Shown piece by piece: positions 1 to 64,000 of a stretch of 64,000 nt of DNA. Source of the DNA: Hirschia maritima DSM 19733 (GTDB lineage Bacteria > Pseudomonadota > Alphaproteobacteria > Caulobacterales > Hyphomonadaceae); contig NZ_KB899550.1 in NCBI RefSeq assembly GCF_000378345.1, positions 1-64,000 of the forward strand, written 5' to 3'. A program made the position numbers and the translations under genes. How positions within the stretch are numbered: position 1 is the stretch's first letter; every line of letters starts with the position of its first letter. Below the pieces are notes generated by a model. That model was not told where the DNA came from. It made no database searches and was given only the letters and a program-made list of their open reading frames with translations.

Positions 1-350
1 GTGCTTTCTACATATGACAAATCTGGTTCGTGGTGTGCATCAAGAGGGGTTGGCACACAAATCAAAATCGCATCCGCATCTGAAAGGTCTAATGCACTTG
101 ATGTTGCTCGAAACAACTTCTTGTCCAACATCACCTGAACACGCTCATCTGCGATATGTTTCATGCCAGATTTACCAGCATTTAATTCGGCAGCTCGCGT
201 CTCATTGATATCATAACCAATGATCGACACCCCCTGCCTGACATAAGCTTCAGCTAGAGGCAGACCAACATATCCAAGCCCAACAATCCCAACGACTAAA
301 CCTTTATTTGCAGCTTTGTCTTGAAAGCTTTTAACCACTGTATCCAACAT
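1..350 (-). CDS. wbpA: UDP-N-acetylglucosamine 6-dehydrogenase-type nucleotide-sugar dehydrogenase (partial)
   Basis: Only the first ~116 codons are present; the reading frame stays open to the left edge, so the gene is cut by the window. The N-terminus has the Rossmann glycine motif GIVGLGYVGLP (about residues 21-31) followed by AEAY and, near the cut, CVPTPLD, all typical of the WecC/WbpA/TviB branch of NAD-dependent nucleotide-sugar 6-dehydrogenases. The expected reaction is oxidation of UDP-GlcNAc to UDP-GlcNAcA in the cytoplasm. It lies 23 bp downstream of the wbpE-like aminotransferase and in the same orientation as wbpB, which supports the WbpA role over UDP-ManNAc dehydrogenase. The second dehydrogenase in the window (near 28 kb) is of the UDP-glucose type, so the two are not redundant copies. 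The exact substrate is inferred from context. Confidence 0.8.
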   Translation of the reverse strand, partial: MLDTVVKSFQDKAANKGLVVGIVGLGYVGLPLAEAYVRQGVSIIGYDINETRAAELNAGKSGMKHIADERVQVMLDKKLFRATSSALDLSDADAILICVPTPLDAHHEPDLSYVES

Positions 351-373
351 TACTTTACACCCTAACTAGGCCC

Positions 374-1498
374 CTAATTTACAGCTTCAATAACCGCTTC
401 AATGATTTGATTTTGTACATCCTCTTCCAGATAAGGATGCATTGGCAGACTTATAATTTTATCCAAACACGCTTCAGTTTGCGGAAGTCCCGAACTCACA
501 ACTGGAAAATGTTTATAAGCAGATTGGCCATGCACTGGATTTGGATAATAGCGCGCCGTTGGAATGCCTTTTTCCTTCAATTGCGTCGCTAATCTCAGCC
601 AATCCGAAACCTCAATCGTATACTGTGCCCAAGTCGAAATTCCGCCTTCCAAAACAGTTGGAACGCGCTCAACCTGATTGTGCAGAGCATTGTGATATTT
701 TTGAGCTACGGCATTTCGTTTCTCAATTTCATCTGCAAAGACAGACAATTTGGGTAACAGTATTGCAGCCTGCATTGTATCTAAACGTGAATTCATTCCT
801 ATACGAACATTGTCGTACTTGTGTTCACCTTTGCCGTGAATACGTAATGAATCGACTGTCTCGCAGATCTGATCATCATTTGTCAGCACCGCGCCGCCAT
901 CTCCATAACAACCAAGCGGTTTCGCAGGAAAGAAGCTTGTCGTTGTGATATCAGCCCAGTTTAACGGATGGTTTCCATCTATAGTGCTTCCAAACCCCTG
1001 CGCGGAATCTGCAATAAGCTTTAGACCTTCAGCCTGAGCCACTTGCGATAGCAAACGATAGTCCGCAGCTTGCCCGAAAATATCGACAGCCATGATCGCT
1101 TTGGGAGACAGGCCTGCGGTCTCATTGATATCAATGATTGCCTGCTTAAGGCTCTCCACATCCATATTGTATGTGTCTGCACACACATCAACGAAAACAG
1201 GAGTAGCGCCAACATTTGCAATGCCTTCTGCAGAGGCACAATAGGTAAATGATGGACAGAAAACCGCGTCGCCTTCACCTACCCCAAGAGCCATGAGGCT
1301 CAAGACAAGCGCATCTGTACCATTTGCACACCCAAGAGCATGCTTAGCTTGCCCGAATTCAGCGAGTTGTTTCTCAAATTCTCGGACTTCCGGCCCCATT
1401 ATAAACGCACCATGCTCCATAACAGCCTGAATTCCGGCATCAATTTGGGACTTAAGCCGCTTTCGTTGCGCTTTAAGGTCTATAAACTGGATGCCCAT
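374..1498 (-). CDS. wbpE: DegT/DnrJ/EryC1/StrS aminotransferase, WbpE-like
   Basis: A 374-residue PLP-dependent sugar aminotransferase of the DegT family, full length for that family. The PLP lysine is recognisable as K193 in SFFPAKPLG, with the upstream ADSAQ (D164) that binds the pyridine nitrogen. The first residues (IQFIDLKAQ) are characteristic of WbpE/WlbC, which transfers an amino group from glutamate to the 3-keto intermediate of UDP-GlcNAcA to give UDP-GlcNAc(3NH2)A. It sits 12 bp downstream of the wbpB-like gene and 23 bp upstream of wbpA, so the three form one minus-strand operon in the order B-E-A. The acetyltransferase for the next step (wbpD) is near 33.8 kb. The family is certain; the precise substrate is inferred from neighbours. 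Confidence 0.88.
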   Translation of the reverse strand: MGIQFIDLKAQRKRLKSQIDAGIQAVMEHGAFIMGPEVREFEKQLAEFGQAKHALGCANGTDALVLSLMALGVGEGDAVFCPSFTYCASAEGIANVGATPVFVDVCADTYNMDVESLKQAIIDINETAGLSPKAIMAVDIFGQAADYRLLSQVAQAEGLKLIADSAQGFGSTIDGNHPLNWADITTTSFFPAKPLGCYGDGGAVLTNDDQICETVDSLRIHGKGEHKYDNVRIGMNSRLDTMQAAILLPKLSVFADEIEKRNAVAQKYHNALHNQVERVPTVLEGGISTWAQYTIEVSDWLRLATQLKEKGIPTARYYPNPVHGQSAYKHFPVVSSGLPQTEACLDKIISLPMHPYLEEDVQNQIIEAVIEAVN

Positions 1499-1510
1499 AA
1501 CCCAAAATTC

Positions 1511-2452
<942 letters not shown>

Positions 2453-2724
2453 TCATACCCCGTTATATGAAAAAACTTCCAATAAATATTGCCAAACCAG
2501 CATTTTGAAGCGATTGAAAGGCTTCAAGCTTTATAACTAACAGCCCTTTCTCTCGGAGGATGTCACAAAAAACCCTCTGGAGGTCAAGAACATTCTATTT
2601 TTGCGGACAACTATTTTCTTGATACAGAAAATTTACGCATTATGGACGCACAAATTGAAACATTTATTTTGGTGAATAATGCCAAAGTAACGCTTTGTAC
2701 TGTATACTGTAAATCGAGTTTGAC

Positions 2725-3930
2725 ATGCATTTTTTTCTAATCGTTAGGCACTTCCCACCAGAAATATCTGGAGGTGCAAGACGTCCCTATCTGTTGAGTA
2801 AAGCGCTAACGCAATTAGGGCATAAAGTAACTATCGTTTCACCATTCAAATTATCCGAAGAAGAAAGCTCAATTCAAATTCCTCATCCAGCAATACCAAA
2901 CGCTTCCTCTCAAAATTCCATGCATGTCGCCGAGAAAAAAAGTTCAAATTCGATTATTCAAGTTGTACAACGTGTAAAATCTTTTTTAAGGCAGTGGTTT
3001 CTTTGGCCAGAACCCAATATCCGATGGGCAAAGAAGGCCGAAGTCCACCTGCTCAAGACTCTCCCGAACATTAGCCCTAAACCAGATGTGATTATAACAA
3101 CCAGTCCACCTGAATCTCTTCACATTGTAGGTGCAAACCTAAAAAGAAAAACTGGTATCCCTTGGGTGGCAGAAATGCGTGATACTTGGGTTGAAACCCC
3201 ACATCGAAAGATATTAGAACGATCTAAAATTCGCGCTGTAATTGAAAAAAAAATAGCCAGAAACTATTTGGTAAAAGCCGACGGGCTAACAACCGTCTCA
3301 GATGCTGTCTTAGTTGAAGCCAAGAAATACATCCATCACGACACTCCAGTATGTCTCATAGATCATTTTAGTATCCCCAGCGAAGGCGATTTCCACCTTC
3401 CCAACGAAGACCTTAATATTGTGCACACTGGTGGATTTGAACTTTCTGATCGAAACCGCATCCTCTCTAATCTTTTATTCAATATCGAAAAATGTCAAAG
3501 AGTTCGAGATGAATCACTACCTATAATTCATCTGCATTTAGCAGGAAGGTTATCCTCTTCAGAATTAGATCAGATTTCAAAAAAATATGAATTCAAAATC
3601 ACCTTCCACGGGCAACTCAGTTTACAATTATCTCGTGATATACAAAATGCAAGTGATGCACTGGTTCTTCATACACCGCCAGACAGTCACGCTTTGCCAG
3701 GAAAATATGCTGAATATTGTTTTGCCAAAAAACCCATCCTTTATTTGGGGGGAGGCAATTGGCTTAATCTTGCAGACGCGGACAAATTACTACACCTTCT
3801 AAAACACTTGCCGACCCTCAAAAAAGGCACCACTGTCTCAAGTGGCTCGGGGTTCACCTCGAATGAAGCTGCGTTGAAACTATCGAAATTTATACAGGAA
3901 GAAATACTGACAAAAAGCTCCATCAAATAA
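2725..3930 (+). CDS. GT4-like glycosyltransferase
   Basis: A 401-residue protein with a GT-B style two-domain layout. The N-terminus MHFFLIVRHFPPEISGGARRP is the typical opening of GT4 enzymes, with the donor-side glycine-rich loop (SGGARRPYLL) and then LTQLGHKVTIVSP. The middle VIITTSPPESLHIVG and WVAEMRDTW are also usual in capsule and EPS GT4 transferases, and the C-terminal half carries KYAEYCFAKKPIL, the loop where nucleotide-sugar contacts normally sit. It is probably a cytoplasmic, membrane-associated transferase adding one sugar of a surface polysaccharide; donor and acceptor cannot be told. Its stop codon is only one base from that of the convergent GT2 gene, leaving no room for a terminator between them. 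Confidence 0.8.
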   Translation: MHFFLIVRHFPPEISGGARRPYLLSKALTQLGHKVTIVSPFKLSEEESSIQIPHPAIPNASSQNSMHVAEKKSSNSIIQVVQRVKSFLRQWFLWPEPNIRWAKKAEVHLLKTLPNISPKPDVIITTSPPESLHIVGANLKRKTGIPWVAEMRDTWVETPHRKILERSKIRAVIEKKIARNYLVKADGLTTVSDAVLVEAKKYIHHDTPVCLIDHFSIPSEGDFHLPNEDLNIVHTGGFELSDRNRILSNLLFNIEKCQRVRDESLPIIHLHLAGRLSSSELDQISKKYEFKITFHGQLSLQLSRDIQNASDALVLHTPPDSHALPGKYAEYCFAKKPILYLGGGNWLNLADADKLLHLLKHLPTLKKGTTVSSGSGFTSNEAALKLSKFIQEEILTKSSIK

Positions 3931-3931
3931 T

Positions 3932-4945
3932 TTACCTCTGGATACTCTTTACATCCGTCTTCCTCAAAAACAATCGGAAAATATTCCAACCCATCTGCCC
4001 CAGAACGTCAAAACTTCCCTTTGTTTTTGTTGTTTGTACGTCTTTTCGTTTACTCATTAGTAAGGAAAGTGAACTCCAACTTGCCAACCACGCTTTGCGT
4101 ACCGCCTTTGCCCTCCCAGTTTGCATTCCCCTCAAGTAAATCAGAAATGTCATTCCAAAATGGGGGATAATCATCAGCCAAAATGCAAAGAATGGCATAT
4201 TCTTAACGAAGACCCATAAGCGATTCCTAGTACCGTGATAAACGGCGAAATCACCTACTTTGTTAGACAATGCACTACCCGCATGATGAATCATTGCTTG
4301 TGGCAGAAAAATGCACCGATGTCCCATTAATCGAAGGCGAAAACCTAAATCGACATCTTCGCAGTAACAGAAAAAGCTCTCATCGAACCCTTCTGCATCA
4401 AGAAAAGTCTGCCGATGAAAAGCGGCACTCGCTCCACACGGGCTGAAACACTCTCCTTCATCTGGCATCTCTTCCACCGGGCGGCCATACCCCCCCCGCC
4501 AAGGAATGCCGAAAACATGATAGCAATCACCCGCTCCATCCATCAATGATGGTTCATCAAGACTATACTGAGCACTAGCGAACATTTTGGTGTCCGGAAA
4601 TCGATCTATACCGTCTTTAATTTTTTCTAACCAACTTTCATCGGCCACGGCATCAGGATTGAGCATGACCAGCCAATCCCCCTTGGCCTTTGCAGCAGCT
4701 AAATTATTTCCTTTGGCAAAACCATGGTTTTCTGTTTCTGGCATGAGTTGGACATTTGACAATCCGGAGATGTCCAACTTTTCCATCGAACCATCGGTAG
4801 AAGCATTATCAACCACAAATAGTTCAAAATCTTGGAAGGTCTGCTTTTTGAGTGAATCCACTGCCCCTTGCAGATAATCACCGCCATTAAAGTTCACAAT
4901 AATGACAGAGAATACGGGATCGCTCGACAATTTTGCATTATCCAT
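3932..4945 (-). CDS. GT2 family glycosyltransferase
   Basis: A GT-A fold transferase of about 337 residues. Near the N-terminus are FSVIIVNFNGGDYL and LFVVDNASTDGS, the standard nucleotide-binding opening of rhamnosyl-type GT2 enzymes, followed by MLNPDAVA, the DxD-like region, and FFCYCEDVDLGFRLRLMG, the ED acceptor/catalytic motif. A hydrophobic stretch near residues 255-285 (FFAFWLMIIPHFGMTFLIYL) suggests membrane association. The open frame allows a TTG start at 4972, but the ATG at 4945 with an AGGAAGG-like sequence upstream gives the usual GT2 N-terminus and was chosen. This branch often includes rhamnosyltransferases, which would fit the dTDP-rhamnose genes downstream; that substrate is inference. 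It lies 70 bp after htpX on the same strand. Confidence 0.85.
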   Translation of the reverse strand: MDNAKLSSDPVFSVIIVNFNGGDYLQGAVDSLKKQTFQDFELFVVDNASTDGSMEKLDISGLSNVQLMPETENHGFAKGNNLAAAKAKGDWLVMLNPDAVADESWLEKIKDGIDRFPDTKMFASAQYSLDEPSLMDGAGDCYHVFGIPWRGGYGRPVEEMPDEGECFSPCGASAAFHRQTFLDAEGFDESFFCYCEDVDLGFRLRLMGHRCIFLPQAMIHHAGSALSNKVGDFAVYHGTRNRLWVFVKNMPFFAFWLMIIPHFGMTFLIYLRGMQTGRAKAVRKAWLASWSSLSLLMSKRKDVQTTKTKGSFDVLGQMGWNIFRLFLRKTDVKSIQR

Positions 4946-5015
4946 TGGCAATGCCCTTCCTCGACTAAACAAGAAATGTGCTTAGCGAGGAAGAATCTAC
5001 ATGTCTATGGATAGT

Positions 5016-5981
5016 CTACCCCCAAGGGTCATCTTTCTTTTCAATTGGCTTGGCAAAAGCTGGAAGGTCCACTTTTCGCTTCGGGCCCGTGCTTGTTTCT
5101 GATCTTGGCTTGGAAGCTCTTCCGTATTGCTGTCTTAATTTCATCAAAGCAGCAATCCTATTTTGCGTTGCTGGATGAGTTGAAAATAGATTATCAGCCC
5201 CCTTCCCGTTTAGCGGATTGATGATGAACATATGCGCTGTGGCAGGGTTTCGTTCCGCATCCACATTCACCTCGCCACGCGCAAAGCTTTCTATCTTCTG
5301 CAACGCTGATGCAAGCGCTTCAGGGTCACCAGCTATCTCCGCGCCTGTTTTATCCGCTTCATATTCACGGCCACGACTAATCGCCATTTGTACTAAACTA
5401 GCGGCCATCGGGGCCAAAAACATAATTGCCAATGTACCAATTAAACCACCTGAGCGCTCACGGTCATTGCCTCCAAAAAAAAGTGCAAAGTTCGCAAGCG
5501 CAGAAATCGCACCCGCTATCGTTGCCGTCAGCGTCATAGTCAACGTGTCACGATTTTTCACATGCGCTAATTCATGACCCATTACACCGCGAATTTCTCT
5601 GCGATCCAACATTCGCAACAATCCAGTCGTCGCAGCTACAGCCGCATTTTCGGGATTCCGCCCCGTCGCAAAAGCATTTGGTTGAGGATTATCTATAATT
5701 GTAATTTTCGGTATAGGCATGCCCGCTTCGCGCGCCATATCTTTCACATCCCGTGCATATTCAGCTATCTGACGGTTTGAGTGATGTTCATCCACTTCTT
5801 TGGCTTTATACATAGACAAGACGATCTTATCGGCGTTCCAATAACTGATAAAATTTCCCACTCCGGCAAATAATAGCGCGACGATCATTCCGACCTGACC
5901 ACCCAGCATAAATCCAATGCCCATAAACAATGCTGTCAGTCCCGCAATCAGCATAAAAGTACGAATGTGGTTGTTTCCCAT
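5016..5981 (-). CDS. htpX: Zinc metalloprotease HtpX
   Basis: A 321-residue M48B peptidase of normal length for HtpX. Two hydrophobic segments lie at about residues 8-44, the zinc motif HELAH is at 136-140, the third zinc ligand is in [14 protein letters not shown], and further hydrophobic segments follow at roughly 150-170 and 190-205. HtpX is an inner-membrane protease with its active site in the cytoplasm and degrades misfolded membrane proteins alongside FtsH. The residues after about 290 ([22 protein letters not shown]) are a variable hydrophilic tail seen in alphaproteobacterial members. HtpX is usually chromosomal, so its place between polysaccharide genes near a plasmid-type origin is worth noting. 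Confidence 0.95.
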
Positions 5982-6129
5982 TGATCCTATTCAATCTCAT
6001 TTTTATCCAATACCCGACTGAGATAATGCACATTTGAGGCTTTTCTAGGGTTATTGAAGAATGATACCGCTGAAAGGCATGCAACTTGCTTTCTCAAACA
6101 AATTGAGATTCTTCTAGGAACAACACATA

Positions 6130-8061
6130 ATGAATTACAGACCCGAAATCGACGGACTGCGGACGATCGCAGTTATACCCGTTCTATTCTTTCATTTCGG
6201 GATCAATTCATTCTCAGGAGGTTTCACTGGTGTAGACATTTTCTTTGTCATATCCGGTTTTTTAATTACCTCCATCATTACGCATGAGATGGACAATCAA
6301 AAATTTTCGTTTGCAAACTTCTATAGACGCCGCGCGCTACGTATTCTGCCACCTCTAGCGCTTGTTGTTGTTGCAACTTTTATTGCTGCTTGGTTCTTAA
6401 TGTTGCCTGCAGAAGTGGAAGAGCTTGGGCGAACTACAATTGCTACAACGCTCTTTGGTAGCAATATATATTTCTTCAAGGCGTATAACTATTTCTCTAT
6501 ATTGGCAGAATCTAATCCACTGCTTCACACTTGGTCATTGGCGGTAGAAGAACAATTTTACTTCGTCACCCCTATCCTATTGTGGCTCATTTGCTTCATA
6601 AAACCACTCGCAAAATTTCGCGCCCACATCATTGCGTTTTGTGTCGCAGTATCCTTCATGCTGAGCCTTTGGCTAATCAATTGGTCTTCTGAAGCAGCTT
6701 TTTACCTATTGCCCGCACGTTTTTGGGAATTGGGTATTGGTTCCCTCATAGCGCTATATGCATGGGACAAAAATTTTCCAGGAAAACTTAAAAACACAGC
6801 GGGAATTATTGGTGTCGGTTTGCTCGCATACTCCATATTTATGCTCGACAAAACTGATATGTTTCCAGGACTAAATGCCATCTACGCTATTGTAGGAACT
6901 GCTCTAATAATTGTCGCAGGTTTGAAATCTTGGACTGGACTAGTTCTAAGCCAAAAACCGATGGTTTTCATCGGGAAAATCTCCTACTCACTTTACCTTT
7001 GGCACTGGCCGGTACTTATTTTCTATAAGCTATTTTTCTTGAAAACAGAATTGAATACTCTTGATGCTGTTATTCTCACTGCCGTTTCAATCGTCCTTGC
7101 CTACCTTTCTTGGAAATACTGGGAACAACCCTTCCGCAATCTACGCAAGTTATCTTCATTCAGAATATTATCATTCACGTCAGCAGGTCTTATCGCTTCT
7201 GTTGTAGTTGGTATGGGAGTGCTAACAATCGACGGACGTTGGCGCACATTTGATGCGCGAGTTCATGAACTCACTGAACTTTCGCTCAACTATACAGGTT
7301 CTCAGGTTTACACAAACCAGTTCCGCCCTCGCCACCAAAGCTGCTTTGTAACCGATTCATCCAAAGCTGAATTCAACAAAACAAGCTTGGAAGAATGTCT
7401 GACAAGTAAAACAGATAATCCATCACTCGTACTTATCGGTGATAGTCACAGCGCTCACCTCACCGGACCGCTTCAACAACACCTTCCTGAGTATGAAATA
7501 CTTCCGCTCCAAGCATCAGGATGTAAACCGTTATGGCCGCTGCAAGGTGATACGCGTTGTAATGACATTATTCGAAAAGGCGTTGTTGAATACCTTCCGA
7601 CCATTGATAACCCTACAGTTATGATTTCAGCGCAGTGGGCTGCGTTTGCTCATGGTACTGACACAAATTTCGAGCGTGACCTTCTGGCCTTTATACAAAA
7701 GCTTTATGATGCCGGCGCAAATGAAGTGATCGTGCTAGGGCCAAGTCTTGAATACACAATGAACCTGCCCCTATTGATGGCGCGCGCGAAAATTGTTGGC
7801 CGCACGGATACATCTTCTTTTGTGGATCATAAAATCTACGAGTTTGATCAACGAATGAATGATTTACTTTCTAAACAAGACAGCCCTGCGCACTACATCT
7901 CACTCATTGATTTCATTTGTGAACAAGGCAGTTGTGAAGATGACGAGCCGGTATTGTTTGATGCTAATCATTTCACGATGGAATCTGCTCTATCAGTTGC
8001 TCAAAGTATTCGCGAAAATTTGGTTGCTCATGGAAATCATTTCCTTGGAACAACTTCCTGA
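6130..8061 (+). CDS. Membrane O-acyltransferase (Acyltransferase_3) with C-terminal SGNH domain, OafA-like
   Basis: A 643-residue protein of the OafA/YrhL type. The first ~360 residues carry about ten membrane segments; the start NYRPEIDGLRTIAVIPVLFFH contains the motif before the first catalytic-type histidine, and LLHTWSLAVEEQFYF and SLYLWHWPVLIF are signature stretches of the family. The C-terminal third is an extracytoplasmic SGNH domain with the nucleophile block GDSH at about residues 437-440 and the D-x-x-H pair at D611 and H614. Such enzymes move acetyl groups across the membrane and onto O-antigen or exopolysaccharide sugars. The last 25 bp overlap the 3' end of the convergent HAD gene. 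Substrate is inferred from the surrounding polysaccharide genes. Confidence 0.9.
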   Translation: MNYRPEIDGLRTIAVIPVLFFHFGINSFSGGFTGVDIFFVISGFLITSIITHEMDNQKFSFANFYRRRALRILPPLALVVVATFIAAWFLMLPAEVEELGRTTIATTLFGSNIYFFKAYNYFSILAESNPLLHTWSLAVEEQFYFVTPILLWLICFIKPLAKFRAHIIAFCVAVSFMLSLWLINWSSEAAFYLLPARFWELGIGSLIALYAWDKNFPGKLKNTAGIIGVGLLAYSIFMLDKTDMFPGLNAIYAIVGTALIIVAGLKSWTGLVLSQKPMVFIGKISYSLYLWHWPVLIFYKLFFLKTELNTLDAVILTAVSIVLAYLSWKYWEQPFRNLRKLSSFRILSFTSAGLIASVVVGMGVLTIDGRWRTFDARVHELTELSLNYTGSQVYTNQFRPRHQSCFVTDSSKAEFNKTSLEECLTSKTDNPSLVLIGDSHSAHLTGPLQQHLPEYEILPLQASGCKPLWPLQGDTRCNDIIRKGVVEYLPTIDNPTVMISAQWAAFAHGTDTNFERDLLAFIQKLYDAGANEVIVLGPSLEYTMNLPLLMARAKIVGRTDTSSFVDHKIYEFDQRMNDLLSKQDSPAHYISLIDFICEQGSCEDDEPVLFDANHFTMESALSVAQSIRENLVAHGNHFLGTTS

Positions 8062-8666
8062 ACATCAACCTCTGACCCATCTTCACGGGCCAATTTATAA
8101 GACTCTGGAGGTGCATTGAATCCAAAGCCTTTAAGAGCAGCTTTCCAGACGGCGTAGTCTTGAGTGCTATTGCCGGCATAATAAAATCCATTCGGGCAAT
8201 TCTTTACAAGAAAATCAGCCTTATTTTGGGAAGTCAGATTGATTGCATCTTTTACACTGGCGCTTTCAGGTCCTTCAGTTCCCTGAACACGATCAAACTT
8301 CCCAATATAGCGCCCCAATTCTCTGGCCATTTCATCAACCATGAGCTGATCTGAACCGGAAACGAGCCAAACCTGCCCCCCCTTCTTCTTATGCTCTTGC
8401 ATAAGGCGAATTGCCTTGGGTTCAGTATCAATTCTGCGAGGATCAAAATAATCGCCTACTTGCCGCACGAGCCATCTTTTCGCATGAGGACGATTGGTCA
8501 ACATTTTAATCCCGGCCAATGGCAACAAAAATGGCTTCACGCGCGCGCAAAGCTTGAACAACTCCAACGTTGTATCCGTGTATATCAACGTACCGTCCAA
8601 ATCCATTGCCAAAACTGGCAAATCCGGATCCGGTGCTGTTCCTAGAAGTAACTCATCTTGTGTCAT
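8037..8666 (-). CDS. HAD-family hydrolase resembling the N-terminal domain of HAD-UbiA fusions
   Basis: A 209-residue haloacid-dehalogenase-type phosphatase. Motif I is MDLDGTLIYTD (D22 and D24), motif II is WLVSGS near residue 100, and the last block is the GNSTQD-like motif IV (YYAGNSTQDYAVWKAA). This arrangement and the LPLAGIKML region resemble the HAD domain fused in front of UbiA-type prenyltransferases in many Proteobacteria, but here the protein ends at the HAD domain and no UbiA part follows. It may therefore be a stand-alone phosphatase for a phospho-sugar or polyprenyl phosphate, or a remnant of a fusion. It lies 5 bp after repA on the same strand, so it may be co-transcribed with the initiator, and its 3' end overlaps the acyltransferase gene. 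Confidence 0.75.
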   Translation of the reverse strand: MTQDELLLGTAPDPDLPVLAMDLDGTLIYTDTTLELFKLCARVKPFLLPLAGIKMLTNRPHAKRWLVRQVGDYFDPRRIDTEPKAIRLMQEHKKKGGQVWLVSGSDQLMVDEMARELGRYIGKFDRVQGTEGPESASVKDAINLTSQNKADFLVKNCPNGFYYAGNSTQDYAVWKAALKGFGFNAPPESYKLAREDGSEVDVQEVVPRK

Positions 8667-8671
8667 TGAAA

Positions 8672-9940
8672 TTAACTCGGCTTACCGCGAGTTTTGAACC
8701 AGTTTTTACAAAACCCTATAAAAGCTGCATCTGGATTGCGCGGCACAAGGTCAGCAGCGGAAGACGGATCTGCGCCAGTTAATGCACTTTGAACACGTTT
8801 GCTAATCCAAGCACGCCACTCATCTTCGATGAAGTAGATATCCCATCCAGGTACTTCCTCTTTGGCTGCTTCCAAACCATCTGAACTGATTTTCATCCGT
8901 CGTAATTGGCTGGCAACTTCACGACCTAACTCACGCGATGGATTATCCTCTGATTTATCAGCTAATTTGGCTTTTTTACCTTTCTGGCGATTAGACACGT
9001 TATAGCTTTCAAGGAATTCAGAACGCGATGTTGCATGCAAAATATCATTTTCTATAAACACATCATAATCTGGGAGATGATTATCATTTACTACTTCATG
9101 AAGCTTGCGCCGAAACTCACGGCGAGTTGCCTGAGAGCCGGATTTTGTGTGCAATTTATCAACACCAATTGACCACCCCTCCTGCTGTCCACAGTGTTTA
9201 CGAATAATCTCGTACACACGGCGCTCAATCGGTCGACGCAATCGCCAATAATCTCGGTGCAGCGTCAAGACTTCATCTGCGCGAATTGCTTCCATTGTCC
9301 AGTCCGAAATGGTTACTTCCAAGCGCTCTGGTCTCAAGCCACCTTTGGGCGTTTTACGCGTTTTCATTTTTACGCGCTCAAAAAGGCCAAACCATTCATC
9401 ATGCTCAAAGCCACCCGTTTTCACATTCGTGCGATAACGCGTTCCTTCAAGGCGTTCGATGGAATCCACCAGCGCTTCATAATCCCTCCCCCCTGTTGGG
9501 CGGTTTGTATAGGATAAGAAATGATACGGATCGATAACAATCGTCTTAGGTGTTTTACCTGAGCGCTGTTTTTCACGCATAATATGAGAGATCGCATAGA
9601 TAAGAAGGTCTTTATCATAAATCGTCGGAAGACCTTTGATCGAAGGCCTAAACTCAATCCAACGGCCATCATGCTCAAAACGCCTAGGATTGCGGTCTGG
9701 CTTTTTGGTGAGTGAATAAAATGGATACTCCAAACTCGCCATATCACTCTTTAAAACGATATCGACCAACTCACACACAAACAAATCCCCCATTGGATAT
9801 CGCTCGGGCAATAGAGGTGAATGTTTGGGATTGGGATCCAACACTTCATCAAACAACGGCCCCGGATCTTGAGGAGAAATTACCTCCCCCGTCACGGCCT
9901 CTTCTTCTATCTTATTTTGTGCCGATGTGGATTTAGCCAT
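8672..9940 (-). CDS. repA: Plasmid replication initiator protein A (RPA family)
   Basis: A 422-residue initiator of the alphaproteobacterial 'replication initiator protein A' family. The stretch from about residue 45 (RYPMGDLFVCELVDIVLKSDMASLEYPFYSL) through RRFEHDGRWIEFRPS, LIYAISHIM and TNRPTGGRDY is diagnostic, and RRPIERRVYEIIRKHCGQQ marks the winged-helix DNA-binding part. It should bind the iterons directly upstream and open the origin. The ATG at 9940 is followed by an acidic, non-conserved leader of ~40 residues. One perfect iteron copy sits inside its coding sequence (8985-9003). The gene and iterons show that this DNA is, or derives from, an extrachromosomal replicon. Confidence 0.92.
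   Translation of the reverse strand: MAKSTSAQNKIEEEAVTGEVISPQDPGPLFDEVLDPNPKHSPLLPERYPMGDLFVCELVDIVLKSDMASLEYPFYSLTKKPDRNPRRFEHDGRWIEFRPSIKGLPTIYDKDLLIYAISHIMREKQRSGKTPKTIVIDPYHFLSYTNRPTGGRDYEALVDSIERLEGTRYRTNVKTGGFEHDEWFGLFERVKMKTRKTPKGGLRPERLEVTISDWTMEAIRADEVLTLHRDYWRLRRPIERRVYEIIRKHCGQQEGWSIGVDKLHTKSGSQATRREFRRKLHEVVNDNHLPDYDVFIENDILHATSRSEFLESYNVSNRQKGKKAKLADKSEDNPSRELGREVASQLRRMKISSDGLEAAKEEVPGWDIYFIEDEWRAWISKRVQSALTGADPSSAADLVPRNPDAAFIGFCKNWFKTRGKPS
8985..9003 (+). repeat. Intragenic iteron copy inside repA
   Basis: The sequence CTGGCGATTAGACACGTTA matches the consensus of the origin iterons over its whole length, but lies in the C-terminal third of repA, where the complementary strand encodes part of NVSNRQKG. 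It is about 1 kb from the main array and in the same orientation on the plus strand as the other direct copies. A chance match over 18 bases is unlikely, so it is probably a RepA binding site that could serve autoregulation or replicon coupling (inference). Confidence 0.75.
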
Positions 9941-10997
9941 TATTTCGCATGGACCTTATCAAACAGAGTTATGGGCTCAGAATCATAAAAACGTGTGTAT
10001 TACCTCGGGAATTAGACACGTTTGGAATATAAATGTCCACTGAATTATCAGTGATAAAGCAATTCCTTAGCCAAATTCATCTATAAACGGGCGTAATTTC
10101 AATAAGTTCGGATCTATTTTAAGAGTAAATCAAATAATAGAATCGTTATCCAACCGATTCTCGGGAATTAGACACGTTATATTGTAGGATAAGTCAATGG
10201 ATTCGGGTTTTAGACACGTTGAGAACCAAGTGAGCTCCAAAATTTTGCCCAGAATTGGCCATTTCTGGCGATTAGACACACTGGATATGGCGATTAGACA
10301 CGCTTTAGATCAATTCTGGGGAATAGACACGCATGTTCAGAGTGAAAATGCGGTAAAATGGCGATTAAACACGCCCTCTAAAATTAACGAATTACGATCC
10401 CGATACTTAACGGCGAATAGACACGTTTTGATGGGGATCGAACACACAAAAGTGGGGAATAGACACATAGTGTCTGATAGCCTGCTTTAGATTCAATGAG
10501 TTATAGGCGAATTTTAGGCTTTAACACTATATATAACACCATATTAAACACCTTATCTCCATCGCCAGGGCATTCGACATCGTCAATTTTCTATAAAAAT
10601 TAATAGAAGCTGAAAAGGATTTAGACATTCCAGCCCAATTCCTACTTCCAAAACGTGGCTGTTTCCCTTTGAAAATGAAATCCGGAATCAAATTTAAATT
10701 CGTTGTAAGGAGAGTTCAATTATTTCTGACTTAAGTGCTCTTTTGAAATATCAGTAAATCTGCATTAAAGGTAATAGTGCTTTTGGCGGTCCTCAGAGCC
10801 ACACTCAGAGCCATTTCACTTTTTTATAAATCAGGCCTAAAAAACTGAAAATGTCGCCGCAAAGCCGCCCTACGGCCCGCAAAAACCAATTTTTTTCTTA
10901 AGGATAATTCAGAGTTAATCAATTAGTACAAATATTTGAATATACGCTCTTTTCCTGGTGAAAGTTGAAAACGTTTAAAGTGTATCTATTCGCCAGG
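9941..10997. other. Replication origin region (oriV)
   Basis: About 1.06 kb without a credible gene between repA and the dehydrogenase. It contains the main iteron cluster (10006-10470), followed by an AT-rich, iteron-free stretch (about 10490-10990) with runs such as CTATATATAACACC that is a plausible unwinding element. No clear DnaA box was recognised by eye. The ORF spanning 10197-10490 is composed of the repeats themselves and is not a gene. The layout of initiator gene, iterons and AT-rich DNA is that of an iteron-controlled plasmid origin. Confidence 0.8.
10006..10470 (+). repeat. Iteron array, ten direct copies with core GATTAGACAC
   Basis: Ten copies, all in one orientation, begin near 10006, 10162, 10204, 10265, 10287, 10315, 10358, 10411, 10432 and 10452. 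The best copies read (C/A)TGGCGATTAGACACGCT or CGGGAATTAGACACGTT; degenerate ones keep only AATAGACACG, ATTAAACACG or ATCGAACACA. Starts are separated by irregular distances of about 20-156 bp, with the closest pairs (10265/10287 and 10432/10452) about two helical turns apart. These are the expected RepA binding sites for replication control and incompatibility. Confidence 0.9.
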
Positions 10998-11016
10998 CTG
11001 GGGATTAGACACGCTT
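10998..11016 (+). repeat. Outlying iteron at the 3' end of the dehydrogenase gene
   Basis: A good copy (CTGGGGATTAGACACGCTT) ends exactly at the last base of the 2-hydroxyacid dehydrogenase stop codon. It lies some 530 bp from the main array and is in the same orientation. Its position suggests that the dehydrogenase gene occupies space inside a once more continuous iteron region. Confidence 0.8.
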
Positions 11017-12020
11017 CAAGCAAGACGATCAATGGACACTTCATGTATTGCTGAACCACTTTTGGAAAAAGCGTTGATATTTTCAATCGTCGTTTCTGCA
11101 ATGGCGGAGAGCGCTTCCTGTGTGAAAAAAGCCTGATGACCAGTTACCAATACATTTGGGAATGTCATTAATCGAGCAAATTGATCATCGCGAATAACGT
11201 GCGTTGATAGATCTTCAAAAAAGAGATCTGCTTCTTCTTCATAGACATCTAATCCTAGGCTGCCCAACCTACCCGCTTTTAAAGCTTCAATTACATCCTG
11301 CGTATTAATCAGGGCGCCACGACCTGTATTGATGAGCATCAGCCCCTGCTTGGCTTTGGAAAGTAGATTTGCGTCCACCATGTTATGGGTTGCTGGATTA
11401 AGTGGACAATGAAGGGATACAATATCGCTTTGCTTAAACATTGTATCCAAATCAACATAATTCGCTCCCATGTTAAGACAGTCAGTATTCTTCGCAACAT
11501 CATAAGCAAGGAGTTTGCAGCCGAAACCCTTAAAAAGGCCCATTGTGACAGTGCCGATTTTTCCAGTACCGACTATACCCACGGTTTTCCCATGTAGATC
11601 AAAGCCAATAAAACCGTTTAAAGAAAAGTTTCCATCACGAACACGGTTATATGCACGATGTAAGTGACGATTTAACCCCAGAACAAGCGCAAGAGTGTGC
11701 TCAGCAACTGAATAAGGCGAGTAAGCGGGGACGCGGCAGACCTTTATATTGAACTCATCTGCTGCTTTTAGGTCGACATTGTTAAAACCAGCACAGCGCA
11801 TGGCTATTAATTTAACACCCTGCTTTTTAAGTATTTTAAGTGTATCCCTATCAATGATATCATTGACGAAAACACAAACAATTTCCGCACCTTTCGCTAG
11901 ACTAGCGGTGCTGGAATTCAAATGCGGTTCTTGATAAAATATCTCATGTGATTGATCTGCATTGGCTGCGTCGAGAAAAAGTTGGTCATACGCTTTGGAA
12001 GAAAACACCGTGATCCGCAT
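11016..12020 (-). CDS. D-2-hydroxyacid dehydrogenase, D-lactate dehydrogenase-like
   Basis: A 334-residue NAD-dependent D-2-hydroxyacid dehydrogenase, close to fermentative LdhA in length and sequence. The NAD glycine motif is GTGKIG at residues 151-156; the catalytic trio is visible as R234 (NTGRGALINT), E263 (DVYEEEADLFF) and H295 (GHQAFFT). The stretch LIAMRCAGFNNVD is typical of the LdhA branch. The reaction would be reduction of pyruvate, or a related 2-keto acid, to the D-hydroxy acid in the cytoplasm. It stands alone between the origin iterons and the parA operon, with iterons on both sides. A metabolic gene inside a replication-partition core is unusual, so acquisition by insertion is possible (inference). 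Confidence 0.9.
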   Translation of the reverse strand: MRITVFSSKAYDQLFLDAANADQSHEIFYQEPHLNSSTASLAKGAEIVCVFVNDIIDRDTLKILKKQGVKLIAMRCAGFNNVDLKAADEFNIKVCRVPAYSPYSVAEHTLALVLGLNRHLHRAYNRVRDGNFSLNGFIGFDLHGKTVGIVGTGKIGTVTMGLFKGFGCKLLAYDVAKNTDCLNMGANYVDLDTMFKQSDIVSLHCPLNPATHNMVDANLLSKAKQGLMLINTGRGALINTQDVIEALKAGRLGSLGLDVYEEEADLFFEDLSTHVIRDDQFARLMTFPNVLVTGHQAFFTQEALSAIAETTIENINAFSKSGSAIHEVSIDRLA

Positions 12021-12402
12021 AATGAGTTTCCATAAATCAATTATGCAAGATGATCTCGCATAGCTAGCAACTAACTACAATTGGAACTTTCGCCGCAATT
12101 CAATGAAACAATAGCATATTGGAATATTGGCTTAGCTTTGCCTGTTTATTGGACACTACTAATTCGTCATGTTATAATATATCAAAACGACCTGCTTGGT
12201 TGCTTTTTTCATTAACCCTATTAGGGTATTTTTAAAAATGATGTTGCTTATTTTTTGTTCGGATGTATAAATCTGAAATTGAGATACAACAAGCTTCCCG
12301 CTGGGTTGGGGAGACGCTGGCGATTAGACACACTCCTACCTCTAAGTGTCTGATCGCCAGATCTTTTTGGAGAGAGGTTATCCCCTCTCCTCTGTTGGAA
12401 AA
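12021..12402. other. Intergenic region between dehydrogenase and par operon
   Basis: About 380 bp without a gene. It holds the upstream region of the dehydrogenase (promoter expected but not identified), a small hairpin ACCCTA-TTAGGGT with a following T-rich run at 12215-12233, the inverted iteron pair at 12317-12360, and a second hairpin at 12369-12390 (GGAGAGAGG, 4-base loop, CCCCTCTCC, one mismatch) just past the end of the partition operon. The latter lacks a T-run on either strand, so it is at best an imperfect terminator. Confidence 0.55.
12317..12360. repeat. Head-to-head inverted pair of iterons
   Basis: Two iteron copies face each other: CTGGCGATTAGACACACT on the plus strand (12317-12334), an 8-base spacer, then TAAGTGTCTGATCGCCAG (12343-12360), which is the same motif inverted. 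The arms match at 15 of 16 outer positions. Inverted iterons are classically operators bound by initiator dimers, whereas direct copies are bound by monomers. Here the pair lies downstream of the par operon rather than upstream of repA. Confidence 0.85.
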
Positions 12403-12939
12403 CTACCTTACAAACCGGGTTCTGCCTTCAGCATGAAGGCGCGCATTGATAGCACCGAATACGTAAGTCGTTACATCTACATGATTTTCTAATGCAACAA
12501 GTTTTAGGAAGTGGCGCGAAGTTTCACTAATACGGAAGTTAAGCTGAACCTGCTTCCCCTTCCCTTTAATGCTTGAACGCGCATTGTCGTGCTCGTCGAT
12601 AAAGCCTTTGATCCGGCGTTGATATTCGCCAAATGGTGTTGCTTTTTCTTGGCCCATTTCTTGAGCAATACCGTCTCTAGCTTCAGCCAGACTTTTATAT
12701 TCACGCTGTTCTGGGTTTTGAACATCAAATGCAGCTTGAAGGTCAGCTGGTGAAACGCTCGGACCCATGCTGGTGTTTTCATCAACTTGAGGTGCGGCCG
12801 GTGGCGGTGTGGGAATGCCACGTGGAGCAGTTGCCTCCCCTGTTGCTTGCTGGTTGGCTTGTGGTTGAGGTGTATCTGCCTGCGGATTGTCCAAGTCTTT
12901 TCCGCGAATGTTTGGTTCTAGGCCTTTAAGGAAACTCAT
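12403..12939 (-). CDS. Small partition protein, probable ribbon-helix-helix centromere-binding partner of ParA
   Basis: A 178-residue protein whose start overlaps the parA stop by ATGA, so the two are translationally coupled. The first ~70 residues are proline-, glutamine- and alanine-rich and probably disordered. The C-terminal ~50 residues (VQLNFRISETSRHFLKLVALENHVDVTTYVFGAI) have the pattern of a beta strand followed by two helices seen in ribbon-helix-helix proteins. No ParB/Spo0J-type helix-turn-helix domain is present. In type Ib partition systems a small RHH protein downstream of a short ParA binds the centromere, and that role is inferred here. Family identity is not certain from the sequence alone. 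Confidence 0.65.
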   Translation of the reverse strand: MSFLKGLEPNIRGKDLDNPQADTPQPQANQQATGEATAPRGIPTPPPAAPQVDENTSMGPSVSPADLQAAFDVQNPEQREYKSLAEARDGIAQEMGQEKATPFGEYQRRIKGFIDEHDNARSSIKGKGKQVQLNFRISETSRHFLKLVALENHVDVTTYVFGAINARLHAEGRTRFVR

Positions 12940-13601
12940 GCAGCATTCCCCCGCAAGCTTTTCATTTGCTCAAGGCGACTGCTCACCCACCCCCAAAGCT
13001 CTTTCACTTCTTTTGCAGCTTGTGTGCGCGGGTGCATTATTAAAGGTGAAGACCCAGCAGCTGCAGCTTCCATAAATTGGCTGCGGTCATGAATGATGTT
13101 TGGAGCTACAGGATATGAACATTTCACCTCAACAAACTGGCGTGCATCTTCGGCCAGATCTTTCATATCTTTTGGCACGCGATTTATCACAACTGCACCG
13201 GGCGTGTTAACTGTTGAAGCAATAGCAATCGTCGCTTCAATGGCCTCTAGATCGTAAGCTTGAGGCTGTGTTGGGATCAGAACAAGGTCCACCTCATTAC
13301 AAATAAGGAAACTTTCTTGTCCAATATTTGGTGGCATGTCGTAAATAATGAGGTCCCTTCCCTCATTTTTTGCCGCCCTTAACAGCTGAGGAAGCCGATT
13401 TAGGGTCGCTGCGATGGTCATTGGCTCACCATCTAGACCCTGTTGTGTGCGTTTATCGAACTGATTTAGACTCGTCATTTGCGGGTCTAAGTCGAAAATA
13501 GCGACTTTTCTTCCCGCTTCATGGGCCGCAAATGCCAGATTTTGCGCCAACATTGTCTTGCCTGCGCCGCCTTTTTGGCTCGCCATCGCTATCAATTGCA
13601 T
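12936..13601 (-). CDS. parA: ParA-type partition ATPase (short, type Ib-like)
   Basis: A 221-residue Walker-type ATPase beginning MQLIAMASQKGGAGKTMLA, with the deviant Walker A motif KGGAGKT at residues 10-16, the A' motif FDLDPQMTS, and the Walker B-like DLIIYDMPPN. It lacks the N-terminal DNA-binding extension of type Ia ParA proteins, which fits a system with a small separate DNA-binding partner. It should form a nucleoid-bound gradient that separates replicon copies. It is the first gene of the two-gene operon. The AT-rich repetitive DNA directly upstream (13655-13832) is the likely site where the partner protein binds. Confidence 0.9.
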   Translation of the reverse strand: MQLIAMASQKGGAGKTMLAQNLAFAAHEAGRKVAIFDLDPQMTSLNQFDKRTQQGLDGEPMTIAATLNRLPQLLRAAKNEGRDLIIYDMPPNIGQESFLICNEVDLVLIPTQPQAYDLEAIEATIAIASTVNTPGAVVINRVPKDMKDLAEDARQFVEVKCSYPVAPNIIHDRSQFMEAAAAGSSPLIMHPRTQAAKEVKELWGWVSSRLEQMKSLRGNAA

Positions 13602-13654
13602 GGGCTTTCCCTTTGGAACTCAAATATTTCCTTTAAACTACAGTGGATAGGTTT

Positions 13655-13832
13655 CTAGTTTGCTAACTAGCGAGAATTCTAGTTTTATAGTTGTTAGGAT
13701 ATCTAGATCTCTATATGTATGGATGTAGAGATAGATAGATGTCTGCACATATAGAGATACAGATGTATAGTGGTCTATACGTATATACAGCTACACATAT
13801 ATCACTATAGCTAGACAGATATATAGAAAACT
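13655..13832. repeat. AT-rich repetitive stretch upstream of parA, candidate centromere (parS/parC)
   Basis: This stretch is unlike its surroundings: a low-complexity run built from CTAG, ATAG, GATA, TATA and ACATATA steps. It starts with the perfect inverted repeat CTAGTT-TGCT-AACTAG (13655-13670), repeats CTAGTT at 13679-13684, and continues with many overlapping half-sites such as GATATCTAGATC, AGAGATAGATAG, CATATAGAGATA, GGTCTATACG and GCTAGACAG. Type Ib systems commonly have their centromere upstream of parA as arrays of short AT-rich sites for the RHH partner. The parA promoter should overlap it, which would give autoregulation. The role is inferred from position and composition. Confidence 0.6.
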
Positions 13833-13954
13833 ATCATCCCGATTTAATAGGCATGCTTAACCGGACCTTAAGCAGACGGCGCTAATTATGGTGCTCAAAT
13901 TCGCAAAAGAGGGCGACCTTGGGCTGCGATATAAGAGTATAGAGAGCCGGTGAG

Positions 13955-15235
13955 ATGGGGATTTTCCCAAACAATAAGAGCGATAAGCATTCAGAACTTG
14001 CTCAAGTTGAAGCAGGTGATGCGCCTGAACATGGTCTACCAGGGCAAGTGATCCGCATTACAATCATCATGCTGGTGCTAACTTGCATGCTTCTTTCTGG
14101 CTATGGAAACATTATCACTTGGACAGAAGGGGTAGAGGGGGTCGATTATTGGATCGCCTTTGGAACTGGTATTATTTCCGAAATTATCGGAGCTGTTCTT
14201 CTTGTTGTCATTATATGGTGTTTTGCACGACCTAGCGTGCCACGTCTTTTAATGGCGCTCTTATTCTTTCCTGTTTGGTCAATGGCGACATTCCAAAATG
14301 CGAGTGCAAGTTGGTCTTACTATGTAGATGCTTCAAATGCGGAAGAAGAGGCGACTGCCCAGCGCCGTGCTTTAGAAAAAAAGAGTGCGCTAAAAACACA
14401 ATCGACTTTGGCTGCTGAACGCATTGATGAGATAAAAGAAGAACTTTCCTTCATAGGAATGACGCGCACGCCAGATGAAATTAAATCTCAACGTGATCGT
14501 TTGCCTGATAATTATGTGACGAAACGTGCGCAATTGTCTGCCGAGCTCACAAAAGCTGAAAGACGAATTGAGCTTGATAAAGAATTGATCGAGCAACGAG
14601 GCATCCTTGCCACAACAACAGGGGCAGGGGCCAGTATTGAAGTATCATCTTCACTCGCGGGCTCTAAAGGTGTTGCTCCTCTAGCGGTTTCTGAAGATGG
14701 AGAATTAGAAGGTCCAAAATTCAATTCTTTCTGGAGCTTCTTGCAATTTGTGCAATCAAACCGTCTGGGTAGCCTTGTTCTCGTAATGGAGATCATGAAA
14801 TCATTTGGTTTGTTGCTTGTTAATGTTGTCTTTGTGCGTGAAGCACAGAGCAGATCCATTCGGGAAACACACGCGCAGCAATCAAATATATATACCACGC
14901 CCATGGCTGCAAATGATGCTCGCTATGCTCAACAATCATCACAACCAGCTGCGCCAATCGCGCCCAAAGCTCAGCCATTGGGGCCAAAGCGGGCAAAAAT
15001 TGTGAACATGGAGACGCCTGCGCCTAAGCCAACTGGTAAAGCAAAGCCAACTCCAGCGCCGCAACCACAAAATTCTACTGGACAAGTAGGGGCGGGCTTC
15101 GCCTTTGATTTTGCAGGTGAAGAGGGACGCGCACAATCTTCATCAGCACCGGAAGTGAAAAAGGCAGAAGAACCAGCTGAAGAAACTCAATCGGATGAGC
15201 CGCAAATCATCGGCATCGCCGGTAAGTTTGTTTGA
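13955..15235 (+). CDS. Coiled-coil membrane protein of unknown function
   Basis: A 426-residue protein I cannot assign to a named family. Hydrophobic segments lie at about residues 32-50, 65-90 and 97-115, then a charged coiled-coil region at about 126-215 (EEEATAQRRALEKK and following), and a fourth hydrophobic segment near 271-295. The C-terminal ~125 residues are proline-, alanine- and glutamine-rich and probably disordered. The layout of membrane helices enclosing a coiled coil recalls DUF4407-like proteins, but no decisive motif was seen. It is transcribed divergently from the parA operon, across the candidate centromere, so it may belong to the replicon-maintenance module or simply be adjacent. 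A GGTGAG sequence ends directly at the ATG. Confidence 0.7.
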   Translation: MGIFPNNKSDKHSELAQVEAGDAPEHGLPGQVIRITIIMLVLTCMLLSGYGNIITWTEGVEGVDYWIAFGTGIISEIIGAVLLVVIIWCFARPSVPRLLMALLFFPVWSMATFQNASASWSYYVDASNAEEEATAQRRALEKKSALKTQSTLAAERIDEIKEELSFIGMTRTPDEIKSQRDRLPDNYVTKRAQLSAELTKAERRIELDKELIEQRGILATTTGAGASIEVSSSLAGSKGVAPLAVSEDGELEGPKFNSFWSFLQFVQSNRLGSLVLVMEIMKSFGLLLVNVVFVREAQSRSIRETHAQQSNIYTTPMAANDARYAQQSSQPAAPIAPKAQPLGPKRAKIVNMETPAPKPTGKAKPTPAPQPQNSTGQVGAGFAFDFAGEEGRAQSSSAPEVKKAEEPAEETQSDEPQIIGIAGKFV

Positions 15236-15347
15236 TTATCTCTGTCAGCGCTTTCTAAATATTTTGATATATCCCGACAGGTTCGTTGACCTTAAATCGG
15301 CTCATTGCTAGGCGAATATTCCAATTGGTTTATTTGTGAGGTGATTT

Positions 15348-16220
15348 GTGAAGGGTATTATCTTGGCTGGGGGCACAGGATCACGTCTTTTTCCAGTTAC
15401 ACTTGGTGTATCTAAGCAATTAGTGCCGGTTTTCGATAAGCCGATGATTTATTATCCGCTCAGTGTTCTCATGTTGTCCGGCATTAAGGATATTCTGATT
15501 ATCACGACTCCAGTCGACGCGCCGGCTTTTCAAAGATTGCTGGGAGACGGATCACGTTTTGGCGTCAATCTTCAGTATGCTGAACAAGATGAGCCAAATG
15601 GGTTGGCAGAAGCATTTTTGATCGGTGAAAAGTTTATTGATGGACAACCTTGCGCTCTGATTTTGGGCGATAATATTTTTTACGGAGCAGGACTTCGAGA
15701 TATTTGCCAAACAGCATCTCGACGTGAAAGCGGTGCCAGTGTTTTTGCGTACAAAGTTGCCGACCCTGAACGTTATGGGGTCGTGGATTTTGATGATAGC
15801 TTTAAAGCTTTAAGTATTGAAGAAAAGCCAACAACTCCGAAATCTAATTGGGCCGTCACCGGTTTGTATTATTACGATAAACAAGTTGTCGATATTGCCA
15901 AATCCATTACTCCATCTGAACGTGGTGAATTAGAGATTACCGACGTCAATCAAGCCTATTTAGACGCTGGAACTTTAGAGGTCCAAAAACTGGGTAGGGG
16001 ATATGCGTGGTTGGATACTGGAACGCATGATAGCTTGCATGAAGCATCATCATTTGTACGCACGATCGAAAAACGTCAGGGGATTAAAATAGCCTGTCCT
16101 GAAGAAATTGGATTTCAAGCTGGTTATTTATCTTCTGAACAATTGCTTCAATCGGCAAATGAGTTGGGCAGGACGGCATATGCTGATTATCTGCGTAGAA
16201 TTGTAGAAGACGCTAATTAA
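15348..16220 (+). CDS. rfbA: Glucose-1-phosphate thymidylyltransferase
   Basis: A 290-residue RmlA enzyme, full length. The GTG start gives the standard N-terminus [18 protein letters not shown], with the nucleotide-binding GGTGSRL at residues 8-14, then [25 protein letters not shown] and [10 protein letters not shown], all invariant in the family. It converts glucose-1-phosphate and dTTP to dTDP-glucose, the first step to dTDP-L-rhamnose, in the cytoplasm. The start of rfbC follows 30 bp downstream, and rfbC overlaps rfbB, so A-C-B form an operon; rfbD is displaced to 25.6 kb. No strong upstream promoter was recognised. Confidence 0.97.
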
Positions 16221-16250
16221 TTCAGTTTATTTATGCCGAAGGCAATTGAT

Positions 16251-16826
16251 ATGAAAATCAGAGAGTTAGGACTTAAAGGGGTAAAAGAGATTATTCCACA
16301 GCGCTTTGGTGATGAACGAGGCTTTTTTTCTGAAACATACAATCAAGCAGCGTTTCAAGAAGCGGGTCTGCCTGCCAATTGGGTTCAAGATAATCACTCA
16401 TTATCCTCTCAAAAGAATGTTTTAAGAGGGTTGCATTTTCAAACAGAACCTTTTGCGCAGGATAAATTAGTGCGGGTTGTGTCAGGTGAAATTTATGATG
16501 TGGCCGTTGATATTCGCAAAGGCTCACCTGACTATGGAAAATGGGTGGGGCTGACAGTTTCTGCTAAACTAGGAAATCAAATTCTAATTCCCAAAGGGTT
16601 TGCGCATGGATTTCTGACTTTGGCCGAAAATGTAGAAGTAGAATACAAGGTAAGTGCACCATATTCTCCTCCAAACGATTGCACCATATTATGGAATGAC
16701 CCAGCCATAGGGATAGATTGGCCTTTCAGTGGAGACCCAATTTTGTCCAAAAAGGATAAAGAGGCCGCTCTATTGGGAGACGTCGAAAACAACTTTTTCT
16801 TTGAGAATGTAAGGCCATCAACATGA
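16251..16826 (+). CDS. rfbC: dTDP-4-dehydrorhamnose 3,5-epimerase
   Basis: A RmlC cupin-fold epimerase of 191 residues from the chosen start. The open frame also permits an ATG at 16233, but the ATG at 16251 gives the canonical [15 protein letters not shown]-terminus and has GAAGG 8 bases upstream. Key stretches are [30 protein letters not shown] (with the catalytic-region histidine in RGLHFQ), [17 protein letters not shown] and [12 protein letters not shown]. It inverts C3 and C5 of the 4-keto-6-deoxyglucose intermediate. Its stop overlaps the rfbB start by ATGA, pointing to translational coupling. Confidence 0.96.
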
Positions 16827-17866
16827 AAATAATGGTTACTGGTGGTGCGGGATTTATTGGATCGGCCGTATGTCGTTATTTGGTTGGTCAAAGGAATGTA
16901 TCAGTCGTCAATGTTGATAAACTTACTTATGCTGCCAACCTGCAGTCTCTAAAAGATATTGAAAATAGTTCTAATTATACTTTTGAAAAGATTGATATTT
17001 GTGACGGAGAAGCAGTTTTATCTGCGATGAAAAAGCATCGAATTGATGCAATCATGCATTTAGCCGCTGAAAGTCATGTGGATCGCTCAATAGATGGACC
17101 AGCTGCATTCATACAGACCAATATTATTGGGACGTATTCTATGCTGGAAGCTGCCCGAACGTATTGGAGAGATGAACTAAAAGAAATTGAAAATTTCCGT
17201 TTTCACCATGTTTCAACTGATGAAGTGTTTGGTGATTTGCCGTTTGACGGAAGTTTGTTTTCTGAAACGACAAGTTATGCGCCGTCGTCACCTTATTCGG
17301 CTTCCAAAGCGTCTTCAGACCATTTAGTGCAAGCATGGCACCGCACTTATGGATTGCCTATTGTGGTGAGTAATTGCTCCAATAATTACGGCCCGTATCA
17401 TTTCCCTGAAAAACTTATTCCACTTGTTGTTCTAAACGCTTTGGAAGAAAAAACTCTACCAGTCTACGGGAAAGGGGATAATGTGCGTGATTGGTTATAC
17501 GTGGAAGATCACGCGGTGGCGCTTACGAATGTGCTTGAAAAGGGCAAAGTTGGGCAAAGCTATAATATTGGTGGCAATGCAGAACGGACAAATCTGGAAG
17601 TTGTTCATACCATTTGTGATATTTTGGATGAATTACGTCCAACAGCAACTTCTCGCCGCGAGTTGGTCCAATTTGTGTCTGACCGGCCCGGCCATGACAG
17701 AAGATATGCAATAGATGCGAGCAAGATAAAGAAAAATTTGGGTTGGAGCCCATCTGTTTCTTTTGAGCAAGGCCTTGAAAATACTGTGAAATGGTACCTC
17801 GATAATGAATGGTGGTGGAAACCTATTCGGGAAGGGCGCTACGCAGGCCAGCGTTTAGGTAAGTAG
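16823..17866 (+). CDS. rfbB: dTDP-glucose 4,6-dehydratase
   Basis: A 347-residue extended short-chain dehydrogenase. The N-terminal GGAGFIGSA is the NAD-binding glycine motif, [15 protein letters not shown] is diagnostic of Rml[10 protein letters not shown] holds the catalytic Thr-Asp-Glu triad, and [12 protein letters not shown] holds the YxxxK pair. Family length and C-terminus ([19 protein letters not shown]) are complete. It converts dTDP-glucose to dTDP-4-keto-6-deoxyglucose. It is the last gene of the rfbACB operon and is followed by a hairpin terminator-like element at 17936. Confidence 0.97.
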
Positions 17867-17935
17867 TTACTCCTAACTCAACCCAAACTTTCAACCTTCT
17901 TTTACCTCCCAAGCAATAAAAGCACATGGTTGTGG

Positions 17936-17965
17936 AAAAGCTGTCTTTTGGCAGCTTTTGTGCAT
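17936..17965 (+). terminator. Terminator-like hairpin after rfbB
   Basis: AAAAGCTG (17936-17943), an 8-base loop, then CAGCTTTT (17952-17959) make a perfect 8-bp stem that ends in its own T-run, with a further outer pairing of GCACA and TGTGC. It lies 70 bp after rfbB and 80 bp before the exporter gene, consistent with ending the rfbACB transcript. Confidence 0.6.
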
Positions 17966-18045
17966 TAGTGTGTGGGTTGTTTCACCTTGATGCAATATAT
18001 GCTGATAGGGGAATCTAATTTATCGGGCTGAAATGCTCAAAACGG

Positions 18046-19746
18046 TTGGGGTCATCATTGATTTATTCAAACTCTCTTTCGCGCGAAACGTTGAAGAAAC
18101 TACGCCGCGAATTCTGGATGTTGTGCATATTTAGTTGTGCGATCGGTTTGTTATTTCTAACTGGCCCTTTGTATATGATGCAGGTCTATGACCGCGTTTT
18201 GAACAGCCAATCTATTCCAACGCTCTTTGGTTTGACCATGCTTATTGTTGTTTTGTATGCAGCGATGGGTGTGCTCGATTGGGCGCGCAACGGTCTATTT
18301 TCTATGATCGCTTCCAAAGTGGAAGAGGATTTGTCCGATCCCGTTTTAGATGCGACATTGGACGAACGGATTCGATCTGCGGGTAGGGGACAAAACCCTG
18401 CGCTTTCTCATTTGCAGACTGTGCGCCGTTTTCTATCAAGCCCAACAATGTCAGCTGCCTTTGATGCGCCTTGGTCATTTGTGTTCCTGCTCGTCTTATT
18501 CATGTTGCACTGGGCCTATGGTGTGATGGCAATGATCGGTGGATTGGTGCTCGTGACGATCTCCATCCTCAATCAAGTGTTTATGTCACGTCCTCTAAGT
18601 GAAGCAGAAGGGCAAAGCCGTGTGGCGCAATCACATGCGAGCGAAACAACTAATGAAATTGCCACCGCCCAAGCTTTGGGAATGAGAGATGTAAGATCTA
18701 AGGGATGGCGTCAGCGTTTGGATGTTGCAGATCAAACCATGCGCGAAGCATCAGGTACTTTGGGCATTTTTACAGCCAGCGCGAAGACATTCCGCATGAT
18801 GTTGCAATCTGGTATTTTGGGACTGGGTGCTTGGTTGGTGATTGAAGGTTATTCAACACCGGGGACAATGATTGCTGCATCAATATTGATGGGCAGGGTG
18901 ATTGCACCTGTAGAGCAGATTACATCTCAATGGCGTTCTGTTTCTGGAGCTAAGTCTGCATGGCAGGCGCTTACACAGCTTGTTCCTTCTAGAGAAGAAG
19001 AGGTGGAGCAGCCAATGAGCTTGCCGCCTATCACTGGAAAACTATCAGTGGAAAATATCGTGGCGGGGCCGGAGGGCCAAGAGAAGCCAGTCCTCAGAGG
19101 TTTAAACTTTGATCTGGAGCCTGGTGATTGTGTTGCAATCATAGGGAAAAGTGCATCAGGGAAAACAACGCTCGCCAAAACAATCACAGGCACATTGAAA
19201 CCAAGATCGGGTGTTGTGCGTTTTGATAATGCAAGCCGTGAAAACTATAATCCAGATGAATTAGGTAAGCAGATAGGGTATTTGCCCCAAGTTGTTGGGT
19301 TGTTTGAGGGAAGCATTCAAGAAAATATTTCGCGTTTTCAACCTGATGCGACACCAGAAACTGTTATTGAAGCGGCCCGCGCTGCAGATTGTCATGAATT
19401 CATTCTTGAAATGCCAAATGGGTATGACACGCAAATCGGGATGGGTGGGGCATATCTATCAGGTGGTCAAAAGCAGCGCATAGGGCTAGCACGTGCAATG
19501 TATAATGACCCTAAGCTCGTTATTTTGGATGAACCTAATTCAAACCTCGATAGCGAGGGGGAAATCGCGATGCAGCGTTCCATCGCCAAAATGCGGGAGA
19601 GGGGCACAACAGTCGTTTTAATCGTGCATCGTCAATCTGCTTTGAAGCATTGTAACAAGCTTTTGGTGATTGAAGATGGCCGCGTTCAGCACTTTGGAGA
19701 AAAAGAAGCTGTACTGGCGCAATTGCGTGGAGGGACAAGCTCATGA
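18046..19746 (+). CDS. Type I secretion ABC transporter, permease-ATPase fusion (PrtD-like)
   Basis: A 566-residue inner-membrane exporter subunit of the PrtD/HasD branch. The N-terminal membrane domain opens with REFWMLCIFSCAIGLLFLTGPLYMMQVYDRVLNS, characteristic of this branch, and lacks a peptidase domain. The C-terminal ATPase has Walker A GKSASGKTT (about 367-375), signature LSGGQKQRIGLARAM (about 471-485) and Walker B LVILDEPNSNLDSEGE. It would export a protein with a C-terminal RTX-type signal together with the membrane-fusion protein encoded next. The frame opens at TTG 18046; a second TTG at 18058 has GGGG 6 bases upstream and may be the true start. Neither an outer-membrane TolC-like gene nor an RTX substrate is found in this window. 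Confidence 0.93.
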   Translation: MGSSLIYSNSLSRETLKKLRREFWMLCIFSCAIGLLFLTGPLYMMQVYDRVLNSQSIPTLFGLTMLIVVLYAAMGVLDWARNGLFSMIASKVEEDLSDPVLDATLDERIRSAGRGQNPALSHLQTVRRFLSSPTMSAAFDAPWSFVFLLVLFMLHWAYGVMAMIGGLVLVTISILNQVFMSRPLSEAEGQSRVAQSHASETTNEIATAQALGMRDVRSKGWRQRLDVADQTMREASGTLGIFTASAKTFRMMLQSGILGLGAWLVIEGYSTPGTMIAASILMGRVIAPVEQITSQWRSVSGAKSAWQALTQLVPSREEEVEQPMSLPPITGKLSVENIVAGPEGQEKPVLRGLNFDLEPGDCVAIIGKSASGKTTLAKTITGTLKPRSGVVRFDNASRENYNPDELGKQIGYLPQVVGLFEGSIQENISRFQPDATPETVIEAARAADCHEFILEMPNGYDTQIGMGGAYLSGGQKQRIGLARAMYNDPKLVILDEPNSNLDSEGEIAMQRSIAKMRERGTTVVLIVHRQSALKHCNKLLVIEDGRVQHFGEKEAVLAQLRGGTSS

Positions 19747-21044
19747 TGATGATGACGCAAGGTCCACAGGGACGCGACAATAGCCCAAAGCGATTTCACT
19801 TTATCGGATTAGCGACAATCCTGACAATTTTTGGTGGTCTGTTTTTATGGTCGGTCATCGCGCCATTTGAGGGGGCGATCATTTCTCAAGGCACGATTAC
19901 GGTTGAATCAGAACATAAAGCAATTCAACACCTTGAAGGTGGTATCGTGGCTGAAATCCACGCACGGGAAGGCCAATCTGTTGCCAAAGGTGATTTGTTG
20001 ATCCGGTTGGATGGCACTTCAATTCAAGCGCGATTGTCTAGTATTGATGCTCAACTAAATGACCTCATAGCCCGTGAAGCGCGTTTGATTGCAGAACGAG
20101 ATGGCAAGAAGAAACCTGTTTTACGTGACGCATACGTTGGGAAGTCTGAAGTCCAATCTGTGTTGGACAACCAAATTGAATTGCTGGTGGCGAGACTAGA
20201 TGCCCGCAATACACGCATTGCGATATTAAACCAAAAAATTGATCAGATGAATCAGGTCATTAGCGGTTCCAAAGCAGATATTGCTTCAAAGTTCGAGCAA
20301 GTTGTTTTGCTGAATGAAGAAATTACCAGTCTTCAAACTTTGGTGGATAAAGGCCTTAGCCCGAAACCAAGATTGCTGGCTTTGCAACGCGAACGCTCAC
20401 AGATGAATGGCGCGATCGAAACAATCAGATCGGAGATTGCCGCCACAGAAGTGCGTATTGGTGAAACCCGTCTTGAGATGATCCAGCTAAAAGAAGGTTT
20501 CTTAGAAGAAGTATTATCTGAATTAAACGATGTGCAGACCAAATTGGCGACTTTGTTAGAGGAGAGGGCTGCTGCCTTTGACCAGATATCTCGTTTGGAG
20601 ATCCGTTCACCCCGCGCTGGTATAGTGCTTGGTATCCGCACGCATACGCTTGGCGGAGTGGTTGGGGCAGGTACGCCTATCATGTTCATCGTGCCTAGAG
20701 ATGACGTGTTGGTGGCGAAAGTGCGCGTATTACCGATGGACGTTGATAAGATATTTGCATCCCAAACAGCGCGTGTTCGCTTCAGTGCATTTAATCAGAA
20801 AAATACACCTGAAACTGATGGTGAAGTGCTCAAAGTATCTCCTGATATCATTCAAGATGAAAACACTGGTCAGTCTTATTATGAGGCAATCATCAATTTG
20901 AACGATACCGCTGATTTAAAAGGTGAGTTTCAATTGGTGCCGGGAATGCCGGTTGAGGTGATATTGCGCACAGACTCTCGAAACGCTTTCTCATATCTGA
21001 CCAAACCATTGTTTGACTCTGTTGAACGCACCTTTAGAGAATAG
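19743..21044 (+). CDS. Type I secretion membrane-fusion protein (HlyD/PrtE family)
   Basis: A 433-residue periplasmic adaptor. One membrane segment near residues 22-40 (FIGLATILTIFGGLFLWSVIAPF) is followed by QGTITVESEHKAIQHLEGGIVAEIHAREGQSVAKGDLLIRLD, the first half of the lipoyl-like domain and a hallmark of PrtE-type proteins. Long coiled-coil hairpin segments occupy about 95-290, and SPRAGIVLGIRTHTLGGVVGAGTPIMFIVP is the returning half. It joins the ABC exporter to an outer-membrane channel. The start overlaps the exporter stop by ATGA, so the pair is translationally coupled. Confidence 0.94.
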   Translation: MMMMTQGPQGRDNSPKRFHFIGLATILTIFGGLFLWSVIAPFEGAIISQGTITVESEHKAIQHLEGGIVAEIHAREGQSVAKGDLLIRLDGTSIQARLSSIDAQLNDLIAREARLIAERDGKKKPVLRDAYVGKSEVQSVLDNQIELLVARLDARNTRIAILNQKIDQMNQVISGSKADIASKFEQVVLLNEEITSLQTLVDKGLSPKPRLLALQRERSQMNGAIETIRSEIAATEVRIGETRLEMIQLKEGFLEEVLSELNDVQTKLATLLEERAAAFDQISRLEIRSPRAGIVLGIRTHTLGGVVGAGTPIMFIVPRDDVLVAKVRVLPMDVDKIFASQTARVRFSAFNQKNTPETDGEVLKVSPDIIQDENTGQSYYEAIINLNDTADLKGEFQLVPGMPVEVILRTDSRNAFSYLTKPLFDSVERTFRE

Positions 21045-21078
21045 ATTGGAATTCTTCTTAGGAAGTAAGGTGCGATAA

Positions 21079-21675
21079 TTGAAGTCTTTGATGGAATATC
21101 TGTTCAGTTTCGAGGGACGCATAAGCCGTTCTGGTTGGTGGATAAGAACAGTGTTCATCTTGCCTCTGCTGTTGGCTTTGATGTCGGCTATGATCCTGTC
21201 ATTTGCCTTTGCAATGGAAGGCCGTGAATTTTCGGTTGGGTTGAACTTGGTTGCTATATGGGTAGCTATCGTCATGGGTGTTACCATGCATGTGTCGACT
21301 TCCGTGCGCCGCCATCATGATTTGGGCAATTCCGGTTGGAATGTCTTGTGGGTATTGTTCCCCGTTATTGGTGCTCTAATCGATATCATAATGAGTGGCT
21401 TTGTGCCGGGGCAGGAGGGGCCTAATAAATATGGACCGTCACCAAAAGCTCGTTCCAGTAAAACGCGGTCAGATTTAGAAATAAGAGCGACCTCTGAGAA
21501 GCTAAATTCTGTTGAAGAGCCTGCGCAATCCTATTCAGAAAGACCAGTAAAGAAGGCGCACCCCATAGTCTCAACCAAAAGATCGTCTTTTGCGAAGTCA
21601 GATTCCTTTGGGAAACAGACACAATTGGTGACAAGGCATGTGAGCATTTGGGAAAGAGTGCTTGGTAAAAAGTAG
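21079..21675 (+). CDS. DUF805 family membrane protein
   Basis: A 198-residue protein whose first ~115 residues match DUF805: LFSFEGRISRSGWWIRTVFILPLLLAL, a second membrane stretch around LNLVAIWVAIVMGVTMHVSTSVRR, then the signature RRHHDLGNSGWNVLWVLFPVIGALIDIIMSGFVPGQEGPNKYGPSP. The remaining ~75 residues are polar, basic and probably disordered. Function of the family is unknown; members are small inner-membrane proteins. The TTG at 21079 was kept as the start because AAGG lies 8 bases upstream, while the ATG at 21091 has no ribosome site. It is 34 bp after the exporter adaptor and 2 bp before the TPR-sulfotransferase, so it probably shares their operon. Confidence 0.85.
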   Translation: MKSLMEYLFSFEGRISRSGWWIRTVFILPLLLALMSAMILSFAFAMEGREFSVGLNLVAIWVAIVMGVTMHVSTSVRRHHDLGNSGWNVLWVLFPVIGALIDIIMSGFVPGQEGPNKYGPSPKARSSKTRSDLEIRATSEKLNSVEEPAQSYSERPVKKAHPIVSTKRSSFAKSDSFGKQTQLVTRHVSIWERVLGKK

Positions 21676-21677
21676 CG

Positions 21678-23261
21678 ATGAGTATTTTTGGTGTAGATAG
21701 CAAAAACCTTAGTAAGCAACAGAAAATAAAGAGATTACGTGAGGTTTCTCAAAAAGCTGAAGCGGATTTAGAGCATGTTGATGTTGTTGTTTCAGCTGCT
21801 GCCAACTTTACGGTTGGAAGTGCGCTATTAGAACAAGGCAAGGTTTTAAAGGCGCTTGAATATCTTCAAATTGCGGCAAACAAACAAAGCCAAAACCCTC
21901 AATATTTAGCGGTTTTGGCGAAAGCCAACCTGATGCTTCGCAATGAGGCAAAAGCACGTGCGTTTGCAGAAAGCGCAATGAGTTTAGATCAAGAGTTGTC
22001 TCCTGAAATTGCGTATACGCTGGGGTATGTGTTTACGCGATTGGGAAATCATGGCGTTGCGCTGGGCCTGTTTGAGAAGGCCGTTGAGCTTGAGCTGGAG
22101 AACAAGGACTATCTAGATAACCTTGCTCAATCCTATGTATTCTTGGGGAAGAATGAGGCGGCTATAAATCTCTATGACACGGTTTTGAGATTGGATGCTG
22201 GTTCCGGAAAGGCATTTCTAGGCCTTGCAGACCTTGAAAAACCGACACTTGAGAAAAACCGTTTGGGACAATTGAAAGATGCAATGTCTCAATCCACCAG
22301 CTTGAGAGAAAAAATCCGTATTGGGTTTGCTCTTGGCAAAACTTATGAAGCTTTAGGGCAGTGGGACAACGCTTTTAAGAGCTTTGATCAGGCCAATTCT
22401 GATTTCATGGCCAAGCTTAAGTTTAACGTGGCTGATGATGAGCGCCTGATAGACACCTTCAAAAGCGTTTATTTGAATGACCTGAAACAACAAAATTCCA
22501 ATATCAAAGATGAAGTGTTGTTTGTTGTGGGTATTCCCCGAACAGGCACCACATTGGTGGACCGCATATTATCTGCGCATTCAAAAGTGGTGTCGGCTGG
22601 AGAACTTCAATCCATGCCGCTTGCTGTTAAATTAGCATCGGCGACAAATTCCAAAATTGTGTTGGATGAGGATACCATTATCAAGGCAGGCAGGGCAGAT
22701 ATTGAAGCAGTGGGCCGGGCATATCTAGATAATGCGCGTATCCACGAAGGGGCTAATCATGGTATTGTTTTTACAGATAAATTGCCACTTAACTTCATGT
22801 ATGCTGGCTTCATTTTAAAAGCTTTGCCGAATGCAAAAATAGTTTGTCTACGTCGTGAACCCATGGATACTGTTTGGAGCAATTACAAACACTTATTCGG
22901 GGGCGGGGCGCGCTATCATACTTATTCCTATGACCTGATTAGCATTGCGCGTTTTTATATAGCTTACAAACAGATTACTGATTTCTGGGCGCAGGAATTT
23001 CCTGAGCGTTTCATGGTATTGGATTATGAAAACCTGGTTGCAGATCAAAGATTATACACCCAACAGCTACTATCTCATTGCGGATTGGATTGGGAAGAGG
23101 GGTGCCTTGATTTTCATTCCTCAACCAAAGCCGTGGCGACTCCCTCAGCATCGCAGGTCAGGAAGCCTCTCTATTCTGGTTCCATCGGCAAATGGACGAA
23201 TTACGCCGAGCAATTGGAAGAGGTGAGGGCGTTTTTTGAGGCTGATGACGTGATTGGATAA
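21678..23261 (+). CDS. Tetratricopeptide repeat-sulfotransferase fusion protein
   Basis: A 527-residue protein with two parts. Residues about 35-270 carry tetratricopeptide-like repeats (for example GSALLEQGKVLKALEYLQIA and YTLGYVFTRLGNHGVALGLFEKAVEL). From about residue 280 follows a sulfotransferase domain with the 5'-phosphosulfate-binding loop VGIPRTGTTLVDRIL (about 283-297) and the 3'-phosphate-binding region NAKIVCLRREPMDTVWSNYKHLF. Such TPR-sulfotransferases are common in marine alphaproteobacteria and would use PAPS to sulfate a sugar, lipid or peptide; the acceptor cannot be seen. Its position after the type I exporter and amid polysaccharide genes suggests a surface molecule (inference). 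Confidence 0.9.
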   Translation: MSIFGVDSKNLSKQQKIKRLREVSQKAEADLEHVDVVVSAAANFTVGSALLEQGKVLKALEYLQIAANKQSQNPQYLAVLAKANLMLRNEAKARAFAESAMSLDQELSPEIAYTLGYVFTRLGNHGVALGLFEKAVELELENKDYLDNLAQSYVFLGKNEAAINLYDTVLRLDAGSGKAFLGLADLEKPTLEKNRLGQLKDAMSQSTSLREKIRIGFALGKTYEALGQWDNAFKSFDQANSDFMAKLKFNVADDERLIDTFKSVYLNDLKQQNSNIKDEVLFVVGIPRTGTTLVDRILSAHSKVVSAGELQSMPLAVKLASATNSKIVLDEDTIIKAGRADIEAVGRAYLDNARIHEGANHGIVFTDKLPLNFMYAGFILKALPNAKIVCLRREPMDTVWSNYKHLFGGGARYHTYSYDLISIARFYIAYKQITDFWAQEFPERFMVLDYENLVADQRLYTQQLLSHCGLDWEEGCLDFHSSTKAVATPSASQVRKPLYSGSIGKWTNYAEQLEEVRAFFEADDVIG

Positions 23262-23295
23262 GAGACGGCTTTTCGCCAAAAGAAGTCATTCCTGT

Positions 23296-24267
23296 TTATC
23301 TGTCGGTCAATTCAAATTCATCAAGAAAATCATCGTTGTTATTTGCTTTAAGGAAATTTATGTATTCCTCAAACTGAACATAATGTCCTTGAGTTACGCA
23401 TACATTTAACAGTATCCGAGTAAGGTAACGTTGCAAATATATCCGATCGTTATCACGCAACACTTCATGCTGAGTAAGCATTATATTTTCAAAAAATTTT
23501 GATTGATGGCATAGTGGCTCTAGCTTAGCTCGGCGTTCAAATACATTAGTATTTAATAAACCCACATATTCTGAAATATTGTCGATGTAGGAAAGACAAT
23601 TCCGACTGGCTATAATCATTTGATCCTTAGATGACGCAATTGAATTCTCGCGCCGACTTCTAGAAAATTTATGCTTATCTGTAAGGCAATCGTTTTTTAT
23701 CTTATTCATTGTCCAAAAATATAATTCAAATTTTTCATCATTGCTAGAAGCTGAAATTGGTCGATTCAGATCATCGCGCCATCTGCTTAAAGAATTTAAT
23801 TCTTGGCGGCTCTCTATACCTAAGGCCTTGTCTTGAGACACTAGTTCATAGTTGATCACAATGTTTTCAATTTTCGAAAACAGCTCGTATTCACCTTGAA
23901 GAACGCATATTTCGAAGAAGACATTCATGTAGTCATCTAAATCAAAAAGCAATTCACCTAGAGCGCCGCTTTTCAAAACTACTTCAGTGGAAATGAGTTC
24001 CTTGTCAGAACACATAGGTTTGAGAATGCGCAGCCGCTCCAGCTGATTGACGTTAAATTCTTCATAAAACATATCTGGGTCAAATAACAATTCTCTAAAA
24101 TGAGAACATTCATTGTTTGAAGAAAGTGCTAGTTTGCTACAATGTTCTTTGAATCCGCTCACGATATTGGAAGACTGCGCATCAACAGTCAGTTCGGCCG
24201 AGCCGTTAGAGACGCAACTCACCAAAAAGTGTATATAACACACGCCTATTAAATGAAGTAATTTCAT
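23296..24267 (-). CDS. Putative lipoprotein of unknown function
   Basis: A 323-residue protein with no recognised domain. The N-terminus MKLLHLIGVCYIHFLVSCVSNG is a short signal sequence ending in a lipobox-like LVSC with the acceptor cysteine at residue 18, so it is probably anchored to the outer or inner membrane. The rest is soluble, charged and apparently helical, with several cysteines (for example in HCSKL, NECSHF, PMCSDK, FEICVLQG, LNVCVTQG) that could form disulfides in the periplasm. It is convergent with the TPR-sulfotransferase (34 bp apart) and divergent from the nucleotidyltransferase-fold gene. No function is proposed. Confidence 0.65.
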   Translation of the reverse strand: MKLLHLIGVCYIHFLVSCVSNGSAELTVDAQSSNIVSGFKEHCSKLALSSNNECSHFRELLFDPDMFYEEFNVNQLERLRILKPMCSDKELISTEVVLKSGALGELLFDLDDYMNVFFEICVLQGEYELFSKIENIVINYELVSQDKALGIESRQELNSLSRWRDDLNRPISASSNDEKFELYFWTMNKIKNDCLTDKHKFSRSRRENSIASSKDQMIIASRNCLSYIDNISEYVGLLNTNVFERRAKLEPLCHQSKFFENIMLTQHEVLRDNDRIYLQRYLTRILLNVCVTQGHYVQFEEYINFLKANNNDDFLDEFELTDR

Positions 24268-24362
24268 TGCCCCCCCTAATTAGTTCTACTTCAAAGATAC
24301 ATCTGAAAAAAAACGGTCGGCAAGATTTTATCTAATACCGTTAAGTATCCTCGGTCGTTTTG

Positions 24363-24376
24363 GTATTCGAGAATAC
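24363..24376. promoter_or_regulatory. Short palindrome in the divergent intergenic region
   Basis: GTATTC-GA-GAATAC is a perfect 6-bp palindrome with a 2-base centre, about 95 bp from either divergent gene start. It may be a second regulatory site, but it is short enough to arise by chance. Confidence 0.3.
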
Positions 24377-24439
24377 ATTAAATTTCGTTTTGTTCATCAG
24401 TCCGTTTAGGGCCATTTATTGCCTCATTCGTCGAATTTG

Positions 24440-24464
24440 CACTACATGAATAATTCGTGTAGTG
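24440..24464. promoter_or_regulatory. Long inverted repeat directly upstream of the nucleotidyltransferase-fold gene, probable operator
   Basis: CACTACATGAA (24440-24450), a 3-base centre TAA, and TTCGTGTAGTG (24454-24464) form 11-bp arms with a single mismatch, ending 7 bases before the ATG at 24472. The sequence following the right arm (GTGTAATGT) leaves little room for a normal ribosome site, and no other gene starts here on this strand. It looks like an operator overlapping the promoter or leader. Confidence 0.65.
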
Positions 24465-24471
24465 TAATGTT

Positions 24472-25488
24472 ATGAGAGATTTACCAGCAACCACTCAAAC
24501 TGTTTATGCCAATCTTCTACAGATGCACCTAAATAGGCCTGTAGGGGAGTTTGTTGGTTCGCCGTTTAAACGGGAAAAAGAAGGTAAACATTATTGGTAC
24601 GCGACACAACGCATAGGAAATAGTTCGCCGCGTCAAATATATATTGGCCCTGATACCGACGAGATTAAACAACGCATTCGCTCAATGCAGGAGCGGGGAG
24701 TGGCTGATAAGGAATTTAAATTAACAGCTTCCAAAGCAATTGCGCAATTAAGAGCTGCGGGGTTAACGGGATTGGATCGGCAAACGGGATCGGTGTTGAG
24801 GGCGCTGACGAATAGCGGTGTGTTCCGTCTTGGCGGAACTTTAGTTGGGACGCATGCCTTCAATCACTATTCGCAAGCATTGGGCGTGGAGTTTACGTCT
24901 GAAAATAGAGAATGGGTCGCTCAGACCGAAGATGTCGATATTGCGAGCTTTGAGAAACTTTCTATGGCGATCGAGGATGTTGCATCCCCAGAATTATCTT
25001 TGACATTGGAGCATTTAGGTTTTCAACCCGCCAATTCTTTATATCCAAAGAAACCAACGAGTTGGACATTGCCGGGGTCGACTTATGCAATAGATTTTTT
25101 GGCACCGTCATTCAGCGATAAACCCGAACCCGTTAAATTGGCGGCATTGGATGTTTGGGCGCAAGGGCTGCATTATCTGAACTTTTTGATCAAAGAACCA
25201 ATTCCCGTGATTGCCATATATATGGAAGGTTTATTGGTTCAAATTCCTTCGCCAGAGCGTTATGCAATTCATAAATTGATTGTATCTCAATTGCGGAATG
25301 CGGCTATGCAGACCAAAGCAAAGAAAGACCTTGAGCAGGCAAAATTGCTCATTGAATATCTTCTTGAAACCCGTCCGTATGAATTGAAAGAAGTTTTGGA
25401 AGAAGCATATGGAAATGGTCCTAAATGGAGACAAATTCTAGATCGCGATCCCTTGAAAGTAATCGAGAGAATACGAGATGGAGTTTAG
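24472..25488 (+). CDS. GSU2403-family nucleotidyltransferase-fold protein (NTP_transf_8-like)
   Basis: A 338-residue protein of the GSU2403 family. The central part FRLGGTLVGTHAFNHYSQALGVEF holds the nucleotidyltransferase-like G-x-x-A-F segment, and VAQTEDVDIASFEKLS gives the metal-binding D-x-D (TEDVDI). The later SWTLPGSTYAIDFLAP and the helical C-terminus VPSPERYAIHKLIVSQLR-like region (IPSPERYAIHKLIVSQ) are also family features. Biochemical function is unknown; members are considered nucleotidyltransferase-superfamily proteins and are frequent on accessory DNA. It stands alone, preceded by a strong inverted repeat (24440-24464) that suggests its own regulator or autoregulation, which is how many toxin-antitoxin and defence genes are controlled. 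That link is inference only. Confidence 0.8.
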   Translation: MRDLPATTQTVYANLLQMHLNRPVGEFVGSPFKREKEGKHYWYATQRIGNSSPRQIYIGPDTDEIKQRIRSMQERGVADKEFKLTASKAIAQLRAAGLTGLDRQTGSVLRALTNSGVFRLGGTLVGTHAFNHYSQALGVEFTSENREWVAQTEDVDIASFEKLSMAIEDVASPELSLTLEHLGFQPANSLYPKKPTSWTLPGSTYAIDFLAPSFSDKPEPVKLAALDVWAQGLHYLNFLIKEPIPVIAIYMEGLLVQIPSPERYAIHKLIVSQLRNAAMQTKAKKDLEQAKLLIEYLLETRPYELKEVLEEAYGNGPKWRQILDRDPLKVIERIRDGV

Positions 25489-25595
25489 CGATTGCAGTAG
25501 TTTAATGACGGCAAAGCAGTATTGTGCTTGCCATGCGTGACGTAAGCGTTACGAACCATTCATGGACATAAACAGTTTAGATTGACGAGTTGAGC

Positions 25596-26603
25596 ATGAA
25601 GATATTTGTAACGGGTGAGACGGGGCAGGTTGTCAAAGCGTTGATCAAGCTGGCTGATAAAGACACGCTGGATGTTTATACAGCCGGTCGCCCATGGCTC
25701 GATCTGGCGAAACTCACAGATGATGACAAATGCGAACACCTTCAAAAGATGATTGAAGATATTGGGCCGGATGTTGTGATCAATGCCGCTGCATACACGA
25801 ATGTCGATAAAGCGCAGGAAGAGCCAGATGAAGCTGCTGCGGTGAATGAAACTGGGGCAGGGGCTGTGGCGATGGCTGCGCACAAGTTTGGCCTACCTGT
25901 TGTTCAAATTTCTACTGATTATGTTTTTTCTGGTGACAAACAGGCAGAAATATTTGATCCAAATAATCCAGATTATGAAGATTACGATGAAGAAGACCTT
26001 GAAGATGCACGCGCCAATCTCAGCGATGGATCTTATGTAGAAACCGATCCAATAGGGCCAAAGTCTATTTATGGACAGACCAAGCTGGATGGTGAAAAGC
26101 TGGTTGCGTATTCTAATCCCAAACATGTGATTTTACGGACGAGTTGGGTGTTTTCAGAAACAGGAAATAACTTTTTAAAAACAATGTTGCGCGTAGGAGC
26201 ACAACGCGATGAGCTACGTGTTGTAAGTGATCAACTTGGTGCGCCAACGCATGCAGATGATATTGCGGCGACTATTGTTGAAGTTTCTAAAAAATTGATC
26301 GCTGAACCAGATAATAATGATCTCTACGGTGTGTTCCATATGACAAGTGCTGGGCACACATCTTGGCATGGTTTTGCTGAAGCGATTTTTGAGGCGTCTG
26401 AAGTGGCTGATGGTCCAAAACCGAATGTTTTGCCAATTTCGACAGAAGAATACCCATTGCCGGCACCACGTCCGAGCAATTCCCGTTTAGACTGTTCCAA
26501 ACTTGAAAAAGTGTATGGCATCCAAATGCCAAGCTGGAAAAATAGAATAATGAAAACAGTTGTTAAAGTGCTTGGTCAAACGGGAGAGGCTGGGGCTTCA
26601 TAA
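25596..26603 (+). CDS. rfbD: dTDP-4-dehydrorhamnose reductase with acidic insertion
   Basis: A RmlD-type short-chain reductase completing the dTDP-L-rhamnose pathway begun by rfbACB 8 kb upstream. The N-terminal MKIFVTGETGQVV is the NADPH-binding motif, PDVVINAAAYTNVDKAQEEPDEAAAVN is the RmlD signature, and SIYGQTKLDGE holds the YxxxK pair. At about residues 117-150, between DYVFSGDK and SIYGQTK, there is an acidic insert of roughly 25 residues (NPDYEDYDEEDLEDARANL) where most RmlD proteins have a short DG.. loop. The ATG at 25596 is preferred to the TTG at 25590. Its separation from rfbACB is unusual, since the four genes normally lie together. Confidence 0.93.
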   Translation: MKIFVTGETGQVVKALIKLADKDTLDVYTAGRPWLDLAKLTDDDKCEHLQKMIEDIGPDVVINAAAYTNVDKAQEEPDEAAAVNETGAGAVAMAAHKFGLPVVQISTDYVFSGDKQAEIFDPNNPDYEDYDEEDLEDARANLSDGSYVETDPIGPKSIYGQTKLDGEKLVAYSNPKHVILRTSWVFSETGNNFLKTMLRVGAQRDELRVVSDQLGAPTHADDIAATIVEVSKKLIAEPDNNDLYGVFHMTSAGHTSWHGFAEAIFEASEVADGPKPNVLPISTEEYPLPAPRPSNSRLDCSKLEKVYGIQMPSWKNRIMKTVVKVLGQTGEAGAS

Positions 26604-26705
26604 TTTCAATTATGAATTGAAGGGCTTGATTTACTGCGAAATCTGCTAGAATTTTCTCTATGTCGAATGTATCCCAATGGGCTGTAGCGTACTGGGGAGT
26701 TGGTT

Positions 26706-27812
26706 GTGCATAAAAGTTCTGGTTTAGCGATAAATGGCGCGTTTTTACATAGAGACGCCTATCCAGAAGGTCGGGTTGCATCCGAATATCTGCGCGCATT
26801 TCAATCGCTCAAGAAACAACAGCGTTATTATGAAATATTGGCTGACCTGGAAGTATTGCTGACGGAAGATTCTTACACAGATGTTCCCGGGTTGACTGCG
26901 CGCTATGAACAAAAGGGAAAACTACCGAGACCTGTTTGGCAGCAAACTCAACTACCCATGATGGCTAAGAATAGATTGTTGCTGAATTTTTGTAACATCG
27001 GACCAATTTTCAGGTCGCATGCGGTTGGGTTTATTCATGATGTAAATGTGTATGAGAGCCCGCAATCATATTCAAAACCGTATGTATTATATACCAAATT
27101 TCTCAACGCGATGATGGGGAAACACTACAAGCGTATCTATACTGTATCCCAATATTCTGCTGATGCGCTTGTTGAAAAAGGCGTTGTAAAAAGAGAAAAT
27201 ATTCGTGTGATTCATAATGGAGTTGATCACGCGGATAGAACGCCCACTGATGAACGCATTTTATCTGAGCATGGCCTGAAGAAGAATGGTTATGTGTTAG
27301 GGTTATCCAATTCCTATAAACATAAAAATATGGGCGTGGTGATGGATTGCTTCAGCAAAATGGCGCGTCCACAACATCATGTATCCATGCCGCTTGTCTT
27401 GTTTGGACCTGATATGAAAGAGACATTTCAGGATGAGGGTATTGAGCCTTCCAATCAGGTTGTTTTCACTGGACGGGTGAGTGAAGGAGAGCGCCGCGCA
27501 TTATATGAGAATGCGTTGTGTTTTGTGTTCCCGTCCAAGCATGAAGGGTTTGGTTTGCCACCTGTGGAAGCCATGCGGTTGGGGTGTCCTGTCATTGCTT
27601 CACGTTGTGCTTCTATTCCAGAAGTTTGCGGAGAGGCGGCCATGTATGCGGATGCAGATGATGTGTCCAGCTGGTCAGCCGCCATATTAGAGCACGCTGA
27701 AAATAGTGTGTTAAGATCCAAAAATAGTGCGCTAGGAATTGCTCAGGCAGCTCAATACACTTGGGAAACCGCGGCGCGACATTTGTTGGATGATTTATTG
27801 GAAATTCGGTAG
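26706..27812 (+). CDS. GT4 family glycosyltransferase
   Basis: A GT-B retaining transferase of about 368 residues. The C-terminal domain shows VLGLSNSYKHKNMGVV, PLVLFGPDMKETF, VVFTGRVSEGERRALYENALCFVFPSKHEGFGLPPVEAMRLGCPVIAS, with the E-x7-E motif (EGFGLPPVE) that contacts the nucleotide-sugar. The mid region IYTVSQYSADALVEKGVVKRENIRVIHNGVD is typical of mannosyl- and rhamnosyl-type GT4 enzymes. GTG at 26706 was chosen as start because GGGGAG (26694-26699) is 6 bases upstream; the TTG at 26700 would be too close. It lies between rfbD and ugd, so it may build a rhamnose- or uronate-containing polymer (inference). Confidence 0.9.
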   Translation: MHKSSGLAINGAFLHRDAYPEGRVASEYLRAFQSLKKQQRYYEILADLEVLLTEDSYTDVPGLTARYEQKGKLPRPVWQQTQLPMMAKNRLLLNFCNIGPIFRSHAVGFIHDVNVYESPQSYSKPYVLYTKFLNAMMGKHYKRIYTVSQYSADALVEKGVVKRENIRVIHNGVDHADRTPTDERILSEHGLKKNGYVLGLSNSYKHKNMGVVMDCFSKMARPQHHVSMPLVLFGPDMKETFQDEGIEPSNQVVFTGRVSEGERRALYENALCFVFPSKHEGFGLPPVEAMRLGCPVIASRCASIPEVCGEAAMYADADDVSSWSAAILEHAENSVLRSKNSALGIAQAAQYTWETAARHLLDDLLEIR

Positions 27813-27973
27813 CATTAAATTTGCATTTGGTGTGAGTGGAATTAAATAAAGCTATAATTGTTCGGAAAAGGCACATTCCAGAACTGAAAGCGTATTGGGG
27901 GTTGCATAGTTCCTTATTCGCTGTATCGGTGCCACCATTGTATTAGATTACTGTATTGAAACGGACTAGACTT

Positions 27974-29140
27974 ATGAAGATCGGTATTGCTGGACTGGGT
28001 TATGTAGGGCTATCGAATGCAATCTTGCTTGCACAAAACCATGAAGTTGTGGCTTTTGATGTGGTGCAGGAAAAAGTTGACCTAATCAATTCAGGTAAGT
28101 CGCCCATCATTGATGCAGAATGTGAAGAATACTTAGCAAAAGGCACTTTGAATTTGAAAGCGACGACAGATCCTGTCGAAGCTTATGCCGATGCCGATTT
28201 TGTGGTGATTGCGACCCCAACTAATTATGATGTGGACACAAACGCTTTTGATACATCCACGGTGGAAGCCGTTGTTGATACCGTCCGTCAGATTAATCCA
28301 GATGCAGTGATGGTTATTAAATCGACTATCCCTGTTGGTTTTACAGCTGGTTTGACCCAATCCACTGGTTGCAACAGCATTATGTTTAGCCCTGAATTTT
28401 TGAGGGAAGGGCGCGCTCTTTATGACAACCTTCACCCAAGCAGAATTGTTGTGGGTGAGAAATCAGAACGCGCAAAGACATTTGCCAATTTGTTAGTTGA
28501 AGGTGCGCAAACAGAAGACATTCCTGTCTTGTTTACTGATCCGTCAGAGGCTGAATCTATCAAGCTGTTTGCAAACACTTACCTGGCAATGCGTGTGGCA
28601 TATTTTAATGAGCTAGATTCGTATGCGATGGCTCTAGGCTTAGATACACGTCAGATAGTTGATGGTGTTGGATTGGATCCACGCATTGGGACACATTACA
28701 ACAATCCTTCTTTTGGGTATGGCGGCTATTGTTTGCCGAAAGATACAAAACAATTGCTCGCAAACTATGATTCAGTGCCTCAAAATTTGGTGCGCGCGAT
28801 CGTAGAAGCAAACTCAACGCGTAAAGATTTCATCGCAGATGCGATCATTGCGCGTCAGCCCAAAATGGTGGGAGTGCATCGCCTTGTGATGAAAGCTGGA
28901 TCTGACAATTTCCGTGCTTCCTCTATTCAAGGCATTATGAAACGCGTCAAAGCTAAAGGTATCGAAGTTATGGTGTATGAGCCAAGCTTTGAAGGTGAAA
29001 GCTTCTTTGGTTCTGAAGTGACGTCTGATTTATCTCGTCTGAAATCTGAGTGTGATGTGATTATCGCTAATCGTCACAGCGAAGATTTGGCAGATGTGAA
29101 AGAAAAGATCTTTACTCGCGATCTATTTGGTACGGATTAA
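27974..29140 (+). CDS. ugd: UDP-glucose 6-dehydrogenase
   Basis: A 388-residue nucleotide-sugar dehydrogenase of the short UDP-glucose type (similar length to enterobacterial Ugd). The N-terminus [29 protein letters not shown] has the Rossmann motif, [23 protein letters not shown] is diagnostic of Ugd, and the catalytic cysteine is C253 in [14 protein letters not shown]. It oxidises UDP-glucose to UDP-glucuronate with two NAD+. The frame extends back to a TTG at 27956, but the ATG at 27974 gives the canonical start. UDP-glucuronate would feed acidic surface polysaccharides, alongside the wbp and rfb products. Confidence 0.95.
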
Positions 29141-29223
29141 GCATCTTTATAGAAATCCTGTTTAATAGTAGTCTTAAGGGAAGATAATTCCCATCAGCAT
29201 TGTTACGGGGATGTTTATAGCCA

Positions 29224-29466
29224 ATGGCAGTTCATGATTTAAATGAGCATCGTAAGCGCAAAGAAGCGGAACAGGCTGAATTTGATAAGCAAGCTCGTGC
29301 TCAACAACGCAAAGATGTTTTTCGCCACTCAAATATGAAATTTGTTTATATCGGTGCAATTGCGTTGTTGGTTGTAGCTGCTGGGTTGTATTTCAAACCT
29401 GCTGATAAGAAAGCGGGCGAGATTGCCGTGCGCAATCAAATGCTTCAATCACAGACTGCTGAGTAA
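29224..29466 (+). CDS. Small single-pass membrane protein of unknown function
   Basis: An 80-residue protein. The first ~40 residues are strongly charged (DLNEHRKRKEAEQAEFDKQARAQQRKD), followed by one membrane helix at about residues 42-58 (YIGAIALLVVAAGLYF) and a short tail. This N-in topology with a charged helix is common among small inner-membrane proteins, but no family is recognised. It lies between ugd and kdsD on the same strand. It is called real because its codon pattern and position fit the gap between two same-strand genes; function is unknown. Confidence 0.6.
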   Translation: MAVHDLNEHRKRKEAEQAEFDKQARAQQRKDVFRHSNMKFVYIGAIALLVVAAGLYFKPADKKAGEIAVRNQMLQSQTAE

Positions 29467-29599
29467 AGAAGAAATAGCCTAAATTCACTAGATATATTGA
29501 CGGCTAATTCCATTAAGGATAGTCGCGAAAGAAAGAATTTTTCTTCGAAGTCTGAATGTGTTCAGGGTTTGAAGAACTGAATTTAGAGTAGGGCGCTTC

Positions 29600-30574
29600 A
29601 TGGATTATTTGGCTAACGCACGCGAAGTTTTGCAATGCGAATTGAAGGGCATAGAAGCTCTTATCGAAGCGCTGGGATCAAACAGTTCGGCCGTAGTAGC
29701 TGAAGCCTTTCCGCGCGCAATCAAACTGATGCAAAATGTAGAAGGTCGCATCATTGTTTCGGGAATGGGGAAATCTGGACATATCGGTGCTAAGATTGCC
29801 GCCACTTTAGCCTCCACAGGGGCACCAGCGAGTTTTGTGCACCCAGGTGAGGCCAGCCATGGTGATCTGGGAATGATTAGCCAGAAAGATGTTGTTTTAG
29901 CTCTTTCTAATTCCGGTGAGACCAAAGAACTGGCAGATATGATCGCTTATACGCGCCGGTTCAAAATTCCGCTTATCGCAATTACATCAGGTCAGAATTC
30001 TAGCCTTGGTAAGGCTGCGGATTGTTTGTTGCTTTTGCCACCAGCAACCGAAGCATGTGGCGCGACACGGGCACCAACCACAAGTACAACAATGACGCTA
30101 GCATTGGGCGATGCACTTGCTGTGACATTGCTGACTGAGAAGGGATTTGGAGAGACTGACTTTAAAGTTTATCACCCAGGTGGAAAACTAGGAGCGGCAT
30201 TCCGTCGTGTTTCCGATCTTGTGAAAGATCATGACGTGCTACCTCTTGTGGAATCAGGTTCTGTTGCAGCTAAAGCGGTGCCTACCATTTCAGAAGGTGG
30301 TTTTGGATGTGTTGGCATTGTTGATGAAGCTGGTGAACTTATCGGAATGATCACGGATGGAGACTTACGGCGTCACTTTGGCAAAGATTTCTCAGCGCAT
30401 ACGGTCGATGAAATCATGACAGCCTCTCCGTTGACCATTACAAATGATATGTTGGCAGCTCGGGCATTAGAACTACTTAGTTCCAACCGAATTACAGCGT
30501 TGTTTGTGGTTGATGGTACCAAGCCTGTAGGCATATTGCACGTTCACGATTGTCTATCTGATGGTGTGATGTGA
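29600..30574 (+). CDS. kdsD: Arabinose-5-phosphate isomerase (KpsF/GutQ/KdsD)
   Basis: A 324-residue sugar-phosphate isomerase of full family length. An SIS domain at about residues 35-165 contains GRIIVSGMGKSGHIGAKIAATLASTGAPASFVHPGEASHGDLGMI and ALSNSGETKEL, and PTTSTTMTLALGDALA is a KpsF signature. Two CBS domains follow at about 205-320. It interconverts ribulose-5-phosphate and arabinose-5-phosphate for Kdo synthesis. Duplicate copies of this gene are common in capsule clusters (kpsF), so this plasmid-like copy may serve a Kdo-containing capsule in addition to a chromosomal one (inference). Confidence 0.95.
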   Translation: MDYLANAREVLQCELKGIEALIEALGSNSSAVVAEAFPRAIKLMQNVEGRIIVSGMGKSGHIGAKIAATLASTGAPASFVHPGEASHGDLGMISQKDVVLALSNSGETKELADMIAYTRRFKIPLIAITSGQNSSLGKAADCLLLLPPATEACGATRAPTTSTTMTLALGDALAVTLLTEKGFGETDFKVYHPGGKLGAAFRRVSDLVKDHDVLPLVESGSVAAKAVPTISEGGFGCVGIVDEAGELIGMITDGDLRRHFGKDFSAHTVDEIMTASPLTITNDMLAARALELLSSNRITALFVVDGTKPVGILHVHDCLSDGVM

Positions 30575-30587
30575 AAATTGGTTAGAG

Positions 30588-30620
30588 ACAGTCCTCAATT
30601 TAACTAGAGGACTGTTTTGT
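30588..30620. terminator. Bidirectional terminator between kdsD and the sterol desaturase gene
   Basis: ACAGTCCTC (30588-30596), a 10-base loop, and GAGGACTGT (30607-30615) form a perfect 9-bp stem followed by TTTTGT. It separates two convergent genes and overlaps the desaturase stop codon. Confidence 0.75.
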
Positions 30621-31493
30621 ATCAATTTTGTTGTGCTCCATTTTGTTTCTTTTGGGTTCCCATTCAGGTGTTCCAAAGAGGCGCATCCAGAGTTCACCCA
30701 ATGATTTTGAATGTTTGACGTCGCTAAAGACGCCAGGCCATTCCGAAAACCATACTGATAATGGATTGATGCTGTCATAGTCTCGCTTTAGGCCGTATTC
30801 TGGGGTTTCTTCTTCTGCTTGATAGGTACCAAACAACCTGTCCCAGATGATGAGGATCCCGCCGTAATTCTTGTCTATGTATTTGTCATTGCAACCATGA
30901 TGCACGCGGTGATTGGCTGGTGTGTTCAAAATGCCATCTAGTGGCCCGAGTTTGCCAATGAGTTCGGTGTGTATCCATGTTTGATAGGCCAGCACAACTA
31001 GAATTCCAAAGAATACGAGTACTGGTGGGAAACCCATCAGGATGAGTGGGAAGTGCAAAATTGCGGATATAAATCCTTCGAATGGACCAAATCTCACACC
31101 CACGAGAATGTTCATATGGCGCGATGAATGATGCACGGCATGTTGTGTCCATAATATACGAATGCGATGAGCTAGTCGGTGCTCCCAATAATAGGCGATA
31201 TCTGCTGCCAACACCGCAAGAAACAGCGTTGTGAGCGTAAGAGGCATGGTCCAGCTTATGTATGTGTCGGCAACCCATACAAAACCCAAATACACAAAGG
31301 AAAGCAGGAAGGTTTCAACCAATAAAAATGGGATCTGTGTCGAGACACTGGCAATCATATCTAGAAGGCTGCGCCCCATAAATGGTTTGGTGAACAATGT
31401 TTTTAGGATCTCTATCCCAAGGATAGCTGCGCCAATGAGAAAGAATACTTCATCGAAGTTTTGCGCTAATTTGTCGATATATTCAGGCGTCAT
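30600..31493 (-). CDS. Sterol desaturase/fatty acid hydroxylase family membrane protein
   Basis: A membrane di-iron enzyme of about 297 residues from the chosen start. Histidine clusters typical of the superfamily are visible: HRLAH in YYWEHRLAHRIRILW, HAVHHSSRHMN, and NHRVHHGCND, with several hydrophobic segments before and between them. The ATG at 31493 overlaps the TAA stop of the upstream TetR gene (TAATG), which indicates translational coupling and was preferred to the longer frame from 31532. The substrate in bacteria is usually a lipid (carotenoid, sterol-like or ether lipid); it cannot be told here. The TetR regulator in the same operon probably controls its expression. Confidence 0.9.
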   Translation of the reverse strand: MTPEYIDKLAQNFDEVFFLIGAAILGIEILKTLFTKPFMGRSLLDMIASVSTQIPFLLVETFLLSFVYLGFVWVADTYISWTMPLTLTTLFLAVLAADIAYYWEHRLAHRIRILWTQHAVHHSSRHMNILVGVRFGPFEGFISAILHFPLILMGFPPVLVFFGILVVLAYQTWIHTELIGKLGPLDGILNTPANHRVHHGCNDKYIDKNYGGILIIWDRLFGTYQAEEETPEYGLKRDYDSINPLSVWFSEWPGVFSDVKHSKSLGELWMRLFGTPEWEPKRNKMEHNKIDTKQSSS

Positions 31494-32050
31494 TACGTAG
31501 GCTTTCCTAATCCGTTGATGAATGTCCGCCATGCCAGGTCGGAGGCTTGAGATACGGTCGTTTCACCGTTTTTCACACTTTCCCAAGCTGCGAAAAGTAT
31601 GTGATCATAGACTTGGATGATCCATGAAGTTGGTATGGAGATATCAAGAAGACCTTCTTCTTTCAGGCCTTCCATGAGATCTGAGGTTTCTTGCTTTTGG
31701 CGTTTGAATTCAGTTTTTAACTCTTCATCATGCTCGAAAGCTTCTAGTGCAAGAAAACCGTGGCGATCGCCAAGCGGGATCAATACTTTCAATATTATCT
31801 TGGCAACCTCCGTATAAGAATCAATGTCTTGAATGGCATTCTCAACGACATCGTCCATTTCCCTGATTGCGGTTTGAGCTAAGGTTTTGATTAAATCTTC
31901 CCGGCTCGAAAAATATCGATGAAGCGTAGCGCGGCCAACACCTGCTAAACTTGCGATTTGAGATAAAGACGCACTTGGATCTTTATTGAGGAGCGTGAAA
32001 GCAGCTTCGATAATTGCGTCTTCGGAGGAGGGGCGTATGGAATTTTTCAT
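31493..32050 (-). CDS. TetR/AcrR family transcriptional regulator
   Basis: A regulator of about 185 residues. The N-terminal helix-turn-helix spans SEDAIIEAAFTLLNKDPSASLSQIASLAGVGRATLHRYFSSREDLIKTL, the standard TetR pattern including LHRYFSSREDL. The C-terminal part is a helical ligand-binding domain. The frame is open back to 32086, but ATG 32050 gives the normal start. A perfect palindrome (32049-32068) overlaps this start codon, so the protein almost certainly represses its own operon, which continues into the sterol desaturase. Confidence 0.92.
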   Translation of the reverse strand: MKNSIRPSSEDAIIEAAFTLLNKDPSASLSQIASLAGVGRATLHRYFSSREDLIKTLAQTAIREMDDVVENAIQDIDSYTEVAKIILKVLIPLGDRHGFLALEAFEHDEELKTEFKRQKQETSDLMEGLKEEGLLDISIPTSWIIQVYDHILFAAWESVKNGETTVSQASDLAWRTFINGLGKPT

Positions 32051-32068
32051 GAGACAATAGTGTCTCAT
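32049..32068. promoter_or_regulatory. TetR-type operator, perfect palindrome overlapping the regulator's start codon
   Basis: ATGAGACA-ATAG-TGTCTCAT: two perfect 8-bp arms around a 4-base centre, a spacing usual for TetR-family dimers. The left end includes the ATG of the tetR gene, so binding would block both transcription and translation start. Confidence 0.8.
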
Positions 32069-32209
32069 TTGAACATATAATGTCAATACCCGAGAAAATC
32101 TTTGAAGAATACGTGTGTAAGGTCGTCCTAAAACATGGATAAATAAAACTTACTCATTCTGCTTCTTGTTTGGGATAAATTCTTTGCTCCATAGACATTG
32201 GAGCGAAAC

Positions 32210-33694
32210 ATGGAACACACCACACGATTATCTCTGCCTTACATTCACAACGGGCAAGCCCAGAAACATGTGACGCACAATGAAGCAATTCGCATGTTAG
32301 ATTTGCTTGTGCAGGCTAGTGTAGAAACTAATTTATTGTCCAATCCACCTTCAGAGTTGGTGGATGGACAAGCGTGGCTTGTTGCTGAAAATGCAGAGGG
32401 AGATTGGCAGGACCATAGCGCTGACATTGCATATTGGGTCGATAATAGTTGGATGTTCTTTACGCCTCAAGCAGGGTGGAAATTGTGGAATAAAGCAAGT
32501 CAGCATCTTCTTGTTTTTGATGGGACTGATTGGCAAAATCTATCTTCTTCTTCAGGAGTGATCGATTTTCAAAATTTGGACGGTATTGGAATCAAAACAG
32601 GCTTTGATAGTCAGGGGCGATTGCAGGTGAAGTCTGAGAAAATTCTATTCTCTCATGAAGATAGTGGTGGCGGGGATGTGAGACAGTTTCTCAATAAACA
32701 AGCGACTTCTGATACCGCGAGTATCGTTTGGCAAAACAATTACAGCACTAGAGTGGAGATAGGCCTGACTGGAGACGATGCGTTTCGACTGAAAATTAGC
32801 CCTGACGGAAATGAATTCAATACAGCAATGTTGGTTGATAATGTGAGTGGTAGAGCACATTTCCCATTCGGCGTGGACTTTTCAGGGCAGGGCGCATTGG
32901 GAGGAATGAGAAACCTGCTGATCAATCCAAATTGTGTTGTCAATCAGCGTGAGTTCTCAGGTGGTCAATTGCCGGCTAACACATTTGGATATGATCGTTG
33001 GAAGGCTGGCGCAACAGGTTGTTTTCACAGTGTAACAGCAGGTGTTTGGACGTTAAACGGCCAAATATCGCAAAATGTTGAGTTACCACAAGGATGGCCT
33101 TATGCGTTCACTTCCGACACTGATATTTCAGCAACGTTTTCCATTAAAGATGTAACTGGAAGCGTGACTGTGACCATTGAGGGACAGAGTTTTGTGTTGA
33201 CCGCTCAATCTGGTGGGCAATCAGTGGAATTTACTTTGCCAGCGTCGCTAAACAATTCGATCTCTATCGAGATCGGTACCACAGAGAGTATTGAATTTTC
33301 ACAGCCTCAATTGGAACTTTCATCCGTCCCCACGCCATTTGAAATGCGGTCGTATGGAACCGAGCTCGCAATGTGTCAAAGATATTTCTATTCTTTTCAA
33401 GCGGGTGTGAATGGGGGGGTGTTGCCTTGCATGAAGCAGACGACACAGAAATGGCGAGGTGTATTTTTCTTACCAGAACAAATGCGCGCTGATCCAGATA
33501 TAGCATTTTCTGGTCGAGCGCGGATCTATTCTTACAATGGTGTGAATACAGAAATTTTGTCCATAGATGCTCTAGGATTGAAGGACCGAGTGATGCAAGT
33601 GGAGTTTAACACTGAGACAAATGATCCGCCTCCTGGGCTCGCGACATTCTTTGCATTTGATGATGTCAGGGTAGATTTTTCGGCAGAGATGTAG
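32210..33694 (+). CDS. DUF2793 protein with phage-tail-fibre-like C-terminal region
   Basis: A 494-residue protein. The N-terminal ~110 residues (TTRLSLPYIHNGQAQKHVTHNEAIRMLDLLVQ through PQAGWKLWNKASQHLLVFDGTDW) are the DUF2793 domain, found in alphaproteobacterial prophage and gene-transfer-agent tail proteins. The C-terminal half has NLLINPNCVVNQREF, FGYDRWKAGATG, FSQPQLELSSVPTPFEMRSYGTELAMCQRYFYSF, a pattern seen in many phage tail-fibre receptor-binding domains. No other phage gene is nearby. It may be a domesticated tail fibre, or a surface carbohydrate-binding protein. The ATG at 32210 has GGAG 6 bases upstream and was preferred to TTG 32198. Confidence 0.8.
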   Translation: MEHTTRLSLPYIHNGQAQKHVTHNEAIRMLDLLVQASVETNLLSNPPSELVDGQAWLVAENAEGDWQDHSADIAYWVDNSWMFFTPQAGWKLWNKASQHLLVFDGTDWQNLSSSSGVIDFQNLDGIGIKTGFDSQGRLQVKSEKILFSHEDSGGGDVRQFLNKQATSDTASIVWQNNYSTRVEIGLTGDDAFRLKISPDGNEFNTAMLVDNVSGRAHFPFGVDFSGQGALGGMRNLLINPNCVVNQREFSGGQLPANTFGYDRWKAGATGCFHSVTAGVWTLNGQISQNVELPQGWPYAFTSDTDISATFSIKDVTGSVTVTIEGQSFVLTAQSGGQSVEFTLPASLNNSISIEIGTTESIEFSQPQLELSSVPTPFEMRSYGTELAMCQRYFYSFQAGVNGGVLPCMKQTTQKWRGVFFLPEQMRADPDIAFSGRARIYSYNGVNTEILSIDALGLKDRVMQVEFNTETNDPPPGLATFFAFDDVRVDFSAEM

Positions 33695-33776
33695 ATGTAA
33701 AAATTTGGTGGTGGTGTTGAAGAATTGAAAATTACGTATATTCCGTAACTTACAGCCAAACCTAGGGGAAATAGCT

Positions 33777-34355
33777 ATGTCTAATGGTTCAAATTCGCAA
33801 AATTACACATGCCATGAAAGTAGCTATGTTGATGAAGGTGTTGAGGTGGGTGATGGCACAAAGATTTGGCATTTCTGTCATATCCTTACTGGCACCAAAA
33901 TCGGCAAAAACTGTTCCTTGGGCCAAAATGTCATGGCTGGTCCGGATGTTTCTATCGGTGATGGCTGCAAGATCCAAAACAATGTGGCGATCTACAAAGG
34001 GGTCACGTTGGAAGATGGTGTATTTTGTGGTCCCTCATGCGTGTTTACCAATGTAACTACACCGCGTTCTGAAGTTAGTCGTCGCGAAGAATATGCTGAA
34101 ACTATGGTTCGCAAAGGCGTGACGATTGGCGCGAACGCGACAATTGTTTGTGGCCATGAATTGGGAGAGTATTCATTTATTGCTGCAGGCGCTGTTGTGA
34201 CTCAAAATGTGAAACCTCATGCGCTAATGGCGGGAGTTCCAGCTAAGCAATTAGGATGGGTTGCTCACAGTGGTGAGATATTGCGGGATGACATGACTTG
34301 CCCACGTACTGGAGAAAAATACGAATTGGTTGAAGGCCAATTGAAGAAGATTTGA
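33777..34355 (+). CDS. wbpD: UDP-2-acetamido-3-amino-2,3-dideoxyglucuronate N-acetyltransferase (WbpD/WlbB-like)
   Basis: A 192-residue left-handed beta-helix acetyltransferase built of hexapeptide repeats. The stretch SSYVDEGVEVGDGTKIWHFCHILTGTKIGKNCSLGQNVMAGPDVSIGDGCKIQNNVAIYKGVTLEDGVFCGPSCVFTNV is diagnostic of WbpD/WlbB, as is ATIVCGHELGEYSFIAAGAVV. It acetylates the 3-amino group made by WbpE. It therefore supplies the step missing from the wbpB-wbpE-wbpA operon at the left edge, but it lies 31 kb away and on the other strand. The conventional next enzyme, the WbpI-type 2-epimerase, is not in this window. Confidence 0.93.
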   Translation: MSNGSNSQNYTCHESSYVDEGVEVGDGTKIWHFCHILTGTKIGKNCSLGQNVMAGPDVSIGDGCKIQNNVAIYKGVTLEDGVFCGPSCVFTNVTTPRSEVSRREEYAETMVRKGVTIGANATIVCGHELGEYSFIAAGAVVTQNVKPHALMAGVPAKQLGWVAHSGEILRDDMTCPRTGEKYELVEGQLKKI

Positions 34356-34369
34356 TTTAAAACTGGAAA

Positions 34370-34402
34370 AACCTTCCCGATGTGATCAGGAAGGTTTGTT
34401 GT
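34370..34402. terminator. Terminator hairpin between wbpD and the flotillin operon
   Basis: AACCTTCC (34370-34377), an 11-base loop, and GGAAGGTT (34389-34396) form a perfect 8-bp stem with a T-rich continuation TGTTGTT. It lies between convergent genes and may act in both directions. Confidence 0.7.
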
Positions 34403-34425
34403 TCGGAGTTTAACGGAATAAAACG

Positions 34426-36114
34426 TTATTCTTTCAAAGGTTTAGTCAAGCCATCCAGATCGGAACCATCCATTCCCAATTCATTCATGAGAGAGTCTAG
34501 GATAGGGGCCTGTGTACGGTATTTCAGGGCCGCGTTCACTGCTTGATCAGCTAATCCACCATTGGTGCCAGATGCGTTTTCATCACCAGCGGAGGTGACA
34601 GCGCCGTTTAATCCATCGACTTGAAGGATTTTGATATCGTCAATCTGCTCCATTGGTTTTACAGCTTGCTCGATGATACCTGGCAGTGCTGCAATGAGAG
34701 ATTGCTTGATCTGCATTGCTACCTGTTCAGTTGATAGCAAGTTGGCAGCTTCGTTGACTTTACGCTTACCTTCAGCTTCTGCGTCATACACTTCACGTAG
34801 AGCTTCCGCGCGTAATTTTTCAGCAGTCGCTTCACCTTCAGCCGTAATACGTTGTTTGCTGGCTTCGGCATCGGCAGCGATGCGAATAGCTTCGGCATTA
34901 TCCGCAGCTGCAAGTTTTTCAGCTTCTGCAGCAACTTGAACCGCGATGGCTTGCTGTTCGGCTGCTTTACGCGCTTCAATCAACTCAATCGCTTTTTCAC
35001 GGTTTGCGATCTCAGTATCTCTTGCTGTTGCAACCTCTTCCAAAGCCTTTGCTGCAATTGCGCGAGCTTCATCAGCTTGTGCGTCTGCTTCTGACTTTGC
35101 ACGGGATTTTTCGGCAACAGCTATATCGCGGTCTTGTTGTGCCAGCTCAATCTGTTTTTCTTTCTCTACTTGTGCAGATTCAACCGCTTGCGCTTTTTCG
35201 ATATCACGTTCTTGAACGACACGTTCAGCTTGAATACCTGCTTCACGTACCTGACGTTCAGCCATAATTTTTGCTTCTTCAGCTTCACGTTGACGGTCTG
35301 CCTGCTCTTGAGCAATTTGAGCAGTTTGGGAAGCGCGGCGAATTTCGATTTCACGTTGTTGCTCAAGGTTTGCATATTCACTGTCCCGTGAAATTTGCAA
35401 ACGTTGTTGTTCAGCATCAAGGTTCTTGCGTTTAATCTCAACTTCAGTTTCTTGCTCAATATCGTTTCGTTTTTTACGACGAGCTTCGATTTCCTCAGTC
35501 AGTTTCGTCAGACCCTCAGCATCAAATGCGTTGTCTGGGTTGAAGAATTCTTTCGAAGTCTGGTCGAGGCCTGTAAGAGATACAGATTCTAACTCTAAAC
35601 CGTTTTTCAAAATATCTTCAGAAACAGCTGCTTGCACCTTTTGAACGAAAGATACGCGTTGCTCATGCATTTCTTCCATAGACATTTCAGCAGCAACTGC
35701 ACGTAAAGCATCAACAAACTTACCTTCTACCAATTCTTTAAGGTGCTGTGGCTGCATTGTGCGTTGACCCAAAGTTTGGGCTGCATTTGCAATAGATTCT
35801 ACAGTCGGTTGAACGCGAACATAAAACTCTGCCTGCACATCCACACGCATGCGATCTTTGGTGATCAATGCTTGTTCTGCGGTACGGCGCACTTCTAGAC
35901 GAAGCGTGTTCATATTGACTGGTATGACTTCGTGAAAAACTGGGAAGACGAGGGCACCACCATTCATGATTACCTTCTGTCCACCAAAACCTGTTCTTAC
36001 GAAAGATACTTCCTTTGATGAACGTCGATAGAGGCGTGAAAAAATTAAACCAAGTGCCAAAAGGGCGACTAGTATAATCCCAGCGATTGTAAGATATTGC
36101 GTTATATAACCCAT
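34426..36114 (-). CDS. Flotillin-like SPFH/band 7 protein (YqiK-type)
   Basis: A 562-residue flotillin. One N-terminal membrane segment (about 8-28, LTIAGIILVALLALGLIFSRL) is followed by the SPFH domain (about 30-210, including FVRTGFGGQKVIMNGGALVFPVFHEVIPVN and MRVDVQAEFYVRV), then a very long Ala/Glu-rich coiled coil (about 215-465, many EAEK/QAE repeats) and a conserved C-terminus with ALKYRTQAP. Flotillins form large membrane-associated oligomers that organise microdomains. It is the last gene of a three-gene operon, 18 bp after the NfeD-like partner, the standard arrangement for bacterial YqiK-like flotillins. Confidence 0.93.
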   Translation of the reverse strand: MGYITQYLTIAGIILVALLALGLIFSRLYRRSSKEVSFVRTGFGGQKVIMNGGALVFPVFHEVIPVNMNTLRLEVRRTAEQALITKDRMRVDVQAEFYVRVQPTVESIANAAQTLGQRTMQPQHLKELVEGKFVDALRAVAAEMSMEEMHEQRVSFVQKVQAAVSEDILKNGLELESVSLTGLDQTSKEFFNPDNAFDAEGLTKLTEEIEARRKKRNDIEQETEVEIKRKNLDAEQQRLQISRDSEYANLEQQREIEIRRASQTAQIAQEQADRQREAEEAKIMAERQVREAGIQAERVVQERDIEKAQAVESAQVEKEKQIELAQQDRDIAVAEKSRAKSEADAQADEARAIAAKALEEVATARDTEIANREKAIELIEARKAAEQQAIAVQVAAEAEKLAAADNAEAIRIAADAEASKQRITAEGEATAEKLRAEALREVYDAEAEGKRKVNEAANLLSTEQVAMQIKQSLIAALPGIIEQAVKPMEQIDDIKILQVDGLNGAVTSAGDENASGTNGGLADQAVNAALKYRTQAPILDSLMNELGMDGSDLDGLTKPLKE

Positions 36115-36132
36115 GTATTCCCAACCTTTCGA

Positions 36133-36852
36133 TTAATTCAATGTCTTGTGATTGTTTGCAATCACTTTGAAAATCGGTCCTTTTTGCTCAACCAAGAGAA
36201 CTTCATCTCCTGCTTCGAAAGAAGAATCTGCTTCATCGGGTTCAACCAATAAATAGTGAACCTGACCTGTGTGATCTTCCAGCTTGGCTTCAGCAGGTTG
36301 CCCAAGGCTGGCTTTGCCTCGAAATATTGTAGCAACTTTACCGATAAAGCTGGTTTTAGACACAGCATCTGTTTCTTCTTTGGGCATGACACGAGCAAGA
36401 AATAAGCCAATATGGCGTGTCAGCGGCAGTGAGATCACGAGTGCAATTAGGACCGGTATAAATACTGGCAAGTACATGCCAGTTATGCTGTGAACAGTGT
36501 TTTGAGTTACAATTCCGGCCAGCCCAAAACTGGTTAAAAATGCCACGAACAAGACCAATACAGGTACTTTTCCCACACATAACCATGCGAGGAATGACCC
36601 AAAAAGACCCAAGCTTGGAACGTCTGGGCCAGCAGCCGGGTCAACATCCAATGGGCTTGCTGAGGGTGTTTCTAGTCCTGCATCAGCATCAATATCCAAG
36701 TCCGCGTCTAACTCAATGTCCGGTAAAAAACCATCGACAAATTCGGAAAAGCCAAATCCCATCAATAGGCCAATGACTTCTAACACAGCAATGAAAAGCA
36801 TAATTAGAAGCGCGATGGTGAAAGGCGCTAAAGCAGCGTCAAAAAAAATCAC
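36133..36852 (-). CDS. NfeD/YqiJ-like membrane protein with OB-fold-type domain
   Basis: A 239-residue membrane protein from a GTG start. Hydrophobic segments occur at about residues 8-35, 85-110 and 120-145, and the soluble C-terminal region (SFIGKVATIFRGKASLGQPAEAKLEDHTGQVHYLLVEPDEADSSFEAGDEVLLVEQKGPIFKVIAN) has the pattern of an OB-fold as in NfeD/YqiJ proteins. The loop after the first segment is rich in aspartate (DIELDADLDIDADAGLETPSASPLDVDP). NfeD-type proteins work with the flotillin encoded downstream, where they are thought to help assemble membrane microdomains. Context supports the call. Confidence 0.82.
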   Translation of the reverse strand: MIFFDAALAPFTIALLIMLFIAVLEVIGLLMGFGFSEFVDGFLPDIELDADLDIDADAGLETPSASPLDVDPAAGPDVPSLGLFGSFLAWLCVGKVPVLVLFVAFLTSFGLAGIVTQNTVHSITGMYLPVFIPVLIALVISLPLTRHIGLFLARVMPKEETDAVSKTSFIGKVATIFRGKASLGQPAEAKLEDHTGQVHYLLVEPDEADSSFEAGDEVLLVEQKGPIFKVIANNHKTLN

Positions 36853-36919
36853 GGATTGTCCCCATATGTTAAATGTGTTGCTAGATTTGATTGAGTCCAG
36901 CTAAAGCTAAATTGAGACT

Positions 36920-37363
36920 TTAATTGTGGTCAGATGCGAGAGCATCTAATTCTGCCAATAGGCTCTCAAATTGCTTAGTCTGTTCCGAGTGCATAGGTGA
37001 TTTCTGTGCATCGGTTTCGAGAAATAAATTCAATTTTTCAATGTCTTGTGTGATTTCTTTAACACGGTTTTCTAATTGAGCTTTTTCTTTTTCCAGACTG
37101 TGCTTTTGTTTCAATCCAGCGCGAGCCAAATCATCTCGATTTAACTCTACTGCTGTTGAGCTTTTGCTCTCTAGGCTTGCGATAGTCGCAGAAAGTGTGG
37201 AAAGCTTTTTCTGTGTTTGGTGTTTTTCTACGGCTAGATTGCCGATCACAGCTTTCACAGCTTCAACACCTTTGGGCTTGTTTTCGTTTTCAGGAAAATC
37301 CAGGAAATTGGACATTTCCTGTTTTAAAACCCCAGCAATGCGATCCAGAAAAGTATTGTTCAT
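36920..37363 (-). CDS. Short coiled-coil protein, PspA/IM30-like
   Basis: A 147-residue, almost entirely helical protein: NNTFLDRIAGVLKQEMSNFLDFPENENKPKGVEAVKAVIGNLAVEKHQTQKKLSTLSATIASLESKSSTAVELNRDDLARAGLKQKHSLEKEKAQLENRV. The pattern of an amphipathic N-terminus and long helices, with the phrase DDLARAGLKQK, resembles PspA/IM30 membrane-binding proteins but is shorter than the usual ~220 residues. ATG 37363 was taken because GGGGG lies ~9 bases upstream; ATG 37372 is almost on top of it. PspA-like proteins occur with flotillin/NfeD genes elsewhere, which supports the call. It is first in the operon and probably acts at the inner membrane. Confidence 0.65.
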   Translation of the reverse strand: MNNTFLDRIAGVLKQEMSNFLDFPENENKPKGVEAVKAVIGNLAVEKHQTQKKLSTLSATIASLESKSSTAVELNRDDLARAGLKQKHSLEKEKAQLENRVKEITQDIEKLNLFLETDAQKSPMHSEQTKQFESLLAELDALASDHN

Positions 37364-37485
37364 TCTGTTCATCCCCCATTCATCACATTAAATAATGTTT
37401 AAATATGGACGGAAGTAAGTCAAAATAATTTTAAGTTGAAAAACAGCTATTCTTTGATCATGGATTAGTATGGGGGATATGAATT

Positions 37486-38934
37486 TTACCTCAAATTCCC
37501 AAATAGGCGATATTTGATTTCTAGGTAATCGTCCAATCCGTATTTTGAACCTTCGCGGCCAAACCCTGATTGGTTGATACCTCCAAAAGGTGCTGCTGCA
37601 TCAGATATTTGAGTTTCATTTATGCCAACCATACCAAATTCTAGTGCGTCACTGACACGCCAAGCTTGGCTAAGCTGTTCGGTATAGATGTATGCGGCCA
37701 ATCCATAATCAGTAGCATTTGCAGCAATTGTTGCTTCTTGCTCGGCATCGAACTCAAATATTGGGATTATAGGACCGAAAATTTCTTCTCTGGCGATTTC
37801 CATGTCGCTATTTAAGTTGGAAATAATCGTTGGTGAAAAGAATAGATCGCCAGCGGGTGATTTTTGACCACCAGTAATGATATTCGCGTTTTTTGAGACG
37901 GCATCTTCTAAAAGTGAACTTACTTTCTTCATCGCTGCGGAATTGATGAGGGGGCCAATCATTGTTTCCTCAGAAAAGCCGTTGCCGACTTTTAGTTTGG
38001 AAACTTTTTCAGAAAGTTTTGAAACAAATTTGTCGCGTACATTTTTGTGTACAAAAATCCTGTTTGCACAAATACAGGTTTGTCCGGCATTGCGGAATTT
38101 AGCTTGCATCAATCCTTTGACCGCGAGGTCAATGTCGGCAGATTCAAAAACGATAAAAGGGGCATTGCCACCCAATTCTAACGATAATTTTTTGAGTGAT
38201 GGTGCTGATTGAGTGTATAATATTCGGCCAACATCTGTTGAGCCAGTGAAGCTTACTTTTTTGATTTTGGGGTGGGTTGTTAGGACCTTTCCAATTTCAA
38301 CAGGAGAGCTGGCAGGTAAAACGTTGAAAACCCCATTGGTGAGATCTGCCTCTTCAAATATTTTGGCAAGTGTTAGGGCGGAGAGGGGAGTATCTTCTGC
38401 TGGTTTTGCGACCAGTGTGCATCCTGCAGCTAAAGCCGCTCCGGCTTTTCTTGCCAGCATAGCCAGAGGAAAGTTCCAAGGCGTAATCGCTGCACAAACA
38501 CCGATAGGATGTTTGGTTGCTGTTGCTTTACTTGAAGCAGAGCGCGTTGGGATAGTGTCGCCATAGATACGCACGGCTTCTTCAGCAAACCACTTGAAAT
38601 ATGAGGCACTATAAAGGACTTCGCCAAACGCTTCTTTATATGGTTTTCCATTTTCCAGCGTTATTATAGGGGCAATTTTATCTGCATTTTTTGTCAATAA
38701 ATCAGCGATTTTAGAGAGAAAGTTCGATCGTTCATAAGGGCTTTTTCTTGACCAAGCTGGAAACGCGTTGTGTGCAGCGTCAATCGCCATTTCAGTTTCA
38801 TGAATGCCGCAATCAGAAAGAAGTGTTATCTCGTTTCCTGTTGCGGGGTCAGATACGCTAAATTGGTCGCCAGATTTAGGTGCAAGCCATTGTCCATCCA
38901 CAAAAGCTTTGGTCATTAAATATTCTGTGTTCAT
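37486..38934 (-). CDS. gabD: NAD(P)-dependent succinate-semialdehyde dehydrogenase-like aldehyde dehydrogenase
   Basis: A 482-residue aldehyde dehydrogenase of the GabD type. Visible hallmarks are LENGKPYKEAFGEVLYSASYFKWFAEEAVRIYGDTIP, the cofactor-binding PWNFPLAMLARK and FTGSTDVG, the general-base glutamate in LELGGNAPFIVF, and the catalytic cysteine in GQTCICANRIFVH. The C-terminus GINQSGFGREGSKYGLDDYLEIKY is also GabD-like. It oxidises succinate semialdehyde, or a related aldehyde, to the acid in the cytoplasm. It stands alone, divergent from the DUF1592 gene. The aldehyde dehydrogenase assignment is certain; the exact substrate is inferred. Confidence 0.88.
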   Translation of the reverse strand: MNTEYLMTKAFVDGQWLAPKSGDQFSVSDPATGNEITLLSDCGIHETEMAIDAAHNAFPAWSRKSPYERSNFLSKIADLLTKNADKIAPIITLENGKPYKEAFGEVLYSASYFKWFAEEAVRIYGDTIPTRSASSKATATKHPIGVCAAITPWNFPLAMLARKAGAALAAGCTLVAKPAEDTPLSALTLAKIFEEADLTNGVFNVLPASSPVEIGKVLTTHPKIKKVSFTGSTDVGRILYTQSAPSLKKLSLELGGNAPFIVFESADIDLAVKGLMQAKFRNAGQTCICANRIFVHKNVRDKFVSKLSEKVSKLKVGNGFSEETMIGPLINSAAMKKVSSLLEDAVSKNANIITGGQKSPAGDLFFSPTIISNLNSDMEIAREEIFGPIIPIFEFDAEQEATIAANATDYGLAAYIYTEQLSQAWRVSDALEFGMVGINETQISDAAAPFGGINQSGFGREGSKYGLDDYLEIKYRLFGNLR

Positions 38935-39301
38935 AGCACGCCTTGTCGAATGATTTGCGATTTTACTTTGGTATATCCGTATAATGCGCCAGTGTCATTT
39001 CATGGCCCTGCATCATTTGTTTAACCAGGTCATTCTCTATGGTTTAAATCGATTTATGACCTGATGTGATTGTCTCACACTGAAATTTGTGACTGCTGGA
39101 ATTTTTTTCTTCCTGAAAAGATATTCTGTTCCGATAGAGGAAAAGCCTCTCTGATCTGTCTTACAATATGAGACCTGAGTAAAAGTGTAAGCAGCTAATT
39201 TTCAAAAAACAGAAATGCGATTTTTTTTTGCTTGCATCTTTCGGGGATTGTGAAATTCTTGTAATATTGTAAACAATTAACATTATTGTCCGAGGGAATG
39301 T
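38935..39301. other. Divergent intergenic region upstream of gabD and the DUF1592 gene
   Basis: About 370 bp without a gene. It should carry the promoters of both divergent genes, but none is obvious. Two features stand out: an 8-bp inverted repeat CAGGTCAT (39026-39033) and ATGACCTG (39056-39063) separated by 22 bp, and related TTGTAATATTGTAAACAAT-type sequence at about 39260-39278, where the 10-mer TTGTAAACAA is near-palindromic and resembles a repressor half-site pair. Homopolymer A/T runs are frequent here. Confidence 0.45.
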
Positions 39302-42300
39302 ATGCGTCGTCCACTTTTGTATGTATGGATTTTTACGTTGGTGCTGGTGCTGGGCGTGCAAATTTTCGCGCTGTTAAACCCCCTGGACGGCGTGTCTGGT
39401 TCTGGCTTTGGAAGATTCTTAGGTCGTTTCCATCCACTCATACTTCATTTTCCAGTTGCTTTTTTGGTGCTTGCGGGATTGCTTGAGGTTTCAAAGTTTC
39501 ATCCGCGCACAGTTCAATTCTCGAAATTCACAGGTCCTGTACTTGTGCTTGCAGCATTATCTGCATGTGCAACTGTGGTGCTGGGTTTGTTGTTGGCTGC
39601 AAATGAAGGGCATGCAGGTGCGCTTGTCGAGCGACATCGTAGCAGAGGAATTGGCGTCGCTGTTTTGGCTTGTATTGCGGCAGCGGTGTATTATTCGGCG
39701 AGCCTTTTAAAAGATGAAAGATTTCAAAAAAAGCTAACTTTGGGATATCAAGTCAGCTTAGGGGCCGCATTGGCTTTGATGGGCTTGGCGGCGCACGATG
39801 GTGGTTCTCTCGTGCATGGACCAAGCTATTTAGCCGATTATGCACCAAAGTTTCTAAAACCTATCTTGATCACGCATACTGCTGAAAAGAGTTCAAAATC
39901 TTCAGAGGTTGTTTCTGAGCATTCTACTGTGTCTCCTGAACTTATCAGCCGGTTTCAGACTGATGTGGGCGGTTTCTTTGGAAGTTATTGCTCGCGTTGT
40001 CATGGTGACGGGAAGCAGGAAGCAAATGTAAATCTAGCTATTTTTGATCCGACATTTCAGGAACATGATAGTGCGCACCATTGGAACCGCGTTTTAGGTG
40101 TTTTGGGTTCACATCGTATGCCGCCAGCGAAGGCAAAACAGCCTGAAGATCACACTCGTGCAAAGGCAATTACTTGGATTCAGGATGCTCTGCAGGAACA
40201 TGCTGTGGCGCGCAGAGCTGATCAAGCAAATGCTCCTTTACGCCGATTAAGCAAACGCGAACTCAATCATGTTTATCAAGATTTGTTCAATGTAGATTCC
40301 AACTTTGCAGCGGCTCTTCCTGAAGACCCAAAATCCTTGCATGGCTATGATACTGATGCAGACCTATTAATGGTCGCAATGTCAGATCTGAGATTCTATC
40401 ATCAGATCGCGCGTGAAGCTGTTGATGCATATGTGAAGATAGGTGAGCGCACGATAGACGTAGAGTTCTTTTTCGCTGAAATGGAAGACATATATCATTA
40501 CGGGCGCCAAGATGGTGATGATCTTTCATACGAGCGTGCACCAATCCCTATTTCTGCGGAAGATTTAGCGAGAATTAAAGAAGAACGCTCAAATAAGCCA
40601 CCGGAATATCGGTACAGAAAGTATGGTCCGTTACCTTATGGGGTGATCCCGGTTGGAGATGTACGCGGGCTTGGTGAAGGACGGGGGTTCGCGCGTCTTC
40701 ACGAACAGATGATGTTGCTAAGAACAGATCAAACCCATGGTGAGGTGACGATTAAAGTAACAGCAGCACGCATGCAAGGAAGCAATCCAGACGATGCAAG
40801 CTTACCTCGATTAAAACTGGAAGCCGGTTGGCGCAATGTGCAGAGCTTGAGAACATCTGTCATTGGAGAGAAAGACGTTAGCGCGCCAATGGAAGCGCCG
40901 GAAACTATTGAATTCAAGTTCCGGCTAGAAGATGTGATAGTGCCCGAAAAAGGGCGCCGCGCACCTGAGACGGATCATCGTTGGTTATTGCTTGTTTTGT
41001 CAAATTTTGCTCGCCATGAAAATGGTGCGCTTGCTGGGTCGGTCTATGGACAAGTCGATCCCAATCATCCTGCTTTTGCAAGTTATGCTGACAATAATCC
41101 TTATAAAGAGCAGGCTCTTGCGGCAATAGAATATCAAAAAGTTGGATATCAAAAATGGGAAGAGGGAGGGGTTCCTTATCTGCGTCTTGATGCAATAGAG
41201 GCGAGCATTACGCCAATCACCGCAGATGAGAATGCAAGATGGATTATTTCTCCTTCAGTTGATGGTTCTCGTGAGGCTGAAACTGCGGTTGTTCAGGAAA
41301 CTTTTGAGCGCTTTCTTCCGGAAGTTTTCCGGCGTACAGTACATGCTTCTGAAGTTAAGGAATACACAAACCTGTTTACCAAACTTCGGGATGGCGGTGA
41401 TGATTTTGAGACAGCTTTAAAAGAGACATTAGCTGCTGCACTCATATCGCCTGAGTTCTTGTACATAGGTTTTCCATCCTATGCGATGGATGGTGATGCA
41501 GAGCAGTTAGAGAAAATTCGTCGGAATTACTATCTAGCGTCTCGTTTATCGTTCTTTCTTTGGTCATCCATGCCAGATGAACGTCTTAGAACGCTGGCGC
41601 ATGAATTAGAATTGCTTGATCCAGCTGTGATGGCGCGTGAAGTTGAACGCATGCTCGCCGATCCGAAATCCAAACGTATGAGCCGGGCTTTCGCAGATCA
41701 ATGGCTTCAATTGGCCAAAGTAAAAAATACAGGTGTATCTCCCGAAATATATCCAGACTATAGCGTTGAATTTGCAGAATTGATTGCTGAAGAATCCCGC
41801 GCGACGTTTGAAGATGTGGTTCTTAACAATCGAGATGCTCGCACTTTGTTTAAATCTGAACACATGATGTTGAACGAAGAGTTGGCACGCCACTACGGAA
41901 TAGAAGGCGTAATTGGCGGTGATCTAAGGCGTGTCGAAGTTGGTGATCCTGGAACGCGTGCGGGTATCGTGACCCAAGCAAGTATTCTCACCATGAATTC
42001 AGATGGAATGGATTCTCATCCGATTAAGCGCGGCGTATGGATGTTGGAACGTGTGCTGGGTGATCCTCCTCCGCCACCTCCTCCAGCAGTGCCCGACCTA
42101 GACACGAATAACCCACTTCTTGCGGATATGACGCTCAAAGAAAAAATTGAGCATCACAGACAGCTAAGTGCCTGTTCTGGGTGTCATGAGCAGATTGACC
42201 CATGGGGCGTGGCTATGGAGAATTTTGACGCCACTGGACGTTGGCGCGATATGGTTAAAGTCAACGAAAACGCTGATCCGCGGCCTGTGGATGCAAGTAG

Positions 42301-42598
42301 CGTTCTTCCAGATGGAACGGAAATACCAAACTTTGAAGCTATGAAAGCTTATCTCTTTTCCAACAGGGAAGAAGATCTGATGCACAACATTGTGCACCAT
42401 TTGATGATGTACGCATTGGGACGCGAATTAGATATTTTGGATGAAGCAGAAGCGGAAGGCATATACGCGAGCTTCAGGGCATCAGGATACAAAATGCCCA
42501 CGCTCATTCAAGCGATCGTTCTGAGTGACGGCTTTACAAACAGAGATCAAGAAACAGCCAAAGCTGAGCTGACTAGAGGAGGAAGCGCCCATGAGTAG
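39302..42598 (+). CDS. Membrane-anchored DUF1592/DUF1588/DUF1585 haem protein (planctomycete-type cytochrome c domains)
   Basis: A 1098-residue protein. The first ~180 residues carry about four membrane segments with GRFHPLILHFPVAFLVLAGLLEV, resembling DUF2231. A c-type haem motif CSRCH is at C230-H234. Then follow the usual domain series: LRRLSKRELNHVYQDLF (DUF1587), a long DUF1595-like middle, YYLASRLSFFLWSSMPDERL (DUF1592), SHPIKRGVWMLERVLGDPPPPPPP (DUF1588) and a second CSGCH (C958-H962) in SGCHEQIDPWGVAMENFDATGRWRD (DUF1585). The bulk should be periplasmic. The family is widespread in Planctomycetes and occurs in Proteobacteria beside DUF1552 genes; its function is not established. It overlaps the next gene by 8 bp. 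Confidence 0.92.
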   Translation: MRRPLLYVWIFTLVLVLGVQIFALLNPLDGVSGSGFGRFLGRFHPLILHFPVAFLVLAGLLEVSKFHPRTVQFSKFTGPVLVLAALSACATVVLGLLLAANEGHAGALVERHRSRGIGVAVLACIAAAVYYSASLLKDERFQKKLTLGYQVSLGAALALMGLAAHDGGSLVHGPSYLADYAPKFLKPILITHTAEKSSKSSEVVSEHSTVSPELISRFQTDVGGFFGSYCSRCHGDGKQEANVNLAIFDPTFQEHDSAHHWNRVLGVLGSHRMPPAKAKQPEDHTRAKAITWIQDALQEHAVARRADQANAPLRRLSKRELNHVYQDLFNVDSNFAAALPEDPKSLHGYDTDADLLMVAMSDLRFYHQIAREAVDAYVKIGERTIDVEFFFAEMEDIYHYGRQDGDDLSYERAPIPISAEDLARIKEERSNKPPEYRYRKYGPLPYGVIPVGDVRGLGEGRGFARLHEQMMLLRTDQTHGEVTIKVTAARMQGSNPDDASLPRLKLEAGWRNVQSLRTSVIGEKDVSAPMEAPETIEFKFRLEDVIVPEKGRRAPETDHRWLLLVLSNFARHENGALAGSVYGQVDPNHPAFASYADNNPYKEQALAAIEYQKVGYQKWEEGGVPYLRLDAIEASITPITADENARWIISPSVDGSREAETAVVQETFERFLPEVFRRTVHASEVKEYTNLFTKLRDGGDDFETALKETLAAALISPEFLYIGFPSYAMDGDAEQLEKIRRNYYLASRLSFFLWSSMPDERLRTLAHELELLDPAVMAREVERMLADPKSKRMSRAFADQWLQLAKVKNTGVSPEIYPDYSVEFAELIAEESRATFEDVVLNNRDARTLFKSEHMMLNEELARHYGIEGVIGGDLRRVEVGDPGTRAGIVTQASILTMNSDGMDSHPIKRGVWMLERVLGDPPPPPPPAVPDLDTNNPLLADMTLKEKIEHHRQLSACSGCHEQIDPWGVAMENFDATGRWRDMVKVNENADPRPVDASSVLPDGTEIPNFEAMKAYLFSNREEDLMHNIVHHLMMYALGRELDILDEAEAEGIYASFRASGYKMPTLIQAIVLSDGFTNRDQETAKAELTRGGSAHE

Positions 42599-43943
42599 GA
42601 GATTAATTGCAGATCGCCGAAACTTTTTGCGAGCAGGGGGGGCGTCATTGCTCCTTCCATCATTGGCGTCAATGCCGCTCACTGCTTTTGCAAATGATGC
42701 AGAAAAGATAGCCTCTCCACCTAAACGGCTATGCTTTTTATTTTTTGGTATGGGAGTGGCGCTTCCACCTGAGGGTCATGCGGCTCATAATGATTGGCAT
42801 TGGTTCCCGCATGAGCTTGGTGAAAATTATAAATTCAATAAATCCCTTTCTTCATTAGAACCGTATCGTAAAAAACTGAGCGTACTTTCAGGACTTTCTC
42901 ATCCTCGAACACGTCAAATGTATTCGCACTCCACGGGTGGATATTTCTTGAGTGCGGCAGATCCAGAATCTACCGTCGGTTATTCAATTTCAGTAGATCA
43001 GGTTTATGCAAACCATTTTGGAAGTGAAACGCGGTATCCATTTATAACAATGTCCACCGAGGGCGGCGTTGGAGATATAAGAGAACCTCACACTTTATCC
43101 TATTCGGGATCAGGTCAGCCAATTCCAGCAGTGGGTGGGCCGCGAGCTTTGTTTGACGAATTATTCAGTGTTCAGATGGCAGGGCGCGGCGCGATTGAAA
43201 GACAATATGGTCGTGAACGCTCGATCATGGATGCACTTGTGCCTGATTTGAAAAAGTTAAATGCATCCTTGCCTGCAGAAGACAGAAATCGTCTGGGGCA
43301 ATATACAACTGCCGTGCGTTCACTTGAGAATCGTATTGCTCGTGCACAGGCTTGGTTGGATGTACCAAAACCTTCTGTTCCTGAGAGTCAATTTGAGTTG
43401 GATATCGACCCAATCAATGATGGACCAGAGAAATTCATCGATTCAATGTATCAGCTCATCCATACATCATTTGTTACGGATAGTACGCGCGTCGCATCTT
43501 ATGCGATTGTAGAAGAGTCACCTGGAGCACTTGCTTGCCGTTTCCCGACAACAATGGGGTTACCACATCATCATTCCATATCACATGATTTCAACACTGA
43601 AGGCGGATATGAGCGTTGGGGAAAATACGATAAGTTTTTGGCAGACCGTTTCGCGGGTTTCTTGAAGCAATTGGATGAAACAGATGATCCATTTGCGGAA
43701 GGGTCTTTGCTAGATAACACGATCGTTCTCTATGGTTCAGGAACAAGCACCGAGCACAATCCGCGCAATTTCCCACTCATTGTTGCTGGGGGAGATAATT
43801 TGGGATTGAAGCATGGAGCACATCACGGGTTTGAGGAAGATATTCCGATGTCGAACCTGCTGCTTACATTGCTTCAACAGCTTGGTACACCAACCGAAAA
43901 GTTTGCTGATAGTACAGGGACCATCCCTGAAATACTGATCTAA
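42591..43943 (+). CDS. DUF1552 protein with Tat signal peptide
   Basis: A 450-residue protein of the DUF1552 family, which nearly always accompanies DUF1592 proteins. The N-terminus RRLIADRRNFLRAGGASLLLPSLASMPLTAFA is a twin-arginine signal (RRNFLR), so it is exported folded, presumably with a cofactor or metal bound. Family stretches include KRLCFLFFGMGVALP, LSVLSGLSHPRTRQMYSHSTGGYFLSA, SVDQVYANHFGSETRYP and NTIVLYGSGTSTEHNPRNFPLIVAGG, which recall alkaline-phosphatase/sulfatase-like folds. Its role is not known. Translational overlap with the upstream gene suggests that the two form a complex in the periplasm. Confidence 0.92.
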   Translation: MSRRLIADRRNFLRAGGASLLLPSLASMPLTAFANDAEKIASPPKRLCFLFFGMGVALPPEGHAAHNDWHWFPHELGENYKFNKSLSSLEPYRKKLSVLSGLSHPRTRQMYSHSTGGYFLSAADPESTVGYSISVDQVYANHFGSETRYPFITMSTEGGVGDIREPHTLSYSGSGQPIPAVGGPRALFDELFSVQMAGRGAIERQYGRERSIMDALVPDLKKLNASLPAEDRNRLGQYTTAVRSLENRIARAQAWLDVPKPSVPESQFELDIDPINDGPEKFIDSMYQLIHTSFVTDSTRVASYAIVEESPGALACRFPTTMGLPHHHSISHDFNTEGGYERWGKYDKFLADRFAGFLKQLDETDDPFAEGSLLDNTIVLYGSGTSTEHNPRNFPLIVAGGDNLGLKHGAHHGFEEDIPMSNLLLTLLQQLGTPTEKFADSTGTIPEILI

Positions 43944-43977
43944 TTAAAATCTAGATCATCGAAAAAAGAATTTGGGG

Positions 43978-44000
43978 CTCGAAATTTATTTCGAGTTCTT
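43978..44000 (+). terminator. Terminator-like hairpin after the DUF1552 gene
   Basis: CTCGAAA-TTTA-TTTCGAG (43978-43995) is a perfect 7-bp stem followed by TTCTT. It is moderately T-rich and lies between DUF1552 and the MFS gene, so the two may be separate transcripts. Confidence 0.5.
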
Positions 44001-44030
44001 CCGGGGAGGAAGGACATATTTGTTTCGGAT

Positions 44031-45326
44031 ATGTCTATAAAAGTTGGAACTTACAACGTGTTAAAGACAAACAAAGAGCGCTATTTGCTGTTAGCGCTGC
44101 TATTTTTTACGGTCGTTATTAATTATATGGACCGTATCAATATTTCTGTTGCAGCTTCGGCTGTACGTGGAGATTTAGGGCTTTCCAAAGAAGCAATGGG
44201 ACTCATATTTTCTGCTTGGGCTTGGACATATACGGCCTTCCAAATTCCAGGTGGTTTGGTGGCAGATCGCTTTCATGCGCGGATTTTGTATCCGATAATT
44301 TTAGTCGGCTGGTCCATCGCAACGGTCGTTCAAGGACTTATAAACTCCTTGGGCGCGCTTATTGGGTGTCGAATTTTTGTTGGGGCTTTTGAAGCGCCGT
44401 CATATCCCATCAATAATAAAGTAGTGACGGAATGGTTTCCGCCAGAGCAGAGAGCATCTGCCATCAGTGTTTATGTTTCTGGGCAATATGTAGGTTTGGC
44501 TTTCCTAGCTCCAATTTTGACGATTTTGTTGGTCGAAATAGGTTGGCGCAATTTCATGATTGCGACAGGAGTATTGGGGGTTGTTTGGGCTGCGATATGG
44601 TATCTTTCTTATCCCAAAGGAGAGGGAAGCGAGAAGAACAAAACAGAAAATGGGGACATGAATCCAGTTGGTTCTCCTGAAGCAGACAAAACTCAGAGCA
44701 AACCAGATTTTGGTTTGGCGCTTGGGCACACAAAATTATGGGGTGTGTATATAGGTCAGTTTGCAATTGGGTCAGTCTTTATATTCTTCTTAACATGGTT
44801 CCCAACTTATTTGACCGAATACAGGGGGATAGAAATTGTTAAATCAGGGTTTATGGCTGCCGTACCGTATTTAGGCGCGTTTTGCGGGGTTCTTCTCGCT
44901 GGATTTTCTTCAGATTGGATGACGCGTAAAGGCATTTCTGCTGAGATTTCCCGTAAAGCGCCTGTGATGATTGGATTATTGTTCTCTACAGCGATTGTGG
45001 GAGCCAATTATACGAACGACAATAATATCGCAATTGCTTTCCTAACCGTGTCATTCTTCGGTGTTGGTTTGGCCTCGATCACTTGGGTGTTTGTATCTTT
45101 GATAGCGCCTGACGATCAGGTGGGGCTAGTGGGTGGTTTCTTCAATTTCTTTGGAGGTTCTTCCGCGATTGTTACACCTCTTTTGATCGGAATGTTGATC
45201 TCTGATGATAACTTTGCGCCCGCGTTTATATACATTGGTGCAGTGGCAATTATGGGCTTTCTTTCATACCTATTTCTTGTTGGAAAAGTGGAAAAAATCG
45301 AAAATAAATCATGTCTCGACAACTAA
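44031..45326 (+). CDS. MFS transporter, anion:cation symporter (ACS) type
   Basis: A 431-residue twelve-helix transporter. The N-terminal FTVVINYMDRINISVAASAVRGDLGLSKEAMGLIFSAWAWTYTAFQIPGGLVADRFHARILYPIILVGWS is characteristic of the hexuronate/galactonate/tartrate ACS family, with the loop 2-3 motif GGLVADRF. A hydrophilic central loop lies at about residues 200-230. It should import an organic anion, most likely a sugar acid, by proton symport. The stop lies 16 bp inside the following uronate-dehydrogenase-like gene, so transport and oxidation are probably coupled. Substrate is inferred. Confidence 0.9.
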   Translation: MSIKVGTYNVLKTNKERYLLLALLFFTVVINYMDRINISVAASAVRGDLGLSKEAMGLIFSAWAWTYTAFQIPGGLVADRFHARILYPIILVGWSIATVVQGLINSLGALIGCRIFVGAFEAPSYPINNKVVTEWFPPEQRASAISVYVSGQYVGLAFLAPILTILLVEIGWRNFMIATGVLGVVWAAIWYLSYPKGEGSEKNKTENGDMNPVGSPEADKTQSKPDFGLALGHTKLWGVYIGQFAIGSVFIFFLTWFPTYLTEYRGIEIVKSGFMAAVPYLGAFCGVLLAGFSSDWMTRKGISAEISRKAPVMIGLLFSTAIVGANYTNDNNIAIAFLTVSFFGVGLASITWVFVSLIAPDDQVGLVGGFFNFFGGSSAIVTPLLIGMLISDDNFAPAFIYIGAVAIMGFLSYLFLVGKVEKIENKSCLDN

Positions 45327-46090
45327 AGGTTCTTGTCACTGGCCTCAACGGTGTTGTGGGGCAAGCACTATATCCAGCATTGAAGGATCGTTATGAGATT
45401 AGTGCTTTATCCCGCAGTGGTGTAAATGGGGTGCCTCCAGAGCGTGTATTTAAAGCTGATATAGGAGATATCGATACACTATATCCAGCGATGAAAGGCA
45501 TCGATGTTGTTTTGAACCTTGCTGCTGGTGGCGGGCAAAGTAGCGCTGAAGGAATGGATGCCGGTTGGGATGTTATGCTTCGGGATAACATTGTCGGTGC
45601 ATATAATGTTCTGGAAGCTGCGAAACAGTCAGGTGTGAAACGTGTTATCCTGGCAAGTTCAGGCGCCGTAGCCAATGGATATGAGCTCGAAGAACCATAC
45701 AAAAGTCTTGTATCTACTGAAGATGTGCCGCTTCCGACTTCTTGGGATATGGTGAATGAGTTTTCAGAACCCAAGCCGGTGTCATTGTATGGTGTAACTA
45801 AGCTATTTGGTGAAGACCTTGGCCGATATTACGCTGCGACGACTGATATGTCAGTGATAAATTTGCGGATCAGTTATTGTCTTAAAGAAGATGTTGCTGG
45901 AGCGGGGCGAGGGCAGGCCAACTGGTCTAGCCATCGCGATCTGCAGCAATTGACGACACTGTGTATAGATGCTCCGTCAGAGATTAAATTCGATATATTT
46001 TGGGCAACCTCTGATAACAAAAAACTGTTCCGAGATAATGCGCATGCAAAAAAGGTTTTGGGCTATAAACCGCAAGATGGGGTCAAATGA
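45311..46090 (+). CDS. NAD-dependent epimerase/dehydratase-type SDR, uronate dehydrogenase-like
   Basis: A 259-residue extended-type SDR. The NAD motif is VTGLNGVVGQAL; LEAAKQSGVKRVILASSGAVANGY and YGVTKLFGEDLGRYYA (Y-x-x-x-K) follow the pattern of bacterial uronate dehydrogenases (Udh), as does the length of about 260 residues. It would oxidise a hexuronate or similar aldose to a lactone with NAD+. It overlaps the MFS transporter gene by 16 bp, so the two form one operon. Other extended SDRs cannot be excluded, but the pairing with a hexuronate-type transporter favours the call. Confidence 0.8.
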   Translation: MSRQLKVLVTGLNGVVGQALYPALKDRYEISALSRSGVNGVPPERVFKADIGDIDTLYPAMKGIDVVLNLAAGGGQSSAEGMDAGWDVMLRDNIVGAYNVLEAAKQSGVKRVILASSGAVANGYELEEPYKSLVSTEDVPLPTSWDMVNEFSEPKPVSLYGVTKLFGEDLGRYYAATTDMSVINLRISYCLKEDVAGAGRGQANWSSHRDLQQLTTLCIDAPSEIKFDIFWATSDNKKLFRDNAHAKKVLGYKPQDGVK

Positions 46091-46124
46091 CCATGATCGT
46101 ATTTGGAAATTTGAAAATGGTCAT
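46087..46124. terminator. Inverted repeat at the end of the MFS-SDR operon
   Basis: ATGACCAT (46087-46094) and ATGGTCAT (46117-46124) are perfect 8-bp arms separated by 22 bases, starting within the SDR stop codon. There is no clean T-run, so it may be a weak terminator or RNA-stabilising hairpin. The remaining ~260 bp before the sigma-factor gene hold no recognised element. Confidence 0.4.
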
Positions 46125-46387
46125 TTCAAATTAGTGCTTGTTTCGTCGATTACATCCGCAATTTAGACTCGATTATTGAGAATTAAATCTAGTGTTAGGA
46201 AGGGTTCGAGAGTGATGAAATGACGCTGTATAACAATGTCCATTTATATATAGACTTCCATCTTAGCAAAAGACGTAAAAGAAAATCGAATAATAAAAAT
46301 ATTTTTGCTAAAATCCTGCAATGACTTGTAATTAAAGTACATTTACTGTTCAGTTTAAGTGGTTGTTCCAATTTTAAACGTGTTTCT

Positions 46388-46990
46388 ATGTCTAAAATAT
46401 TTGAAGCATTCGTAGAAAACGAGAAAGCAATACGACGTGTTATTGCTAAGTATTGTTTTCGTGTAGAAGACATAGATGAGTTGGCACAAGAGACGTTTTT
46501 GAAATGCTATGTGGCGGAGTTAAAATCCGACATAAAAGAACCAAAGCATTTTCTCTTAAGAGCCGCGAAAAATACGGCTCTGAGTGAAATAAAGAAAAAA
46601 CGAAATACAATTACTGATTTTTTTGAAGATTCTGCCGACAAAGACGTCTTTATAGATGAAGGAGAGGTATCTCCCGAAATAAGGTATGATGGACGTCGGA
46701 AATTGGCGATTTTAGCTATGGCGATTGGAAGTCTCCCCAAAGACGATCAACAAATGCTTTTAATGAAGAAAATGGAAAACCTAAAATTCAAACAGATAGC
46801 TGTAAGAATGGATGTATCTGTGAGTACAGTTCAAAAGCGTGTTGCCGCAGCTCTTTTGCACTGTAATGCTTTTTTTCGGTCACGTGGTTATGACCCCATT
46901 GAGTTCGGAGGAAAAAGTACTGAGCCGAAATCAGGCCAAATTTCTAATTTAATGTTGCATTCAAAAAAACGGGACAAAGACAATGACTGA
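46388..46990 (+). CDS. ECF RNA polymerase sigma factor, FecI-like
   Basis: A 200-residue ECF sigma factor. Region 2 covers FVENEKAIRRVIAKYCFRVEDIDELAQETFLKCY, and region 4 covers LPKDDQQMLLMKKMENLKFKQIAVRMDVSVSTVQKRVAAALLHC, with a helix-turn-helix at the end. Family assignment to the FecI type rests on the following FecR gene, which it overlaps by 8 bp, and the TonB receptor with an STN domain downstream. It should direct transcription of the receptor gene after an outer-membrane signal. The C-terminal ~30 residues are a polar tail. Confidence 0.92.
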   Translation: MSKIFEAFVENEKAIRRVIAKYCFRVEDIDELAQETFLKCYVAELKSDIKEPKHFLLRAAKNTALSEIKKKRNTITDFFEDSADKDVFIDEGEVSPEIRYDGRRKLAILAMAIGSLPKDDQQMLLMKKMENLKFKQIAVRMDVSVSTVQKRVAAALLHCNAFFRSRGYDPIEFGGKSTEPKSGQISNLMLHSKKRDKDND

Positions 46991-48045
46991 CCCGCGCAAT
47001 GTAATTGATTTTCCAGATATCCAAAACGCTGAGGCAGAAGCGGCTGAATGGATTATGAAATTTGAAGAAGGTGAGAAGTCCGCTACCGATATTGTGGAAT
47101 TTCAAGCTTGGTTGGCCAAAGGAGAGCATTACCGCGAAGCTTATCAGAGGCTTGCAGCTTTATGGGGAGCGTTGGATCAACTCGAAGAATTTGAAGATAT
47201 ATCTCACTCCGCTGAACGAACCTCGAAAAACACAGGATCAAATAGTCCATTTTTGATGTCTCGACGGGCGGGAGTGTTGGGAATGGCTGCTTCGGTCGCA
47301 TTTGCCGTTGTGGCGGGAACATACTGGTTTTCTAAAGAGCAGACCGACCCAAATTACTACGTCTCTTATGCAACGCAAATTGGAGAGAGGCAAACAATTG
47401 AACTCCCAGATGGTTCGAATATTGAACTGAACACAGATACCAAAGTTGATGTTGAATTCACCAAACAAGATAGATTGGTACATCTTGTCAAAGGTGAGGC
47501 CTTCTTTGAGGTTGAATCTAATCCTGAAAAGCCTTTCACCGTTTTGGCCAATGGTGGAGCAGTAAAGGCTGTGGGAACAGCTTTTACCGTGAGATTGAAG
47601 GAAGAAAAAATAAACGTCACAGTCACTGAAGGGCGGGTGGCCCTATTTGGTGCGGAAGATAATTTATCAGGTATTCATCCAAATTCTTACAAACCAAAAA
47701 TGGATGAAAATTCCATTCTTCAAGTTACGGCTGGCCAACAGGTTGTTTTTAGGAAGAACATAGAAAAACTAGAACATATTCAGCCTGCCGTGCTAAAGCG
47801 CAAATTGTCTTGGAGGGAAGGTGTTCTAGCTTTTTCAGGCGACCCTTTGAAAGAAATGGTGGATGAAGTTTCCCGCTATACAGATAGATATCGAAGGAGA
47901 TGAACTCCAGTCTTTCCCAGTAGCCGGTTATTTTGAGGCTGGTGAGGTCGAGTCGATGTTAGAGGCTCTAACATTGATGGCGGATATTGATGTTCAGTAT
48001 ATCCACTCAAAACACATTGTATTGAAAGCAAAGGAACCACGTTAA
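46983..48045 (+). pseudogene. FecR-type anti-sigma regulator, frameshifted near its C-terminus
   Basis: The first frame (46983-47903) encodes an N-terminal cytoplasmic domain (AAEWIMKFEEGEKSATDIVEFQAWLAKGEHYREAYQRLAALW), a membrane helix at about residues 98-116, and the periplasmic FecR domain (QTIELPDGSNIELNTDTKVDVEF, HLVKGEAFFEVESNPEKPFTVLANGGAVKAVGTAFTVR). It reaches EVSRYTD and then ends in RYRRR. The expected continuation IDIEGDELQSFPVAGYFEAGEVESMLEAL is intact in the +1 frame and runs to a stop at 48045. So one frameshift lies at about 47883-47890. The lost part is the domain that contacts the receptor's STN domain. A sequencing error, a real mutation, or a functional truncated FecR are all possible. 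Confidence 0.85.
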
Positions 48046-48112
48046 TTAGGGGGGGATTCAATATAAAAATTCAGCAAAAATAGCTGATTGAATAAAAAAG
48101 GGAGGAATTTTT

Positions 48113-48178
48113 ATGTCTTTTGAAAGTTGGGAAGTCTTCAATTGTAAGACCGGTGTGAAAATCACATCCGCGTGCTGA
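48113..48178 (+). CDS. Possible 21-codon leader peptide coupled to the TonB receptor start
   Basis: An ATG at 48113 follows a strong ribosome site (GGGAGGAA, with a 5-base T run before the ATG) and opens a 21-codon ORF (MSFESWEVFNC...ITSAC) that stops at 48176-48178. Its stop overlaps the GTG start (48172) used for the STN-TonB receptor, which has no ribosome site of its own. That geometry fits a translated leader with re-initiation at the receptor gene. Alternatively the ATG is the original receptor start, and a single frameshift at about 48170 separates it from the rest. Confidence 0.4.
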   Translation: MSFESWEVFNCKTGVKITSAC

Positions 48179-51100
48179 CCAAAAAGATAACAGGTGAGGA
48201 AACAGTAAGGTTATTGCGTGGTTTATCGTGTAGTTGCTTCGCAGCTGTAACGATGAGTTGCTTGTCTATCACTGAAGCTCAAGTCTTAGATGATCGATAT
48301 GAATTTCATATCGAAACGGGGACGCTCGGCTCAGCGTTAGAGGAAATTGTCGATACGACAAACGTCCAATTGCTTTACCCTCATGATTTGTCAAATGCTG
48401 AAGGGTTTAACCCTGTCATTGGGCAGTACACAATTGAAGAAGCTTTGGAGGTTCTTCTAGGCGGAACCAACTTTTCCGGCGGTCTGACAACGAGGGGAGT
48501 GATCGTGATCGCTCTCAATAGTAGCGGACAACCGCAGGAAGAGGAGGCGAATATGCCAATCGGGGAAAAAAGCAAGCGCAACGCGTTGTATGCTGGAGCA
48601 GCAGCGGCTGCTTTGGTTTTGGGTAACCAACAGGCTTTAGCACAAGATGAGGCTGAGGTCGTTCAGCAGGATGAAAGCCGGACAATGGACACCATCGTGG
48701 TGACGGGTATCCGCAAATCATTGACAGATGCTGCAGCTATTAAACGCAATTCAGATGGTGTTGTAGATGCCATTTCTGCTGAAGATATCGGTAAATTTCC
48801 AGATACTAATCTGGCTGAATCACTCCAGCGTATCACAGGTGTGTCTATAGATCGTTCAAACGGAGAAGGAAATCAGATCACTGTTCGCGGTCTAGGGCCG
48901 AGTTTCAATTTAGTGACGCTAAATGGGCGCCAAATGCCTAAAGCATCGACACAAGCTGATGTGAACATTAACCGAGGTTTCAATTTTCGAGATGTTTCAT
49001 CAGAGATGGTGTCCGGTGTTCATGTGATGAAAACAGGGCGCGCTGACATTGTTTCTGGTGGAATGGGTGCGACCGTTGATGTTGTTACGGCCAAACCGCT
49101 TGAGCTTGGTGAGCGTAAAATTTCACTTAGTGCGAAAGGCGTCATGGATACAACGAATGAAGTGGGTGACGATGTAACGCCTGAATTGTTTGGGCTGTAT
49201 AATGATGTCTTTTTAAACGGCAAACTTGGCGTTTTGTTATCTGCATCTCACGCGGAACGAAATAGCCGTGTTGAAATTGTAAAAACTGATGGCTGGGTTA
49301 CCGATAATGGCACGGCGTATACTGGGATAGATGCATCTAATATAGATCGTACGCGCAATCCAGATGGGATATTCTTTGTTCCTAGAAATTGGGTGCTGAA
49401 TGTTGGGGATCACAAACGCGAGCGTCAAAATTATCAAGCAGTTGTTCAATTTGAACCGGTAGATAATTTTCGTGCAACTGTGGATTATGCTGGAACACGG
49501 TTTGAAGATTCCTACGATGAATTGGAAGCAAGTTTCTGGTTTGACTCTGACGCGGGCACGACTGGCGTTGCTGATGTGAATGGAACAGTGACTAGCCCTC
49601 AACACAATGATCACCGCTTGAATTTTGCGGGAATTAACAAGGTTACTGAAGTTCAAAATGACTCTTACGGAGTGAATTTTGAATGGGAGCCAACGGACAA
49701 TTTGTCTTTGGCTTTTGATTATCACAACTCAACGTCTGAATCTCAACCAGATGGTACGATCGGTGAAGTCTTGACTGTGTTGAGCGGAAACACATTTGAC
49801 GTTGACATTGGTATAGATCTTACAGGTGCTGAAGTACCCACAACGATTGCTGATGACAGTGATGTTCCAAATGGAAATGCTTATTCTAAGGAATCTATCC
49901 AGGCTGATGTGTCCGTTGGGCGTGGCCGTCAGATTAAAAACGAAGTTGAACAATTTCAATTTGATGCTGAATGGAAAAACTCATCAGATAGTGCAATCCG
50001 TTCTGTAAAGACTGGTCTGGCCTATACTGAGTTTGGTTTTGACCAAATTGATCGCTTTTTCTTTGCGGTTGTAGATTCTGTCGATATTTCCAGTTTGCCC
50101 GTGGATTTTGTGCCGAGAGGAAGCATTGCGTCTGACTTTTCAGGTACAGAAACTCTCTTTCCGTTCCGTGCAATTTACGACCCAGCACAACTGAACCAAT
50201 TAGTAGATGATGCTGGATTACTTTTCGATGTGGAGGGGACATTACAGCCTACAGTGAGCGGGGTAACTGAAAAGACTCTGTCAGGTTATGTTTCAGTTGA
50301 TATTGAAGAAGAGTTCAATGGGTTTCCAGTTGATATTAATGCGGGTGTGCGTTTTGAAAAAACTGAGGTCACAGGTGGGTCCTCGCTACCGTTTGATCGC
50401 TTTGCATTCTTGAGCAATGAAGCTCTTGAACCAGTTGCGGCAGCATCGGCGTCAAGCAGTAATTTGACCGGTGAGTATACCGAGTTTTTGCCAAACCTAG
50501 ATGTTAAAGTCGATTTGATGGATGATCTCATTCTGCGTGCATCATATAGCAGGACAATTTCTAGAAGTGATTTGGGGCTATTGGCAGCCGGTGTTCGTCT
50601 AGTGGATGCACGTCCAGGAGGACCATTCACTGCTGAAACGGGTGACCCAGGGCTGCTTCCATTCTCGTCCAATAATGTCGACTTGTCTGTTGAATGGTAT
50701 TATGGCGACCGCGGATTGCTTGGGGCAGGAGAAGGAAGTTATTTCTCAACCGGTTTCTTCAAAAAATACGTGGATAACTTTATAGGCGTGACAGCTGTTG
50801 AAAGACCTGTGCTTGGCGCTGGCGGTCAACCGTTTACAGACCCATCAGTAGACGGTGGGCGGCCAGGATGTCCGGATAGCACAGGTCAAAATGATGCTTG
50901 TCTGTCTCAACCAACTGACCCGCAAATCATTTTTGACGTGCTAACGCCCCAAAATCTTGAATCTGCAGAGATCAATGGTTTTGAAATCGCACTTCAGCAC
51001 ATTATCGGTGAGTCTGGTTTTGGGTTCATTGCGAATGCTACATTTGTGGATAGTGACGCAAAATATGATATTTTCTCGTTTAATCAGTCCGTTGCTCTTG

Positions 51101-51420
51101 AAGGGCTTAGTGATTCAGCAAATTTGGTTGCCTTCTATGACAAATACGGTTTCCAAGCGAGAGTGGCATACAATTGGAGAGACGAATTCCTTCTCCAACA
51201 AAACCAATTTCACAGCGCTGCAGAACCTGTTTTTGTGAAGGCGTATGGGCAAGTTGATGTCAGCGCGAGTTACGACATCAATGAAAACTTCTCGGTTTTC
51301 CTTGAAGGGCTAAACCTAACGGATGAAAACATATTCCAGCACGGGCGTTTTGAGAATCAATTCTTAAAAGCTGAAAGATCTGGTCCACGCTATAATTTCG
51401 GTGTGCGAGCAACATTTTGA
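48172..51420 (+). CDS. TonB-dependent receptor with N-terminal STN domain and internal second signal peptide
   Basis: A 1082-residue receptor from a GTG start. Residues 1-37 resemble a signal sequence, 42-115 are an STN (secretin/TonB N-terminal) signalling domain (YEFHIETGTLGSALEEIVDTT), and 128-158 look like a second complete signal peptide ending ALAQ. The plug begins near 171 with the phrase DTIVVTGIRKSLTDAAAIKRNSDGVVDAISAEDIGKFPDTNLAESLQRITGVSIDR, diagnostic of the Xanthomonas/Caulobacter-type TonB receptors. The beta-barrel runs to a terminal phenylalanine (FGVRATF). These receptors import carbohydrates or other complex substrates. With the sigma factor and FecR upstream it forms a cell-surface signalling system. 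An internal ATG with a strong ribosome site at 48553 could make a receptor without the STN domain. Confidence 0.9.
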   Translation: MLTKKITGEETVRLLRGLSCSCFAAVTMSCLSITEAQVLDDRYEFHIETGTLGSALEEIVDTTNVQLLYPHDLSNAEGFNPVIGQYTIEEALEVLLGGTNFSGGLTTRGVIVIALNSSGQPQEEEANMPIGEKSKRNALYAGAAAAALVLGNQQALAQDEAEVVQQDESRTMDTIVVTGIRKSLTDAAAIKRNSDGVVDAISAEDIGKFPDTNLAESLQRITGVSIDRSNGEGNQITVRGLGPSFNLVTLNGRQMPKASTQADVNINRGFNFRDVSSEMVSGVHVMKTGRADIVSGGMGATVDVVTAKPLELGERKISLSAKGVMDTTNEVGDDVTPELFGLYNDVFLNGKLGVLLSASHAERNSRVEIVKTDGWVTDNGTAYTGIDASNIDRTRNPDGIFFVPRNWVLNVGDHKRERQNYQAVVQFEPVDNFRATVDYAGTRFEDSYDELEASFWFDSDAGTTGVADVNGTVTSPQHNDHRLNFAGINKVTEVQNDSYGVNFEWEPTDNLSLAFDYHNSTSESQPDGTIGEVLTVLSGNTFDVDIGIDLTGAEVPTTIADDSDVPNGNAYSKESIQADVSVGRGRQIKNEVEQFQFDAEWKNSSDSAIRSVKTGLAYTEFGFDQIDRFFFAVVDSVDISSLPVDFVPRGSIASDFSGTETLFPFRAIYDPAQLNQLVDDAGLLFDVEGTLQPTVSGVTEKTLSGYVSVDIEEEFNGFPVDINAGVRFEKTEVTGGSSLPFDRFAFLSNEALEPVAAASASSSNLTGEYTEFLPNLDVKVDLMDDLILRASYSRTISRSDLGLLAAGVRLVDARPGGPFTAETGDPGLLPFSSNNVDLSVEWYYGDRGLLGAGEGSYFSTGFFKKYVDNFIGVTAVERPVLGAGGQPFTDPSVDGGRPGCPDSTGQNDACLSQPTDPQIIFDVLTPQNLESAEINGFEIALQHIIGESGFGFIANATFVDSDAKYDIFSFNQSVALEGLSDSANLVAFYDKYGFQARVAYNWRDEFLLQQNQFHSAAEPVFVKAYGQVDVSASYDINENFSVFLEGLNLTDENIFQHGRFENQFLKAERSGPRYNFGVRATF
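48541..48555 (+). promoter_or_regulatory. Internal ribosome binding site and ATG inside the TonB receptor gene
   Basis: GAGGAGG (48541-48547) stands 5 bases before an in-frame ATG (48553-48555, codon 128). The codons that follow encode MPIGEKSKRNALYAGAAAAA, an n-region plus hydrophobic core, then ALAQ, a typical signal-peptidase I site. It therefore looks like a normal start of a TonB receptor gene, although it lies within a longer open frame. Confidence 0.65.
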
Positions 51421-51459
51421 TCCCTAATTTCTCCCAGAATGTTGTTTAACTGAAATACT

Positions 51460-51495
51460 GGGGCAAGGCTGGAATATTGCTTTGCCCCTTTTTTT
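51460..51495 (+). terminator. Strong rho-independent terminator after the TonB receptor gene
   Basis: GGGGCAA (51460-51466), a 15-base loop, TTGCCCC (51482-51488) and a run of seven T residues make the best intrinsic terminator in the window. It ends 18 bp before the halogenase gene, so that gene needs read-through or its own promoter. Confidence 0.85.
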
Positions 51496-51513
51496 CGAAA
51501 GTAAAATTGAGGC

Positions 51514-53034
51514 ATGGAAAAGCCAATTGAAAAGATTGTGATTGTTGGTGGTGGTACAGCTGGTTGGTTGTGCGCTGCGATACTCGCCTCAAAACATTTG
51601 CTCGATCCTGGAAGCAATAAAAAAATAGTGTTGGTAGAATCTCCAGATATCCAATCGGTAGGAGTTGGGGAGGGGACGTGGCCTACTATGCGACGTACTC
51701 TCAATCAAATAGGAATTTCAGAACAAGAATTTCTCTCCAAATGTAATGCGAGCTTTAAACAGGGCACACGCTTTTTAGGGTGGAGAGATGGCAGTCAAGG
51801 AGATGATTTTTTTCATCCTTTTTCACTTCCCGTAGGTTTTCCCAAAATTAATCCAGGGACAGCTTGGCTTGAGAATTCAATGGGAACTGACTTTGCAAAA
51901 GTTTTTAGTGTTCAACCTCATTTGTGCGAATTGAATTTGGCGCCAAAGCATTTCAAAACACCTGAATATAACGGCATGCAGAATTATGGATATCATCTTG
52001 ATGCCGGAAAATTTGCCGACCTTCTTCGCCGACACAGTGTTCAAAAATTAAACGTGCAACACATTCAAGCGAATGTGGAGCAAGTTCATAGAAATGAGAG
52101 CGGGAATATCTTTGCTCTTACAACGGATTCTGCGGCCGATATCACAGGTGATTTTTTTGTGGATTGCACCGGATTTCATGCCAAATTGATTAGTCAAACA
52201 ATGGGAGCTGAGTTTAATTCAACTGGTAGGACCCTTTTTGCGGATCGCGCTTTGGTGGTGTCAAAAGAATACGAACGTCCAGATAGCCCAGTCGCTTCAC
52301 AGACAAATTCCGTTGCACTATCTGCAGGTTGGGTTTGGGACATTGGTTTGAAAGATAGGAGAGGTCTTGGGTATGTTTATTCAAGTTCTCATATTAGTGA
52401 AGAAGTCGCTTTAAATGAATTTGTTTCTCACCTTTGTGCCAGTGAAGGTGATTTTGATGAGGGTACGGTTCGTTCTCTTAAGTTTGAATCCGGCTATAGA
52501 CCAACTCCGTGGATAAATAATTGTATCGCAATAGGTTTGTCCGCGGGATTTGTTGAACCATTGGAAGCTTCTTCTATAATGATGACGGAGTTAGCTTCAA
52601 ATTTCTTAGCTGATAGATGGCCAGTTTCAGATTCTATAATTCCCATATTGTCCAAGCAATTCAATGATATCTTTAGCAGTCGGTGGCTGAGAATCGTTGA
52701 TTTTTTAAAGCTTCACTATTGTCTCAGTAAGCGTCAAACTGACTTCTGGATGGACAATACTTCCTCTTCTTCAATTCCAGATAGTCTCGCGGAAAAGTTA
52801 GAGCTATGGAAATTTCATACACCATGGCGAGATGACTTTACATACGCACAAGAAATGTTTCCAACAGCGAGCTATCAATACATTTTGTACGGAATGAAAA
52901 ATCTCAATCCAATAACGGAAAGTAGTTGTGTTGTTTCCCAAAATACTCATGCGGCTGTCCTCTCTAAAGTAAATCAGTTGAAAGGCGTTCTTCCGTCAAA
53001 CAGAGATCTGATAGGATCATGTTCAATCCTGTAA
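51514..53034 (+). CDS. Flavin-dependent tryptophan-halogenase family protein
   Basis: A 506-residue FADH2-dependent halogenase-like enzyme. The FAD motif GGGTAGW is at residues 12-18, GVGEGTWPTMRRTL follows at about 50-63, a candidate catalytic lysine is K82 in ASFKQGTRFLGW, and E351 lies in GFVEPLEASSI, where known enzymes have PLESTG. The tryptophan motif appears as GWVWDIG (272-278), with glycine where the classical motif GWxWxIP has proline. Members next to TonB receptors in Caulobacter-like bacteria are common, and their true substrate is not known. It lies directly after the receptor but is separated from it by a strong terminator. Confidence 0.9.
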   Translation: MEKPIEKIVIVGGGTAGWLCAAILASKHLLDPGSNKKIVLVESPDIQSVGVGEGTWPTMRRTLNQIGISEQEFLSKCNASFKQGTRFLGWRDGSQGDDFFHPFSLPVGFPKINPGTAWLENSMGTDFAKVFSVQPHLCELNLAPKHFKTPEYNGMQNYGYHLDAGKFADLLRRHSVQKLNVQHIQANVEQVHRNESGNIFALTTDSAADITGDFFVDCTGFHAKLISQTMGAEFNSTGRTLFADRALVVSKEYERPDSPVASQTNSVALSAGWVWDIGLKDRRGLGYVYSSSHISEEVALNEFVSHLCASEGDFDEGTVRSLKFESGYRPTPWINNCIAIGLSAGFVEPLEASSIMMTELASNFLADRWPVSDSIIPILSKQFNDIFSSRWLRIVDFLKLHYCLSKRQTDFWMDNTSSSSIPDSLAEKLELWKFHTPWRDDFTYAQEMFPTASYQYILYGMKNLNPITESSCVVSQNTHAAVLSKVNQLKGVLPSNRDLIGSCSIL

Positions 53035-53078
53035 ATATTCCAATTTCCTTGGTTTGAGAATTGAACATTCGATCCTTC

Positions 53079-53780
53079 TTAAAGTGGTAGATCAAAAAGT
53101 ATGATTTCAGATTCAGTTTGGGATTCTATTTTTATCTTTGTTTCTTCAGAAATAGCGAACCCATCTCCTGCGCGGCCTTCTTCATTGTTTACATTGACGA
53201 TGCCCTGAGCAATTTGAACCCAGTATTTTCTGGAGGAATCTGCCTCAAACTCAGTTGCACCATCTTCACTGAACTTACCTACAAACATGCGGGCATCTTG
53301 TTTAATTTCTAAACTGCCATTCTGACCATTTGGAGAAATTACATTGTGAAATTGGTTTTTGATGTCCAAGCAATCGAATGATTTTTGCTGATAGCTTGGC
53401 TCGGTGTTATTTGTATCTGGCATTATCCAGATTTGTAAAAAGTGAACTTCTTGGTCTTTTAGGCCGTTAAACTCACTATGAGCCACGCCTGTTCCAGCGC
53501 TCATCAACTGGATGTCACCTGGTTTAATTGTAGAACCATTTCCCATACTATCTTTGTGAGCAAGCTCACCTTTGAGCACGTAGGAAATAATCTCCATATT
53601 GCTGTGTGGGTGCGTGCCAAAGCCTGCGCCTGGTATAACTCGGTCTTCATTGATCACGCGCAAAGGACCAAATCCCATGTGATCTGGATCTTGGTAAGCA
53701 CCAAAAGAAAAAGTGTGCATGCTTTTTAGCCATCCAGCGTCGGTAGGGCCTCTATCATCTCTATATCTTTTAACCTGCAT
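53079..53780 (-). CDS. Pirin family protein
   Basis: A 233-residue bicupin of the pirin family. The N-terminal cupin contains the family's signature GWLKSMHTFSFGAYQDPDHMGFGPLRVINEDRV and FGTHPHSNMEIISYVLKGELAHKDSMGN, with the metal-binding histidines in THPHSNMEI and the glutamate in the same stretch, followed by MSAGTGVAHSEFN. Some bacterial pirins are quercetin dioxygenases and others act as redox-linked regulators; which one this is cannot be told. It is divergent from a LysR regulator 108 bp away, which probably controls it, as is common for pirin genes. Confidence 0.92.
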   Translation of the reverse strand: MQVKRYRDDRGPTDAGWLKSMHTFSFGAYQDPDHMGFGPLRVINEDRVIPGAGFGTHPHSNMEIISYVLKGELAHKDSMGNGSTIKPGDIQLMSAGTGVAHSEFNGLKDQEVHFLQIWIMPDTNNTEPSYQQKSFDCLDIKNQFHNVISPNGQNGSLEIKQDARMFVGKFSEDGATEFEADSSRKYWVQIAQGIVNVNNEEGRAGDGFAISEETKIKIESQTESEIILFDLPL

Positions 53781-53888
53781 TTTTAGACCTTTCTAATTGA
53801 AATAAATGTCCTGAAAAAACATCTACATAATTTCAAAACATATGATAATAATGGTTTTGGGAATTATACTGTTCGAAAATTTGGAATA

Positions 53889-54797
53889 ATGGATAGATTG
53901 GCAAACATGCAGGCTTTTGAAGCCGTTGGACAAACTGGCAGCTTCGCTGAAGCTGCTCGAAGGTTGAATATTACAAACTCTGTCGTGTCTAAGCGGATCA
54001 AAGATCTCGAGGAATTTTTGAATGCTCAATTGTTCATTCGTACGACCCGTAAAGTGACTTTGACGGACACCGGATATAGTTATCTTGAATATGTAAGAAA
54101 ATTTTTGGATGAACTTGAAGAGGTAGAAACGCGTATCAGAGATAATACTGAGACGCCGATTGGAACTATCAGACTGGCAGCCCCATTGAGTTTTGGAATG
54201 CAATTTCTAGGGCCGGCAATATCGTCTTATCTAGCGCAATATCCCGAGGTGAAAATCAAAACATATTTGTCAGATAGGCAAGTTAATCTAGTTGATGAAG
54301 GGTATGATTTGGCAATCCGAACAGGGCAACTTACCGATTCAAGTTTGATAGCCAAAAAGATGGTGAGTTGTCGGCGCGTTGTTTGTGCGAGCCCTCGATA
54401 CTTCAATGAATTTGGTAAACCAGAAAACCCAAATGATCTGAAAAGCCACAATTGTATGAGTTATTTGAACCTCGCAGAAGGAAAAGCATGGCCATTCTGG
54501 GAGGGTGGACGAAAAAAATGGCAGACTGTTTCAGGTAGTTTTGCTTCAGACAATGGCGATCTTCTCCATGAAGCTGCAGTGGCTGGATGCGGTGTTACCT
54601 TTCTTCCAACATTTATCATGGGAGAATCGTTGAAAGCTGGGAAGTTGGAAACTGCATTGGAGGATTTTGAAGAAGACCAATTCAATGTCTATGCAGTTTA
54701 TCAACACACACGTCATTTGTCCTCGAAAGTTAGAACGCTGATTGATCACCTAACGGCCCATTTAAGAAGCGCCATGGATGATAATTCAACGGTTTGA
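53889..54797 (+). CDS. LysR family transcriptional regulator
   Basis: A 302-residue LysR regulator of standard length. The N-terminal winged helix-turn-helix spans DRLANMQAFEAVGQTGSFAEAARRLNITNSVVSKRIKDLEEFLNAQLFIRTTRKVTLTDTG, followed by the linker helix and a periplasmic-binding-type effector domain (GTIRLAAPLSFG at its start). It is of the CrgA/YafC-like branch with a short linker helix. It faces the divergent pirin gene, and LysR proteins usually act on such a divergent neighbour. The intergenic DNA contains A/T-rich half-sites, but no single LysR box was fixed by eye. Confidence 0.93.
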   Translation: MDRLANMQAFEAVGQTGSFAEAARRLNITNSVVSKRIKDLEEFLNAQLFIRTTRKVTLTDTGYSYLEYVRKFLDELEEVETRIRDNTETPIGTIRLAAPLSFGMQFLGPAISSYLAQYPEVKIKTYLSDRQVNLVDEGYDLAIRTGQLTDSSLIAKKMVSCRRVVCASPRYFNEFGKPENPNDLKSHNCMSYLNLAEGKAWPFWEGGRKKWQTVSGSFASDNGDLLHEAAVAGCGVTFLPTFIMGESLKAGKLETALEDFEEDQFNVYAVYQHTRHLSSKVRTLIDHLTAHLRSAMDDNSTV

Positions 54798-54892
54798 TCT
54801 CTCTCTTGTTGGAAAGCTTAATACCATCTCCGGTCGAATCCTTTACTCTCAAATTTTCCCGCATGTTTTTCACAATAGTTAGCAATATGTAA

Positions 54893-54915
54893 TTGCAATT
54901 GAGAATTGGTTGCAA
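54893..54915. promoter_or_regulatory. Operator-like element, TTGCAA-11 bp-TTGCAA, upstream of the PepSY-TM gene
   Basis: Two palindromic hexamers TTGCAA (54893-54898 and 54910-54915) flank TTGAGAATTGG. An element with the same 6-11-6 geometry and a similar centre stands before the TonB receptor at 57165. Arrangement and A/T-rich centre resemble Fur or Irr boxes (inference). It overlaps the first possible start codon of the downstream gene (TTG 54906), which suggests that the true start lies further in. Confidence 0.6.
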
Positions 54916-55640
54916 ATATTTCTGTGTATGTTAATCAGGCTGGAAATTATCTCAGAATTGTAAAAAAGCTAAGTCAGAACGAAGCCTTGAATATTTCGAT
55001 ACCTTCAAAAAAGACAACCTCCTCGAAGAAGGTCGCGAATTTCTGGAAGAAACAAGCGCGTATCTGGCATTGGATTTCAGGAGCTGTGTGTTTAATCGGA
55101 ATGCTATTATTTGCTGTGACAGGCATAACCTTGAATCATGCAGCAGATATCAAAACTAAACCTCAGATAAACTCCGCAGAAATTACTCTTTCACGAGACG
55201 CTTTGCGACACCTAACTACTCTACCATTGGAGGGGGAAATAGATGCTCTCCCTCGCGAAATTGTTCATTTGTTGCGGCGAGAGCTAGGTATAAACACTGC
55301 TGGCCGCGAGGCCGAATTAACGGATATCGATGTTTACGTTGGGCTTCGACGGCCTGGCGGAGATGCGTGGTTGGCTATCGATCGCGAGACAGGTTTAGTT
55401 GAATACGAAACAACATCTCGTGGGACTATTTCGTACCTTAATGATTTGCATAAAGGGCGAGACACGGGATTGGCATGGGCCATTTTTCTGGATGTTTTTT
55501 CTGTCGCAACAATTTTCTTTTGCCTCACCGGATTGTGGCTGTTGCAAATTCACTCCGCTAAACGCGCCATTACGTGGCCACTAACAATAGGTGGACTGGC
55601 GCTGCCAGTTCTTCTTCTTTTCTTTTTTGTACATGGGTAG
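54906..55640 (+). CDS. PepSY-associated transmembrane protein
   Basis: A protein of up to 244 residues with the PepSY_TM layout. The motif KQARIWHWISGAVCLIGMLLFAVTGITLNHAADI marks the first membrane helix with the family's WHWISG, further helices are at about residues 195-215 and 222-242, and SYLNDLHKGRDTGLAWAIFLDVFSVATIFFCLTGLWLL is the family C-terminal signature. These proteins are thought to act in reduction or processing of ferric siderophores at the inner membrane. The start is uncertain: TTG 54906 opens the frame but lies in the operator-like element, and GTG 54924 or TTG 54987 would remove a poorly conserved lead. It begins an operon with DUF2271 and DUF4198 genes. Confidence 0.85.
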   Translation: MVANISVYVNQAGNYLRIVKKLSQNEALNISIPSKKTTSSKKVANFWKKQARIWHWISGAVCLIGMLLFAVTGITLNHAADIKTKPQINSAEITLSRDALRHLTTLPLEGEIDALPREIVHLLRRELGINTAGREAELTDIDVYVGLRRPGGDAWLAIDRETGLVEYETTSRGTISYLNDLHKGRDTGLAWAIFLDVFSVATIFFCLTGLWLLQIHSAKRAITWPLTIGGLALPVLLLFFFVHG

Positions 55641-55644
55641 TTCT

Positions 55645-56166
55645 ATGAAGTTAAAGACAGTAATTCCCACCATGATGTTAGCCATGTGTTGTTTTGCAGC
55701 TCAAGCCGAGACCTTGAGTGTAGATATTGAGCTTCCACGGATAGATGTCGCTGAATATCACCGACCTTACGTGGCGATTTGGATTGCAAATCAAGATCGG
55801 ACGGTCGCGGCGAATTTAAATGTTTGGTATCAGCAGGAAGATGGCCCGGAAGGTGAGGGCGAAACATGGCTTAAAGATATGCGTCAATGGTGGCGGCGTT
55901 CTGGGCGGAGCTTAGAATTGCCTATTGATGGTGTATCAGGGGCAACAAAAGTTCCGGGCACGCACACTTTAGTTTTTTCAGAAACCTCTGATCAACTCTC
56001 CAGCCTAGTAGCTGGTGAGTATGTTTTGTGTGTAGAGGCTGCCCGGGAAGTTGGTGGCCGTGAAATTCTTAGGCTGCCTTTTAAATGGAAGTCCGGACAG
56101 GCGCAAACTACGTCAGTAACCGGAGAAACCGAATTAGGCGAAATTACTCTCAAAATTGAATCATAA
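55645..56166 (+). CDS. DUF2271 periplasmic protein
   Basis: A 173-residue exported protein from ATG 55645 (an in-frame ATG at 55633 is also possible). The signal peptide is MKLKTVIPTMMLAMCCFAAQA. The mature part has YHRPYVAIWIANQDRTVAANLNVWYQQEDGPEGEGETWLKDMRQWWRRSGR and DGVSGATKVPGTHTLVF, which are DUF2271 signatures. Family function is unknown; genes of this type regularly sit between PepSY-TM and DUF4198 genes near TonB receptors, in iron-regulated sets. It follows the PepSY-TM stop by 4 bp and so is co-transcribed. Confidence 0.9.
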   Translation: MKLKTVIPTMMLAMCCFAAQAETLSVDIELPRIDVAEYHRPYVAIWIANQDRTVAANLNVWYQQEDGPEGEGETWLKDMRQWWRRSGRSLELPIDGVSGATKVPGTHTLVFSETSDQLSSLVAGEYVLCVEAAREVGGREILRLPFKWKSGQAQTTSVTGETELGEITLKIES

Positions 56167-56180
56167 AAGGATCTTGAATC

Positions 56181-56996
56181 ATGAAGTTCGGATTAAGACC
56201 ATTATTGTTGGCTGCTGTATTGGGTGCCGTTGCGGTTCCCTCTGCTCAAGCTCACCGCATGTGGATTTTGCCTTCAACTTTCACTTTGTCGGGTGATGAG
56301 CAAACCATCACAGTAGATGGTGCAATTTCAAATGATTTGTTTTTTCCAAATCATGTTGCCATGAATTTAGAGAATATCACTATTAGTGCACCAGACGGTA
56401 CGACATCAAAACCTCAAAATGGTTGGGAAGGTGAGATTAGGTCGACATTTGACCTGAAGCTGGATGAGCAGGGAACATATAAGATTGCAGAAGAGGGTGG
56501 CTTCTATTTTGCGCGTTGGGAAGAAGAAGGTGAAGAAAAGCGTACTCGAGGGAATTGGGAACGCTTGGAAAAACTAGGACTGCTAGAAAAACCTGATGTT
56601 AAACTCATGTATGCAGGGCGTCGCGCTGAAACCTTTGTGACCCTCGGTGCTCCCACGCAGCATGTATTTAAGCCCACTGGCGAAGGGGTTGAGATGGTGC
56701 CGGTAACTCACCCCAATGATTTGTATCAAGGTGAAGAAGCCTCTTTTAAATTCCTAATCGATGGTGCTCCAGTAATTGATCAAGCAATCACGATTGTGAA
56801 GGGTAATGACCGATATCGAGATATTGTTGGTGAATTTAAAGTAAAAACTGATGCAGAAGGCATTGTGAGTTTTACACCTGAAGAGCCTGGGCGCTATTGG
56901 TTGCAAACGCGTGCACAGAAACCCGGTGAAGCACAAGGTCGTAAAATGATGCTCATGAGCACATATTCTGCAACGTTTGAAGTATTAACTCCATAA
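56181..56996 (+). CDS. DUF4198 periplasmic protein
   Basis: A 271-residue exported protein. The signal peptide ends in SAQA, followed by HRMWILPSTFTLSGDEQTITVDGAISNDLFFPNH, the DUF4198 opening, in which the N-terminal histidine of the mature protein may bind metal. The C-terminal half (VTIVKGNDRYRD, GIVSFTPEEPGRYWLQT) resembles carboxypeptidase-regulatory-like beta-sandwich domains. DUF4198 proteins are associated with metal or cobalt/nickel/iron uptake; a specific role is not known. It is the third gene of the PepSY-TM operon, 14 bp after DUF2271, with a TonB receptor 250 bp downstream. Confidence 0.9.
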   Translation: MKFGLRPLLLAAVLGAVAVPSAQAHRMWILPSTFTLSGDEQTITVDGAISNDLFFPNHVAMNLENITISAPDGTTSKPQNGWEGEIRSTFDLKLDEQGTYKIAEEGGFYFARWEEEGEEKRTRGNWERLEKLGLLEKPDVKLMYAGRRAETFVTLGAPTQHVFKPTGEGVEMVPVTHPNDLYQGEEASFKFLIDGAPVIDQAITIVKGNDRYRDIVGEFKVKTDAEGIVSFTPEEPGRYWLQTRAQKPGEAQGRKMMLMSTYSATFEVLTP

Positions 56997-57164
56997 TTGA
57001 TTGAAGTTCAGCATTGCGGATTTATCGAAAAAATTGGTTTGAGTGGAGTTTTAACATGGCTCCACTCATGCTCTAACTTCTATTCTAATAACTTATAAAT
57101 AATTGTATTATAAGTCTTTTATTAGTGCTCACAAAATCACATTGAGCACCATTTTATTTAACAT

Positions 57165-57187
57165 ATGCAATTGACATTCATTCGCAA
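57165..57187. promoter_or_regulatory. Operator-like element upstream of the second TonB receptor
   Basis: ATGCAA (57165-57170) and TCGCAA (57182-57187) flank TTGACATTCAT, giving the same 6-11-6 geometry and TTGA start as the element at 54893. The two therefore look like sites for one regulator shared by the operon and the receptor, plausibly a Fur-type iron regulator (inference). Confidence 0.6.
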
Positions 57188-57214
57188 CAGTGCTTCCTCG
57201 CTCCTTATTGAAAG

Positions 57215-57229
57215 TGAGAATTATTCTTA
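57215..57229. promoter_or_regulatory. Fur-box-like 7-1-7 element
   Basis: TGAGAAT-T-ATTCTTA is a near-palindrome with the 7-1-7 layout of a classical Fur box (one mismatch between arms), about 15 bp before the receptor start. It reinforces the view that this receptor is iron-regulated. Confidence 0.55.
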
Positions 57230-57243
57230 TTAAGGGGTTTGTG

Positions 57244-59268
57244 ATGAAAAAGAATGTTTCAATGAGATCCATGAGTTTTTTGGGGCTTTGTGTCATACTC
57301 ACTGGGCAGGCGTTTGCTCAAAATGCTGACGTTACGAATGACGAGACTGTGCAAGATACAATTACAGTCTGGGGAACAGAGGTTATTTCTAACTCTTTAT
57401 TCCTAGGTGAACAGGAATTAGAACTGAAACAGGCCGATCACTTATCTGACCTACTTAGAACTCTTCCCGGAATAGATATAGGTGGCACGCATTCACTTAA
57501 TTCTCGTATCAATATTCGCGGTCTCGATGATAGAAACTTGAGTGTGTATATCGATGGCGCACTTCAGACGAATTATCTATATCACCATGTTGGAAATTTG
57601 CTCATTAACCCAGATATTCTGAAATCAGCTGATGTTCAATTGGGTGCAAATACAGTTACGCATGGTGGCATAGGTGGTGCCACGCGCTTTGAAACAAAGG
57701 ATGCCTCGGAGCTTCTAGAAGCATCAGTTCGAAATTTTGGGGCAAGGTTGATGGCGGGCTATAACAGCAATGCTCAACACTCTTTCTCTGGAGTAGGGTA
57801 TGGTCAGTTGGGAGATAAAGTAGATGCTATGATCTACTTTAACCATGTAGATCGTGATAATTTCGAAGATGGTGATGGCCGTGCCACTATTGGTTCCGAT
57901 GGAACAACCAATAACTACCTTGGAAAAATAGGCTTTGATATTACATCAAACCAACGTGTTGAGCTAAGTTATGATCGCCTAGAAGATAAAGGCGATTATA
58001 CCCAGCGTCCGGATATGGGTGTACTCACAAATGAAGCGATTACGGGCGACATTTTGCTTCCAACAGAATATACGCGCGAAACCTTGAATTTGTCATATGG
58101 ACTAGACCTTGGTGATGCTCTTCAGCTCGATGCGACTTACTATATGAATGATCTTTCTTTCTGGAGAGATGAAACCAATCCGAATATTCGTTCTCGTACC
58201 CCACCTGCTTTGAAGGAAGCCAATTCAGATAATCAGGGTCTAAACCTATTGGCTCGTTCTGGTTTTGATTTTGGAACTGTCTCCAATCAATTCACATATG
58301 GTGTGGAGTATTTTGAACAGAAGCTATTTTATGATGGCGATTTAGAAGTAGCTGATGCAGCATTTGAAACAGAAAATGAGGCGACTACGTTCGCATTTTT
58401 CGTTGAGGATGAAATTGGGTTTTCTGATAAATTCTTCTTGCGCCCGGGCGTACGTTTCACAGATTATGAAGTGTCATACTTAGATCAGGGTGAGACATCT
58501 TCCTTTGATGATGTCACATTTGGTCTCGCGGGTGAGGCGGTCATTGTCGACGGTCTAAGCGTAGTTGCTAGTTACACCGAGTTGTTTAAAGGGCCGGAAC
58601 TTCCAGAAGCGTTTGGGGGGAGTGGTGAAGCAAAGGTGGTCAATCCAGATCTTAAGCCTCAAACAGGTGATAATGTTGAGTTTGGTGTTAGATATGCCGG
58701 AGACCTTGCTGGCGCAGATTTAACTTTTGGGATGAATGTCTTCACAACCACTTTGGAAGATTTCATTGCCGATCAGGGAACAATTGATGCCAACATAGGT
58801 GATGTTGGGATTGACGGTTACGAGGTTAGTGCGGGATTTGGTATCGAAAACCTCAACCTTTTGGCCACTGTTTCAGAAGCCGATTATGATTTCAAAAACC
58901 TTGATACTGGTGTGAGTACAGAAAGTGTTCGTGAAGTTGGCCAAACCATCGGATTGGAAGTTGGTTATGAAATTCCACAGCACAATGTAACACTTAACTG
59001 GAACGGCCAAGTGATCGCCGATGTCAATACTGCCTCTGGCGAAATGAAAGAAGGATATTCAATCCACAATATTTCGGCTCGTTGGGATGATGCGATAGGT
59101 GTGTCAGGATTATCCGTGACAGCAGGGATAGATAATCTGTTTGACGAAACATACACGTCTCAGGCTTCGCGGACAGGGGCGACTTTTCACCCGTTGTTTG
59201 GTGCTCTAATTTTGAATGATGTTGAGCCTGGCCGAAATGCTAAAGTTACGCTCGCAAAGACGTTTTAA
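57244..59268 (+). CDS. TonB-dependent outer-membrane receptor
   Basis: A 674-residue receptor from ATG 57244, which follows AAGGGG (57232-57237). The signal peptide is about residues 1-25 (FLGLCVILTGQAFA), then the plug: DTITVWGTEVISNSLFLGEQELELKQADHLSDLLRTLPGIDIGGTHSLNSRINIRGLDDRNLSVYIDGALQTN. The barrel includes GLSVVASYTELFKGPELPEAFGG and LFDETYTSQASRTGATFHPLFGALILNDVEPGRNAKVTLAKTF, ending in phenylalanine. The plug and barrel style is that of haem, siderophore or metal receptors rather than carbohydrate receptors. It has no STN domain. Regulatory elements and the upstream PepSY-TM/DUF2271/DUF4198 operon suggest iron-dependent uptake. Confidence 0.92.
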   Translation: MKKNVSMRSMSFLGLCVILTGQAFAQNADVTNDETVQDTITVWGTEVISNSLFLGEQELELKQADHLSDLLRTLPGIDIGGTHSLNSRINIRGLDDRNLSVYIDGALQTNYLYHHVGNLLINPDILKSADVQLGANTVTHGGIGGATRFETKDASELLEASVRNFGARLMAGYNSNAQHSFSGVGYGQLGDKVDAMIYFNHVDRDNFEDGDGRATIGSDGTTNNYLGKIGFDITSNQRVELSYDRLEDKGDYTQRPDMGVLTNEAITGDILLPTEYTRETLNLSYGLDLGDALQLDATYYMNDLSFWRDETNPNIRSRTPPALKEANSDNQGLNLLARSGFDFGTVSNQFTYGVEYFEQKLFYDGDLEVADAAFETENEATTFAFFVEDEIGFSDKFFLRPGVRFTDYEVSYLDQGETSSFDDVTFGLAGEAVIVDGLSVVASYTELFKGPELPEAFGGSGEAKVVNPDLKPQTGDNVEFGVRYAGDLAGADLTFGMNVFTTTLEDFIADQGTIDANIGDVGIDGYEVSAGFGIENLNLLATVSEADYDFKNLDTGVSTESVREVGQTIGLEVGYEIPQHNVTLNWNGQVIADVNTASGEMKEGYSIHNISARWDDAIGVSGLSVTAGIDNLFDETYTSQASRTGATFHPLFGALILNDVEPGRNAKVTLAKTF

Positions 59269-59296
59269 GCTACGCTAAATGATCTTACAGGTACTG

Positions 59297-59324
59297 CACG
59301 AGCCCTGATGGGGCTCGTGTTTTA
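59297..59324. terminator. Bidirectional terminator between TonB receptor and oxidoreductase genes
   Basis: CACGAGCCC (59297-59305), a 5-base loop, GGGCTCGTG (59311-59319) and TTTTAT form a strong intrinsic terminator. It lies between convergent genes and touches the stop codon of the minus-strand gene. Confidence 0.85.
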
Positions 59325-61373
59325 TAGTTCTAATGACAGGGGTGTTTGTCGCTTATCTTCTGCTGGTTCGGCGCAACAAATTAGGACTTCGTCTTCCCCG
59401 ACCGGATGAGTTGGTGGTGAATTGTATACGACGCGGCCGTCTAACAATTTGACTTTACATGCGCCGCAGCTACCCATTCGACAACTGTGATTAGGGGAGA
59501 GGCCATTTTCTTCGGCGAGTTCCAGTAAAGTTCCAGATTCTGGCTTCCACACTGCAGATTTTTTTGACTTTGAAAAAGTCACGCCCACCGATGTTGTGGA
59601 GGATTTTGGGGGCGTCTCTTTTGGATTGTCGGGCCGACGTGTGATGGATGATGGGCCAAATGCTTCGAAGAAAATTCTATTGTCGGAAATATTCATGTCG
59701 CGAAGTTCTTCATATAATGAAGTCATAAAAGAAGTTGGTCCACATAGATAAAAATCATAGTCATCAAACGGTAGAACGGCTTTTAGGAGATCTGTTGAGA
59801 GCCTAGCCTCAATGCCTTTTTTTCCATTTTGTGGATCATCAGTTTCGCTCAGTGTTCTGACGAGGCGGAATTGCCCTTCAGCGGCTGCGAGCATATCTTC
59901 AATTTCATTGTCAAAGGCGCGCTCTTCAAATTTTCTGGCAGCTTGGAACAGCCAGGCTGGTCTGTGCCCGCGTGTGCGTTTTCCTTCATAAGTTAAATGA
60001 CGCAACATGGAGATGAAAGGCGTTATACCCACTCCAGCCGCTAGCATGACAACAGGGCGCTTCTCTTTAGCATCAATTACGAAACCACCTTGCGGTGCTC
60101 TCGCTTTGATGACGTCTCCAGTTTGTAATGAATCATGTAGATACTGTGAAACTATGCCATCACGTTTGACGCTAATTCTATAAGTGGAATCCGAAGGTGC
60201 AGTTGAGAGCGTGTATGTTCGTAACTCTGGCTGCACTTTACCGGGTAGGTTTATTTGAATGGGAAGATGTTGGCCGGCCTTGTGGCGAACGATGCCATTT
60301 CCATCAATTGGTTCTAGCCAAAATGATTTGATGACTGAGCTTTCATTCACAATTTTCGTGATTTGAAAATCGCGCCATTCCAAAGATTTCCGCTGTGCAT
60401 CAAGTCTCTGGTGAGCTTCATCCCATGAGCCGGCCATAAGTGAGTTTGGCGAGTATGTCTTGAAATCCCAACGCAGAGGTAGTGCATTTTTCCGAAGAAT
60501 GATTTTTCGAGGCATAAAAGTCCATAGACGCTCAGCGCCTTCATAGGCATCGATTTCAGGTGCATCGAGAATGACCTCAGTATCGCCTGTCATTTGCAAT
60601 ACATCACCAGTTTCAAAGTCAGGAAAGATCAATCCTGCTTTGGGATTTTTTAGAAAATTCCCTAACGTATTGAAAATCAAGTTACCTGCAAAATCGGGGA
60701 TGGTGAATTTGCCTGTCTCGTCGATATGCACAAAACCCGGTTTGCCACCGCGATGAGATACATCGACCTGACGCTCATTTTCTAAATCTACATATGACGC
60801 AACAAAAAAAGTGTCAGCACTGGTGATCAATTTCCGAATTTCAGGTGTGATTGCATCATAAGCTTTGACAGTACGGGTTGTGTATATTTCGGGATCGCTG
60901 ACAAAATTGTAATCGCGCAACTGTATGTATTGAGGACAATTACCAAAGGAATGCCCCACATGCACGCTTAGCTTATTTTTAGAAGCTTGCCCTATTATTC
61001 CATTCATGCGGTTGCGACGCCGCGTGTGCAGTTCAATACCTAACAAACCAACAGCATCGCCATTTTGTAAGCCGGTTATGGCGGGATCGGATTTAGCTAG
61101 ATTGGCGGTGATGTCCAATTGCTGGTTATTAGGCGAATTCATAAATCCGGGTCTTCCGGTAAGCAGGGTTGCCCAAGCATCTCCCTGATTATCGACTGAC
61201 CCAGCGACTATGAATGGTAGATTTTGGAAAAAATCTCTGTGTTGGTCCGGCATGAAAGAGCGTATCATGCGGCCACCAACATCTTCCATTTGCTGGGTAA
61301 TACCCAAATGATCATGAAGAGCTTTTTCGCCTTCATGTAACACAGAACGCTTAGTTTCAATTTTATCAGTCAT
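59322..61373 (-). CDS. Three-part PNPOx-like/ferredoxin reductase/[2Fe-2S] ferredoxin fusion oxidoreductase
   Basis: A 683-residue fusion. The first ~310 residues form a pyridoxamine-phosphate-oxidase-like flavin domain (FFQNLPFIVAGSVDNQGDAWATLLTGRPGFM). The middle is a ferredoxin-NADP reductase: FAD motif RTYTLSTAPSD near residue 400 and the NAD(P)-binding MLAAGVGITPFISMLRHL near 460. The C-terminal ~85 residues are a plant-type ferredoxin with C631, C636, C639 and a C666/C667 pair (SCRMGSCGACK, ICCAEP). Such fusions pass electrons from NAD(P)H to an acceptor held by the first domain; the substrate is not known. It lies downstream of a GST gene in a minus-strand run of redox and stress genes. 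Confidence 0.9.
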   Translation of the reverse strand: MTDKIETKRSVLHEGEKALHDHLGITQQMEDVGGRMIRSFMPDQHRDFFQNLPFIVAGSVDNQGDAWATLLTGRPGFMNSPNNQQLDITANLAKSDPAITGLQNGDAVGLLGIELHTRRRNRMNGIIGQASKNKLSVHVGHSFGNCPQYIQLRDYNFVSDPEIYTTRTVKAYDAITPEIRKLITSADTFFVASYVDLENERQVDVSHRGGKPGFVHIDETGKFTIPDFAGNLIFNTLGNFLKNPKAGLIFPDFETGDVLQMTGDTEVILDAPEIDAYEGAERLWTFMPRKIILRKNALPLRWDFKTYSPNSLMAGSWDEAHQRLDAQRKSLEWRDFQITKIVNESSVIKSFWLEPIDGNGIVRHKAGQHLPIQINLPGKVQPELRTYTLSTAPSDSTYRISVKRDGIVSQYLHDSLQTGDVIKARAPQGGFVIDAKEKRPVVMLAAGVGITPFISMLRHLTYEGKRTRGHRPAWLFQAARKFEERAFDNEIEDMLAAAEGQFRLVRTLSETDDPQNGKKGIEARLSTDLLKAVLPFDDYDFYLCGPTSFMTSLYEELRDMNISDNRIFFEAFGPSSITRRPDNPKETPPKSSTTSVGVTFSKSKKSAVWKPESGTLLELAEENGLSPNHSCRMGSCGACKVKLLDGRVVYNSPPTHPVGEDEVLICCAEPAEDKRQTPLSLEL

Positions 61374-61420
61374 AATGTGTTCCGTCTAAATGTTAGATGT
61401 TGGTGACTTGATTTACTGCT

Positions 61421-62062
61421 TTATGCTGGGATTGCAGATTCAGGCATTGCAACAAACCCCTGACGTGCCTCAATGCGTTCGAGCCAATTTTGAATTGCTG
61501 GATAGGGAGTAAGAGACACGCCGCCTTCAGGTGCATGCGCGACGTAACTATAAGCTGAAACATCTGCGATAGTTATGTCATCACCAATAAGATAGTCACT
61601 GTTAGAAAGGTGTGCGTCCATGACCTTAAACAGATCGTTTGCTATGGCTTTTGCCTTATCCCAGTCGAGCTGTGCGCCAAATACGGGTACAAGACGCGCG
61701 GCTGCAGGGCCGGATGCGATTTGACCTGCTGAAACAGATAGCCATTGTTGAACTTTGGCGGCCTTGACAGGATCGTTTGGCAACCATTGATGTTCATCAC
61801 TATAAGCATGGATAAGATAGGTAAGAATGGCGTTGCTGTCCGCCAGTTTTGTACCATTGTCATCAATTACAGGGACTTGGCCAAAAGGGCTGTTTGCAAC
61901 GAATTCGGGTTTTTTGTGAGCGCCATTCGCCATGTCTACTTCTATCGCTTCGTATGGAAGACCAAGAAATGACATAAGAAGTTCTACGCGATGACAATGG
62001 CCAGATTTCACATTGCGATAAAGCTTGATAGGCGTTGCGTTGGTCGGAAATTTCGTGTTCAT
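61421..62062 (-). CDS. Glutathione S-transferase
   Basis: A 213-residue GST. The thioredoxin-like N-terminal domain carries IKLYRNVKSGHCHRVELLMSFLGLPYEAIEVD, with NSPFGQVPVIDDNGTKLADSNAILTYL holding the conserved cis-proline (QVPVI) and the serine of DSNAI that contacts glutathione. The helical C-terminal domain has YLIGDDITIADVSAYSYV. The frame runs back to 62140, but ATG 62062 gives the regular start and avoids overlap with the upstream DUF1348 gene. It would conjugate or reduce electrophiles with glutathione in the cytoplasm. Confidence 0.92.
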   Translation of the reverse strand: MNTKFPTNATPIKLYRNVKSGHCHRVELLMSFLGLPYEAIEVDMANGAHKKPEFVANSPFGQVPVIDDNGTKLADSNAILTYLIHAYSDEHQWLPNDPVKAAKVQQWLSVSAGQIASGPAAARLVPVFGAQLDWDKAKAIANDLFKVMDAHLSNSDYLIGDDITIADVSAYSYVAHAPEGGVSLTPYPAIQNWLERIEARQGFVAMPESAIPA

Positions 62063-62105
62063 GGGTATACCTTGTATGGTTGGGGATTTCAGGAAAGAGG
62101 GTGTA

Positions 62106-62567
62106 TTAAAGGCCAAGTTCGCTGAGCGATTTGTGTTCATCTGGTCTACGGCCTAGGGGCCAATGATAGAGACGATCGTCTTCTGAAATTTCTAGGTCAT
62201 TAATGCTGGCATGACGTTCCTGCATCAGTCCGTTTTCATCAAATACCCAGTTTTCATTGCCATAAGCGCGATACCATTGTCCTTGTTGGTTTTTATATTC
62301 GTAGGCATATCGAACGCTGATGCGGTTTTCATCAAATGCGAAAAGCTCTTTGATCAACCTGTATTCGAGCTCAGTATTCCATTTTGTCGTTAGAAACTGA
62401 ACGATTTCATCACGACCTTGCACGAATTGATTTCTGTTTCGCCACTTGCTGTCTTGCGTGTAAGCGAGTGATACTTTTTCGGCATTTCTGCCATTCCATC
62501 CGTCTTCTGCTAGTCGCACTTTTTCAGCTGCTGTTTCGCGCGTGAATGGGGGAAGTGGTGGGCGCAT
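62106..62567 (-). CDS. DUF1348 nuclear-transport-factor-2-like protein
   Basis: A 153-residue protein fully covered by DUF1348: [122 protein letters not shown]. The fold is an NTF2-like cone; members are small cytoplasmic proteins with unknown ligand. It is often adjacent to stress genes, pirins and AhpD-like genes, as here. It lies 43 bp upstream of the GST gene and 59 bp after the AhpD-like gene, on the same strand. Confidence 0.92.
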
Positions 62568-62626
62568 CTTCCTCTCCTAATAATCTATTGGGGGCAATGT
62601 TTCAAAAAGAACCGCCTAATGGGCGC

Positions 62627-63175
62627 TTACTCTGCAAGTGCTGAAACCGCAGGAAAGTCGACTTCAGTATCCAGTGCGGAATTGACGTAATTGGTTAGAG
62701 TGTTGAGAGCGACATGCGCAATTATCTCGACGATTTCACCATCAGTAAAACCCGCATCTTTGACGTTTTTAACAGCAAGTTCCGACACATGGCCGCGCTC
62801 TTTTGCCAACTCAACTGCAAAGCGGACGGCTGCATTCGCTTTGACGTCGGTTGAAGTACCTCTACGGTTTGCTTCAATCTCAGCACTCGTAAGTTTCGCA
62901 ACATTCGTTCCCAAGTAAGTGTGTGCTGCGAGACAGTAATCACATCCATTGATCTGAGCTATTGCAAGGGCAATGCGTTCGCGAGTCGCGGGGTTAAGGT
63001 TACCTTTAGACAGGGCAGTATTGAGTCCAACATAGCCTTCCAAAGCAGCTGGGCTAGTCGCTGTAATTCGAAACAAATTTGGAACCGTGCCTAATTGTGC
63101 ATTGACTGCATTTAAGATGTCTTGAGATGCAGCTGGCGTGTCGGCAATTGTAGGGGGAGTAGGGATTCTGGACAT
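62627..63175 (-). CDS. Carboxymuconolactone decarboxylase/AhpD-like alkylhydroperoxidase
   Basis: A 182-residue protein with the AhpD-type redox centre CDYCLAAH (about residues 79-86), where the C-x-x-C pair and histidine form the catalytic relay. The surrounding TRERIALAIAQINGCDYCLAAHTYLGTN and ELAKERGHVSELAVKNVKDAGFTDGEIVEIIAHVALNTLTNYVNSALDTEVDFP are family-typical. It may reduce hydroperoxides or act on a small electrophile. It is the first gene after the LysR regulator in this minus-strand run (123 bp gap), so its promoter probably lies there and serves the whole run. Confidence 0.92.
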   Translation of the reverse strand: MSRIPTPPTIADTPAASQDILNAVNAQLGTVPNLFRITATSPAALEGYVGLNTALSKGNLNPATRERIALAIAQINGCDYCLAAHTYLGTNVAKLTSAEIEANRRGTSTDVKANAAVRFAVELAKERGHVSELAVKNVKDAGFTDGEIVEIIAHVALNTLTNYVNSALDTEVDFPAVSALAE

Positions 63176-63298
63176 TGCATTTTCCTTTCAAATACGCTGG
63201 GGGAGCGCGTCGTTCTTGATGAAAGGAATATGCTGATGATGCACTGAAAACAGAACCGTGCTTTTATGAAAGTGTGCCTTCCATAATCTGGAACAGTC

Positions 63299-64000
63299 TC
63301 AATTCAGAAAGGGATTAGCCCGGAGAGTTTTGGCTGCTGCGTCAACAAATGTTCGGATCTTTGCAGAGGCTTGGCGGCCATGCCCATGGACAACATGAAT
63401 GGGTATGGGTGGTTGCGCGAAATCCTGCAACACAGTTTGGAGACTGCCTTCTTTTAGCTGAGGACCGATTTGATAAGATAATACTCTAACTAAACCCCAT
63501 CCAGACTGTGCAGCTTGGATTGCAGCTGGGATAGAATTAAAAGATAGGCGATGGTTTAGTTTTATCGTTGCATTGTCTGCAAATTTCCATTGATCCTGAA
63601 TTGAACCTAGTTTCAAGCCGATCGTTTGATGTGACGTTAAATCACTCGGCGTTTGAGGGATGGAATGTTCTTTTATATAAGAAGGGCTGCCGCAAATCTG
63701 GACTTGAACAGATCCTACACGCGTTGCCATTAGAGATGAATCGTTTAATTCGCCAATTCTGACAGCAACATCAATTCCCTCATCAATCATATTTACAACT
63801 CGATCAAGAAATACAGCTTCGATCGACATTTTGTTATGAGTGTTGAGGTACTCGGTGATTATAGGTGCAATATATATCTGGCCAAACATATTGGATGATG
63901 TGACGCGCAGACTACCTGTTGGCGTTTCGTTTGCCCCTCTAGCGCTTTCTTCAGCATATTGCATGTCTGACAGTAAATCTTGGATATCTCTTAGATAGTT
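63299..64000 (-). CDS. LysR family transcriptional regulator (partial)
   Basis: The C-terminal ~234 residues of a LysR regulator; the frame stays open to the right edge, so the DNA-binding part lies outside the window. The visible part begins with the linker helix (LRDIQDLLSDMQYAEES) and continues with GSLRVTSSNMFGQIYIAPIITEYL, VNMIDEGIDVAVRIGELNDSSLMATRVG and SGWGLVRVLSYQIGPQLKEG, which are standard effector-domain stretches of the CrgA-like branch. It is the most likely regulator of the stress/redox run downstream on the same strand, although LysR proteins usually act on divergent genes. Confidence 0.92.
   Translation of the reverse strand, partial: NYLRDIQDLLSDMQYAEESARGANETPTGSLRVTSSNMFGQIYIAPIITEYLNTHNKMSIEAVFLDRVVNMIDEGIDVAVRIGELNDSSLMATRVGSVQVQICGSPSYIKEHSIPQTPSDLTSHQTIGLKLGSIQDQWKFADNATIKLNHRLSFNSIPAAIQAAQSGWGLVRVLSYQIGPQLKEGSLQTVLQDFAQPPIPIHVVHGHGRQASAKIRTFVDAAAKTLRANPFLN

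Follow-up and report, generated by a model that had tools for sequence, protein, structure and literature searches.

TonB-dependent transducers such as FecA, FpvA, PupB, FoxA, and HasR consist of a signal peptide, an STN signaling domain, a TonB box, a plug, and a barrel, and their genes are found next to genes for an ECF sigma factor and a FecR-type protein. To our knowledge, each receptor molecule of the known transducers carries its signaling domain unless a protease removes it. A gene with all of these transducer features, including an STN domain behind a signal peptide and neighboring ECF sigma and FecR-type genes, lies in the window, a stretch of 64,000 nucleotides from Hirschia maritima DSM 19733. 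Unlike in FecA, FpvA, PupB, FoxA, and HasR, an additional signal peptide is located between the STN domain and the TonB box, and it is equipped with a separate ribosome-binding site and a start codon. This organization suggests that the locus is probably a nested cell-surface-signaling gene with two starts, giving both an STN-receptor transducer and a plain importer.

Several described systems share part of this arrangement. FecA without its signaling domain retains transport and loses regulation, and a surplus of the free domain inhibits induction (PMC9249621). In FoxA of Pseudomonas aeruginosa (PMC11637429), receptors with and without the signaling domain coexist, as would be the case here if the predicted short form is made; there, however, a protease, proposed to be CtpA, separates the domain, whereas at our locus an internal start would do so. 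The STN domain of VreA in the PUMA3 system (PMC2729926) is likewise set apart from a receptor barrel and lies beside an ECF sigma and anti-sigma pair, but it is encoded by a separate gene with a TolA-like C-terminus rather than fused in frame to a receptor. Short VreA-like STN proteins (L160, L161, and L164; 203- to 280-aa class) with a non-receptor C-terminus also occur near fecR in other genomes. In-frame internal starts that yield N-terminal proteoforms are known in bacteria, and two-start genes such as SsaQ and ClpB combine one frame, two starts, and two roles (PMC11005335), as the window gene presumably does. Here, in contrast, each predicted product would have its own export signal, and the shorter one would lack a whole signaling domain. 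In the literature that we searched on internal starts, internal signal peptides, and proteoforms of TonB receptors, which lay mostly outside subscription papers and preprints, this arrangement was not found.

The window open reading frame (ORF) reads, in order, as signal peptide 1, an STN domain, a 12-codon linker, the second signal peptide, a TonB box, a plug, and a barrel (Table 1). The receptor part runs from residue 172 to the last residue and belongs fully to the TonB-Xanth-Caul family (NCBIfam TIGR01782; 625.6 bits with a cut-off of 310, covering profile positions 1 to 868 of 868), and the Pfam Plug and barrel profiles were both matched. Ordinary members of this family begin with their own signal peptide, whereas in this gene that signal peptide is preceded by an STN module, joined to it in frame. 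The Pfam STN profile (PF07660) scored 15.8 bits on the whole window protein, under its cut-off of 28.4, and was matched in 35 of the 39 family members. An STN profile built from the family matched the solved signaling domains of PupA (E = 7.6e-15), FpvA, PupB, HasR, FecA, and FoxA. The window domain was modeled by AlphaFold with a pLDDT of 93 to 98, and a fold search with this model gave the PupB, PupA, FpvA, and FecA signaling domains as best matches. The family profile and the modeled fold make for a solid predicted assignment of the domain to STN.

Table 1. Features of the transducer locus (positions within the window)
Feature	Position	Strand	Basis or remarks
ECF sigma factor gene	46388..46990	+	Pfam Sigma70_r2 and Sigma70_r4_2; homologues upstream of receptor in related loci
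fecR anti-sigma gene, shortened by frame change near 47885	46983..47903	+	Pfam FecR, 78.4 bits
Conserved FecR C-terminal part in other frame (DIDIEGDELQSFPVAGYFEAGEVESMLEAL...KEPR)	47881..48045	+	Three-frame translation
21-codon leader ORF with strong Shine-Dalgarno sequence; TGA stop overlaps GTG 48172 (GTGcTGA)	48113..48178	+	
TonB-dependent receptor ORF	48172-51420	+	1082 residues, intact, GTG start
Putative long-form start and signal peptide 1 (to TEA/Q, residue 36)	48172..48279	+	Sequence
STN signaling domain, about residues 40-115	48289..48516	+	Profiles, model, fold search
Internal Shine-Dalgarno sequence GAGGAGG, 5 nt before ATG	48541..48547	+	Duplex energy -12.0
Putative internal start codon ATG (GTG in half of relatives), residue 128	48553..48555	+	Conservation
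Second signal peptide, residues 128-157, MPIGEKSKRNALYAGAAAAALVLGNQQALA/Q, cleavage site ALA/Q	48553..48642	+	Alignment, hydrophobicity
TonB box DTIVVTG	48688..48708	+	Sequence, aligned position
Complete TonB-dependent receptor (plug and barrel), TIGR01782 type, from residue 172	48685..51417	+	NCBIfam
Tryptophan-halogenase-family gene, adjoining receptor	51514..53034	+	Pfam Trp_halogenase, 375 bits

A profile of the STN domain plus second signal peptide was searched against 398 genomes of the order (apparently GTDB Caulobacterales), with a second filter at the protein level for a signal-peptide-like segment behind the STN domain. This gave 65 automatic calls, 11 of which were low scoring and were discarded by eye as false—the segment picked was a TonB-box strand or an Ala/Gly-rich linker, and 4 of the 11 had no start codon. 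The remaining 54 STN receptors carry the second signal peptide at the same place, while other STN receptors in the order have plain linkers instead. The A-Q at the end of the segment is invariant in a 39-member alignment. As a class, the segments match the signal peptides of ordinary receptors in length, in charge at the N terminus, and in the hydrophobicity of the core. Three genes beyond the set used for statistics (L166, L167, and L130) agree with the pattern; a class-wide search of 385 genomes added few, with L166 and L167 as two clear cases outside the order. The original prediction of a full second signal peptide between the STN and plug domains is borne out, and the pattern, whose absence from relatives would have counted against it, is present in them. 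Chance or an assembly fusion is ruled out by the 54 relatives, which come from several families, and the three additional genes.

The 54 genes are not independent: several of them are closely related, and L024 is a decayed copy. In L024 (genome G009), pieces of the sigma and fecR genes are merged in one ORF and the receptor ends abruptly after the plug. Named carriers include Parvularculaceae and Hyphomonadaceae bins, Robiginitomaculum, and Marinicaulis, and a scan of organism names returned nine loci, from eight metagenome bins and Marinicaulis flavus; the genome of the latter (strain SY-3-19, a cultured isolate) has five such genes. Three are present in the window genome: the window gene itself, L021 on contig C2, and L077 on contig C6. 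The fourth STN receptor of this genome, L023, has no such segment. Together with L022, also from the window's genus, L023 has an STN domain of the same group and no second signal peptide, so that the two are natural controls in closely related genomes. Where loci with long flanks were read, segment-bearing receptors are preceded by genes for an ECF sigma factor and FecR.

The first residue of the second signal peptide is encoded by ATG in 27 of the 54 genes and by GTG in the other 27, and this codon sits 17 to 33 codons (median, 26) ahead of the AxA motif in all of them. ATG and GTG have been exchanged at least 12 to 13 times on the receptor and STN trees. GTG makes up only 27% of the valine codons in these genes, so a valine conserved for its role in the protein would not be encoded by GTG every time. 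Upstream of the internal start, GGAGG is found in 31 of the 54 genes, GGAG or GAGG in 18, and neither in 5. The GGAGG motif is spaced 5, 8, or 10 nt from the start and can take either of two codon phases (in 22 and 9 genes), translated as R-E-x or S-G-G, which argues that the nucleotides rather than the residues are conserved. An anti-Shine-Dalgarno duplex energy of -9.7 or lower was reached by 57% of segment genes; the proportion was 10% among 42 STN receptors that lack the segment and 9% in the two remaining frames of the segment genes' own linkers. Resampling of synonymous codons gave a combined P of 2e-11 (over 54 non-independent genes), compared with a median P of 0.61 for control in-frame ATG/GTG codons; gene by gene the effect was modest (median P = 0.094; 15% under 0.05). 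In the clade L041-L051, in which the STN and receptor parts co-diverged, linker dS was 0 to 0.3 in most pairs and dN was high, while plug dS was about 1 or more. A conserved start codon together with a Shine-Dalgarno sequence at the internal site, as expected of a two-start gene, is thus what we found. A receptor swap can import a fresh start site, so part of this conservation may be inherited from captured receptors. Neither the strong Shine-Dalgarno sequence before the ATG of residue 128 nor the weakness of the GTG at 48172 was part of the original prediction.

The STN domain is under purifying selection, with dN/dS mostly about 0.1 to 0.35. Were it needed only as a separate protein, stops and frame changes would be expected at the junction with the receptor. 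A profile of the STN domain alone was run on 101 genomes from the family to which the window belongs and 62 from that of Marinicaulis, and all high-scoring STN domains cross the junction in frame, including two in shortened ORFs; this excludes separate STN and receptor genes with overlapping ends. Starts of the long form are TTG or GTG in 38 of the 54 genes, and the best upstream site has a median energy of -5.5 kcal/mol, versus -10.2 kcal/mol for the internal site. By Shine-Dalgarno energy, the window GTG is also a weak start. These weaker starts suggest that the long form is scarce and the short form abundant, although this is a rough guide in which the upstream start is taken to be the site with the best energy. 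Both products seem to be kept.

Since the second signal peptide opens with a conserved ribosome-binding site and an ATG or GTG, the best interpretation is that a shorter product starts here and that this segment is most likely the front of a nested gene. Initiation at the weak upstream start would give a long form consisting of signal peptide 1, the STN domain, the second signal-peptide sequence, and the receptor; this form would act as the transducer, its STN domain contacting the periplasmic part of FecR. Initiation at the strong internal site would give a short form that carries a signal peptide of its own and acts as an ordinary receptor, able to import substrate but not to signal. Such a short form would equal a transport-only receptor of the FecA kind, which is why we propose that a single gene yields both a transducer and an importer. 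The ratio of signaling to non-signaling receptors would then be set at translation by the operon. It is possible that the second signal-peptide sequence inside the long form might destabilize it. The making of both products, their ratio, and their division of labor are what we infer from sequence. If the internal start is conserved for this reason, a whole bacterial group may tune the ratio of signaling to importing receptors at translation, by what would be a portable way of making a receptor a sensor without spoiling the receptor. Annotation of such genes would also list a single protein although two are probably produced.

The original prediction allowed two outcomes, cleavage at ALAQ or an internal linker. 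Its fused module stands, but it left out an internal start, to which the ribosome-binding site and the ATG or GTG point. In the cleavage outcome, only the long form would be made, and signal peptidase would cut after both signal peptides and free the STN domain in the periplasm. A cut-off signaling domain has a proposed precedent in FoxA, through CtpA (PMC11637429), and the A/Q site is kept in all aligned members, although this is equally expected from the short form. Such two-step processing does not explain why the first residue is ATG or GTG, why these two codons are exchanged, or why the Shine-Dalgarno sequence occurs in two phases, and in a chain already being exported signal peptide 2 would have its positive end on the periplasmic side. 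Signal peptidase does not normally act on a signal peptide in that orientation. We therefore regard processing of a sole long form as improbable. Less doubtful, though still unlikely, is a combination of the two, in which plain receptors arise by internal initiation and the long form undergoes cleavage at the second signal peptide as well, giving free STN domain and a uniform mature receptor. In that case signaling would proceed through a detached domain able to reach FecR at the inner membrane, and this would bear on how transducers bridge the periplasm. The other outcome, a long form alone with the hydrophobic stretch as a linker or membrane tether from STN to plug, would fit the junction that is open in frame among relatives. 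Hydrophobicity exceeds 1.6 over 19 residues in only 7% of segments and is mostly under the usual level of membrane anchors, which is too weak for an anchor and is instead that of a signal peptide; AxA/Q, a start codon, and a Shine-Dalgarno sequence would be needless in a linker, and there is very little to recommend this outcome.

There are two further readings. One is that the short receptor alone matters and the STN domain is a fusion remnant or decaying module, at least in the window genome, where fecR is frameshifted and the long start is weak; the decayed sigma-fecR-receptor cassette of the relative L024 would also fit. Purifying selection on the STN domain, the open frame across the family, and the intact sigma and fecR genes upstream in most loci with long flanks all speak against it, and we consider it quite unlikely as a general account. 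This reading may still apply to the window copy on its own if the frameshift is not an artifact of sequencing. The other is that the short form has a transcript of its own from an internal promoter in the STN region, with the ratio set at transcription and the internal start serving that transcript. The internal start would indeed be needed in that case as well; we know of no promoter within the STN region, and among the alternatives this one appears the least probable. A two-start gene with the ratio set at translation is the reading that we prefer.

The two halves of these genes have different histories, as the separate phylogenies proposed in the original prediction revealed. On the tree of the receptor part, the label "STN plus second signal peptide" changes 14 times, with at least 12 changes forced by well-supported branches, whereas on the STN tree, which has few columns, it changes 4 times and the STN domains form nearly one clade. 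This difference indicates that the STN module was set before several receptor types, in agreement with the predicted joining of an STN module with its own export signal to the front of an ordinary receptor. A single origin of the module would be compatible with the STN tree, given its few columns. The window receptor and L021 are placed beside ordinary STN-less receptors with a normal signal peptide at the same place. The paralogues L069 and L073 of genome G330 are 91% identical in the STN domain and 86% in the second signal peptide, compared with 36% in their plugs, and this reads as a recent receptor swap behind the module. Judging from these trees and identities, the STN module has repeatedly been paired with complete receptors, with at least one exchange point behind the second signal peptide. 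A sigma/fecR-linked STN module would thus have been placed in frame before complete receptor genes, and the ribosome-binding site, start codon, and signal peptide behind it would have come with the captured genes.

The fecR gene upstream of the window receptor is the only shortened copy among the four FecR genes of the genome, the other three being full length. Its out-of-frame tail is similar to that of the intact FecR encoded in the operon on contig C2, and the frameshift could reflect either a genuine mutation or an error in sequencing. The displaced tail, the C-terminal 50 or so residues, is the part expected to meet the STN domain of the receptor. Rfam gave no match to an RNA element within 46000-51600. 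Leader ORFs of the same length as that in the window, with the same GTGcTGA overlap, were found at loci L024 and L052, and L038 has one of 23 codons whose stop likewise overlaps a GTG in the STN frame. The matching leaders and overlap in L024 and L052 argue that the leader ORF is real and disfavor a frameshift between the ATG at 48113 and the STN frame. In the window, L024, L052, and L038, the leader may feed the long form by re-initiation. A tryptophan-halogenase-family gene (L172) is also present near the paralogous operon on contig C2. Further downstream in the window (53079-56166) are genes for a pirin (minus strand), a LysR regulator, a PepSY-like membrane protein, and a DUF2271 periplasmic protein.
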